The notes beneath the pieces were generated by a model. The model ran no database searches, was not told where the DNA came from, and was given only the letters and a program-made list of their open reading frames with translations. The translations under genes were made by a program, and so were the position numbers. This document shows positions 1 through 43,609 of a stretch of 43,609 nt of DNA, in pieces (the first letter of the stretch is position 1; the number at the start of each line of letters is the position of its first letter). This DNA comes from Chromatiales bacterium (GTDB lineage Bacteria > Pseudomonadota > Gammaproteobacteria > Chromatiales > Chromatiaceae), in the NCBI GenBank assembly GCA_030145485.1, contig JAQYVP010000037.1, positions 1 through 43,609 on the forward strand, in the 5' to 3' direction.

Positions 1-584
1 CGGAAACCTTCCAGAAACTCATCTTCATCCTCTTTGAGGTGCAGAATCACATCAGTGCCCCTGCCTTTTTTCTCGACTGTCTCGATGGTAAAAGAGCCTT
101 TTCCGTCCGACTCCCACTTGACACCATTGCCTGCATCATCACCAGCGCGGCGACTGATCAGCGTGACACGGTCCGCGACGATATAAGCCGAGTAGAAACC
201 AACGCCGAACTGGCCGATGAGACGGCTGTCCTTGACATCGTCACCAGACATCGATTCAAAAAAAGCCTTGGTGCCGGAACGCGCTATGGTGCCAATGTTT
301 TCGGCCACCTCTTCACGGTTCATTCCGACACCATTATCCGAGATAGTCAGGGTGCGATTCTCCTTGTCCACGCTCAAACGAATCGAGAGATCGGCATCGC
401 CTTCATAGAGCGCATCATTGGAGAGTGCTTCAAAACGGAGTTTTTCAGCAGCATCTGAAGCATTGGAGATCAGCTCTCGTAAAAAAATCTCCTTATTCGA
501 ATAGAGTGAGCGAATCACAAGATTCAGTATCTGTGAAACCTCGGTCTGGAATTGTTGTGTTTCCTGGTGTGCTTCAACGGTCAT
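1..584 (-). CDS. htpG: Molecular chaperone HtpG (Hsp90), N-terminal part, cut by the window edge
   Basis: About 194 codons are visible, beginning at the ATG complementary to 582-584 ([10 protein letters not shown]...). The translated segment is the ATP-binding GHKL domain of Hsp90: a helix with [17 protein letters not shown] near residue 30, the Asp loop ISDNGVGM near residue 80, and the glycine-rich lid [11 protein letters not shown] near residue 125. HtpG is a cytoplasmic homodimeric ATP-dependent chaperone. The middle and C-terminal domains lie left of base 1. No frameshift is visible in the part present. The gene is co-directional with pyrF, but 323 bp with a dispersed repeat separate the two, so a shared transcript is not implied. 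The assignment is secure. Confidence 0.95.
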
Positions 585-683
585 GTGTACTTGTCTCCAA
601 AATGATATTCAGTTTTTGATCTGTATATTTTGCGATTGTTGAGTGGCCAACATCTCTACTTTTGAGTTTACTTCCAATACTGA

Positions 684-838
684 TTCTCGCCAAGGCGCTA
701 AGCTCGCCAAGAAAAACCTTTGCGTTCTTGGCCTACATGGATGTAGGTCAGGGGCGTAAGCAGGACGCGGAAGCTTTGCGTCTTAGCGAGAGAAAATGTT
801 TTTTTCATGCCTCGTCAGTCTGAGACATGGTCTCGCTA
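684..838 (+). repeat. Dispersed palindromic element A, copy 1
   Basis: It fills most of the 585-907 gap between htpG and pyrF; nothing else is evident in that gap. The element starts with tandem TCGCCAAG-like words, carries a perfect internal stem CCTACAT/ATGTAGG (735-750), and ends with words complementary to its start (CTTAGCGAGAGAA), so the whole unit can fold into a long imperfect hairpin. Three further copies lie at 16520-16690, 18603-18775 and, inverted, 25207-25375. No coding capacity is credible. It is probably a non-autonomous mobile repeat or a structured RNA. Confidence 0.8.
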
Positions 839-907
839 GAATTGCAATTATTGAGAAACTACGGCGAATGCAGTAAATATTGGGTCGTGAATATGAGTTT
901 CAAGACC

Positions 908-1597
908 TCAAGCGATGGAATCTGCAATTTGCTGCAACGCCTGCAGTGGATTCTCTGCCGCTGTGATCGGTCGACCGATCACCAGGTAACTCGAACCCGC
1001 ATGCATGGCATCCAGCGGTGTCATCACGCGTCGCTGGTCGGCAGTATCACTGCCGGAAGGGCGCACCCCCGGAGTTACCAGCAGAAACTCATCCCCCAGG
1101 TCGCTGCGCAGCTGCCGTGCTTCGCGGGGAGAACATACCACCCCGTGCATGCCGCTGTCCTTAGCCAGTGCTGCAAGACGGCTGACATTGTCAGCAGCAC
1201 TGTCGCTATAGCCGATCTCAGCAAGCTCCTCTTCACTAAGACTGGTGAGAATAGTGACCGCAATCAGGAGTGTTTCAGATGAAGATTTGTCGACAGCTTC
1301 TCGTGCAGCCTGCATCATTCTGCGGCCGCCGGAAGCATGCACATTCATCATCCACACGCCAAGATCCGCCCCTGCGCGACAGGCGCCTGCAACCGTATTT
1401 GGAATATCGTGAAATTTGAGATCGAGAAACACATCGAATCCCCTGCTCATACAGGCTTCAACAAAGGCGGGGCCGAGGCGGGTGAACATCTCTTTACCGA
1501 CCTTGACCCGGCACAGCTGTGGGTCCAGTTGTTGCAGCAGTTGCAATGCGGGCTGTTGCTGCGGGTAATCCAGTGCAATGATGATGGGTGAATGCAT
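908..1597 (-). CDS. pyrF: Orotidine 5'-phosphate decarboxylase
   Basis: The 229-residue protein has the family's usual length. It decarboxylates OMP to UMP, the last step of de novo pyrimidine synthesis, as a cytoplasmic TIM-barrel dimer. The substrate-binding Asp is in IIALDYP near residue 10, a conserved Lys is in [10 protein letters not shown] near residue 33, and the catalytic DxKxxD array is in [12 protein letters not shown] near residue 60. The C-terminal phosphate-binding segment reads [11 protein letters not shown]. The ATG at 1597 is preceded by GAGG about 10 nt upstream. The gene follows lapB on the same strand with an 88-bp gap, the same order as E. coli lapB-pyrF. The assignment is secure. 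Confidence 0.97.
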
Positions 1598-1685
1598 TTT
1601 ATTAAATCCTCAAATAACCCTGAATGACGCAATGAACCGATGGGATGGGGGCTCGGCGGAAGCTCTGCATGAAGAACTTAGCGAT

Positions 1686-2852
1686 TCATACAGGGCTTTT
1701 TTTATCAGTCGGCAGCATGGTTCCCCAGGAACGGCAACCCGGACACTGCCAGTGAATTGTGCGCGTCGTAAAGCCACAGCGATGGCACAGATAAGCAGAC
1801 TGTTTGGCGGCCATGCGTTCCACAAAATCATCGATCATGTGTAAAAACTGCGACTGCTGCTCTCCCTGTTGCGTCATGCGCAGGGAAATCAACTGGTGGA
1901 TACCATTGAGATCCGGAGTGTTGGCAAGCTCGGCAGTCAAAAACCCGATTGCCGCATCAGCCCCTCCGCTATTCTCAAGCTCGTGCGCAATCTCCAGCAT
2001 GACCTGGATATTCTTCTTATTTGCATAGATCTCACGCAGCCATTCTATCCATTGGGATTGCTGCTGCGAACGCCGATAGCAATCCGCCATTGGCTGTAAA
2101 ATTTCACCAATATAATTGGGGTGCTGGTCTGCAATCTGCTTGAAGCGGGAGATGGCCTCACCGCAGGCGCCGTGCTTCTCGGAGATTCCGGCCATGATCA
2201 ACTGTGGGCGTAAAGCCAGGGGTGCGACCTCAAGCGCCTGCTTCAAATAGCTACCGGCCTGCGCCTCATCACCACTTTTAAGCGCCAACTCAGCAAGTTC
2301 ACATAGAAAGTGGGCCTGATCATCTCCCTCACTCTTGCCTCCAAGCAGATCCAGACGCTGACTCACTTCGAGAGACTTGTGCCAGTCTTTTTCATGTTGA
2401 TAGATCATTTTGAGATTGGTCAGTGCAGGCTGCAACTGGCGCTTGCTCTCGACCAGCTCTTCGAACAACCCCTCTGCCCGATCCAGCAGGCCGGCTTTCA
2501 TGTAGTCATTGCCCAAAGCCAGCAGAGCCTGTGAACGCTGATCCACAGACAGCGTGGAACGTGCAATCAGATTCTGGTGGATGCGAATTGCCCGATCGAC
2601 CTCACCACGCCGTCTGAACAGACTGCCCAGGGCAAGGTGCATTTCAACCGTCTCACTATTGACCTCCAGCATGCCGACAAACACATCGATGGCTTTGTCC
2701 GGCTGTTCATTCACGAGGTAGTTGAGGCCGCGATAATAGGCGGAGTCCATATCTGCTTCACACTGACGCGCCTGCTGCAGACGCATGGAGCGCCTTGCAG
2801 CCAGCCAGCCGGAGGCTGCGGCAACGGGCAGCAGTAACAGAGTGAAATCCAT
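1686..2852 (-). CDS. lapB: Lipopolysaccharide assembly protein B (TPR/rubredoxin)
   Basis: The 388-residue protein equals the E. coli LapB length. LapB is an inner-membrane-anchored, cytoplasmic TPR protein that works with FtsH to control LpxC turnover and so LPS synthesis. A single N-terminal membrane segment (FTLLLLPVAAASGWLAA) is followed by about nine TPR-like helical pairs (residues 35-340). The C-terminal rubredoxin-type knuckle has paired CxxC motifs (YLCHRC and WQCPGC). I chose the ATG at 2852 over an in-frame TTG at 2864 because it matches the family N-terminus; neither has a strong Shine-Dalgarno. The usual upstream partner lapA is absent: the next 360 bp are non-coding. Its functional partner ftsH lies 6 kb away. 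Confidence 0.95.
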   Translation of the reverse strand: MDFTLLLLPVAAASGWLAARRSMRLQQARQCEADMDSAYYRGLNYLVNEQPDKAIDVFVGMLEVNSETVEMHLALGSLFRRRGEVDRAIRIHQNLIARSTLSVDQRSQALLALGNDYMKAGLLDRAEGLFEELVESKRQLQPALTNLKMIYQHEKDWHKSLEVSQRLDLLGGKSEGDDQAHFLCELAELALKSGDEAQAGSYLKQALEVAPLALRPQLIMAGISEKHGACGEAISRFKQIADQHPNYIGEILQPMADCYRRSQQQSQWIEWLREIYANKKNIQVMLEIAHELENSGGADAAIGFLTAELANTPDLNGIHQLISLRMTQQGEQQSQFLHMIDDFVERMAAKQSAYLCHRCGFTTRTIHWQCPGCRSWGTMLPTDKKSPV

Positions 2853-2982
2853 GAATGAATTCAAATGAAAATTTGAGTTTCCACAGTGTGGGAAATTCGA
2901 GTTTACCTATGAGTCCCTGAGATATCCACAAGTTTCACACAAAGTGAAACAGCTGCGAACCTGGGCTGCAAGCAACAGGATC

Positions 2983-3136
2983 ACCAGCAATTCTAAATGT
3001 AGAGAAATACTCACCACGAAGGACACGAAGAGCACGAAGGCATTTTTGTAACCAGTTGATTCTTCGTGGTCTTCGTGTGCTTCGTAGTAAAAGTCTTTGA
3101 AGATATCGGCACTCTATTGGTACGTTGAGAATTGCT
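2983..3136 (+). repeat. MITE-like palindromic element B, copy 1
   Basis: The element occupies most of the 2853-3216 gap between lapB and the SDR gene. Its ends are inverted repeats AGCAATTCT (2986-2994) and AGAATTGCT. Its core (3013-3088) is a palindrome whose left arm has CACGAAG three times at 9-nt spacing and whose right arm holds the complementary words. Copy 2 lies inverted at 38820-38973 and matches along the whole length, with roughly 80-85% identity by eye. No open frame is credible. A separate small hairpin, GTTTCAC/GTGAAAC (2932-2950), lies between this element and lapB. Confidence 0.8.
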
Positions 3137-3216
3137 ACAGAATTACCTGCATGGTTGGCGGCCACAGAAAGTGCGTATACTCTTGAGTGTAATAAGCAGA
3201 TACAAGCGAGGATATC

Positions 3217-3930
3217 ATGTCAGAATTCGACCATCAAACCATCATTATCACTGGCGCAGCCGGTAATCTGGGTACTGCAGTCGCCCGGTCATTTGCTGTC
3301 GCCGGCGCCAATATTGCACTTGTCGACATCGATGAAGAGCGTCTGTTAGAGGCTCAAGCCCGCCTTCCACAGGGAACAGAGTCTGTCGTCATCCCGACCA
3401 ATCTCATTGAACCTGAATCAGTTGCGATGATGGCTGGCAAAGTCATGGAATATTTTGGTCAGATCGATATTCTTGCCAACATCGCCGGCGGCTTCACCAT
3501 GGGCCCTTTGATTCACGAAACTGAAGACAAAGATTGGGATTTCATGATGGATCTGAATGTGCGCTCCGTTTTCAACTGCTGCCGGGCCATTATTCCCGCG
3601 ATGTTGAAAAATGACGGCGGTAAGATCATCAACATCTCCGCGCGCGCCGCACGTGAAGGCAAAGCGAAGATGGGGCCCTATTGCGCCTCCAAGGCTGCCG
3701 TCATCACCCTCACCGAGACACTCTCGGCAGAAAACAGGGATAACGATATCAACGTCAACTGTATTCTTCCGGGAACCATCGACACACCCCGCAACCGCGA
3801 GGATATGCCCGATGCCGATCACAGCAAGTGGGTTCCCCCGCAGGCGCTGGCCGATGTCATTCAATTTCTGGCATCAGATGCCGCACGCTGCGTCACGGGA
3901 GCAGCAATTCCCGTATACGGCAAGAGTTAA
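3217..3930 (+). CDS. SDR-family NAD(P)-dependent oxidoreductase
   Basis: The 237-residue classical short-chain dehydrogenase/reductase has the cofactor motif TGAAGNLG near residue 12, an acidic residue ending beta-2 (LVDID, favouring NAD), and NIAGG near residue 90, a variant of the usual NNAG. The catalytic Ser is in IINISARAA, and the YxxxK motif is in YCASKAA near residue 152. The ATG at 3217 has GAGG 6 nt upstream. The substrate cannot be read from sequence. FabG-like or sugar/steroid-type activity are both possible, and the gene stands alone, so context does not help. A weak promoter-like TATACT lies at 3176-3181. Confidence 0.88.
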   Translation: MSEFDHQTIIITGAAGNLGTAVARSFAVAGANIALVDIDEERLLEAQARLPQGTESVVIPTNLIEPESVAMMAGKVMEYFGQIDILANIAGGFTMGPLIHETEDKDWDFMMDLNVRSVFNCCRAIIPAMLKNDGGKIINISARAAREGKAKMGPYCASKAAVITLTETLSAENRDNDINVNCILPGTIDTPRNREDMPDADHSKWVPPQALADVIQFLASDAARCVTGAAIPVYGKS

Positions 3931-3938
3931 GAGATATT

Positions 3939-4020
3939 TAACCACGAAAGTCACGAACCACACGAAAAACCGGATCAATCAGTTTCATTTTTTTCGTGAC
4001 TTTCGTGATTTTCGTGGTTA
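3939..4020. terminator. Long palindrome between convergent genes, probable bidirectional terminator (element E)
   Basis: The left arm (3939-3970) has CACGAA at three positions spaced 9 nt; the right arm (about 3988-4020) is its near complement and ends TTTCGTGGTTA. It starts 8 bp after the SDR stop and ends 12 bp before the doxX stop, so it separates two convergent genes. It is related in design, but not identical, to elements B and C. The terminator role is inferred from position and stem strength. Confidence 0.6.
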
Positions 4021-4032
4021 AAAAGGTTTTGA

Positions 4033-4479
4033 TCAGCTCTTTAGTTTTTTGCTCCAGAAATAATCCACAGAGATCTTTTCAGGGCCAAACACAAAAATCA
4101 CACCCAGCATCACACCCCACACCGCATGCTGCATCGTTCCTGCAGGCGAGATATCCGGATAGGAGATTGCTGCAACGATGTTCAGTATAAACAGTCCCAG
4201 TGCAGCCGGACGTGTCAGCAGACCAAACACCAGCAACACCGGCAACAGAAGTTCTGCGCCCGTCGCCAGCCAGGCGGCAATCTCAGGTGATAGCACCGGA
4301 ACCGCATATTCATAGCGAAACAGATCCAGCGTCGTTGACCAGGTCTGGATTTTTGTCATACCGGAATCAAAAAAAGCCTTGGCGACCCACAGGCGAAAAC
4401 CCAGCAATAGCAAAGGCTTCAAAAGCAGATTCGTTGGCAGGCAGTCAGCCATTAAAAAATCGGATAGAAAATTTTTCAT
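4033..4479 (-). CDS. DoxX family membrane protein
   Basis: The 148-residue protein has four predicted membrane segments: about residues 18-38, 64-84 (EIAAWLATGAELLLPVLLVFGLL), 88-106 (LGLFILNIVAAI) and 115-134 (AVWGVMLGVIFVFG). The family features seen are RLWVAKAFFDSGMTKI and the GAELLLP segment. DoxX-like proteins are often the last gene of DUF2282/DUF692/DUF2063/DoxX operons linked to bufferins. Here it follows the DUF2282 gene directly, with only a 114-bp gap holding a hairpin. The biochemical role is unknown; a part in membrane redox or copper handling is inference from context. Confidence 0.85.
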   Translation of the reverse strand: MKNFLSDFLMADCLPTNLLLKPLLLLGFRLWVAKAFFDSGMTKIQTWSTTLDLFRYEYAVPVLSPEIAAWLATGAELLLPVLLVFGLLTRPAALGLFILNIVAAISYPDISPAGTMQHAVWGVMLGVIFVFGPEKISVDYFWSKKLKS

Positions 4480-4514
4480 TTCATTAGTCCCCTCTTCCGC
4501 ATGTTGTGATAAAC

Positions 4515-4567
4515 GGGGGACAGACCACGGTTTACTACGTAACCCCTTTTACCGTGGTCTGCCCCCC
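4515..4567. repeat. REP-like hairpin between the DUF2282 and doxX genes
   Basis: The arms GGGGGACAGACCACGGT (4515-4531) and ACCGTGGTCTGCCCCCC (4551-4567) form a 17-bp stem with one mismatch around a 19-nt loop. It lies where related operons usually carry the DUF692 and DUF2063 genes. It may be a REP-type mobile palindrome and may also attenuate transcription into doxX. Confidence 0.7.
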
Positions 4568-4593
4568 ATTTCCCTAACGGAAAAATTATTGAT

Positions 4594-4854
4594 TTATTTT
4601 TTAGCCGCTTTGACCTTGCCACCGACAAGCTTCGCACAGCTTCCCTCAGGAACGTAGACCCACTCCTCGGCATCACCATCAGCAGAAGACTGACCAGCAC
4701 AGGCGTGCTTGCTAGTGCCGCAATCATTCATGCCCGCTTTGACAATGCCCATGCACTTCTCCATGCCGGGCTTGCCGGCTAAGGCGCCTGTGGAAAGGCC
4801 AAGTATGAATGCGCCAGCGATAGCAGCCATTAACATCTTTTTGTATTGCTTCAT
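4594..4854 (-). CDS. bufA1: DUF2282 protein, bufferin-type (BufA1-like) copper-binding RiPP precursor
   Basis: The 86-residue precursor has a Sec signal peptide: basic MKQYKK, a hydrophobic core, and predicted cleavage after GALA near residue 26. The mature part has four Cys (34, 45, 52, 73) in the DUF2282 pattern [14 protein letters not shown]...[12 protein letters not shown]...GSC. DUF2282 proteins of the bufferin type are modified on Cys by a DUF692 (MNIO) enzyme with a DUF2063 partner and buffer copper in the periplasm. Neither partner gene is present in this window. The ATG has AGGA 7-8 nt upstream. The gene is divergent from the ECF sigma gene and has an ECF-like promoter. The DUF2282 call is strong; copper buffering is by family. 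Confidence 0.82.
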
Positions 4855-4954
4855 CTTTTCATTCCTATAGTAGGTTGTTTGAAAAACAAGTTGATCGAAG
4901 AGCGTTCATAAAACAAACGCACTTCAAGGCTACTTGAATACGCAGCCTGTTTCA

Positions 4955-4984
4955 AGAGAACCTGCAAGATCATTATTTCTTACA
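4955..4984 (-). promoter_or_regulatory. Putative ECF-sigma promoter for the DUF2282-doxX genes
   Basis: Read on the minus strand, TGTAAGAAAT (4984 to 4975) is identical to the 10-mer upstream of the sigma gene at 5020-5029. A TCTCT-like -10 follows after a 16-17 nt spacer (about 4959-4955). It would give a leader of roughly 95 nt ahead of the DUF2282 gene. The perfect duplicate in divergent orientation is the main evidence; the -10 is weaker. Confidence 0.5.
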
Positions 4985-5019
4985 TTTTTTCTGTCGTTGC
5001 AAATTTATTTTTCCCTGAG

Positions 5020-5048
5020 TGTAAGAAATCCTCCAACTTTATGTCTTA
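5020..5048 (+). promoter_or_regulatory. Putative autoregulated ECF-sigma promoter
   Basis: TGTAAGAAAT (5020-5029) is followed by TCTTA at 5044-5048, 16 nt after GTAAGAA. This resembles the -35/-10 layout of RpoE-type promoters (AAC-containing -35, TCTRA -10). It lies 37 bp before the sigma start codon. The identical 10-mer on the other strand suggests one regulator drives both directions. Confidence 0.55.
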
Positions 5049-5084
5049 TTATGCACAGGGCACTGATTGCCCGGGCAAGAGATT

Positions 5085-5600
5085 ATGATACTAGGCAAAC
5101 AAAAACGCTTTGAAGCACTGGTGGAGAACTACTCGACCGATCTGTTCAGATACGCATTGTGGCTCAGCCATGACAGACATGTCGCGGAGGATCTGGTGCA
5201 GGAGACTTTCACCAGGGCGTGGAAAAGCCTCCACCAACTCAAGGACAACAAAGCTGAAAAGGGATGGCTGACAACCATTCTGCGCAACGAAAACGCAAGG
5301 CGTTTTCAGCGTTTTCAGCCTGATCTCGTCGAGATCGAAAAAGTCCCGCTGAGTGCAAACCAGGATGATGAACCGGAAAAGAAATTGGAACGCCGGATTC
5401 TACGCAAAGCGATGCTGGCGCTGGATGAAAAATATCGTGAACCACTCATCTTGCAGGTGATTCACGGCTTCAGTTGCAAGGAGATTTCAAAGACCATGGA
5501 GATCTCAGAAAATGCAGTCATGACACGGGTTTTCAGGGCCAAGCAGCAGCTCAAGAGCGCCCTGACAGAAACTAACAGTTCAGTCGTAGTGAGGTTGTGA
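5085..5600 (+). CDS. ECF-family RNA polymerase sigma factor
   Basis: The 171-residue protein has only regions 2 and 4, as group 4 sigma factors do. Region 2 spans about residues 5-70 and contains HDRHVAEDLVQETFTRAW (core binding and -10 recognition). Region 4 spans about 110-160 and contains REPLILQVIHGFSCKEIS, then the recognition helix ISENAVMTRVFRAKQQL. I start it at the ATG at 5085 (MILGKQKRFEAL), with AAGAG just upstream, rather than the TTG at 5067. The downstream gene is a membrane anti-sigma, and GTG/ATG overlap suggests coupled translation. The likely signal is metal or oxidative stress, inferred from the divergent DUF2282 gene. Confidence 0.93.
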   Translation: MILGKQKRFEALVENYSTDLFRYALWLSHDRHVAEDLVQETFTRAWKSLHQLKDNKAEKGWLTTILRNENARRFQRFQPDLVEIEKVPLSANQDDEPEKKLERRILRKAMLALDEKYREPLILQVIHGFSCKEISKTMEISENAVMTRVFRAKQQLKSALTETNSSVVVRL

Positions 5601-5602
5601 AA

Positions 5603-6343
5603 ATGAACGAATTACAATTCAGAAAACAGTGCATTATCGATCCTGACACTGCTGAGATGGAATTTCAGCAGGCGCTGGAAACTGCTGATAACCGCGAGTT
5701 TCAGCAGCAGTGCATGGAGTTTGACGGCAAGTTGGCAGACGCGCTGAATGTTGCGGCGCCTGATGATCTTGCACAGCGCATCATTGAACGCAACAGCACA
5801 CAAAAAACGCAGCATTCAAGTAGCTTCAGCTGGAACAACTGGCGTCCGTCACTGGCTGCTGCAGCCAGTGTTGCTGCAACCATGGTGTTTGCCGTTGCAT
5901 TGCTGCTACGCCCTCAAGTCGCCCTGTCAGAGATGGTGATAGACCATCTCTACGATGACATCAACGCACTGCATGACCGCACCGTAGTCACCGACGCCGA
6001 GTTATCACACATACTGAATCACTTCGACGTCGAAATCGAGCGGACTTCCATCGGTACGCTTCACTTTGCCGATGTCTGCCATATCGATAAAACCGATGGA
6101 ATTCATGTCGTCTATGAGGGCGCCAAAGGACCTGTCACCGCCATCTATCTTCCCGGCAAAGAGGTCAAACGTCTGCAGGCCATCAGCAGGGATCAGTTTC
6201 AGGGCATCATCTTTCCCTATCAGGAAGGAGCCATGGCCATTATCGGACTCATGGGTGAAGACGTGCTGAAACAGAAAGAGAACGTAGAGAAGGCGCTGTT
6301 ATGGAAAACCGCTGACGACAAGATGCAGAAAACATCGGCATAG
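5603..6343 (+). CDS. DUF3379 family membrane protein, probable anti-sigma factor
   Basis: The 246-residue protein has a charged cytoplasmic N-terminal part (residues 1-85, ending IIERNSTQKTQ) and one membrane segment near 97-118 (LAAAASVAATMVFAVALLL). The C-terminal part (120-246) is predicted periplasmic, with FADVCHIDKTDGIHVVYEG. This matches DUF3379 proteins, found next to ECF sigma factors in Gammaproteobacteria. The ATG at 5603 lies 2 bp after the sigma stop, with GAGG upstream; a GTG at 5597 would overlap the sigma gene. No canonical HxxxCxxC zinc anti-sigma motif is visible. The anti-sigma role is inferred from topology and neighbour. Confidence 0.82.
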   Translation: MNELQFRKQCIIDPDTAEMEFQQALETADNREFQQQCMEFDGKLADALNVAAPDDLAQRIIERNSTQKTQHSSSFSWNNWRPSLAAAASVAATMVFAVALLLRPQVALSEMVIDHLYDDINALHDRTVVTDAELSHILNHFDVEIERTSIGTLHFADVCHIDKTDGIHVVYEGAKGPVTAIYLPGKEVKRLQAISRDQFQGIIFPYQEGAMAIIGLMGEDVLKQKENVEKALLWKTADDKMQKTSA

Positions 6344-6350
6344 TTTCTTT

Positions 6351-6398
6351 GCCCCCTGCCTCGAGGAGAGACGCAATGTCTCTTTTCGGGGCTTTTTT
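6351..6398 (+). terminator. Rho-independent terminator after the sigma/anti-sigma operon
   Basis: The outer stem GCCCC/GGGGC (6351-6355 with 6388-6392) encloses an inner stem AGAGAC/GTCTCT, followed by TTTTTT (6393-6398). It lies 8 bp after the anti-sigma stop. Confidence 0.8.
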
Positions 6399-6410
6399 AT
6401 GCCCCATTTT

Positions 6411-6690
6411 TACCACGGAACACTCAGACCACACGGAATAGTTTGAGCGCGATCAGACCTGCTGGTTGGCATACGCGGAGCACGTCCCACCATTCTCTGG
6501 TGCAATGCTCGGAGATTATTGACAGCCTATACGCTACAGGCCTGAAAAGAAATTAACCACAGATAGGATGGCATCTCTTCATCCTGTGTTTATCCGTGCT
6601 CATCTGTGGTTGAAAGGCTCGGTTGAGATGACAGATTATAAACAGGGTTTTATGCTCTTTTTTCCGTGTCGTCCGTGTGTTCCGTGGTTA
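6411..6690. repeat. Split palindrome of family C (copy 1) enclosing a family D hairpin
   Basis: The outer arms ACCACGGAACACTCAGACCA (from 6412) and the complementary words ending TTCCGTGGTTA (6661-6690) match the arms of the compact palindromes at 8916-8986 and 12202-12271. Here they are about 220 bp apart. The inserted DNA includes a family D hairpin at 6553-6612. The stretch fills the gap between the sigma operon terminator and glmM; no gene is seen in it. Confidence 0.65.
6553..6612. repeat. Family D hairpin nested in a family C palindrome
   Basis: The perfect 10-bp ends AACCACAGAT and ATCTGTGGTT enclose a small inner stem GGATG/CATCC. The same end words form the stem at 40712-40863. It has no coding capacity. 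Confidence 0.6.
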
Positions 6691-6709
6691 ATTTTTTTTC
6701 GGTAGCAGG

Positions 6710-8053
6710 TTAGACATGGAGATTGTTCCGCACAACATCCGCTACCTGCTCGGTGACACGGTTCACCTGCACCTCGTCGACGCCCTCGACCATGACCCGG
6801 ATCAACGGCTCGGTTCCGGAAGGACGCAGCAGCACCCGTCCCTCCTTGCCCAACTCCTCTTGTGCATCAGTGACGGCCTGCTGAACAGCTGCAAGCCGCA
6901 TGATATCTGCTGCATTGCTGGAGCCAAGGGAGACATTCACCAGCGTCTGCGGACATTTTTCCATGTCTGCACTCAACTCATGCAAGGTACGACCGGAGCG
7001 GACGATCTCGGCTATCACCTGCAGCCCGGCAATGGTGCCGTCACCCGTGGTTGTTTTACTGCGGCAGATGATATGCCCTGAGGACTCGCCCCCCAGTATC
7101 CAGTCATTCTTGACCAGGCGCTCCATCACAAAACGGTCGCCAACATCGGTGCGCTCCAGCTCGATCCCCTCTTTTTTGAGTGCAAGTTCGAGTCCCAGGT
7201 TGCTCATCAGGGTTCCAACCACGTGCCCTTTGAGCAGGTTCTGCTGTTTGCGCGCCCGCGCAATGATAAAGAGAATCTCATCACCATCGATCAGGAGACC
7301 CTTGTGGTCCACCAAAAAGACACGATCACCATCACCATCCAGCGCCATGCCAAGATCAGCTTGTTCGTCGATGACGCGTTGCTGCAGCTGCTGCGGATGG
7401 GTGGAACCAACACCGTCGTTGATATTGATCCCATCCGGCTTGACTCCGATCGGGATGACTTCAGCGCCAAGCTCGGACAAAACTTTGGGGGCAATCTGGT
7501 AAGTCGCACCATGCGCGCAATCAATCACGACTTTTAAGCCCTGAAAACTTACATTCTGAGAAATCGAACTTTTACAGAACTCGATATAACGCCCCTGTGC
7601 GTCAATGATCCTGTCCGCTTTACCGAGTTTTTCAGAATCGACCGTTTCCATGGGTTGATCGATCATCGCCTCGATCGCCAGCTCAACCTCGTCCGCCAGC
7701 TTGTCTCCCTGTGCTGAAAAGAACTTGATACCGTTATCGTAATAGGGATTGTGCGAAGCGCTGATAACAATACCCGCACATGCATGAAAGGTGCGTGTCA
7801 GATAGGCGATGCCCGGCGTCGGCATCGGTCCTGTCAACAGGACATCGACACCGGCCGCAGAAAGCCCGGCTTCCAGTGCAGACTCAAACATATAACCGGA
7901 AATACGCGTATCTTTTCCGATGACAACCCTGTTCGAACCTCCGCCAAGAACCCGTCCTGCCGCCCAGCCAAGCTTGAGGACGAATTCCGGTGTCACCTTG
8001 TCATGTCCGACCCGACCGCGAATTCCGTCCGTACCAAAATGCTTTCTGCTCAT
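6710..8053 (-). CDS. glmM: Phosphoglucosamine mutase
   Basis: The 447-residue protein has the expected length. It converts glucosamine-6-phosphate to glucosamine-1-phosphate for UDP-GlcNAc, and so for peptidoglycan and LPS. The N-terminus [11 protein letters not shown] is typical. The phosphorylated catalytic Ser is S100 in [13 protein letters not shown], the metal loop is LDGDGDR near residue 240, and the C-terminal phosphate-binding loop is [12 protein letters not shown]. The ATG overlaps the folP stop in an ATGA (8050-8053), so translation is probably coupled. Order and strand equal E. coli ftsH-folP-glmM; secG, which follows in E. coli, is missing here. Confidence 0.97.
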
Positions 8054-8880
8054 TGTTGTATCACTGCTGCTGTTATCCGCATTGCATCGACTGTCGCCCT
8101 GACATCATGAACACGTAAAATTGATGCACCCTTCATGGCTGCAATGACCGCTGCGGCAAGACTACCATAGAGGCGCTGATCAGCCTCATTTTCATTCAGG
8201 ATCCGGCCAATCATACGCTTGCGTGAAATACCCGCCAGCACCGGATACCCAAGTTTAGAGATAACATTAAGTTTTTTCAACAACTTAACATTATGACTTA
8301 GATTTTTACCAAAGCCGAACCCCGGATCGATGAGAATTTTATCACCTGGTATACCGGCAGCAAGACAGGCCAGGGCGCGTTGCTGCAAATAGCCCGAAAC
8401 ATCCGCAACAACATCGTCATAGTGCGGATGCTGCTGCATCGAACGCGGATTGCCCTGCATATGCATCAGGCATACAGGCAGTTGTGACTCAGTCGCTGCC
8501 TCGATGGCCCCTGCAGCTGACAATGCATAAACATCATTGATCATGCCGGCGCCTGCAGCGGCTGCTTCGCGCATCACCTCGGGTTTGCTGGTATCGATGG
8601 AGACCGGCACACAAAGTTCGTGGGCCAGGGATTCAATGACCGGGATGACGCGATCCAACTCCTGCTGGAGAGAGACTGACTGCGCCCCGGGACGTGTGGA
8701 TTCACCGCCCACATCGATGACAGCCGCGCCCTCATCGACCATTTTAACGGCGTGTTTCAGAGCATCTGATAGTTTGATGAACATCCCGCCGTCAGAGAAT
8801 GAATCCGGCGTGACGTTAAGAATCCCCATGACCCGGGGTTGGTTGAGATCAAGATCAAGGTTTGCACAGCGGATGATCAT
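8050..8880 (-). CDS. folP: Dihydropteroate synthase
   Basis: The 276-residue TIM-barrel enzyme condenses p-aminobenzoate with dihydropterin pyrophosphate in folate synthesis. It is the sulfonamide target. Family signatures seen: [15 protein letters not shown] (residues 18-32), [11 protein letters not shown] near residue 57, a middle segment MINDVYALS, and DPGFGFGKN near residue 190. The C-terminal part is ISRKRMIG with a final RVHDVRATV. The start codon is ATG at 8880. It overlaps glmM by 4 bp and follows ftsH after a 122-bp gap holding a palindrome, which may modulate read-through between the two. Confidence 0.97.
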
Positions 8881-8915
8881 AGAAGGAGTGTCACTACAGA
8901 TTACTTATATCTTTA

Positions 8916-8986
8916 AACCACGGAACACACTGACAACACGGAATTGTTTGGTTTCCCTTTCCGTGTGTTCAGTGTGTTCCGTGGTT
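8916..8986. repeat. Family C palindrome, copy 2, between ftsH and folP
   Basis: The arms of about 28 nt (8916-8943 and 8958-8986) pair with two mismatches around a loop of about 14 nt. In each arm CAC words occur at 9-nt spacing. Because both flanking genes read leftward, a strong stem here could attenuate ftsH to folP read-through or protect the ftsH 3' end; this is inference. Confidence 0.75.
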
Positions 8987-9002
8987 CCAATCTATTTATG
9001 TA

Positions 9003-10937
9003 TCAGTGCTGACCAGCCGGATCTCCAATCTTGCCTTCACCCTTGTCATCTTTTTTCGCTGTCTCTTCTGGCGCTGCAGCATCGCCATCATCATCGCTCG
9101 AGTCCAGATCCGTGCCTGCCCAGTCTGCCGGAGGCTGCGGCTTCTTGCCGGCCATGATGTCTTTGATCTGATCCTTGTCGATGGTTTCATACTTCATCAG
9201 GGCATCAGACATCGCATGCAGTTGATCCATATGTTTGGTCAAGATTTCATGGGCGCGGTCATAGTTGCGATCGATGAAAGCGCGAATCTCCTCATCGATG
9301 GCATGCGCCGTATCGTCCGAGACATTTTTATGCGTAGTTACAGATTTTCCCAGAAAAACCTCGCCCTCCTCCTCACCATAGGAGAGTGGCCCGAGGCGTT
9401 CCGAGAGTCCCCAGCGCGTCACCATATTGCGGGCGATCTCGGTGGCGCGCTCGATGTCATTGGAGGCGCCTGTAGTGACGCTTTCGCTGCCGAAAATCAA
9501 CTCTTCTGCAATGCGTCCGCCAAACAAGCTGGAGATCTGGCTTTCCAAAAACTCCTTGCTGTGGCTGTACCTGTCCTGCTCGGGCAGGAACATGGTCACG
9601 CCGAGGGCGCGGCCACGCGGAATAATGCTGACCTTGTAAACAGGATCATGTTTTGGCACATTGAGGCCGACAATAGCATGACCAGCCTCATGATAGGCTG
9701 TGAGTTTTTTCTCATCCTCGGTCATCACCATGGAACGGCGCTCCGCGCCCATCATGATCTTGTCCTTGGCCTTTTCCATATCGTCCATGTCGACATGTTT
9801 TTTATTCATACGCGCCGCAAACAGCGCCGCCTCGTTGACAAGATTTTCCAGATCAGCGCCGGAGAATCCCGGCGTGCCGCGGGCTATCAATGCAGGCTTG
9901 ATATCATCTGCAGCAGAAATCTTGCGTATGTAGATTTTCAGAATTTGCTCACGACCACGAATATCGGGCAGCGGGACGACCACCTGGCGATCAAAACGTC
10001 CGGGGCGAAGCAGCGCGGGATCCAGCACATCCGGCCGGTTGGTCGCCGCGATAACGATAACGCCGTCGTTGCCTTCAAAGCCGTCCATCTCAACCAGCAG
10101 CTGGTTCAACGTCTGCTCACGCTCATCATGACCGCCGCCAAGTCCGGCGCCGCGATGACGACCGACAGCATCGATCTCGTCGATAAAGATAATGCAGGGA
10201 GCATGCTTTTTGGCCTGTTCAAACATGTCGCGCACCCTGGATGCGCCGACACCAACAAACATCTCGACAAAATCACTACCGGAGATAGTGAAAAACGGCA
10301 CCTTGGCTTCACCTGCAATGGCGCGTGCAAGCAGGGTCTTGCCAGTGCCGGGAGCACCAACCATGAGCACACCCTTGGGAATCTTGCCGCCAAGCTTCTG
10401 GAACTTGGATGGGTCACGCAGAAAGTCCACCATCTCGACGACCTCCTCCTTGGCCTCGTCGGCGCCCGCAACATCGGCAAAAGTGACCTTGATCTGGTCT
10501 TCGCTCAACATGCGCGCCTTGCTCTTGCCAAACGACATGGCGCCACGACCGCCACCTCCGCCCTGCATCTGACGCATGAAAAAGATCCAGATTCCGATGA
10601 GGATAAACAGCGGCAGCAGGTTGAAGAAAAGCTGCTCCCACATGGAGGGGACATCTGGCGGATCCGCCGTGAATGTGACATTGTGCTTCAGCAGATCATT
10701 GACCAGACTGTCATCACCGGGACTGTTGGTATGGAAACTCTTGCCATCCAGCATCTTGCCATCGATGGAGCGGCCATAGGCGTCAATCCTGACCTCCTGA
10801 ACCCTGCCATCTTCAACTGCGGTAATAAATTCAGAGTAGTCGATATCGAGACTCTTGCCGCTGCTGCTGCTGAAGGTATTGAACACCGACATCAACACCA
10901 ATGCGATGAAGACCCACAAGATTATATTTTTTACCAT
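9003..10937 (-). CDS. ftsH: ATP-dependent zinc metalloprotease FtsH
   Basis: With the start at 10937 ([10 protein letters not shown], as in E. coli FtsH) the protein has 644 residues. FtsH is a hexameric inner-membrane AAA+ protease that degrades LpxC, sigma-32 and damaged membrane proteins. It has two membrane segments (about residues 5-22 and 104-122) and Walker A GAPGTGKT at 194-201. Walker B is IIFIDEID, the second region of homology is near 305-320, and the zinc motif HEAGH is at 416-420. A TTG three codons upstream (10946) has a better-spaced GAGGGG and may be the true start. The C-tail is acidic. It forms an operon with folP and glmM, and rlmE lies upstream. Confidence 0.97.
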
Positions 10938-11114
10938 GTCATTCAATGAACCGTACCCCTCTTCGATACGAGATGTTTCCATGAAGTGAATTGTTCGGTG
11001 ATCCCCGGAAAAGCAGATTCCGCCCCCGCACAGACTCAAACTATAGCGCGGGCTTTTTGAGAAGTTAAACCAGAAACAATTAACCTACTGAGGAAAAAAC
11101 AAAATTGTATTTAA

Positions 11115-11735
11115 TTATACCCTGAAATCACGCCCAATGAGATAGACTTCGCTACTTTTACTACGTGATGATTGTGGTTTTCGCGTCATTACGCCGGCAA
11201 AATTTTCACGCACAAGGCGCATATAGGCGTCGAATCCCTCGCCCTGAAAGACCTTGGTCAAAAAATTCCCGCCGGGCTTAAGGGTTTGCACTGCGAAATC
11301 GAGTGCAAGTTCGCACAAATAGATCGAACGTGGCTGATCGACAGATGCCATACCGGATAAGTTGGGGGCCATATCTGAAATTACAAGATCAACGACACGA
11401 CTATTTAGTGCTTCACGCAGTTTGTCACATGGCTGCTGATCACGAAAATCACCTTCGATAAAGGTCACACCGGCAATGGCATCCATTGGCAGAATATCCA
11501 ATGCAAACACTGCGCCCTTGTCACCGACGAGTTCACGCGCAACCTGGCTCCAGCCGCCGGGAGCCGCGCCAAGATCAACCACAACATCTCCGGGCCGGAT
11601 CAAATGATCCTTGTGCTGGATATCAAGCAATTTGTAGACTGCACGCGAGCGATAGCCGTCGACCTGAGCCTTTTGTACATATTCATCGTTGACATGGCGC
11701 TCCAGCCACTCTCTACTGCTTTTTGATCGCGCCAT
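11115..11735 (-). CDS. rlmE: 23S rRNA (uridine-2'-O)-methyltransferase RlmE
   Basis: The 206-residue enzyme has the expected length. It methylates U2552 of 23S rRNA in the A-loop of the 50S subunit, using SAM. Seen: the [10 protein letters not shown] segment with the first catalytic Lys, the SAM loop [13 protein letters not shown] near residue 55, the catalytic Asp in [11 protein letters not shown] near residue 120, and the terminal [20 protein letters not shown]. It is co-directional with ftsH and divergent from yhbY, as in E. coli. A 14-bp inverted repeat (element F1) lies in the divergent promoter region. Confidence 0.97.
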
Positions 11736-11759
11736 GAATAATCACTGTACGAAATGAAG

Positions 11760-11843
11760 ATGTAACTATTCAGCACCCCTGGAATCGTCGCTGCTATAGG
11801 AGTGATTCATTTGCTGGTTTTAGAAGATACTGAATAGTTACAT
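11760..11843. repeat. Inverted-repeat element F1 in the rlmE/yhbY divergent region
   Basis: The perfect 14-bp ends ATGTAACTATTCAG (11760-11773) and CTGAATAGTTACAT (11830-11843) flank 56 bp. The right half (TTTGCTGGTTT...ATACTGAA) matches the right half of the element at 20184-20356. It lies where promoters or operators for both genes are expected, so a regulatory site is an alternative reading. Confidence 0.6.
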
Positions 11844-11896
11844 GTAAATAAGGTAGAATGCGCTGCTTCAACGGATCATTCAATAACAGCGAATCA

Positions 11897-12202
11897 ATGA
11901 CAATTACTGCAGCACAAAAACGTTTTCTGCGCAGCAGGGCGCACCGCCTCAAACCTGTGGTGATGGTTGGTCAGCATGGTTTAAGCGAGAATGTCATGCT
12001 TGAGGTCAACCTGGCGTTAGATACGCATGAGCTGATCAAGGTCAAACTCAGCGCAGGTGATCGCGAAGAGAAGCAAAGGATACTCAACGAAATTCTCAGC
12101 AACAGCAAGGCCGAACTCATCCAGAGCATCGGCCATGTCGCGATTCTATTTCGACGCAATCATAAAAAACCGAAGATCGACTTGCCAAGAACAAAAGAAT
12201 AA
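11897..12202 (+). CDS. yhbY: YhbY-type CRM-domain ribosome assembly RNA-binding protein
   Basis: The 101-residue protein consists of one CRM domain. YhbY associates with pre-50S ribosomal particles. The family signatures are LRSRAHRLKPVVMVGQHGLS and the later DTHELIKVKLS, where E. coli has HHELIKVKIA. I chose the ATG at 11897 (MTITAAQKRFL) because it matches the E. coli N-terminus; an ATG 13 codons upstream is possible. It is divergent from rlmE, a conserved arrangement. It ends in a palindrome that probably terminates transcription. Confidence 0.95.
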   Translation: MTITAAQKRFLRSRAHRLKPVVMVGQHGLSENVMLEVNLALDTHELIKVKLSAGDREEKQRILNEILSNSKAELIQSIGHVAILFRRNHKKPKIDLPRTKE

Positions 12203-12271
12203 ACCACGGAACACACAGACCACACGGAATCATTTTTATCTTTTTCAGTGTATTCTGTGTGTTCCGTGGTT
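12202..12271. terminator. Family C palindrome, copy 3, probable terminator between yhbY and secDF
   Basis: The arms AACCACGGAACACACAGACC (from 12202) and the complementary words ending CCGTGGTT (12271) form a long stem beginning at the last base of the yhbY stop codon. It sits between two convergent genes. It shares its sequence with the palindromes at 8916-8986 and 6411-6690. Confidence 0.65.
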
Positions 12272-12311
12272 AAAAATTGACCTATGCTTTTTTTCCTGCC
12301 TGCAGCTTTGA

Positions 12312-15098
12312 TCAGGGACGGTCATCCAGCAATTTGCCCTCTTTCACGACCGGCATGAGATCCTCCTTGTTGATGCCCAGCAGCAGCACTGCAACACTGG
12401 CAACGAAGATCGACGAGTAGGTCCCGACGAATACGCCAACCAGCAATGCCAGCGCAAAACCGTGAATGATCTCACCGCCAAAGATAAATAGCGCCAGCAG
12501 TACAACCACCGTGGTGAAGGAGGTAATCATGGTGCGCGAGAGTGTCTGATTCAGAGAGACATTGATAATCTCTATCGGCGTTCCTTTACGCATGACGCGA
12601 AAGTTCTCCCGAATGCGGTCATACACCACAATGGTGTCGTTCAACGAGTAACCGATCACTGCCAGGATCGCCGCCAAAACAGGAAGATCAAATACGGCCC
12701 AGACGAGTGCGAAGATGCCGACAACAAACACCACGTCGTGCACCAGCGCAATAATAGAGCCCACCGCAAAGCGCCATTCGAAGCGCAATGCAACATAGAT
12801 GAGGATGGCGATCAGCGCATACAGCATCGCCAGGCCACCGTCTTCAGTCAACTCTTCACCAACCTGCGGGCCGACAAATTCGACCCGCCGCAAATCCGGC
12901 TTCTCATGCGTTACAGAACTGAGAAGATCAAACACGGTATTTGAGATCATCTCATTGGAAACACCTTCATGCGGCGGAATACGCACCAACACATCGCGTG
13001 GAGTACCGAAACTCTGGGCTGTAGCATCACCATAGCCACCCTCTTTCAGGGCTGTGCGCACATCCTTCAACTCAATATCAGACTGGTAGCCCAATTCGAT
13101 GAGTGTTCCACCGGTGAAGTCGATACCGAAATTCAGACCACGCACACCGATTGCGGCAATCGCAATGACAAGCACCACAGCTGAACCCATCAAGGCGACT
13201 TTACGCTTTGACATGAAATCGAAAGCAGGAACCTTGTCCAGAATGCGGGTTCCGATCGGTAAAGATTTCATGCGTTTGCCGCCAAACAACAGATTCACGA
13301 CTGCCCTGGTGCCAAGAATCGCGGTAAACATGGAGGTGAGGATGCCAATAAACAGCGTCACGGCAAAACCCTTGATCGGCCCGGTGCCGAAACTGAACAG
13401 TAAGACTGCAGCAATCAGGGTGGTGATATTTGCATCGACGATGGTCGACAACGCCTTTGCATAGCCTGCCTGGATACTGGCCTGCGGTGTACTGCCGATA
13501 CGAATCTCTTCACGGATACGCTCAAAGATCAGTACATTGGCGTCTACCGCCATACCGACAGTCAACACAATTCCGGCGATACCCGGCAGAGTCAACGTTG
13601 CCTGCAACAGTGACAATACGGCCACGATCATGACCAGATTGACCAGCAGAGCAAGATCTGCAACCAGCCCGAAGCTGCGGTAGTAGAAGGCCATGAAAAT
13701 GACCACCAGAAAAAAACCGATCATTACAGAACGGAAACCCTGGTCGATATTGTCCTGTCCCAGGCTGGGACCGACGGTGCGCTCCTCGACAATATCTATT
13801 GGCGCCTTCAGCGCGCCTGCACGCAGGAACAGCGCCAGTGTTTTCGCCTCTTCTGCTGAATCCAGTCCGGTTGTCTGGAAATGACGACCGAAAGGTTCGA
13901 GAATATTGGCCACGCTAATGATCTCCTCGACGTGCTTCTTGATGCTCTTGCCATCTGCATCCCTGCCAACGACGCGGTCTTCGATGAAGACCACCGCCAT
14001 GGGCTTGCTGACATTCTCGGTAGTGACACGGCGCATCTTGTCTGCGCCACGGCCGTTCAGGGAGATCGAAACCATCGGTGAACCGGATCGTGAGTCAATA
14101 CCAGCATTGGCGTTGACGATCTGGTCACCGGTAATAATGCGTCCACGTTTGAGTAAAACCGGCTGGCCGTCACGATCGAAACGCAGTTCAGATCCCGGCG
14201 GCACCTTGCCGTTTTTGGCATCGATGGCACTGTGCTTATCATCGACCAGGCGGTACTCCAGGGTTGCCGTCGCCTGCAGAATCTCCTTGACCTTGGCGGG
14301 ATCCTGAACACCCGGCAACTCGACCACAATGCGGCGGTTACCCTGCTGCTGCACAATGGGTTCTGTGACACCTAGCTGATTGACGCGGTTGCGCAGGGTC
14401 GTCATATTCTGCTCGAGCGCAAATTTCTTTGCTTCGCGGATGCCCTGCGGCTTGAATTTTCCAGTAACCAGGTACTCGTCACCACGTTGAGAAGTATTGA
14501 TATCAAAATCACGCAACAGATCTGAGATAATATCCTCTGCTGCGTCACGTTCATCCGGCTTCCTGAAACTGACCTCGATACCATTGGAAATGGTCTTGAT
14601 TCTGCCAAAGATCTTCTTTTTACGCAGTTCGTTGCGCACATCACTGGCCTGATCCTTGAGGGTATTCTTTAACGCAGCTTCCATATCGACATCGATCAGG
14701 ACATGGATACCACCACGCAAATCGAGGCCAAGACTCATCGGCCGGGCGCCGAGACCTTCAAGCCAGGCCGGAACATCCGGGGAGAGATTCAGCGCCAGTG
14801 CGTACGAATGCTGAAACTTCTCCTCCAGCACCTCCTTGGCCTTCAACTGTGTGAAGCCGTCATTGAAACGCACCCTGATCTTGCCGGTTTCCCTGTCGAT
14901 ACGCTTGATCTCCAGGCTATGCTCTTTGAGAATCGACTCAACCTGGCCAACCATACCGTCGGTTATTTCCGCGGTGCGGCTGGTCGGGGATATCTCAATC
15001 GAGGGATCCTGGCCGTAGATATTCGGCAAGGCAAAGAATGCGGCAATCAGTACGACTGCCAGGATCATCAGGTTTTTCCACAAGGGGTAATGGTTCAT
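12312..15098 (-). CDS. secDF: SecD-SecF fusion protein, preprotein translocase accessory subunit
   Basis: One uninterrupted 928-residue frame covers both subunits, which are separate genes in E. coli (615 and 323 residues). SecDF uses the proton gradient to pull proteins through SecYEG. SecD part (1 to about 612): TM1 10-28, first periplasmic domain with LGLDLRGG at 123-130, TM2-6 at about 455-600, and the conserved Asp in VGMAVDANVLIFERI near 519. Linker about 612-630 (KSLPIGTRILDKVPAFDFM). SecF part: TM1 633-653, GIDFTGGT 658-665, TMs 755-905, and the Asp in GYSLNDTIVVYDRIRENFR near 821. Both proton-path Asp are kept. It follows yajC with a 186-bp gap. Confidence 0.95.
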   Translation of the reverse strand: MNHYPLWKNLMILAVVLIAAFFALPNIYGQDPSIEISPTSRTAEITDGMVGQVESILKEHSLEIKRIDRETGKIRVRFNDGFTQLKAKEVLEEKFQHSYALALNLSPDVPAWLEGLGARPMSLGLDLRGGIHVLIDVDMEAALKNTLKDQASDVRNELRKKKIFGRIKTISNGIEVSFRKPDERDAAEDIISDLLRDFDINTSQRGDEYLVTGKFKPQGIREAKKFALEQNMTTLRNRVNQLGVTEPIVQQQGNRRIVVELPGVQDPAKVKEILQATATLEYRLVDDKHSAIDAKNGKVPPGSELRFDRDGQPVLLKRGRIITGDQIVNANAGIDSRSGSPMVSISLNGRGADKMRRVTTENVSKPMAVVFIEDRVVGRDADGKSIKKHVEEIISVANILEPFGRHFQTTGLDSAEEAKTLALFLRAGALKAPIDIVEERTVGPSLGQDNIDQGFRSVMIGFFLVVIFMAFYYRSFGLVADLALLVNLVMIVAVLSLLQATLTLPGIAGIVLTVGMAVDANVLIFERIREEIRIGSTPQASIQAGYAKALSTIVDANITTLIAAVLLFSFGTGPIKGFAVTLFIGILTSMFTAILGTRAVVNLLFGGKRMKSLPIGTRILDKVPAFDFMSKRKVALMGSAVVLVIAIAAIGVRGLNFGIDFTGGTLIELGYQSDIELKDVRTALKEGGYGDATAQSFGTPRDVLVRIPPHEGVSNEMISNTVFDLLSSVTHEKPDLRRVEFVGPQVGEELTEDGGLAMLYALIAILIYVALRFEWRFAVGSIIALVHDVVFVVGIFALVWAVFDLPVLAAILAVIGYSLNDTIVVYDRIRENFRVMRKGTPIEIINVSLNQTLSRTMITSFTTVVVLLALFIFGGEIIHGFALALLVGVFVGTYSSIFVASVAVLLLGINKEDLMPVVKEGKLLDDRP

Positions 15099-15173
15099 AA
15101 CGTCCGGCTAATCTAAATAAATCAATGGGTAATCAGAGTTGTCGTAATTTTTCAATAATCCCGTGTGAATGTC

Positions 15174-15209
15174 GTCATTGCGAGGGCGCCTTAGCGACTC
15201 GCAATGACA
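15174..15209. repeat. Short palindromic repeat GTCATTGCGAG between yajC and secDF
   Basis: The perfect 11-bp arms GTCATTGCGAG (15174-15184) and CTCGCAATGAC (15199-15209) enclose a 14-nt loop. Palindromes of this wording are dispersed in many bacterial genomes. It lies within the yajC-secDF transcript and could act as a processing site. Confidence 0.65.
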
Positions 15210-15284
15210 TATGTTTTTACAATAATGTATTCAATGCACGGAGTTATTGAGATGTTACGAGTTGTCAACAGATGCTGAGGTGGA

Positions 15285-15620
15285 TTACATCTCTTTCAGC
15301 GTACCTTTTGGCATCACTGCAGAGATCGAGGTACGACGTATCTTGATTTCAACACCGGGAGCGATCTCGAGGGAGGCAAGGTTGTCACCCAGCGAGGTCA
15401 CTTTACCCATCAAACCACCTTCGGTCTGCACCTCGTCACCCTTTTGCAGCGACCCCACCAGCGACTTGTGCTCTTTCTGACGCTTCATCTGTGGACGAAT
15501 GAGAAAGAAGTAGAAGATAACGACCAGTCCCAGGGGGAACAGCAACCCTGTCCAGGCAGGCGTCTCAGAGGCAGTGGCTGTCGCATCTGCAACAGCATCG
15601 GAGATAAAAAAGTTCAACAT
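15285..15620 (-). CDS. yajC: Preprotein translocase subunit YajC
   Basis: The 111-residue protein has a short N-terminal periplasmic part, one membrane segment at about residues 25-41 (LLFPLGLVVIFYFFLIR) and the typical FLIRPQMKRQKEH. A small cytoplasmic beta domain (DEVQTEGGLMGKVTSL) follows. YajC associates with SecDF in the inner membrane. The ATG at 15620 has GAG about 8 nt upstream. The usual upstream genes tgt and queA are absent; a repeat-rich gap and pgsA lie there instead. Confidence 0.97.
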   Translation of the reverse strand: MLNFFISDAVADATATASETPAWTGLLFPLGLVVIFYFFLIRPQMKRQKEHKSLVGSLQKGDEVQTEGGLMGKVTSLGDNLASLEIAPGVEIKIRRTSISAVMPKGTLKEM

Positions 15621-15680
15621 TTAGGATACTCATTTTAGTAATAAATATGCATGAAGCGCGGGATTATGCCATTAAAAGTG

Positions 15681-15854
15681 GGCAGTTGGAAGTTTACAGT
15701 TAGAAGTTTAGAAGTTTGCAGTATCCAGTTGGCAGTTGGCAGCAAAAGAAAGTTTGCAGTCATCAGTTAGCAGCAAGCAGAAAAACACTCTGTTTCCCCA
15801 GGATTTTGGTCTCAATTTTTTAACTGTCTACTGCCAACTGATTACTGCCGACTT
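15681..15854. repeat. CAGTTGGCAGTTGGCAG-type repeat between yajC and pgsA
   Basis: The left half has several near-tandem GCAGTTGG/GAAGTTT words; the right half (about 15826-15850) holds the complement (CTGCCAACTGATTACTGCC). The two can form an imperfect long hairpin. The right arm runs into the last codons and stop of pgsA. The stretch accounts for the whole 15621-15841 gap; no gene is seen there. A remnant of the same wording (TTGGCAGTTGGCA) lies at 25191-25203. Confidence 0.65.
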
Positions 15855-16432
15855 GTCAAAATTGGCCAGGCTGCACGCAGGTAGACGATCATGGACCAGA
15901 GGGTCATTGCCGCAGCAATATAGAGGAGTATCAGGCCAATTTCATAGAGCGGCAGAGCGGCAATCGGATCTCGCCACAGCAGAACCGTGATTGCCGTCAT
16001 CTGCGCAACTGTCTTGAGTTTGCCGAGCATACTAACGGCCACTGTGGCCCCGGCGCCCAGTTCCGCCATCCACTCCCGCAGCGAGGAGATAGTAATTTCG
16101 CGCCCGACAATGATAATGGCGGAGATCGTCACCGCGATCTGCGGATCGGAGGAGACCAGCAGCACCAGTGCTGAGGCAACCATCAACTTGTCCGCCACAG
16201 GATCGAGAAAAGCGCCAAAGGGCGTCAACTGGTCCAGCTTTCTGGCCAGATAGCCATCAAACCAGTCGGTAACAGCAGCCACCAGAAAGATCATCGATGC
16301 CGCCTGGCGAGACCACTCAAAGGGCGCAAAAAAGACTGCCACCAGCACCGGAATCAGCAGGATGCGCAGCAGGGTCAGACTATTCGGTATATTCCAGAAC
16401 AATATATTGTATCTCAACCAGGTATCTTTCAA
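15842..16432 (-). CDS. pgsA: CDP-diacylglycerol-glycerol-3-phosphate 3-phosphatidyltransferase
   Basis: The longest frame has 196 residues. PgsA makes phosphatidylglycerophosphate, the committed step to phosphatidylglycerol and cardiolipin, in the inner membrane. The CDP-alcohol phosphatidyltransferase motif is complete: DWFDGYLARKLDQLTPFGAFLDPVADK (D-G-A-R-G-D-D pattern). Several membrane segments follow. No in-frame ATG exists near the expected N-terminus (NIPNSLTLLRILLIP); candidate starts are TTG at 16432, 16417 (GAAAG 8 nt upstream) or 16402. The last codons (TSRQ stop) lie inside a dispersed repeat arm. Downstream position after uvrC is as in E. coli. Confidence 0.93.
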   Translation of the reverse strand: MKDTWLRYNILFWNIPNSLTLLRILLIPVLVAVFFAPFEWSRQAASMIFLVAAVTDWFDGYLARKLDQLTPFGAFLDPVADKLMVASALVLLVSSDPQIAVTISAIIIVGREITISSLREWMAELGAGATVAVSMLGKLKTVAQMTAITVLLWRDPIAALPLYEIGLILLYIAAAMTLWSMIVYLRAAWPILTSRQ

Positions 16433-16519
16433 AAACCATTCAGTCTTGGTGTCCTACCATATCATTATGAGATCTGGTCTTACTAGAATCCCTGATTAGT
16501 TCAGATCTTTACTATGTAA

Positions 16520-16690
16520 GTCAAATTTCAATAATGACTCTCGCCAAGACGCCAAGCTCGCCAAGAAAAACCTTTGCGGTCTTGGCCTACATGGATGTAG
16601 GTCAGGGGCGAAAGCAGGACGCGGAAGCTTTGCGCCTTTGCGAGAGAAAATACTTTCTTTCATGCATCGCCAGCCAGAGACCTGGCCATG
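16520..16690 (+). repeat. Dispersed palindromic element A, copy 2
   Basis: This copy lies in the pgsA-uvrC gap. It begins GTCAAATTTCAA, continues with the TCGCCAAG words and the CCTACAT/ATGTAGG stem, and ends near CAGAGACCTGG. A central stretch of about 50 bp is identical to copy 3 at 18603-18775, on the other side of uvrC and in the same orientation. No gene is seen in the gap. Confidence 0.8.
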
Positions 16691-16700
16691 CATTTCCTAC

Positions 16701-18554
16701 TCAATCACCATGCAGATATGCATAGATTCGATGCGCCAGTGCATGACTGATGCCACTGACTGTTGCAATATCCTCGGCTCCGGCCGCAGTCAACTCCTGC
16801 AGGCCGCCAAAATGCAGCAATAACTGCCGTCTGCGTTTGGCGCCGACACCGGGAATCTCTTCCAGCAGCGAGGTGCGTCTCGCTTTTCCACGTTGCTGGC
16901 GATGGCCGGTAATGGCAAAACGGTGTGACTCATCCCGAATCTGCTGCAACAGATGTAACGCGCCTGAATCCGATGGCAGTATAAGCGCCTGCTGCTCCCC
17001 ATACAAGAAGAGCCGCTCCATTCCTGCTTTTCGGTCGGCTCCTTTGGCGATTCCCAACAGCTGCACACCGCTAACGCCCATCTCGGCGAGCGTCTCAACC
17101 ACTCGCCGAAGCTGCCCCTTGCCACCATCGATAACCAGCAGGTCAGGCATGATGATTTCACCTTTGAGAATACGCTCAAAACGTCTCTGAATAACCTCCT
17201 GCATCGCGGCATAGTCATCTCCTGCCGCCGCCTTGCGAATATTGAAGCGGCGATACTCCCGCTTCAGCGGTCCCTGCTGATTGAAAACCACACAGGAGGC
17301 GACTGTGCGCTCTCCCTGTGTATGTGAGATATCATAGCACTCCATACGCTGCGGCATTTCATCGAGTCCAAGACTCTCCTGCAACTGCTGGTAGCGCTCC
17401 AGCATACCTGAGTGATCCTGCAGCCTCGCCCTTAATGCGGCATCTGCGTTGTGCTGCGCCATTTGCAGCCAGCGCAGGCGCTCTCCACGCACATTAGTGC
17501 TGATCCTGACCTTTTTTTGACGTTGCTGAGTAAAGACCTGCTGCAGCAAATCACGCTGCCGCGGCATAGCAGAGACCAGAATTTCTGCGGGTACGGTTTT
17601 TTCAAGATAGTGCTGTGTCAGAAAGGCGCCTGTGAGTTGCTCCGCAGTGGTCTCTTCCGCGATGCGTGGAAACCAGGATTTGTTGCCCAGGTTTCTGCCG
17701 TCGCGAATCGTAAACAGCTGAATAGAAGCCCGGCCCGCCTCGATGCTGACGGCGATAATATCGAGATCCCCCTTTTCACCGCTGACATATTGCCGCTCCT
17801 GAATCTTACGCAGACTCACGACCTGGTCACGAATCTCCGCCGCCAGCTCATAATCAAGCTGCTCTGCCGCCATCTGCATGCGACTGGTCAGATCATTGAT
17901 AACCTGTGTCGCCCTGCCTTCAAGAAATCGCTCGGTATGCATGACATCCAGGGCATATTGCTCAGCCGTGACCAGCGATACACAGGGGGCGCTGCAGCGT
18001 TTAATCTGGTACTGCAGGCAGGGACGCGTGCGGTTGCGAAAAAAGCTCTCCTCGCACTGGCGCACGGGGAACACCTTCTGCAGCTGGTGCAGGGTTTCGC
18101 GCACGGCGCCGGCTCCCGGATAGGGACCGAAATAGCGTCCCTTGTGTTTACGTGCGCCACGATGCAAAGTGAGCTGCGGGAACTCGTCATCCGAGAGAAA
18201 CAGGTAGGGATAGCTCTTATCATCCCTGAGCAACACGTTATAGCGGGGCTTGAACCGCTTGATCAGGTTATTTTCCAGGATCAGCGCTTCGGCTTCGGTG
18301 TTGGTAATCACAATCTCCATGCTGGAGATGCGTGCAACCATCAATTGCAAGCGGCGGTTCAGCGCGCGGGTAAAGTAGCTCGACACCCGTTTTTTGAGAT
18401 TTTTCGCCTTGCCGACATAGAGCACCTCTGCATCACTGTCGATCATGCGATATACGCCGGGACGCGTTGTCAGGGTTTTGAGAAAGGTTTTGGCATCAAA
18501 ACCCTCTGCTCCGGCGGCATGTTTTATGTGGGAAGAGGCCTCTTCAGATGTCAT
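16701..18554 (-). CDS. uvrC: Excinuclease ABC subunit C
   Basis: The 617-residue protein matches E. coli UvrC (610). UvrC makes both incisions around the lesion in nucleotide excision repair, recruited by UvrAB. The N-terminal GIY-YIG nuclease reads PGVYRM...VLYVGKAKNLKKRV (about residues 33-60). A Cys-rich segment is near 155-190 (CLQYQIKRCSAPC), and the UVR helix pair lies near 225-255. The RNase H-like second nuclease contains ECYDISHTQG and LLVIDGGKGQL, and C-terminal helix-hairpin-helix motifs include EEIPGVGAKRRRQLLLHFGG. The gene is bracketed by two direct copies of repeat element A. Confidence 0.97.
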   Translation of the reverse strand: MTSEEASSHIKHAAGAEGFDAKTFLKTLTTRPGVYRMIDSDAEVLYVGKAKNLKKRVSSYFTRALNRRLQLMVARISSMEIVITNTEAEALILENNLIKRFKPRYNVLLRDDKSYPYLFLSDDEFPQLTLHRGARKHKGRYFGPYPGAGAVRETLHQLQKVFPVRQCEESFFRNRTRPCLQYQIKRCSAPCVSLVTAEQYALDVMHTERFLEGRATQVINDLTSRMQMAAEQLDYELAAEIRDQVVSLRKIQERQYVSGEKGDLDIIAVSIEAGRASIQLFTIRDGRNLGNKSWFPRIAEETTAEQLTGAFLTQHYLEKTVPAEILVSAMPRQRDLLQQVFTQQRQKKVRISTNVRGERLRWLQMAQHNADAALRARLQDHSGMLERYQQLQESLGLDEMPQRMECYDISHTQGERTVASCVVFNQQGPLKREYRRFNIRKAAAGDDYAAMQEVIQRRFERILKGEIIMPDLLVIDGGKGQLRRVVETLAEMGVSGVQLLGIAKGADRKAGMERLFLYGEQQALILPSDSGALHLLQQIRDESHRFAITGHRQQRGKARRTSLLEEIPGVGAKRRRQLLLHFGGLQELTAAGAEDIATVSGISHALAHRIYAYLHGD

Positions 18555-18602
18555 GTATTATTTAGTGAGTCCTACATTTACTGGACTAGCAATCTTTAAG
18601 TA

Positions 18603-18775
18603 GTCAAATTTCAAGAATGACTCTCGCAAAGACGCCAAGCTCGCCAAGAAACACCTTTGCGCTCTTGGCCTACATGGATGTAGGTCAGGGGCGAAAGCAG
18701 GACGCGGAAGCTTTGCGTCTTGGCGAGAGAAAATAATCTCTTTCATGTCTCGTCAGTCTGAGACCTGCTCTCGCG
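18603..18775 (+). repeat. Dispersed palindromic element A, copy 3
   Basis: It lies between uvrC and the uracil-DNA glycosylase gene and fills most of the 18555-18792 gap. It is in the same orientation as copy 2, about 2.08 kb away, and has the same left extension GTCAAATTTCAA. The end reads CGTCAGTCTGAGACCTG, closer to copy 1 than to copy 2. Confidence 0.8.
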
Positions 18776-18792
18776 AGAAATGTTATGCCATC

Positions 18793-19431
18793 TTAACTCA
18801 TATGACCGCGAATCTGTGCAAACACCGATTCAAACATCTCTGTTGTAAGGCGCCTGGTATTGGTGTTATAACGACTGCAGTGGTAGGAGTCGATCAGCAG
18901 CAACTGCGGATTGAGTCGATGCTCCACTGCGTGACCAAATTGAAACTGATTCTGCCGCAGTCCCAGCGCACGGATGACAGCTCGATGGGCAACCACGCCC
19001 AGCGCCATTACCACCGAATCATGCGGCATCTGCTCCAGTTCCTGTTGCAAATAACCGTTGCAGTTATTGACTTCGGCTCCTATGGGCTTGTTTTGCGGCG
19101 GCAGGCAGCGCACTGCGTTGGTAATACGGCAATCCTTGAGCAGCAGACCGTCGTCGGCGGAAACGCTCTGATCACTGCTGGCAAAACCAAACCGGTGCAG
19201 GGTCTGATACAGCAGAATACCGGCATGATCCCCGGTAAAGGGCCGCCCCGTTGCATTAGCGCCATGCATGCCTGGCGCCAGGCCAACGATCAGCAGGTGA
19301 GCGTTGTTATCACCAAACGAGGAAACCGGTAAACATTGATAGTCAGCATGCTTGAGTTTGACCTCCTGTAAAAATTCTGCAAGCCGGGAGCATAATTTGC
19401 ACTCCAGCGTAAAACCGGTTGGATCAGTCAT
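18793..19431 (-). CDS. Uracil-DNA glycosylase, family 5 (UDGb type)
   Basis: The 212-residue protein resembles Thermus UDGb along its length. Motif 1 is GLAPGMHGANATGRPFTGDHAG, in which the family 5 pattern lacks the polar Asp/Asn of other UDGs. A TNAVRCLPPQNKP segment and the late motif SYHCSR, with RLTTEMFE after it, are also typical. CKLC near the N-terminus, the VRC Cys and probably another Cys would bind a 4Fe-4S cluster. It removes uracil, and in relatives hypoxanthine, from DNA. I chose the ATG at 19431 over a TTG at 19455 because it fits the family. It lies between uvrC and the UvrY-like gene, an insertion into a usually tight trio. Confidence 0.9.
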   Translation of the reverse strand: MTDPTGFTLECKLCSRLAEFLQEVKLKHADYQCLPVSSFGDNNAHLLIVGLAPGMHGANATGRPFTGDHAGILLYQTLHRFGFASSDQSVSADDGLLLKDCRITNAVRCLPPQNKPIGAEVNNCNGYLQQELEQMPHDSVVMALGVVAHRAVIRALGLRQNQFQFGHAVEHRLNPQLLLIDSYHCSRYNTNTRRLTTEMFESVFAQIRGHMS

Positions 19432-19488
19432 TCCAGGATATCTCGAACGATTCAATAGATGATGTAGATCTCACGTGACCGCCCATTA

Positions 19489-20151
19489 TCAGGGATATTG
19501 TCGTTTGACAAGATTGTGATGCAATGCCCAGTGAACCAACTGGACATCGTTGACGATGCCCAGCCTGTCATAGACACGCCTTTTGTAGGAGTGGACTGTT
19601 TTCTCACTAATCAGCATCAGGATTGATATATCCTTGTTGCAGTTCCCCTGGGTTATCAACAGCATTGCCTGAAATTCACGGTCAGGAAACTCTGCAAGGA
19701 TGCAGGAGACTTCATTGCGCATATCCGGATATTGGAGATACTGCTCGATATCCTTCGACATAAAATCCTCACCACCGGAAACAGTTTGTACAGCGGCAAG
19801 GAGTTCATCAACAGCAGAATTTTTTGTGACGAACCCCCGCACACCACTCTTGCGCAAAAGCCGAATCGCCCGATGGAAGATATCCAGAGCCATTGCCGTA
19901 ACGATGATAATCCCGCAATCTGGCAGATGCCGGTGAATGCGATGAACAACATCGATACCATCCATATCAGGCAGGATGACATCCAACAACACCACATCCG
20001 GCTTATGCTGCAGCGCCAGTTCTATCACCTGCTCAGCGTTGCCAGTTTCAGCGACAACCTCGATGGCAGCATCCATCTGTAGAGAGTATTTAATGCTATG
20101 CCGATAAAGTTGTTGGTTTTCAACCAGCAACACCCGTATCATTTCACTCAT
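19489..20151 (-). CDS. uvrY: UvrY/GacA-like response regulator with altered acidic pocket
   Basis: The 220-residue protein has a receiver (about 5-125) and a LuxR-type HTH (about 155-215). The HTH segment MLLITQGNCNKDIS...KTVHSYKRRVYDRLGI resembles UvrY/GacA, and the position two genes before uvrC is that of uvrY/gacA. UvrY/GacA, phosphorylated by BarA/GacS, drives CsrB/RsmZ-type RNAs. The phospho-acceptor D57, T85 and K110 are kept, but the acidic pair after beta-1 reads E11-N12 (LLVENQ) instead of Asp-Asp, so magnesium binding and phosphorylation may be changed. The ATG has AAAGGAG 8 nt upstream. Whether it is the true orthologue or a divergent paralogue is open. Confidence 0.85.
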   Translation of the reverse strand: MSEMIRVLLVENQQLYRHSIKYSLQMDAAIEVVAETGNAEQVIELALQHKPDVVLLDVILPDMDGIDVVHRIHRHLPDCGIIIVTAMALDIFHRAIRLLRKSGVRGFVTKNSAVDELLAAVQTVSGGEDFMSKDIEQYLQYPDMRNEVSCILAEFPDREFQAMLLITQGNCNKDISILMLISEKTVHSYKRRVYDRLGIVNDVQLVHWALHHNLVKRQYP

Positions 20152-20183
20152 TCTGCTCGCTCCTTTGACAAAATTATTATTTG

Positions 20184-20356
20184 GTAATTATTCAGTTCAT
20201 TCGAGATCATCACTGCTAGCGGGCATATCTTCCGGAAAATGCCGTGAATACATCCCTGTAGGCTCGCTTCGGCTTCCCTGCCTCCGACGTTTCCTGCAGA
20301 CACACCCAATAGCAGTGACTTGTTTGCTGGTTTCAGAGAATACTGAAAAGTCACAT
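20184..20356. repeat. Inverted-repeat element F2, with a longer interior
   Basis: The ends resemble those of F1: AATTATTCAG at the left and ATACTGAAAAGTCACA at the right, preceded by the shared TTTGCTGGTTT. Between them a further inverted pair TCACTGCTA (20210-20218)/TAGCAGTGA (20310-20318) encloses about 90 bp with its own small stems (GGCAT...ATGCC). It accounts for most of the 20152-20397 gap between the regulator and the rdd gene. Confidence 0.55.
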
Positions 20357-20397
20357 TATTTGTTTTATCCGATGAATTCTACACAGAATCGAGGCTT

Positions 20398-20850
20398 ATG
20401 ACTCAACAACCTTCTCCGGGAATCCCCAGACTACTGGCAGCCATGTTTTACGATCTGGTGCTGCTCTTCGGCATCCTGCTGCTGGCGACAACCCTGGTAG
20501 TCGTTCCACTTAACATCAGCTTCGACGCCACCACCCTCGATGGGAATTTGCTGCTGCTGTTCCAGCTTTATCTTGTGGCGGTCATCGTCATTTTTTATAC
20601 CTGGTTCTGGAGCCATGGCGGACAAACTCTGGGAATGCGAACCTGGAAGTTCAAGGTTGTCAGCCTCTCGGGTGAGCAGTTATCCCTGCTGCATGCAGGC
20701 AAACGTTTGCTGCTTGCCATTGTTACCCTGGCGCCGGGTGGACTCGGATTGTGGTGGAAGCTCTTCGACCAGGACAAGCAGACACTGTATGACAAGCTTT
20801 CCGGGAGCCGCCTGGTTGTTTGCCAGGAATCTGTCGAAAAGAGTGCTTGA
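20398..20850 (+). CDS. RDD family membrane protein
   Basis: The 150-residue protein has the RDD pattern: an early Arg and Asp (GIPRLLAAMFYDLVLLFG), two membrane segments (about 17-38 and 54-74), then GQTLGMRTWKFKVVS, and a third membrane segment before the terminal DKQTLYDKLSGSRLV with the family's Asp. RDD proteins are often found beside lptF/lptG or in the membrane with ill-defined roles; some relatives act in sodium/proton exchange. It is convergent with lptG (10-bp gap). The function here is unknown. Confidence 0.88.
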   Translation: MTQQPSPGIPRLLAAMFYDLVLLFGILLLATTLVVVPLNISFDATTLDGNLLLLFQLYLVAVIVIFYTWFWSHGGQTLGMRTWKFKVVSLSGEQLSLLHAGKRLLLAIVTLAPGGLGLWWKLFDQDKQTLYDKLSGSRLVVCQESVEKSA

Positions 20851-20860
20851 GCAATAGTAG

Positions 20861-21925
20861 CTATAGCAACCGCCGGTATAACCAGGCTGTTGCAGCGGCG
20901 ATGAGTAATACAGGGATCCATGCGACCAGCAGTGGTGAGGCATCATAAACCACACCTGCAAAACCCGCTGTTTTGCTCACCAGAAAAAACAGCACCCCGG
21001 TAATCGACCCTGCCATCAGGTGCTTCCCCATATCAGCATTACGGATATCCCTGGTGACAAAGGGCAGCGACAGCAGCAGCAGCAGCACACTCAGTACCGG
21101 AACAACCATTTTTGACCAGAAAACCACTTCATACTCCGGGCTGCGCTGCTCATTGTCATGTAAGAACGAGATATAATCATACAGTTCAGTCATCGATAAA
21201 AATGCCGGATCGACCCCCAGGTTCAGCAGCATACCCATCTTCAGGTCAAGGCCAAGTTCCCGGTGGGAAATCTGCACCAGGGTGTTGCCATTTTCACCCA
21301 GTTCAAGTTCGCTGACATTTTGCAATAACCACTGTTTGCCGTCATATTTTGCTCCAGAGGCACTCTGCATCATTTTCAGAGCACCGTCATCGTCAAATGT
21401 ATAAACAGCAATATCCGATATTTTCCGCAGTGGATTGATGCGCCGAATATTGACATAGGTCTTCGCATCCCTGATCCAGACGCCATATCTCGACTGGAGG
21501 ATTGTCTTTTCATTCAACCACTCCGCACGTTTCACCTCACTCTCCTGCTCCAGTGCAGGCGCCACGGTCTCACCAATGAGCACCCCGCCGATAGCAAGGA
21601 TCAAGCCCGTCTTGACGAGTGATTTGACCAGCCTGCCGATAGAGACGCCAGCGGCTCTCATTGCCATCAACTCCTGGTGGCGCGCCAGCCCCCCCAGGCC
21701 CATCAAGCCGCCAAACAGCACCGCCGCCGGGAATATTTCATAAATAAACCCCGGCACACGCATCAGAGTCACAAACAGGACATGTGTCAACTGATAATCA
21801 CCCCGGCCAATATCTCCGGTCTCCCGCACCAAAAAACCAATGGCGCGAAAAGAGACCAGTACCGCCAATATGATAAAAAACCAGGTGGTGATGACACGCA
21901 AGATGTACCAGTCAATGCGCTGCAC
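20861..21925 (-). CDS. lptG: LPS export ABC transporter permease LptG
   Basis: From the GTG at 21925 the protein has 354 residues (VQRIDWYILRVITTWFF...). LptG pairs with LptF and the LptB ATPase to extract LPS from the inner membrane. Membrane segments: about residues 8-30, 50-75, 85-110, then a large periplasmic beta-jellyroll (about 115-250), then three C-terminal segments. An ATG at 21988 would add 21 residues overlapping lptF. I prefer GTG because GGGAGG precedes it by 4 nt and the N-terminus then matches the family. The gene overlaps the lptF stop by 14 bp, indicating coupled translation. Confidence 0.95.
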   Translation of the reverse strand: MQRIDWYILRVITTWFFIILAVLVSFRAIGFLVRETGDIGRGDYQLTHVLFVTLMRVPGFIYEIFPAAVLFGGLMGLGGLARHQELMAMRAAGVSIGRLVKSLVKTGLILAIGGVLIGETVAPALEQESEVKRAEWLNEKTILQSRYGVWIRDAKTYVNIRRINPLRKISDIAVYTFDDDGALKMMQSASGAKYDGKQWLLQNVSELELGENGNTLVQISHRELGLDLKMGMLLNLGVDPAFLSMTELYDYISFLHDNEQRSPEYEVVFWSKMVVPVLSVLLLLLSLPFVTRDIRNADMGKHLMAGSITGVLFFLVSKTAGFAGVVYDASPLLVAWIPVLLIAAATAWLYRRLL

Positions 21926-23015
21926 GGTGCCTCCCGCTGCTGATGAAACGCAAACGGTCATAGGCATAAATAGCAATGGTGACGGCAAGAATCGCTATGA
22001 TGATCCACCACACCCCTATCCATTCTGGAGTCATTCCCTTGACCATCCATTTTTCGGCAGATCTGGTCAGCACCATAAACACCAGAAAGGTCAAAACCGA
22101 AAATATGATGCGGGTATAGGGACTTGATCTGGGACTGCCACGGCTCAGCGGTATTGCCAGCAGTGCAAATGCCATCACCGAAAGCGGAAATATCAGGCGT
22201 GATTGAAGGTCGGCCTTCGCCTTGATGCCATCATAGGAGAGCAAGTCAAGCGTATCGACATTGCTAATGTCAAATCTTGCTTTGCCACCTGGAGTTGCAT
22301 TAATCTCGATTGCATACTCATCAAAATGTATGGTTGAGAAAGTTTCAGACCCCGGAAAACCTACATATTCATTGCCATTCTCGAGCACCACCTGTCTGCG
22401 GTTGGTTGTTTCATTCAGGAAGTGATGTCCCTTGTCAGAGGTGATCAGGATAACCTCGTTCTTCAGTCGAATCTGGATAAAGATATTCTCCAGTGTTGAA
22501 GAAGCCGCATCGACAGTTTCAGCATAAAAGACCAACTCTCCTCCCCTGGCCTCGTAAAAACGCCCGGCGCCGATTGCCGACAGCAATACTGCATCCTGAT
22601 GCTGCATTTTGAGCTCATCCGACACCCTACCGGCAACCGGATAGAGCCACAGCACCAGCCAGGCGGAAACCAGCACCATGGGTAGTGCAGCGACTGCTAC
22701 GATGCGTATGATACGCAGTGGACCGACGCCGCTGGACTGCAGAACCGTCATCTCCTGGTCCTGATACATACGCCCCAGCGCCATCACAGTTGCAAAGAAA
22801 AAAGCTGCCGGGATGAGTCGTCCGCTGAGGCGCAGCGCCTCGAGGCTCGCCAGTGTCATGATTTTTTCGGGGGGGATGGAACCGCCGGCGGCCAGGCGCA
22901 GCATCTGCACCAGTGTTCCACCTACCAGAATCAACACCAGAATCGTCAGAATAACGATAAAAATCCGCTGTATTTCAGAGCTGATGTAGCGATCAAGTAT
23001 TGGCAAATTCAACAT
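21912..23015 (-). CDS. lptF: LPS export ABC transporter permease LptF
   Basis: The 367-residue protein has the LptF layout. The N-terminus LPILDRYISSEIQRIFIVILTILVLILVGG holds TM1, two further TMs surround residues 55-125, and a periplasmic jellyroll spans about 130-260. The C-terminal TMs follow LIFPLSVMAFALLAIPLSRGSPRS. It forms the LptB2FG complex with lptG downstream. It is divergent from pepA across 92 bp, the same divergent order as E. coli pepA versus lptFG. The start ATG at 23015 has AGAAGG close upstream. Confidence 0.96.
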   Translation of the reverse strand: MLNLPILDRYISSEIQRIFIVILTILVLILVGGTLVQMLRLAAGGSIPPEKIMTLASLEALRLSGRLIPAAFFFATVMALGRMYQDQEMTVLQSSGVGPLRIIRIVAVAALPMVLVSAWLVLWLYPVAGRVSDELKMQHQDAVLLSAIGAGRFYEARGGELVFYAETVDAASSTLENIFIQIRLKNEVILITSDKGHHFLNETTNRRQVVLENGNEYVGFPGSETFSTIHFDEYAIEINATPGGKARFDISNVDTLDLLSYDGIKAKADLQSRLIFPLSVMAFALLAIPLSRGSPRSSPYTRIIFSVLTFLVFMVLTRSAEKWMVKGMTPEWIGVWWIIIAILAVTIAIYAYDRLRFISSGRHRAAH

Positions 23016-23107
23016 GCCTTCTGTTTCCGGTAGGAGAATTTGGTACAGTACGGATGTATTGAGAAGCTACATACTAACAGAACAGCTCACAGCAGCAGGC
23101 ATTCAAC

Positions 23108-24595
23108 ATGAAAATAGAGATAAAAAGAGGCTCTCCAGTCAAACTCCCGGGCAACTGCCTGGTCGTACCGATGCTGAAACACAACCGCCTCACCAGCATC
23201 GCTGCTGAAATCAATACGGCCAGCGACGGTGTACTGCATCAACTCGCCACAAAAAGCGCTTTCAAAGGTGAAATCGGAGCGACGACAGTTTTTTACAACC
23301 TTCCTGGAATCAAGGCCTTGCGAGTGATGCTCGTTGGCATCGGCAAGAAAAAAGAGATCGACGGGAAAACAGCCAGGAAGGTGATAGAAGCGGTCATGAA
23401 ACGTCTTCAGCAGGAACATTGCACCAATGCGGCAATCACTTTTCCATTCGAAGAGACGACTGCTGAAATGCACTATTCGCTGATACGGGAAACTGCGCTG
23501 TATGCGGAAAACAGCATTTACCGCTTCGATGAATGTAAAAGCAAACCCTCGAAACAGACGCCTGTCGATAAAATCACACTCATTACGGCCGGCATCGATA
23601 ACCAGTGTGCAAAAAATGCAGTGGCTCATGGCAGGGCGATTGCCGACGGCATGAAACTGGCGCGCGACCTCTCCAATCTTCCCGGCAACATCTGCACGCC
23701 AACCTATCTTGCAGCAAAGGCGCAAAAAATGGCGCGCAAATATACAAAATTCAGCAGTAAGATCCTCAATGAGAAGGAGATGCAAAAGCTCAAGATGGGT
23801 GCACTGCTGTCAGTCTCAAGAGGCAGCCGCCAGGCCGCAAAACTCATCGTCATGGAATACAAGGGTGGAAATAAAGATCAGCAGCCGGTGGTCCTGGTCG
23901 GTAAGGGACTCACATTCGATGCCGGCGGGATCTCTCTGAAGCCCCCTGGGAAAATGGACGAGATGAAATATGACATGTGCGGCAGCGCAAGTGTATTCGG
24001 CGCCTTGCAGGCCTGTGCAGAGCTCAAGCTGCCGTTGAATGTCGTTGGCATCATTCCATCATCTGAAAACATGCCCGACGGCGACGCCAACAAACCGGGG
24101 GATATCGTCACCTCCATGGCCGGCCTGACCATCGAGGTGCTGAATACCGATGCCGAAGGACGACTGATCCTGTGCGACGCCCTCACTTATGCAGAGCGTT
24201 ACAAGCCTGACGTGGTGATCGATATTGCAACCCTGACAGGAGCATGCATCGTTGCCCTGGGCCATCACACCTCCGGACTGATGGCTAATAACCAGAAACT
24301 TGCCGATGCATTGATAGCGGCAGGAAACCAGGCGGGTGACAAGGCCTGGCAGTTGCCGCTGGGTGATGAGTATCACAAGCAGCTGGAGAGCAATTTTGCC
24401 GATATCGCCAATATCGGGGGGCCAGCCGCAGGCTCCATCACGGCCGGATGCTTCCTCTCACGCTTCACCGAGGAATACACCTGGGCGCATCTTGATATCG
24501 CCGGAACAGCATGGCAGTCAGGCAAGCACAAGGGCGCCACAGGCCGCCCCGTACCGCTGCTGCTCAACTATCTGCTGAATAAGGCTACGGGATGA
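23108..24595 (+). CDS. pepA: Leucyl aminopeptidase (cytosol aminopeptidase, M17)
   Basis: The 495-residue protein matches E. coli PepA (503). It is a hexameric two-metal aminopeptidase; in E. coli it also binds DNA in Xer recombination and in carAB control. Catalytic and metal residues fall in VGKGLTFDAGGISLKP (K266, D271), YDMCG (D289) and the signature NTDAEGRL at 346-353 (D348, E350). The N-terminal macro-like domain spans about 1-165. Its position between divergent lptFG and holC is the conserved one. DNA-binding function here cannot be judged. Confidence 0.97.
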   Translation: MKIEIKRGSPVKLPGNCLVVPMLKHNRLTSIAAEINTASDGVLHQLATKSAFKGEIGATTVFYNLPGIKALRVMLVGIGKKKEIDGKTARKVIEAVMKRLQQEHCTNAAITFPFEETTAEMHYSLIRETALYAENSIYRFDECKSKPSKQTPVDKITLITAGIDNQCAKNAVAHGRAIADGMKLARDLSNLPGNICTPTYLAAKAQKMARKYTKFSSKILNEKEMQKLKMGALLSVSRGSRQAAKLIVMEYKGGNKDQQPVVLVGKGLTFDAGGISLKPPGKMDEMKYDMCGSASVFGALQACAELKLPLNVVGIIPSSENMPDGDANKPGDIVTSMAGLTIEVLNTDAEGRLILCDALTYAERYKPDVVIDIATLTGACIVALGHHTSGLMANNQKLADALIAAGNQAGDKAWQLPLGDEYHKQLESNFADIANIGGPAAGSITAGCFLSRFTEEYTWAHLDIAGTAWQSGKHKGATGRPVPLLLNYLLNKATG

Positions 24596-24660
24596 GGCAT
24601 TTATTAAAACACCAATCTCGCTTGCCTTTTTGTCCGTGCTTTTCGCCGTCACTCTGGTTT

Positions 24661-24674
24661 CATAGTTCACTATG
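24661..24674. repeat. Short palindrome in the pepA-holC gap
   Basis: CATAGTTCACTATG forms a 6-bp stem with a 2-nt loop. The 163-bp gap (24596-24758) shows no gene. The palindrome's flanks (CGTCACTCTGG, CGCCCGACGTGGCG) are weakly palindromic too, so this may be another dispersed repeat, with a single copy in the window. Confidence 0.35.
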
Positions 24675-24758
24675 CGCCCGACGTGGCGACAAAAACCACA
24701 AACAAAAATCCTGCACATCTTGGTGCTTTAATTTCTGCCTCATCCCTAAACTCTGCCC

Positions 24759-25184
24759 ATGACCCGGATCGATTTCTATATACTGAATCAAAATACGCAC
24801 CATGACCGCTTTTTTCTCAGTTGCAGAATCACGGAGAAGGCCTGGCATAAAAAGCACCGCGTCATGATCCAGACCAGTTCAGAGCAGGAGGCCATGCACA
24901 TGAACCAGCTGCTGTGGACATTTCGTGATCAGAGTTTCATTCCGCATGAACTGCTGCCCCGGGCCGACATGAAGACCACCCCGGTGATTATCGGCTGGGG
25001 CGGTGATGCCGCTGAAGAGTGCGATGTTCTCATCAACCTTGCAACAGAGATCCCGCCCTTTTTCAGCCGTTTTGAACGCCTCGTCGAAATCGTCGACAAG
25101 GATCCTGCGCACAAGCAGGTGAGCCGTGATCACTACCGCTATTACCAGGAGAGGGGATACCCCCTGACGAATCACAAGCTATAG
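24759..25184 (+). CDS. holC: DNA polymerase III chi subunit
   Basis: The 141-residue protein has the chi length (E. coli 147). Chi links the clamp loader, through psi, to SSB; E. coli chi also binds the helicase YoaA. The N-terminus IDFYILNQNTHHDRFFLSCRITEKAW, the middle segment LWTFRDQSFIPHELL, and the Asp-rich end of the fold (CDVLINLATEIPPFFSRFERLVEIVD) are family features. It follows pepA as in E. coli. valS, expected next, is absent: a repeat and the convergent tsaB-yoaA genes follow. Confidence 0.95.
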   Translation: MTRIDFYILNQNTHHDRFFLSCRITEKAWHKKHRVMIQTSSEQEAMHMNQLLWTFRDQSFIPHELLPRADMKTTPVIIGWGGDAAEECDVLINLATEIPPFFSRFERLVEIVDKDPAHKQVSRDHYRYYQERGYPLTNHKL

Positions 25185-25206
25185 CCAACATTGGCAGTTG
25201 GCAAAA

Positions 25207-25375
25207 GTCTAGCGAGACAAAGTTTCAGACTGACAATGCATGAAAAAAATATTTCTCTCGCAAAGCTTCCTCGTCCTGCTCACGCCCCTCACCTGCATCC
25301 CTGCAGGCGAAGACGCAAAGTTCGCCAAGAAAAACCTTTGCGATCTTGGCGAGAGATTTCTTTAAAACTTGACTC
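25207..25375 (-). repeat. Dispersed palindromic element A, copy 4 (inverted)
   Basis: It lies between convergent holC and tsaB and fills the 25185-25396 gap. Read on the minus strand it follows copies 1-3, with one informative change: the inner stem is CCTGCA/TGCAGG instead of CCTACAT/ATGTAGG, so one A-T pair has become G-C and pairing is kept. It is the most divergent copy. A remnant of the GCAGTTGG repeat lies just left of it. Confidence 0.75.
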
Positions 25376-25396
25376 ATTTGTAAACATGTTGGTCTC

Positions 25397-26116
25397 TCAA
25401 GGATCACTAGTCGGTTTGCTGCAAACTGAAGAGTGCAAACTTTTTTTAGCCACGTTGTTTCTCAGATAGAGCGGCAGCGCTTGTGCAGCTATCACTGAGG
25501 CATCACCCTGTGAGAGTGCATGGGCGGCGATAAAGGCGACATCCTGCGCATGACAGTAGAGATGCGGAATCTGCTGCTCGAGCCAGGGTGACAGACGTTC
25601 CGAGAGCGCCTCCGCATAGGCGTCCCAACCGCTTCCGGCGCCGACCCAGCCCTCCTGCTGCGGTTGACTCACCTGCCCGGGAGCACACACCATCTCTTTG
25701 CCCTGCAACTGCATCACCCCGTCAGCATCAGCGGAACACAGCGCCCAGTAGACTTCATGCATACGCGCATCGAAGGCTGCGGCAACCTGCTGATGAGTGG
25801 TCGAGCGATAGACTCCCTGTGCCAGCGCCTGCAGAGAGGAGACTGGAACAACAGGAATATCGAGTCCGAAGCTGATACCCTGGGTCACGGCGGCGGCAAT
25901 GCGCACACCGGTAAAGGAGCCCGGGCCGCGGCCAAAGGCGATGGCGTCGAGCTGCAGTTTGCTGATGCCGCTCTCGGATATCAAGGAGTCGATCATCGGC
26001 AGCAGCAGTTCACTGTGGCCCCGTGGTTGTTCACGATACCTCTCCATGACATTGCCATCGCTCCAGATTGCAGCGGAGCAGGCAACTTCGGAGGTTTCAA
26101 TCGCCAGCAGATGCAT
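25397..26116 (-). CDS. tsaB: tRNA threonylcarbamoyladenosine biosynthesis protein TsaB
   Basis: The 239-residue protein starts at the ATG at 26116 (MHLLAIETSEVACSAAIW), the standard TsaB N-terminus; the frame runs further upstream, but only inside yoaA. TsaB is the ASKHA-fold partner of TsaD and TsaE in t6A37 modification of ANN-decoding tRNAs. LDAIAFGRGPGSFTGVRI near residue 65 is the most diagnostic segment. The start overlaps the yoaA end by 20 bp, the same neighbourhood as E. coli yoaA-tsaB. The C-terminus faces repeat element A. Confidence 0.96.
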   Translation of the reverse strand: MHLLAIETSEVACSAAIWSDGNVMERYREQPRGHSELLLPMIDSLISESGISKLQLDAIAFGRGPGSFTGVRIAAAVTQGISFGLDIPVVPVSSLQALAQGVYRSTTHQQVAAAFDARMHEVYWALCSADADGVMQLQGKEMVCAPGQVSQPQQEGWVGAGSGWDAYAEALSERLSPWLEQQIPHLYCHAQDVAFIAAHALSQGDASVIAAQALPLYLRNNVAKKSLHSSVCSKPTSDP

Positions 26117-28031
26117 GAGTACGCTCGATAAAATCGGTGATATCCGCCAACTCCCTGCTGCGGTAGAAGGGAGGCATGGCGTCAATAAACACTTTTCCGT
26201 AGGGCTTGCTCAACAGCCGCGAATCACAAATCATCAGCACGCCGGTATCATTCTCACCACGAATCAGCCTTCCCGCACCCTGCTTCAGGGCAATCACAGC
26301 CTGGGGCACCTGGTGCTCCATAAAGGGATTGCGCCCCTGTTTCTTGAGTGCCTCGAGCCGCGCCTGCAGCAACGGATCTCCGGGTGCGGCAAATGGAAGC
26401 TTGTCGATGATCACCACCGACAACGCCGCACCCTGCACATCAACACCCTCCCAGAAGCTGCCGGTACCCAGTAACACCGCATCGCCCGCCTGACGAAACT
26501 CTTCGAGCAACTCATTCTTAGGCTTGCTCCCCTGGATCAGCAGCGGATATTCCAACTGTTGTTCGAGTAATTCAGCCGCCTCATTGAGTGCGCGGTAACT
26601 GGTAAACAGCAGGAAAGTGCGTCCGCCACTGGCCTCAATAACCGGCAGTGCTGCATCCACGACACACTGCACAAACCCCGGTTCGCGGGGTTCGACAAGG
26701 TCCCTGGGCACATACCACATCGCCTGTTGCTGGAAATCGAACGGGCTTTTCCACTTTTCAGTGCGGCTATCGTCATGCAGCCCGAGTTGACGCATAAAAT
26801 GGGTGAAATCATCACCAACAGCCAGGGTTGCAGAGGTGAATATCCAGGCTGGAGCATGCGCGTGCATCTGTTCCTGAAAAGCATCTGCAATCTGCAACGG
26901 GGTTTGCGAGAGCCTGTAACCGAGACGGGTGATCTCAAACCAGCGGATGCTATCATCGGCATCTTCCTGATTGACGATGCGTTTGAGCACAGCCGCCAGC
27001 TCCTTTGCTCTGGAGAGGCAGCTGTCCAGCGCCTTGTCACTCCCCTCGACGAGTTTCAAAGCAGCAATCAGCTCACCGAGTCTCTCCATGGTGCAATCCA
27101 GGGCCGGCAGATATTTCTCGTCGCACAGCAGTTCACTCCAGGTACCGCGGCGTTCATCCATACCAAACAGCAGCCGAAAATCGCGGCTGCTCTTGTCAAC
27201 GGCATCCGCACAATCGATCAGTCCGAGCTGCTTCATCTTGATCTGCCGGTAGGCAATACGCATATCGCGCGTTAATTCATGCAGCTGGCGATCACTGAAA
27301 CTGATGCCGAAGAACTGGTTTGCAATCTCCGGCAACTGGTGCGCTTCATCGATAATGTACGCATCCGCCATCGGCAACAGTTCACCAAAACCCTCCTGCT
27401 TCAGTGCAAAATCAGCACACAGCAAATAGTGGTTGATGACCACCAGATCAGCCTCCTGGGCATTGCGCCTGGCTGCGAACAGATAACAGCCATCATAGTC
27501 AGGACAATCCTGGCCGAGGCAGTTGTCGATCGTCGAGGTCACCAGCGGCCACACTGCAGAACCCTCCGCAATACCGCTCAACTCGGCAATATCACCCTGC
27601 TGCGTCTGCCCCGCCCACCTGCGCACATCTTCAAGCATCGACACCATTGCCGGGGAGGCGGCGCGACGATCAAAGGTCGCACTGTCCATACGCTGCAGGC
27701 ACAGATAATTTGCCCTGCCCTTCAGCAATGCCGTCTTCAGCGGTTTGCCGACCAGTTCTCTGATACCGGGAAGATCACGCTTGTAAAGCTGGTCCTGCAG
27801 ATTTTTGGTGCCGGTGGAGATCACCACCTTGCGCCCCGAGAGCAGCGCCGGAATCAGGTATGCAAATGTCTTGCCGGTTCCCGTGCCTGCTTCACACACG
27901 AGCACGCCACCCTCTTCCAGCGTCTCGCTGACAGCCTCCGCCATGGCGAGTTGCTGCGGGCGAAAGCGAAAGCCATCGATAGCTTGCTGCAGAACACCGC
28001 CCTGTTTGAGCAGCTGTGTTACACGCGACAT
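26097..28031 (-). CDS. yoaA: YoaA-type Fe-S DNA helicase (XPD/DinG family)
   Basis: The 644-residue superfamily 2 helicase has Walker A GTGTGKT at 49-55, four Cys likely to hold a 4Fe-4S cluster (C111, C171, C176, C182), the DEAH box at 228-231 and later motifs such as GTGSFWEGVDVQG and QGAGRLIRGENDTG. Its length is nearer YoaA (636) than DinG (716), and tsaB directly downstream supports YoaA. In E. coli YoaA forms a complex with HolC and helps cells repair replication blocks; holC lies about 0.9 kb from tsaB here. The ATG at 28031 follows the small hypothetical gene by 6 bp. Confidence 0.93.
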   Translation of the reverse strand: MSRVTQLLKQGGVLQQAIDGFRFRPQQLAMAEAVSETLEEGGVLVCEAGTGTGKTFAYLIPALLSGRKVVISTGTKNLQDQLYKRDLPGIRELVGKPLKTALLKGRANYLCLQRMDSATFDRRAASPAMVSMLEDVRRWAGQTQQGDIAELSGIAEGSAVWPLVTSTIDNCLGQDCPDYDGCYLFAARRNAQEADLVVINHYLLCADFALKQEGFGELLPMADAYIIDEAHQLPEIANQFFGISFSDRQLHELTRDMRIAYRQIKMKQLGLIDCADAVDKSSRDFRLLFGMDERRGTWSELLCDEKYLPALDCTMERLGELIAALKLVEGSDKALDSCLSRAKELAAVLKRIVNQEDADDSIRWFEITRLGYRLSQTPLQIADAFQEQMHAHAPAWIFTSATLAVGDDFTHFMRQLGLHDDSRTEKWKSPFDFQQQAMWYVPRDLVEPREPGFVQCVVDAALPVIEASGGRTFLLFTSYRALNEAAELLEQQLEYPLLIQGSKPKNELLEEFRQAGDAVLLGTGSFWEGVDVQGAALSVVIIDKLPFAAPGDPLLQARLEALKKQGRNPFMEHQVPQAVIALKQGAGRLIRGENDTGVLMICDSRLLSKPYGKVFIDAMPPFYRSRELADITDFIERTHASAGD

Positions 28032-28037
28032 CGGCGC

Positions 28038-28328
28038 CTATCCTTTTGCCGGTGGTTTCCAATAGCCCATGGCATCACCCGCGGGTGGTGGAGGGGGCTG
28101 CATTTTTTTATCCGTGTCGTCCATGACATGCTGCATAAAGCCACTTAACTCCTCTAAAAAAGCATCTTTGTGAGCACGTTCAAATTGTTGACTGCCCAGC
28201 AGATAGCCGGTCACTGCGCCAAGATACTGCAGCAGCAAGCCAACATCCTCGCTCGCTTCTGCATCATGTTGAATCACAGCCTGTTGTACATCATCAAAAA
28301 GTTGTGGTGAGAGTTTGATCTCGCTCAT
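28038..28328 (-). CDS. Small conserved-looking hypothetical protein
   Basis: The 96-residue soluble protein has a helical N-terminal part (MSEIKLSPQLFDDVQQAVIQHD, then a VGLLLQYLGAVTGYLLGSQ stretch) and a Pro-rich tail (PPPPPAGDAMGYWKPPAKG). No signal peptide or known motif is seen. I chose the ATG at 28328 over an in-frame TTG at 28364. It lies 6 bp upstream of yoaA and 57 bp after the next gene, all on the minus strand, so it may be co-transcribed with either. I do not recognise the family. Confidence 0.65.
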   Translation of the reverse strand: MSEIKLSPQLFDDVQQAVIQHDAEASEDVGLLLQYLGAVTGYLLGSQQFERAHKDAFLEELSGFMQHVMDDTDKKMQPPPPPAGDAMGYWKPPAKG

Positions 28329-28385
28329 GTGTGAAATACCAAGTAGGAAATAAATAGCGGACAAGTTTACCTGTAAACTGCCGAA

Positions 28386-28790
28386 TCAGGTAGCCTGGAA
28401 GTCCGAAGCGACAACTGACTGGAGTGCATCTTGCAACTGCTTCTCATTGACAGGATACGGGAGAGTTGCAAAGAGAGGAAAAGTTTGCTGAAACAGCGCC
28501 AGTTTGTGTCCGGTCTCGCTGTCATAAAAGGCAATCACTTTTGTCTCTCCATATTTCTCCAGGATTGCCATCAGTGTCTCCAGATTCGAGCTGCGATCTC
28601 TGAACTGGCTCTGAAAATTATACTCGGCAACGATGACGTCAGGGATCTCCTTTTTCAGCAGCGAGCGCGCCTTGCGTATCGAGTTCACCACCTGCACCGA
28701 AAACCCGAGTGAGTGATACAGGGGCAGGAAGTTGGGATAACCGCCCATCTCGTAAATCGCCAATAGTTTCAAATCGCCAGGTGCTGTCAT
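28386..28790 (-). CDS. Receiver-like protein without a phospho-acceptor Asp
   Basis: The 134-residue protein alternates strands and helices as a CheY-like receiver does: beta-1 KLLAIYE, beta-2 SVQVVNS, beta-3 PDVIVAEYNF, beta-4 TKVIAFYD, and a final helix EKQLQDALQSV. The position of the phospho-acceptor is E56 (VIVAEY), the acidic pair after beta-1 is missing, and the usual Lys-Pro before the last helix reads YPV. It is therefore best read as a pseudo-receiver or an unrelated flavodoxin-like fold. It overlaps the upstream gene by 4 bp (ATGA), so the two are translationally coupled. Function unknown. Confidence 0.7.
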   Translation of the reverse strand: MTAPGDLKLLAIYEMGGYPNFLPLYHSLGFSVQVVNSIRKARSLLKKEIPDVIVAEYNFQSQFRDRSSNLETLMAILEKYGETKVIAFYDSETGHKLALFQQTFPLFATLPYPVNEKQLQDALQSVVASDFQAT

Positions 28791-29824
28791 AGATAATTCT
28801 GCTCAACGATGTGTACGATTTGAGCCGCACAGTCGCCTTTGTCCTGACGGTAACAATCACGCAACTGCAAAGCGACACGATGCCAGTGCTGCTCTCCCTG
28901 TTGCGCCAGTTGCAACAATTCATCACAGTCGCCACTACCAGCCCATCTCTCGTAGGCACCCTGTAATGAGGGGAATATCTGTTTGCGCATGCCGGAGAGA
29001 CTGCCGATAAAGAGGTGTATGGAGTCGTTGCGCCGGTTGTTCAGCAAATATGGCAATGTTGTGGTGCAGTCGGCAAGATGGTCACGCACCGCCCGTGCCA
29101 TCAATTCAGCTGGCGTATGTGCAATTTCCATCAGCATCCGGTTCCAGTCATCGCCAACAATCAATCCCGCCAGGTATTCACCCATCTCATGCTGCCGTAC
29201 TGTTTGCAGCTCCCTGTCAGCCATGAGTGACAAGGCGGCTTCGACATCACCCTGCATGTCATAACAGGCATAGGCTTTGGCCAATGCATTTTTCGCTGAA
29301 CTCCAGCGCCATATCTCGTAGCGCTCCCACAACTGGCAGCACAATGCCTCCCGGCGCAGGTAGATGCTGTTTTCACGCGTCATCGCTGCCGGAGCACTGA
29401 GTCCACGCGCCAGCTCCCTACCGCTGACACGCAGCGTCAAACCATCAGCTTGCCGCTCTTCACTCTCGAGTTCAGCCAGATAAAAATGGGCCCTGGCAGA
29501 ACCTTCCAGCCCGGCGCTGTAGACCAGACCATGCGGCTGCAACAGCGCATTGACCCTTTCATCGGCAAATGGATCCACTGTTTCACCGCAAATCACCAAT
29601 GGCAAAAAGTCTGCCTCCTCGAGGTCGAGCCAACTGCTTTCACGCTCGGCCAGCCAGTCACCGAGCGCCTCCTTCGGCAACATCTCATTGAAGTCAAGAC
29701 GCTGCTCCCAGCGATAAAAGTCACGCATTTTCATCAGGTAGGTGCACATGCCGTACTCACCGCCATGGCGTGCATCGGCAATATTACAGTTATACTGGAC
29801 GGTCTGAACAAGAGTTTCAATCAT
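28787..29824 (-). CDS. Conserved protein of unknown function (Sfum_1244-like)
   Basis: The 345-residue soluble protein begins MIETLVQTVQYNCNIADARH and continues GGEYGMCTYLMKMRDFYRWEQ; this N-terminal pattern looks to me like the uncharacterised Sfum_1244 family, recalled and not searched. The rest is mostly helical, with EWLAERESSWLDLE-like acidic helices and several Cys. The start is secure: AGGAGGT lies 6 nt before the ATG at 29824. It overlaps the pseudo-receiver gene by 4 bp, forming a two-gene unit that may continue to yoaA. No catalytic motif is recognised. Confidence 0.75.
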   Translation of the reverse strand: MIETLVQTVQYNCNIADARHGGEYGMCTYLMKMRDFYRWEQRLDFNEMLPKEALGDWLAERESSWLDLEEADFLPLVICGETVDPFADERVNALLQPHGLVYSAGLEGSARAHFYLAELESEERQADGLTLRVSGRELARGLSAPAAMTRENSIYLRREALCCQLWERYEIWRWSSAKNALAKAYACYDMQGDVEAALSLMADRELQTVRQHEMGEYLAGLIVGDDWNRMLMEIAHTPAELMARAVRDHLADCTTTLPYLLNNRRNDSIHLFIGSLSGMRKQIFPSLQGAYERWAGSGDCDELLQLAQQGEQHWHRVALQLRDCYRQDKGDCAAQIVHIVEQNYL

Positions 29825-30000
29825 AAACAACCTCCTATTACCCGGTAAAATACTCTGAAATAGATGGAGGTACAACTCAAACGGACTTTTTCCCGTGCAA
29901 ATCACCTTCATTGAGCCATGGACGCCAGGCTTGACTGTGAAATGCAATCATTTACCTCTATAATTCCCTGGCATCTCCTATATATGACATCTCGACGTCT

Positions 30001-31569
30001 ATGCTAACCGACATCCCTGTCTTTTATCGTCTTGCCGGGCTCTCTCTACTCCTGTTACTCAGCAGTTGCGCCTCCCTGCCAGACAACAGTCATCGCAGTG
30101 AATCCTTTGCCTATACAGACACGCAAAACACCAGCTATGGAATGGCACAACTGCATGAGAAACACGCCCATCCCGGAAAATCAGGTTTTCTGTTGTTGGA
30201 CGACGGCCTCGATGCCTATGTCGCACGCACCATCCTCGCTCGGGGCGCCGAGCACAGCATCGACGTTCAGTATTACATGATTCACGATGATCTGGTGGGT
30301 AACCTGTTTGTTCATGAACTGCTCAAAGCAGCAGACCGCGGAGTCCGGATCAGACTACTGGTCGATGATATCGGCCTTCAGGGCCGCGCCTTCAAGGTAT
30401 CCACACTGAATGCGCATTCGAATATCGAGGTGCGTATCTTCAATCCCTTCAGCCGAAATATGGGGCGGAATCTGCAGTTTATTACCCGCTTTGGATCGGT
30501 CACCCGGCGTATGCACAACAAATCTTTCACTGTCGACAACCAGGCCGGCATTCTCGGTGGGCGCAACATCGGCAACGAATATTTCGATGCCGATCCTGAC
30601 CTTGCTTTCAGTGATCTCGATGTCCTGACTATCGGCCCGGTGGTCAATGAGATATCAGAGTCATTTGATCTCTACTGGAATCATCAACTGGCCTATCCGG
30701 CATCCATACTCTCCTCTTCACAACCGTCAGACCAGGATGTCAGACATGCACGCGAAAGCATCGATGACTTCATTGCCCGCCAGCAGAACTCCGATTATGT
30801 GAAAGCCCTGAGTCACTCGAAGGTGGCAAGGAGCTACAGAGACGGAGAGGTCAGATTTATCTGGGGGGATGCCGTTATTGTCGCTGACAATCCAGACAAA
30901 TTCATCGCTGACCGCAACGAAACCCATCTGTTTCTCTCCGCAGATCTCGGCCTCTTCTTTAAAAACACCAAACAGGAGCTGATCATCTTCTCCCCCTATT
31001 TTGTGCCGGGAAGAGCCGGCGCCGAGGGGCTAATCAACTTGAGCAAACGCGGAGTGCGCATCAGGATTCTCACCAATTCGCTGGCTTCGACCGATGTCAC
31101 CGCAGTCCATGCCGGCTACTCACGCTATCGCAGGAGACTGTTGCGGGCCGGTATCGAACTCTATGAGATGAACAACACGCTCACCAAAGAGCAGCGCAAG
31201 GAGAAAAAAGGCCCGGGTGGCTCATCCAAGGCCAGCCTGCATGCAAAATCCTTTATCTTCGACCGCAACAAGGTGTTTATCGGATCATTCAACCTTGACC
31301 CGCGATCGCACACGGAAAATTCAGAAATCGGTATGATCATGTCATCACCGCCAATCGCCAACGACATGAGTGAGTGGTTTGATCAAAACATCGACAAGGT
31401 CGCATTCCGCCTGGAACTACAACAACACAGCAATGGCGGCGAACAAATCATCTGGCATGGTATCAAGGATGGCAAAATGCACACCTATACCAGGGAACCC
31501 AATGTTGGACCGTTGCGCAAGGCCGGTGTCGCTTTGCTGCGGATGCTGCCGATCGAAGCACAGCTGTAG
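30001..31569 (+). CDS. Phospholipase D family lipoprotein (ClsC-like)
   Basis: The 522-residue protein has a lipoprotein signal with the lipobox LSSC (C23, then Ala, so outer-membrane sorting is likely). It carries two HxKxxxxD motifs: H172-K174-D179 (MHNKSFTVD, then GGRNIGNEYF) and H414-K416-D421 (LHAKSFIFD, then GSFNLDPRS). This is the cardiolipin-synthase/phosphatidyltransferase branch of the PLD superfamily; E. coli ClsC is a relative. The substrate is uncertain, since a periplasmic-facing lipoprotein could equally be a phospholipase or nuclease. The next gene starts at the base after its stop codon. Confidence 0.87.
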   Translation: MLTDIPVFYRLAGLSLLLLLSSCASLPDNSHRSESFAYTDTQNTSYGMAQLHEKHAHPGKSGFLLLDDGLDAYVARTILARGAEHSIDVQYYMIHDDLVGNLFVHELLKAADRGVRIRLLVDDIGLQGRAFKVSTLNAHSNIEVRIFNPFSRNMGRNLQFITRFGSVTRRMHNKSFTVDNQAGILGGRNIGNEYFDADPDLAFSDLDVLTIGPVVNEISESFDLYWNHQLAYPASILSSSQPSDQDVRHARESIDDFIARQQNSDYVKALSHSKVARSYRDGEVRFIWGDAVIVADNPDKFIADRNETHLFLSADLGLFFKNTKQELIIFSPYFVPGRAGAEGLINLSKRGVRIRILTNSLASTDVTAVHAGYSRYRRRLLRAGIELYEMNNTLTKEQRKEKKGPGGSSKASLHAKSFIFDRNKVFIGSFNLDPRSHTENSEIGMIMSSPPIANDMSEWFDQNIDKVAFRLELQQHSNGGEQIIWHGIKDGKMHTYTREPNVGPLRKAGVALLRMLPIEAQL

Positions 31570-32112
31570 ATGCTGAGCGCGAACACTATTCTGGATTTCT
31601 GGTTCAGCGATGAGGCCGAGGCGTTGTGGTTCCGTTCGACAAAATCATTCGACCGCGAAATCAGACACAAATTTGAACCACTGTGGCAACAGGGACGGGA
31701 CGGTGAGTTATCATCCTGGGAACAGACGCCTCAAGGTTCACTGGCGCTGGTGATCCTGCTGGATCAACTCCCGTTGAATATATTTCGTGATCAGCCGCAA
31801 AGCTTTATGACCGAACAGGCTTCCAGGGATGTTGCACACAGGGCGATTGAAAAAGACTTTGATCGGCCACTCGATAACAGACACAAACATTTTCTCTACA
31901 TGCCATTCATGCACAGTGAAGAGTTGTCCGATCAGAATCGCTCCGTTGCACTGCTCGAAGCCGCAGCAATGACGAATAACCTGCGCTGGGCAAAGCATCA
32001 TCGCGATATCATTGCACGTTTCGGGCGCTTCCCGCATCGCAATCAAATCCTGAACAGAAAGAACACCAACGAAGAGCTTCAGTGGCTCAAATCCGGAGGT
32101 TTCAATCCATGA
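31570..32112 (+). CDS. DUF924 family protein
   Basis: The 180-residue soluble helical protein has typical DUF924 segments: ILDFWFSDEAEALWF at the N-terminus, LALVILLDQLPLNIFRD near residue 60, FLYMPFMHSE near residue 107, and a final RFGRFPHRNQILNR. Members are common in Proteobacteria; their biochemical function is not established to my knowledge. The ATG directly follows the PLD gene's TAG with no gap, and the stop overlaps the next start by 4 bp. The three genes are almost certainly one operon. Confidence 0.9.
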   Translation: MLSANTILDFWFSDEAEALWFRSTKSFDREIRHKFEPLWQQGRDGELSSWEQTPQGSLALVILLDQLPLNIFRDQPQSFMTEQASRDVAHRAIEKDFDRPLDNRHKHFLYMPFMHSEELSDQNRSVALLEAAAMTNNLRWAKHHRDIIARFGRFPHRNQILNRKNTNEELQWLKSGGFNP

Positions 32113-32828
32113 AAAAGGTGCTGATCATTCAGGCGGGAAGCAAGTTGGCGTCGCTGTCCAAAGTCGAGGGAGATTTTTCCGAATGGATTGCCGATGGCAT
32201 GGGCATTGCCGGCAAGGTAAAAATCACAACGATCGAACCGCACGAAGATCAGCGCCTGCCCGGCTACAGGCAATTTTCCGCCGTCATTATCAGCGGCTCC
32301 AATGCCATGATCACCGACAACCATGCCTGGATGAAACGCGCAGAAAAATGGATCCGCCAGGCTGTTGCATCAGGCATCCCCTTTCTGGGCATATGCTTCG
32401 GACATCAACTGCTGGCCTCAGCGCTGGACGGCAGGGTTGCAGATAATCCAAATGGCATCGAAGTCGGCAGTGTCGATATTCATCTGCAGCCGCATTCAGC
32501 CACTGATGCACTATTTGCGGAAATGCCTATGATCATCCCCTCCCATGTCAGCCACCGTCAGTCCGTACTGAGAATACCACCGGGAGCCGTCCATCTGGCC
32601 AGCTCCGCAATGGATCCCAATCACGCCTTTCGCTTTGGTGCGAAGGTTTGGGGATTACAGTTCCATCCGGAGTTCACTGCAGAGGTTGCGCAAGGCTATC
32701 TCGATTACTACCGGCCTGTTTTAGTGGAGCGTGGCATAGATGTCGACGCACTGACCCGCCAAGTGAGAGACTATCCCTATGGTCGAATGCTGCTGCAACG
32801 ATTCGCAGCATTGACCCTGGAAAAATAG
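32109..32828 (+). CDS. Class I glutamine amidotransferase-like protein
   Basis: The 239-residue single-domain protein has the class I triad: the Cys in FLGICFGHQLLA near residue 97 and the His-Glu in LQFHPEF near residue 184. Proteins of this type resemble GuaA's amidotransferase domain but stand alone; the acceptor substrate is unknown (gamma-glutamyl hydrolase or amidotransferase are both possible). The ATG at 32109 (MKKVLIIQAG) overlaps the DUF924 stop by 4 bp; an upstream in-frame start at 32082 lies inside that gene and is less likely. Confidence 0.9.
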   Translation: MKKVLIIQAGSKLASLSKVEGDFSEWIADGMGIAGKVKITTIEPHEDQRLPGYRQFSAVIISGSNAMITDNHAWMKRAEKWIRQAVASGIPFLGICFGHQLLASALDGRVADNPNGIEVGSVDIHLQPHSATDALFAEMPMIIPSHVSHRQSVLRIPPGAVHLASSAMDPNHAFRFGAKVWGLQFHPEFTAEVAQGYLDYYRPVLVERGIDVDALTRQVRDYPYGRMLLQRFAALTLEK

Positions 32829-32954
32829 TCAGAAAGTGTGAGTTCAGTTCATCATCGATCATGATCTGTGGTTAAAATTCATTCTGTTGTCGAACTTCGT
32901 TGAATTTCACAGTAAAATGCTTTGTTATTGCATTTCTATTTACGACGGTGACTC

Positions 32955-33515
32955 ATGGTTCTCAGAATAAAAGCGCACTGGCATGATGATGAAGCTGACC
33001 GCTCGATCGATGAGATTGCGAGCGCCCTGGCATTCAATGCCTGGAATATCGCCAAAGAGAAGGCAATCAATCTGCATGGTGAAGATTTTGTCTATGAGAC
33101 AGATGAGCAGCGCTTTGGCGTGATGGCGGAATATCTGATCTTCCAGCTGGCAATCATCGACCGCATCATCACTGAGCGTCTGCAGATGGATGATGAAATA
33201 CGCAAAAAACTGGTCCTCGCTACGGCCAGAGGAATGGCAACGCACCTGCAGGACAACATGACGGATATCTTTGGCGCCGGTGACTATATTCAGGCTTTTA
33301 TCGTCACCATGAACCAGCGTGGCGCCGAGTATGCGGAGTTCAACTTCACGGATGAAGGCCCCTCCTACCCCTTTATGCGCCATCTGGGCTATGAGATCCA
33401 GCAGTTGATGGGCGATTCACATGAGAACCGCTGGGTTATCGACCAGGTCATGGACAGCGATGGCATGGATGTCTACAACAAGCTGTCGCGCGCCTCGATG
33501 GATCTGCTCGGTTGA
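32955..33515 (+). CDS. Hypothetical protein, 186 residues
   Basis: This is a soluble acidic protein with no signal peptide. It has a helical N-terminal half (SIDEIASALAFNAWNIAKEKAINLHGEDFVYETDEQRFGVMAEYL) and a C-terminal half containing TDEGPSYPFMRHLGYEIQQLMG and SHENRWVIDQVMD. I recognise no family. The frame is clean, ATG-started, with GGTG 6 nt upstream and a 126-bp leader region. It stands alone, convergent with adk across an A-rich direct repeat. Coding is likely from length and composition; function is unknown. Confidence 0.78.
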   Translation: MVLRIKAHWHDDEADRSIDEIASALAFNAWNIAKEKAINLHGEDFVYETDEQRFGVMAEYLIFQLAIIDRIITERLQMDDEIRKKLVLATARGMATHLQDNMTDIFGAGDYIQAFIVTMNQRGAEYAEFNFTDEGPSYPFMRHLGYEIQQLMGDSHENRWVIDQVMDSDGMDVYNKLSRASMDLLG

Positions 33516-33567
33516 TCAGAAGTTTTGAATTCAGCGGCTTTATCGAAAAAACAGAGAAATAAAACAC

Positions 33568-33603
33568 CTAAAACTTAAAACTTAAAACCTTCCTAAAACC
33601 TTC
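33568..33603. repeat. AAACTTAAAACTT / CCTTCCTAAAA direct repeats beside the adk stop
   Basis: Two tandem 8-nt words (TAAAACTT) are followed by two copies of TAAAACCTTCC. The run ends exactly at the adk stop codon (33604). Simple A/T-rich repeats of this form are dispersed in other genomes. It lies between convergent genes. Confidence 0.5.
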
Positions 33604-34305
<702 letters not shown>

Positions 34306-34340
34306 CTATTCGACAGCTGAATGAATGAATCGAGGCAACT

Positions 34341-34425
34341 TATCAGCCTCTCGCGGCCAGAAGGCCGCTCCTACATCTGGTGCAACATAAAACTGTGGGA
34401 GCAGTCATCTGACCGCGACAGAGGC
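34341..34425. repeat. Inverted pair of REP sequences (BIME-like)
   Basis: The left unit (34347-34375) holds the hairpin GCGGCC-AGAA-GGCCGC followed by TCCTACA. The right unit (34394-34423) is its inverted relative (GGGAGCAGTCATCTGACCGC). The two units can also pair with each other. This wording resembles REP sequences of pseudomonads and related Gammaproteobacteria. It lies between ffh and adk, both on the minus strand, and accounts for most of that 189-bp gap. Confidence 0.75.
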
Positions 34426-34437
34426 CAATTTTTTCAG

Positions 34438-35850
34438 CTACATCGGAAAACCGCCGCCGGGAGGGAAACCTCCGGGGGGCATTCCACCCGGAGGCATACC
34501 GCCTGGCGGGAAACCACCGCCCCCCTTCATACCGCGCATCATGTTCATCATGCCCTTGCCTTTCATCTTTTTCATCATCCGCTGCATCTGTGCGAACTGC
34601 TTCAGCAGCTTGTTGACATCCTGAACCATTACACCGGAACCGGCGGCTATGCGTTTTCTCCGCGAAGCCTTGATCACGGCAGGAAACTCACGTTCCTGCG
34701 GTGTCATCGAGTTGACGATGGCAATGGTGCGGGCGACCTCCTTGTCATTGACCTGGTTCTTGACCGCAGCCGGGATTTTATTCATACCGGGCAGTTTCTC
34801 CAGCATGCTGCTGATGCCGCCCATTTTCGCCATCTGCTGCATTTGTTCACGATAATCTGCAAGGGTGAATCCTTTGCCCCTGGCGACCTTGGTTGCCAGC
34901 TGTTGCGCCTTTTTATGATCAACTTTGCGCGATACCTCTTCCACCAGCGACAGCACATCCCCCATACCGAGGATTCTTGATGCCAGCCGATCAGGATAAA
35001 AAGGTTCGAGAGCGTCGACTTTTTCACCAATACCGAGAAACTTGATTGGCTTGCCGGTGATATGCCGGATAGAGAGTGCGGCGCCACCGCGAGAGTCACC
35101 ATCCGCCTTGGTGAGAATCACGCCGGTCAGCGGTAATGCTTCATCAAATGCTTTCGCTGTGTTGGCTGCATCCTGGCCGGTCATGCTGTCTACGACAAAC
35201 AGCGTTTCGACGGGGGTCAACACCTTGTGCAGTTGCTGAATCTCACCCATCATCTCGGCATCGATATGCAGCCGGCCGGCGGTATCGACAATCAGCACAT
35301 CGAAATAGCCTTTTTTTGCTGCTTTCAGCGCTGATTTGGCGATGGAGGCGGGTTTTTGCTTTGCACTACTGGGGAAGAATTCAGCATCCACCTCTTTGGC
35401 GAGGGTCTGCAGCTGTTCGATGGCGGCCGGACGATAGACATCGCAACTGACCACCATCACTTTTTTCTTCTGCTCCTTGAGAAAGCGTGAAAGCTTGGCG
35501 ACACTGGTGGTCTTGCCCGAGCCCTGCAGGCCTGCCATGAGGATCACTGCAGGAGGCTGGGCTGCAAGATTGAGACTTTCGTTGGCCTCACCCATGACGC
35601 GAACGAGCTCGTCATTGACAATTTTGACCAGCACCTGTCCCGGCGTGAGACTCTTGAGTACGGCCTCTCCAGTCGCTTTTTCACGGATGGAGTCGATGAA
35701 CTCACGCACCACCGGCAAAGCCACATCGGCCTCCAGCAGCGCCATGCGAATATCCCGCAGGGTATCCTTGATATTTTGATCGGTGAGACGTCCACGACCA
35801 CGCACCCGGTCGAGTGAATCACCCAGACGTTTACTGAGATTACTAAACAT
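34438..35850 (-). CDS. ffh: Signal recognition particle protein Ffh
   Basis: The 470-residue protein targets ribosomes making inner-membrane proteins to FtsY, bound to 4.5S RNA. The N domain covers about residues 1-90. The G domain has GLQGSGKTTSVAKL near residue 108, DTAGRLHID near residue 190, TKADGDSRGG near residue 248 and FLGIGEKVDALEPF. The M domain is Met-rich (QMQQMAKMGG...KQFAQMQRMMKKMKGKGMM). The tail is an unusually clear run of GGMPPGG/GGFPPGG repeats. It is divergent from ypjD across 69 bp, as in E. coli. The 4.5S RNA gene is not seen here. Confidence 0.97.
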   Translation of the reverse strand: MFSNLSKRLGDSLDRVRGRGRLTDQNIKDTLRDIRMALLEADVALPVVREFIDSIREKATGEAVLKSLTPGQVLVKIVNDELVRVMGEANESLNLAAQPPAVILMAGLQGSGKTTSVAKLSRFLKEQKKKVMVVSCDVYRPAAIEQLQTLAKEVDAEFFPSSAKQKPASIAKSALKAAKKGYFDVLIVDTAGRLHIDAEMMGEIQQLHKVLTPVETLFVVDSMTGQDAANTAKAFDEALPLTGVILTKADGDSRGGAALSIRHITGKPIKFLGIGEKVDALEPFYPDRLASRILGMGDVLSLVEEVSRKVDHKKAQQLATKVARGKGFTLADYREQMQQMAKMGGISSMLEKLPGMNKIPAAVKNQVNDKEVARTIAIVNSMTPQEREFPAVIKASRRKRIAAGSGVMVQDVNKLLKQFAQMQRMMKKMKGKGMMNMMRGMKGGGGFPPGGMPPGGMPPGGFPPGGGFPM

Positions 35851-35919
35851 GGTTTTTATTCAGGAGTGTGAGAAATTAAATTTGGTCAAAGTATACCTGA
35901 CTATGAGATCATTCTGCGA

Positions 35920-36732
35920 ATGAAACAGTTAATCCCGATTTTAACGATCACTCTCTATCTCGCAGCTGCTGCAATGGCCGCCATACGCCTCTTCCGGCCG
36001 GAGATACTGCCACGTCTGACACGCTCGATCGTCATCCAGATCGGCTTTTCTGCACTGTTGCTGCATGCTCTGATTCTCTACCAGACGATTGTGGCGGAAG
36101 ATGGGCTCAATCTCGCTTTTTTTCAGGCATTGAGCCTTGCAGGCTGGATGATCGCCCTGGTCATCATGCTCTCCTCACTGACCAAACCCGCTGAAAATCT
36201 CACCGTTTTTCTGTTTCCTCCAATAGCACTGGCCGTAGCTGCCTGCTGCATCTTTGCAACTGATTCAACACGTCTGCTCAACGCCTCCTCCGGCTGGCCT
36301 CTGGGTGTGCATGTCATCACTTCCCTGCTCGCCTGGAGCCTGTTCGCTATCGCCAGCGTGCAGGCTGTTCTGCTTTGGATTCAGGACAAAAACCTGCACA
36401 ACCGCAAACCCGGCGGTTTCATTAGAGCCCTGCCGCCGCTACAGACAATGGAGAGCCTGCTGTTTGAATTTATCGTTGCCGGAATGATCCTGTTGACGAT
36501 CTCACTTGCCAGCGGATTTCTTTACTTGCATGACATGTTCGCCCAGCACCTGGTGCACAAAACCATCCTCTCCACGATAGCCTGGGTACTCTTTGCGATC
36601 CTGATATGGGGGCGCTACCGCTACGGCTGGCGCGGACGCATCGCATTACGATGGACACTCATCGGTTTTGTAGTACTGGGACTCGCCTACTTCGGCTCCA
36701 AGGCAGTGGTGGAATTGATTATTCAAACTTAA
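35920..36732 (+). CDS. ypjD: YpjD/CcsA-family inner-membrane protein
   Basis: The 270-residue protein has eight or so membrane segments. Its C-terminal half (WPLGVHVITSLLAWSLFAIASVQAVLLW...FLYLHDMFAQHLVHKTILSTIAWVLFAILIWGRYRYGWRGR) matches the cytochrome c assembly protein family, with conserved His in GVHVITS and HLVHKT. The tryptophan-rich haem-handling motif of true CcsA is not evident, as in other YpjD proteins. The role is unproven in most hosts. The divergent position next to ffh is conserved in Gammaproteobacteria and supports the name. Confidence 0.88.
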   Translation: MKQLIPILTITLYLAAAAMAAIRLFRPEILPRLTRSIVIQIGFSALLLHALILYQTIVAEDGLNLAFFQALSLAGWMIALVIMLSSLTKPAENLTVFLFPPIALAVAACCIFATDSTRLLNASSGWPLGVHVITSLLAWSLFAIASVQAVLLWIQDKNLHNRKPGGFIRALPPLQTMESLLFEFIVAGMILLTISLASGFLYLHDMFAQHLVHKTILSTIAWVLFAILIWGRYRYGWRGRIALRWTLIGFVVLGLAYFGSKAVVELIIQT

Positions 36733-36740
36733 TCATATCC

Positions 36741-37037
36741 TCAAGCCTCTGTGGAGGGGTTCGCTCGATCTGTTGCCACTGCTGTTCTCCGATAGGACTC
36801 GGCAATCTTCAGAGCAATGCAGAAACCCAGCGCTGTTCCAGCCGGGAGCAGTGTACGCGTTTCAGCATCAATGGAGGCATAATCGCCCTCCTCTCTATCG
36901 AACCAGGTAATGACCTCTTCCAGGTAGTCCTGAAAAGCGGGGGTGCTGGTATCGTATGCTTTTGTGATCGGCGGAGCCTTGTCGACCAGGGAGATCATCG
37001 TCGGCTTATCTGAATGCTTTGCTTGTAGAGTTGCCAT
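36741..37037 (-). CDS. Small hypothetical protein, 98 residues
   Basis: The soluble protein has no signal peptide or known motif. The central part TPAFQDYLEEVITWFDREEGDYASIDAETRTLLPAGTALGFCIALKIAESYRR is likely helical. The ATG is at 37037; a second Met (MISLVDKAPP) at residue 14 is an alternative start. It is convergent with ypjD (8-bp gap). Upstream lies the multi-hairpin element G. Coding is plausible but not proven. Confidence 0.55.
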   Translation of the reverse strand: MATLQAKHSDKPTMISLVDKAPPITKAYDTSTPAFQDYLEEVITWFDREEGDYASIDAETRTLLPAGTALGFCIALKIAESYRRTAVATDRANPSTEA

Positions 37038-37132
37038 AGGCGCTCACGGTTCATGGTAGTAAGTCGTTGTCCATAAAACGGTCCAACATCTATCCTAACA
37101 CTGTGGGCAGCTCAATAACCCCTTGCAAGGAA

Positions 37133-37288
37133 GCAGGGTTGGGAGTCTGCTTTTCAGGGCTGTATAAAACAGGGATGTTTTATCAGAGCTTATGACATAC
37201 ATGGATGTATTAATGTCGCCAGAGGCAGGATGCCGGAAGCGACCAGGGACGTATTCACGCGTCCCTGAAAGGCTGATCCCAACCCTGC
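37133..37288. repeat. Closed multi-hairpin element G
   Basis: The outer arms (37133-37159 and 37263-37288; GCAGGGTTGGGA with its complement, and CTTTTCAGGG against CCCTGAAAGG) close the unit. Inside, separate stems are visible: ATAAAACA/TGTTTTAT, ATACAT/ATGTAT around GG, and CAGGGACG/CGTCCCTG. It accounts for most of the 37038-37330 gap upstream of the small hypothetical gene and downstream of cfa. Its middle (ACATGGATGTA... and GGCAGGATGCCGGAAGCGA) resembles parts of elements A and F2. Confidence 0.65.
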
Positions 37289-37330
37289 GCAGACTCGAAC
37301 GATTCACGGATTTATTGGAAATTTACTTCA

Positions 37331-38650
37331 TTATGATACATAGAGATCATCCCGCGTGAGCGGCAGCTCGGAAGGGCCTTTCGAGGCGTGCCTGGAGGCC
37401 ACCACCTGGAAAATGTGCATCGAGCCGACGCTGAAACCGGTGGCAACACCGGCAAGATAGATGATCCACATACGGTATTTTTCCAGGCCGACAAGCCGGA
37501 TCGCCTCGTCACGATTGATCAGCAGGGCATCGTGCCAGGCCTTGCAGGTCAGACCGTAGTGCTCGCGCAGTCCCTCGACATCATGCATCTCGAAACCGGA
37601 CATCTGCAGCAGATCAACCGTGTGGCCGACGTTGTCCAGTTCCGAACCGGGAAAGATGTATTTCAGCAATAACTTGCGCTCCGGCCTGATCTTGCGCACC
37701 GCACGTTTGCTCTTCTTGGCAGTGCGGGAAATGCCATGATTCATGAGAATGCCACGGTCACGCAGCAGCGAGCGAATCTTGCCAAAATATTTCGGCATGT
37801 TGCTGATGCCGACATGCTCGAACATGCCGACGCTGGAGATCTTGTCGTAGCTGCCTGTCAGGGTTTCATAATCGCGCAGCTCAACCGTGACGCTATCCTC
37901 CAGCCCGAGTCTCCTGATCTTCTCCTGGGCAAAATCATGCTGTGTCTGAGAGAGGGTGACGCCATGAGCTTTGACACCGTAATGACGGGCGGCATGGCAC
38001 ACCAGACCTCCCCAGCCGCAGCCGATATCGAGGAACTTGTCACCGGGTTTTAGCCGCAGCTTGCGGCAGATCATGTCCAGCTTATCCTGTTGTGCCTGCG
38101 CCAGCGGGGTTTCCCGGGTTTTGAAATAACCGCAGGAGTAGAGCATCTCGGGATCGAGAAACAGCGCGTAAAACTCGTTGCTGATATCGTAATGAAACTG
38201 GATAAAATCTTTGTTGCTGCGCTTTGCTTGGACACGACCGACTGCATCGTCGGCATATTCATGCGCAACTTCCGCCTTCTCTCCCGGCGCCAGCAGAAAA
38301 GGCCACAGCAGTCCCAGCAGCCGCCCCTTGCTGAGTTCGCCAAGCCTTTTGTGTTTACCTTTCACGCTTGCAATAGCCATGAATTCATAGAGATTGGCGC
38401 CCTGCACATCGATATGACCGGCGGCATACAGACGTAGCAGGGTTTCAAGATTTGGACGCCGCATCACCGAGGAGATAACGCCGCGCCCGCTGATGCTCAG
38501 CTGAATATGCGGATCTGCATGCGCACCAAGCGGCACGACCGAGCCATCCCACAGCCGCAGTGAAAACCCGGCATCGAGTAATTCACCGAAATATGCAAAG
38601 GCTTCACGCGCACGCTCAAGCAGTCTCTCATCAGAAAAAAGAGCAGCCAT
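37331..38650 (-). CDS. cfa: Cyclopropane-fatty-acyl-phospholipid synthase
   Basis: The 439-residue protein uses SAM to methylenate cis-unsaturated acyl chains in membrane phospholipids, usually on entry to stationary phase or under acid stress. An N-terminal domain (1-150) is followed by HYDISNEFYALFLDPEMLYSCGYF, the SAM loop FLDIGCGWGGLVCHAA near residue 209, and KISSVGMFEHVG near residue 270. The C-terminal part has YIFPGSELDNVGHT and the terminal aromatic-rich RMWIIYLAGVATGF. The bicarbonate-ligand residues (C, E, H, Y) are in place by eye. GGTGG precedes the ATG at 38650. Confidence 0.95.
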   Translation of the reverse strand: MAALFSDERLLERAREAFAYFGELLDAGFSLRLWDGSVVPLGAHADPHIQLSISGRGVISSVMRRPNLETLLRLYAAGHIDVQGANLYEFMAIASVKGKHKRLGELSKGRLLGLLWPFLLAPGEKAEVAHEYADDAVGRVQAKRSNKDFIQFHYDISNEFYALFLDPEMLYSCGYFKTRETPLAQAQQDKLDMICRKLRLKPGDKFLDIGCGWGGLVCHAARHYGVKAHGVTLSQTQHDFAQEKIRRLGLEDSVTVELRDYETLTGSYDKISSVGMFEHVGISNMPKYFGKIRSLLRDRGILMNHGISRTAKKSKRAVRKIRPERKLLLKYIFPGSELDNVGHTVDLLQMSGFEMHDVEGLREHYGLTCKAWHDALLINRDEAIRLVGLEKYRMWIIYLAGVATGFSVGSMHIFQVVASRHASKGPSELPLTRDDLYVS

Positions 38651-38819
38651 CTATGCCACCAATCCAGCACTTGATTTGGGAAAGAGATGTTTGAGGTACG
38701 TCATATTGGCTGCCTATATTACGATATGCAAAAAATAGATCTCATTGTAACCAGTTACTCATAAAGTAGCCTCTTTTAAGTGTGAAAAAGGTACAATCCC
38801 TCACTTGGTTACTCTCTGG

Positions 38820-38973
38820 ACAATTCTCAATATACTAATAGCGTGCTGATATCTTATAAGACTTTTACCACGAAGCACACAAAGACCACGAAGAATCAAC
38901 TGATCACAAAAATGCCTTCGTGCTCTTCGTGTCCTTCGTGGTGAACATCTCTCTTCATTTAGAATTGCTGGTT
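38820..38973 (-). repeat. MITE-like palindromic element B, copy 2 (inverted)
   Basis: Read on the minus strand this is nearly the same as copy 1 at 2983-3136. The palindromic core (38867-38943) differs at only a few bases, and both flanks also match (CAGCAATTCTAAATG at one end, TTGAGAATTG at the other). It occupies the middle of the 379-bp gap 38651-39029 between divergent cfa and ettA. No gene is seen in that gap. Confidence 0.8.
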
Positions 38974-39029
38974 ACTCTCTCAAAATTTTGCGGTCTGCCC
39001 GCACCATTAAAATAGAACCGAATATTATT

Positions 39030-40700
39030 ATGGCCCAGTATATCTACACCATGAATCGCGTCGGCAAGGTCGTCCCTCCCAAACGGCAGATCCTGCGTGA
39101 CATCTCCCTCTCCTTCTATCCCGGCGCAAAGATTGGCGTGCTGGGTCTCAACGGCTCCGGTAAATCGACGCTGCTGCGCATCATGGCCGGCATCGATACG
39201 GAGATAGAGGGTGAAGCGCGGCCTCAACCCGGCATCAAGGTCGGTTATCTGCCGCAGGAGCCGCAACTTGATCCTGACAAGGATGTGCGCGGCAATGTTG
39301 AAGAGGGGCTGGGAAATCTCAAGAAGGCGATGCAGGAGCTGGACCAGGTTTACGCCGCCTATGCAGAGCCGGATGCCGATTTTGACGCACTCGCAAAACG
39401 CCAGGCAGAGCTTGAGAATATGGTGCAGGCAGCCGATGGACACGACATGGAACGCCAGCTCGAGATTGCCGCGGATGCATTGCGGCTGCCTCCCTGGGAT
39501 GCAGATGTGACCAAGCTCTCCGGTGGCGAACGACGCCGGGTGGCGCTGTGCCGCCTGCTGCTCTCACACCCGGATATGCTGCTGCTGGACGAGCCGACCA
39601 ACCACCTCGATGCGGAATCGATCGCCTGGCTGGAGCATTTTTTACACGACTACAGCGGTACCGTGGTGGCTGTTACCCACGACCGCTATTTTCTGGATAA
39701 CGTCGCCGGATGGATACTGGAACTCGACCGCGGCCACGGCATCCCCTGGGAGGGCAACTACACCTCCTGGCTGGAGCAGAAAGAGGAGCGCCTCGAACAG
39801 GAGGAGAAGGGGGAGTTAGCCCGCGCCAAGACGATGAAAAAAGAGCTCGAGTGGGTGCGCACCAACCCCAAGGGACGTCAGGCCAAGAGCAAAGCTCGCC
39901 TGCAGCGTTTCGATGAACTGCAGTCACAGTCGTTCCAGAAGCGCAACGAAACCAACGAGATCTACATTCCGCCCGGTGACAAGCGTCTCGGTGATCTCGT
40001 CGTCGAAGCGAATGGACTCAGCAAGGGATATGGTGACCGCCTGCTGTTCGACAACGTCGAGTTCAACCTGCCGCGTGGCGGCATCGTCGGCATCATTGGT
40101 CCCAATGGCGCCGGCAAGACCACCCTGTTTCGCATGATTACCGGAGAAGAGCAGGCGGACAGCGGTGAGCTGCGTATCGGCGAAACTGTGGAGATTGCCG
40201 CCGTCGATCAGAGCCGTGATGCGCTGGATGCGAATAAAACCGTGTGGGAGGAAATCTCGGACAAATCGGACAACATTATAGTCGGCAGCTACTCCATGCC
40301 GTCACGCGCCTATGTCAGCCGCTTCAATTTTTCCGGCAGCGACCAGCAGAAACGCATCGGCGATCTCTCCGGTGGAGAGAGAAACCGCGTACATCTTGCC
40401 AAACTCCTCAAACGGGGCGGCAATCTGATCCTGCTCGACGAGCCGACCAATGACCTCGATGTCGAGACCCTGCGAGCACTCGAGGATGCGATCCTGACAT
40501 TTCCCGGATCGGTAGTGGTGATCTCGCACGACCGCTGGTTCCTGGATCGCATTGCCACCCATATACTCGCCTTCGAAGGAGACAGCAAGGTGGTGTGGTT
40601 CGAAGGCAACTACCAGGATTATGAAGCAGATCGCAAACGCCGCCTCGGCGATGCCGCAGACCAGCCGCACCGCATCAGGTACAAGCCGTTGAAACGTTAG
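39030..40700 (+). CDS. ettA: Energy-dependent translational throttle protein EttA (ABC-F)
   Basis: The 556-residue ABC-F protein has two nucleotide-binding domains and no membrane part. EttA binds the ribosomal E site and gates the first elongation step according to ATP/ADP ratio. NBD1 has GLNGSGKST near residue 40, [16 protein letters not shown] and [13 protein letters not shown]2 has GPNGAGKTT near residue 358, [15 protein letters not shown] and [10 protein letters not shown]. The inter-domain linker is [31 protein letters not shown]. The N-terminus [19 protein letters not shown] matches E. coli EttA, so I start at 39030 rather than 38988. Confidence 0.97.
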
Positions 40701-40711
40701 TACCTGATATC

Positions 40712-40863
40712 AACCACAGATGCACACAGATAAACACAGATATTATTGGGATCCTTCATTCTCCATTTAAGAAAACCGTAGGGTGCAATAAGCGACAGCG
40801 CATTGCACCAATCCTAGCTACAGGCTTACAATATTACATCTTTTCATCTGTGTGCATCTGTGG
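40712..40863. repeat. Family D palindrome with an inner GGTGCAAT hairpin
   Basis: The outer stem pairs AACCACAGATGCACACAGAT (40712-40731) with ATCTGTGTGCATCTGTGG (ends 40863), 18 bp perfect. In the left arm CACAGAT occurs three times at 10-nt spacing. The loop holds a second hairpin GGTGCAAT (40782-40789)/ATTGCACC (40802-40809). It lies between convergent ettA and norD and may terminate both. Nothing else is seen in 40701-40885. Confidence 0.65.
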
Positions 40864-40885
40864 ATAAAAAAATTCCTGAGGCTCT

Positions 40886-42754
40886 TCAATGCGTCAGCCT
40901 GGCATACAGCAACGGCAACTTGCGCGGCAATTCTGCGGCATCGCGCACCAGCACCCAGGAGCGGCTGCCGAAGAGGTAGGGAAGGTAGTCCTTGGCCTCG
41001 GTGTCGATTGTCACACAAAAAGGTTGAAGTCCCATCTGCTGGGCTTCGAGGATGGCCATGCGGGTATCTTCGATGCCATAACGCCCTTCATACTTGTCCA
41101 GGTCATTGGGCTTGCCATCTGTCAGGATCAATAGAATCTTCTGTGCCGCCTGCTGGCAGGCGAGGATTTTCGAAGCCTGGCGAATCGCCGCACCCATACG
41201 CGTGTAAAAACCCGGCTTGATGGCATTGATGCGGCCACGCACATGCTCGTTGTAACTCTCGTTAAAATTCTTGATCAGGTTAAAGCGCACATGATCCCGA
41301 TTGCGCGAGGAAAAACCATAGAGGGCGAAGGGATCACCCGTTGCAGAGAGCGCTTCGGAAAACAGGAACAGCGAGTCACGAATGGTATCGATGACACGCT
41401 CTTCATCATTGACGTAGGCATCCGTCGACAGCGAGAGATCCGCCAGCAGCAGGCAGGAGAGATCACGGCTTGAGTCGCGGCATTCGCGGTAGACTGCCGC
41501 GTCGCTGTTGAAACGCCCCAGTTTGCGGTCTGTGAGATGACTGAGGTAGCTGTCCAGATCGAGCTCGGTCCCCTCCTGCTGACGACTGAACCAGTGACGC
41601 TGTGGACGCAGCATCTCAAACTGACTGCGCAGTTTTCTTGCCTGCGCGCGCAGTTTCGGTGGCAGCGGAATCGCTTCTGCTTCACGCGCCAGCATCGGCT
41701 GAATGGCGCAGTAATCCTTCACCAGCTGCTGCTGCTTGTAATCCCACTCGGGAAGCGGGATGCCATCGCCGAGACGGATATCATCATACTCGTCGGCCGG
41801 AAGATCCAGATCGAAACGCACTTTGCTTGCAGTCGGCTTGTTGTCACGCGCCACACTGATCATATCCATATCATCCGCCGTGCGCTGCGCATCATCGTCA
41901 TCATCATCCTCTGTGGTGCGATCGACATTGACGAATTCCGCCCAGCTGAAGTAGCTCTCGAGGCGAAACGCCAGCAGCCCCTCCTTACCCTCGGGCATAT
42001 CGACACGCTCCGCCTTGCGGCGTTTCTGCTGCCGATCCTCTTTTTTACGGCTGGCCGGCGCCTCTGCGTCATCGGGATCATTGCTCGATGCGGCAGAAGC
42101 AATTCCAACTCGAGGCGGCTCGGGATGCAACCACAACGGCACTGGCTGTGGTGGATATTTTGCTGCAGCGGGCATCTGTGCAGAGTGACCTGCATCCGCA
42201 TAGTGAGCCGGATTCTTCAGCGCCTCAACTATCGCCTCCTCCCGGAGTCTTTCAGCCTTCGGCAACGCATCGGCCTCAGGACGCTGTTGCAGGTGTGCAT
42301 CCAGCAGACGCTGATAACGCTTGTGCATCCCCGGCCAGCGCTGCAACAGCTGCAACGTGCCCCTGCAGTTATCTGCAAGCCATTCGCCACTAGCGTTTCC
42401 GGCTGTAGCCTGAGAAGAGGTTGCCAGCGCCGCCAGCCATAGGTAGAGATCACGATTGAGACTTTTGTGCGGAAATAGTGCGATAACCCCCGGCAGGCGC
42501 AGGCTCTCTTCATCACGCCACGCCAGCTGAATCTTACTGCCGGTACCGGCAATGCGCTGCAGGATGCTGCGGCGCGCGCCATGATCGAGTTCGGAAGCAT
42601 TATCGATGCGCAACCCCCCCTCCCCGCCCAGCGAGCGAAACATGATGGCAGCCGCATGGCGGATTTCATCCAGATCAACGCGGGCTTCAGGATATTCTGT
42701 AGTAGCCTTATCGGTGATATAGCGGTGCCAGATTTTGCCGACGAACTCTTCCAT
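40886..42754 (-). CDS. norD: NorD-type VWA protein, nitric oxide reductase activation
   Basis: The 622-residue protein has an N-terminal helical domain, a charged low-complexity middle (residues 225-310, with a run of six Asp at 283-288) and a C-terminal VWA domain (about 432-622). The MIDAS metal site is complete: D439-S441-S443 (LLADLSLSTD), T518 (YTRMG) and D546 (LTDGKPND). NorD acts with the MoxR-type ATPase NorQ in maturing or activating the nitric oxide reductase NorCB; CbbO of RuBisCO activation is a close relative and the main alternative. AAGGAG precedes the ATG. Only 3 bp separate it from the upstream ferredoxin gene, so the two are coupled. Confidence 0.87.
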   Translation of the reverse strand: MEEFVGKIWHRYITDKATTEYPEARVDLDEIRHAAAIMFRSLGGEGGLRIDNASELDHGARRSILQRIAGTGSKIQLAWRDEESLRLPGVIALFPHKSLNRDLYLWLAALATSSQATAGNASGEWLADNCRGTLQLLQRWPGMHKRYQRLLDAHLQQRPEADALPKAERLREEAIVEALKNPAHYADAGHSAQMPAAAKYPPQPVPLWLHPEPPRVGIASAASSNDPDDAEAPASRKKEDRQQKRRKAERVDMPEGKEGLLAFRLESYFSWAEFVNVDRTTEDDDDDDAQRTADDMDMISVARDNKPTASKVRFDLDLPADEYDDIRLGDGIPLPEWDYKQQQLVKDYCAIQPMLAREAEAIPLPPKLRAQARKLRSQFEMLRPQRHWFSRQQEGTELDLDSYLSHLTDRKLGRFNSDAAVYRECRDSSRDLSCLLLADLSLSTDAYVNDEERVIDTIRDSLFLFSEALSATGDPFALYGFSSRNRDHVRFNLIKNFNESYNEHVRGRINAIKPGFYTRMGAAIRQASKILACQQAAQKILLILTDGKPNDLDKYEGRYGIEDTRMAILEAQQMGLQPFCVTIDTEAKDYLPYLFGSRSWVLVRDAAELPRKLPLLYARLTH

Positions 42755-42757
42755 TGG

Positions 42758-43609
42758 TTAACTCCTTTTACGCGGCTCGAAGCAGTCATGCGGAGTCTCC
42801 GGCCTGTTGCCAAAATCCCGCATGGAGACATCCAAAGCACAGTCGCTCTCGACCATCTTCAGCAGCGAAGGGGCCGACAACTCCTGCTGCACCTGTTCGC
42901 AGGATTGCACACACCGCATGCACTGGGTGCAGGTGAACATCTTGCGCTTGATGCTGCGCGGCTGCAGATGCATCGGACAGGCATGTTCGCACGACTTGTC
43001 GCAGGCGACGCATGCCGAGGCATGCAGGCGGTCGAAACCCACCACCATGGCACGTTTGTTGCCCATCCAGATAAGACTCTGGGCAACGCCGACGACGCAG
43101 CCATAACGGCAGAAGAGATCACGGGCAAAAGTAAACTCGAGCGTCAATGCAGTCGTGGCGACTGCCAGAAAAATTGCCTGGTTGCGCGTCAACTCAGCAT
43201 TCCACAAGTTGGCATAGATCTCGGCTGGCGGCAGCAGATAGGTGAGCAGCGCTACGGCCCACAGAAACGCGAAGCCAACAGCGGCGAGACCAGTCACAAA
43301 CCACCAGTTCCTCTCGGGTACGATATGTTTGCCGTCGGACTGCAACTGTGGAAGCTGTTTTTTGTCCCACACAGAGAGCTTGCCGGAAGCCCTGCGCATC
43401 AGTGAATTGACGATCTCGACAACAGAGAAATGGGGACACAACCAGCCGCAGTAGAGCCGCCCCCAGCGCCACGAGACCCAGAACCCGACACCCAATACCA
43501 GCGCCAGCGGCACGAATCCGCGCAGGATGATATTCAGTCCAGCCTGCAGTGGCGTCACATCGCCGCCCTGGAATGCCTCAAGACCCAGGGTCCACGGCTG
43601 CCCGAAGAG
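42758..43609 (-). CDS. NapH/CcoG-type membrane 4Fe-4S protein, N-terminus outside the window
   Basis: 283 codons are visible; the frame is still open at base 43609, so the true start lies to the right. Membrane segments include LRGFVPLALVLGVGFWVSW and LAAVGFAFLWAVALLTYLL. Cys motifs are YCGWLCPHF, CRYGC, and two ferredoxin-like groups, CVACDKSCEHACP and CTQCMRCVQSCEQV. This is the polyferredoxin layout of NapH, NosR C-terminal and CcoG-type proteins, which pass electrons or assist metal-centre assembly at the inner membrane. Its tight link to norD suggests a role in the nor cluster; the partner oxidase genes are not visible. Confidence 0.85.
   Translation of the reverse strand, partial: LFGQPWTLGLEAFQGGDVTPLQAGLNIILRGFVPLALVLGVGFWVSWRWGRLYCGWLCPHFSVVEIVNSLMRRASGKLSVWDKKQLPQLQSDGKHIVPERNWWFVTGLAAVGFAFLWAVALLTYLLPPAEIYANLWNAELTRNQAIFLAVATTALTLEFTFARDLFCRYGCVVGVAQSLIWMGNKRAMVVGFDRLHASACVACDKSCEHACPMHLQPRSIKRKMFTCTQCMRCVQSCEQVQQELSAPSLLKMVESDCALDVSMRDFGNRPETPHDCFEPRKRS

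Follow-up and report, generated by a model that had tools for sequence, protein, structure and literature searches.

How does a bufferin-type precursor reach its mature form when its own locus carries no maturation genes? In characterised bufferins, an MNIO enzyme (BufB) and a DUF2063 partner (BufC) convert the two central cysteines into copper-binding thiooxazoles. The window analysed here, a stretch of 43,609 nucleotides from a Chromatiales bacterium, contains such a precursor gene. bufA1 (4594–4854, − strand) encodes 86 residues with a signal-peptide-like N-terminus and four cysteines, and matches the DUF2282 family PF10048 at 79.9 bits (gathering score 22.4). All four cysteines align with cysteines of DUF2282 relatives. 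The protein is of the bufferin-1 type and is not a BufA2, since it scores 25.7 bits against the NCBIfam BufA2 model NF050166, under the cut-off of 60. Downstream on the same strand, after a gap of 114 bp (4480–4593), lies doxX (4033–4479), which encodes a membrane protein of 148 residues of the DoxX family (PF07681, 61.8 bits, cut-off 23.6); its match to the HvfX profile is weak and below the cut-off (55.2 bits against 80). These family matches bear out the earlier note on this DNA, which had described a precursor and a DoxX gene on one strand in the usual order with both maturation genes missing. Neither an MNIO (DUF692, PF05114) nor a DUF2063 (PF09836) gene is found at the bufA1-doxX locus in four species. 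The observation that bufA1 and doxX stand next to each other without enzyme genes is thus confirmed. The locus is a two-gene bufferin module, divergent from an ECF sigma/DUF3379 gene pair, and this split module is genuine and conserved rather than a decaying remnant.

The divergent pair (5067–6343, + strand), on which the earlier note was silent, consists of an ECF sigma factor gene (5067–5600; Sigma70_r2 and Sigma70_r4_2 domains, NF009170 over its cut-off) and a gene for a DUF3379 protein, a putative anti-sigma factor (5597–6343; PF11859, 132 bits). In an alignment of the window's DUF3379 protein with 18 relatives, those beside bufferin loci have an invariant cysteine and histidine after a predicted membrane segment, which makes the role of an anti-sigma sensor plausible for the protein of the window. 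The family is likely one of anti-sigma factors that sense metals or redox state; no paper naming DUF3379 came up when a library of papers was searched by text. DUF3379 genes stand next to DUF2282 genes at L068, L074, L106, L108, L109, L111, L113, L115, L121, L124, L128, L130, L136 and L138, mostly with an adjoining ECF sigma factor gene. Two putative ECF promoters lie between the divergent genes, one for bufA1 (4957–4984, − strand; TGTAAGAAAT...GGTTCT) and one for the sigma gene (5020–5046, + strand; TGTAAGAAAT...GTCT). Both elements and their spacing are alike in four species, and the sigma/DUF3379 pair probably controls bufA1-doxX.

The gene order SDR, doxX, bufA1, sigma, DUF3379, without bufBC, is kept in three sister species (G002, G003 and G005). 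Each of them has one detectable MNIO gene, on another contig and after a BufA2 precursor gene, which lies between msrA and, where the contig goes on, ybeY. The block reads purD-vanZ-msrA-bufA2-bufB-bufC-ybeY in G005, where the NCBIfam models for BufA2 (101.9 bits, cut-off 60) and for the bufferin maturase MNIO_BufB (384 bits, cut-off 310) are both exceeded. DUF2063 sequence is detected in two of the three sisters, over the cut-off in G005 and as a partial match below it at a contig end in G003; the G002 contig stops within the MNIO gene. A bufA2 promoter-like element is conserved, with one match in each of four genomes, and bears only a loose resemblance to the bufA1 and sigma elements, a point against the trans reading set out below. 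The earlier note had left three options, namely that the enzymes are encoded elsewhere, that the peptide acts unmodified, or that the locus was reduced by a deletion; the MNIO genes on other contigs of three sisters make the first the best supported.

The window's own genome (G000; 93% complete, 260 contigs) was searched for DUF692 and DUF2063 genes as the earlier note had proposed. The assembly gave zero matches to PF05114 or PF09836, but its gap also takes purD. Likewise, a DNA search of this assembly with the G005 purD-ybeY block matched none of its coding parts (40 of 74 candidates scored; the picture is the same without the worst repeats), and the bufA2 promoter element is missing too. 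A contig of 3436 bp (C219) ends at the equivalent of G005 position 6027, ~400 bp short of the purD start. Because purD and the block that carries the enzyme genes in the sisters are also missing, the absence of MNIO and DUF2063 genes from this assembly is uninformative, and we discarded MNIO loss from this genome as evidence. We infer that the species of the window also has a bufA2BC operon, at a locus that is unassembled. A further genome of the genus, G001, also has no MNIO match, and its contig starts at the bufA2 promoter.

The type of the sister enzymes can be read from the region of the catalytic aspartate. MNIOs linked to BufA1 have E-W-D-[TNSAQ] at this site, those linked to BufA2 E-R-D-D, and those linked to EGKCG precursors E-R-D-F. 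In the 'Cys-Lys' (BufA2) enzymes, Asp replaces Phe at apparently the same site (PMC12668002). The MNIOs of G003 and G005, which are readable here, are of the ERDD kind. Therefore, maturation in trans would mean that a BufA2-type enzyme acts on BufA1. With this signature instead of EWD, the sister MNIO may be specific for BufA2.

A possible recognition element lies in the signal peptide, for which preliminary data support a part in BufB-BufC recognition (PMC12452194). The signal peptides of MNIO-linked BufA1 proteins share a motif like TA[LI]AGVLALGL. In an exploratory scoring, with related sequences left out of the motif model and the sets built after the pattern had been seen, the median was 14.2 bits for linked loci and 6.8 bits for split ones (p = 1.5e-5, kin counted separately); the window genus reached 13.2 bits and every other split locus stayed below 10. 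In the window genus the motif stands at the same distance from the start as in linked BufA1 (22 of 26 checked) and BufA2 (10 of 12). Between species of this genus the BufA1 signal peptide differs by at most one amino acid, against 2 to 9 codons that differ silently.

Taken together, the best-supported reading, to which we give about an even chance, is maturation of BufA1 in trans by the enzyme pair linked to BufA2. BufA1 has a Sec-like signal peptide and four cysteines, and in this genus bufB and bufC are away from its locus. The sole MNIO/DUF2063 pair would be the one encoded in the unlinked bufA2-bufB-bufC operon. We infer that this pair would recognise a signal-peptide motif shared by both precursors around A-[IL]-A and modify BufA1 in trans; mature BufA1 together with DoxX might then buffer periplasmic copper. 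More tentatively, and with roughly one chance in three in our estimate, one MNIO/partner pair may serve two bufferin families through the shared motif, so that bufA1-doxX operons could do without bufBC in several lineages; in some of these the BufA1 motif would then have eroded and the peptide have taken on an unmodified role.

The main rival, which we consider possible though rather unlikely, is that BufA1 lost its own BufB and BufC and acts unmodified. A plain four-cysteine peptide would be exported, bind metal through its thiols or form disulfides, and work with DoxX under the control of the ECF sigma factor. A wider set of 80 DUF2282 loci bears on this explanation. The split layout, in which doxX directly follows bufA1 without an MNIO gene, is present at 20 of the 80 and recurs in Gammaproteobacteria. 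Nine of these loci (L109, L113, L115, L122, L124, L128, L130, L134 and L136) form a tight clade, here called BB36-type, and most of them have divergent sigma/DUF3379 genes as in the window. In this clade, the signal-peptide motif is out of register and the region upstream of bufA2 is without the promoter-like element described above. The motif is degraded or shifted in most split lineages outside the window genus, and split BufA1 in general could be unmodified. The same rival is favoured by the three split genomes that show zero MNIO in their assemblies and by the fact that the only MNIO type readable in the sister genomes is the BufA2 type; it was also raised as an option for unlinked precursors (PMC12452194). 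However, the window genus retains the recognition motif in a signal peptide almost without amino-acid change, and DUF2282 without MNIO is very rare, at 21 of 4072 genomes (PMC12452194).

Across the survey, 16 of the 20 split genomes carry a BufA2-type MNIO in an unlinked operon, three have no MNIO in the assembly and one has another type. Among 35 control genomes in which bufA1 and an MNIO gene share an operon, 8 also have a BufA2-type enzyme (Fisher p = 6e-5, with related genomes counted separately and a few assignments in both groups based on incomplete genes or on nothing but the enzyme signature). A tree-based test of this association had too few independent contrasts once kinship was considered. 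Split loci are interleaved with linked ones in the tree of DoxX proteins, where supported branches force at least five changes in one direction or the other. Closely related operons with tandem bufA1 genes occur both with and without bufBC before doxX (L079, L099 and L102 versus L072, L088 and L103).

Another explanation places a cognate BufB/BufC pair of the BufA1 type elsewhere in the genome, in stretches that are unassembled in every draft of the genus. The genus genomes are all incomplete drafts, 56–93% complete, and a split Oleiphilus genome (G032) does carry an EWD-type MNIO away from bufA1. Against it, no EWD-type MNIO is found in six genomes of the genus, three of which hold a single MNIO, after a BufA2 precursor. 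We regard this explanation as improbable, at about one chance in seven.

The gap between bufA1 and doxX holds a palindrome (4511–4571) that forms a strong hairpin as RNA. Its arms (4511–4531 and 4551–4571) are 21 nt long and 90% complementary, and it folds much better than shuffled sequences do (z = -6.2). The 114-bp gap and the 17-bp stem given in the earlier note were both seen, the stem being the core of these longer arms. Its label 'REP-like' is fair in that other genomes of the genus also carry the core GGGGACAGACCACG (exact matches: 4 in G001, 2 in G002), but the window's own genome has only one exact match. The hairpin is common to G000 and G003; G002 and G005 carry a different strong hairpin in its place. 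Since the gene order is the same in the latter two, the layout is independent of the palindrome, and we rejected a deletion at it as an explanation. The earlier suggestion that the locus was reduced in this way finds no support, given a layout present in four species, two of them with the other hairpin, and sisters without enzyme genes at this site, which the same note had named as evidence against its idea, exist within the genus. Its notion of a decaying system fares no better: bufA1 is under strong purifying selection in the genus, with pairwise NG86 dN/dS of 0.00–0.04 (0.02–0.09 for doxX), and its four cysteines are unchanged. A remnant of a bufferin cluster, cut down at the palindrome, would be in keeping with the complete bufA1-bufB-bufC-doxX operon that adjoins DUF3379 in a member of the same family from a different genus (G009/L077), but it is very improbable given the selection on bufA1, the synteny, the gaps of G002 and G005 and the retention of the cysteines, promoter elements and motif.

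Some further features were seen along the way. In G009 (L037, 1001–1318), the sigma gene adjoining the complete bufA1 operon seems, as assembled, to be truncated internally. The window has a near-perfect inverted repeat of the ACCACGAAAGTCACGAA type (33-nt arms, 88% complementary) at 3937–4022, between its doxX and SDR genes, which resembles a small palindromic mobile element. A dispersed repeat of ~200 bp, TCTCGCTAAGAACGCAAAGGACGCAAAG..., occurs in the window at 25211–25404 (− strand) and 726–837 (+ strand) and in L033 at 6316–6530. Genomes of the genus together contain dozens of matches to it, and it is possibly a MITE.

The locus shares much with the Buf1 clusters bufA1-bufB-bufC-doxX, for example of Caulobacter vibrioides (PMC12452194), including the precursor family, four cysteines, a signal-peptide motif, DoxX and a nearby ECF sigma factor. 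In contrast to those clusters, it is without MNIO and DUF2063 genes, and its sigma partner is DUF3379 and not NrsF. Bufferin-2 operons of the bufA2-bufB-bufC type are the likely source of the enzymes in the sisters, although the peptide of the window is itself not BufA2. Precursors away from MNIO genes, and several precursors for one enzyme pair, are already in the literature. The same general situation, unlinked precursors or several precursors with one MNIO/PME pair, has been described, and the authors already proposed that one complex modifies such precursors or that they stay unmodified (PMC12452194). What sets the present case apart from those unlinked precursors is a recurrent syntenic bufA1-doxX pair, often with sigma-DUF3379, an MNIO that, where found, is of the BufA2 type, and the evidence from the motif. 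The recurrent gene order, the type of the accompanying enzyme, the link to DUF3379 and the signal-peptide test are added here.

With these results, two questions become open to direct test, namely whether a single MNIO/partner complex is able to mature precursors of several families and whether the signal peptide is the site of recognition. Lineages of the split kind that keep or lack the motif provide natural comparisons for this, and the related tandem-bufA1 operons offer a clean one for enzyme loss. In addition, doxX remains beside the precursor gene where the enzyme genes do not, and this suggests that DoxX works together with the peptide rather than in the maturation step.
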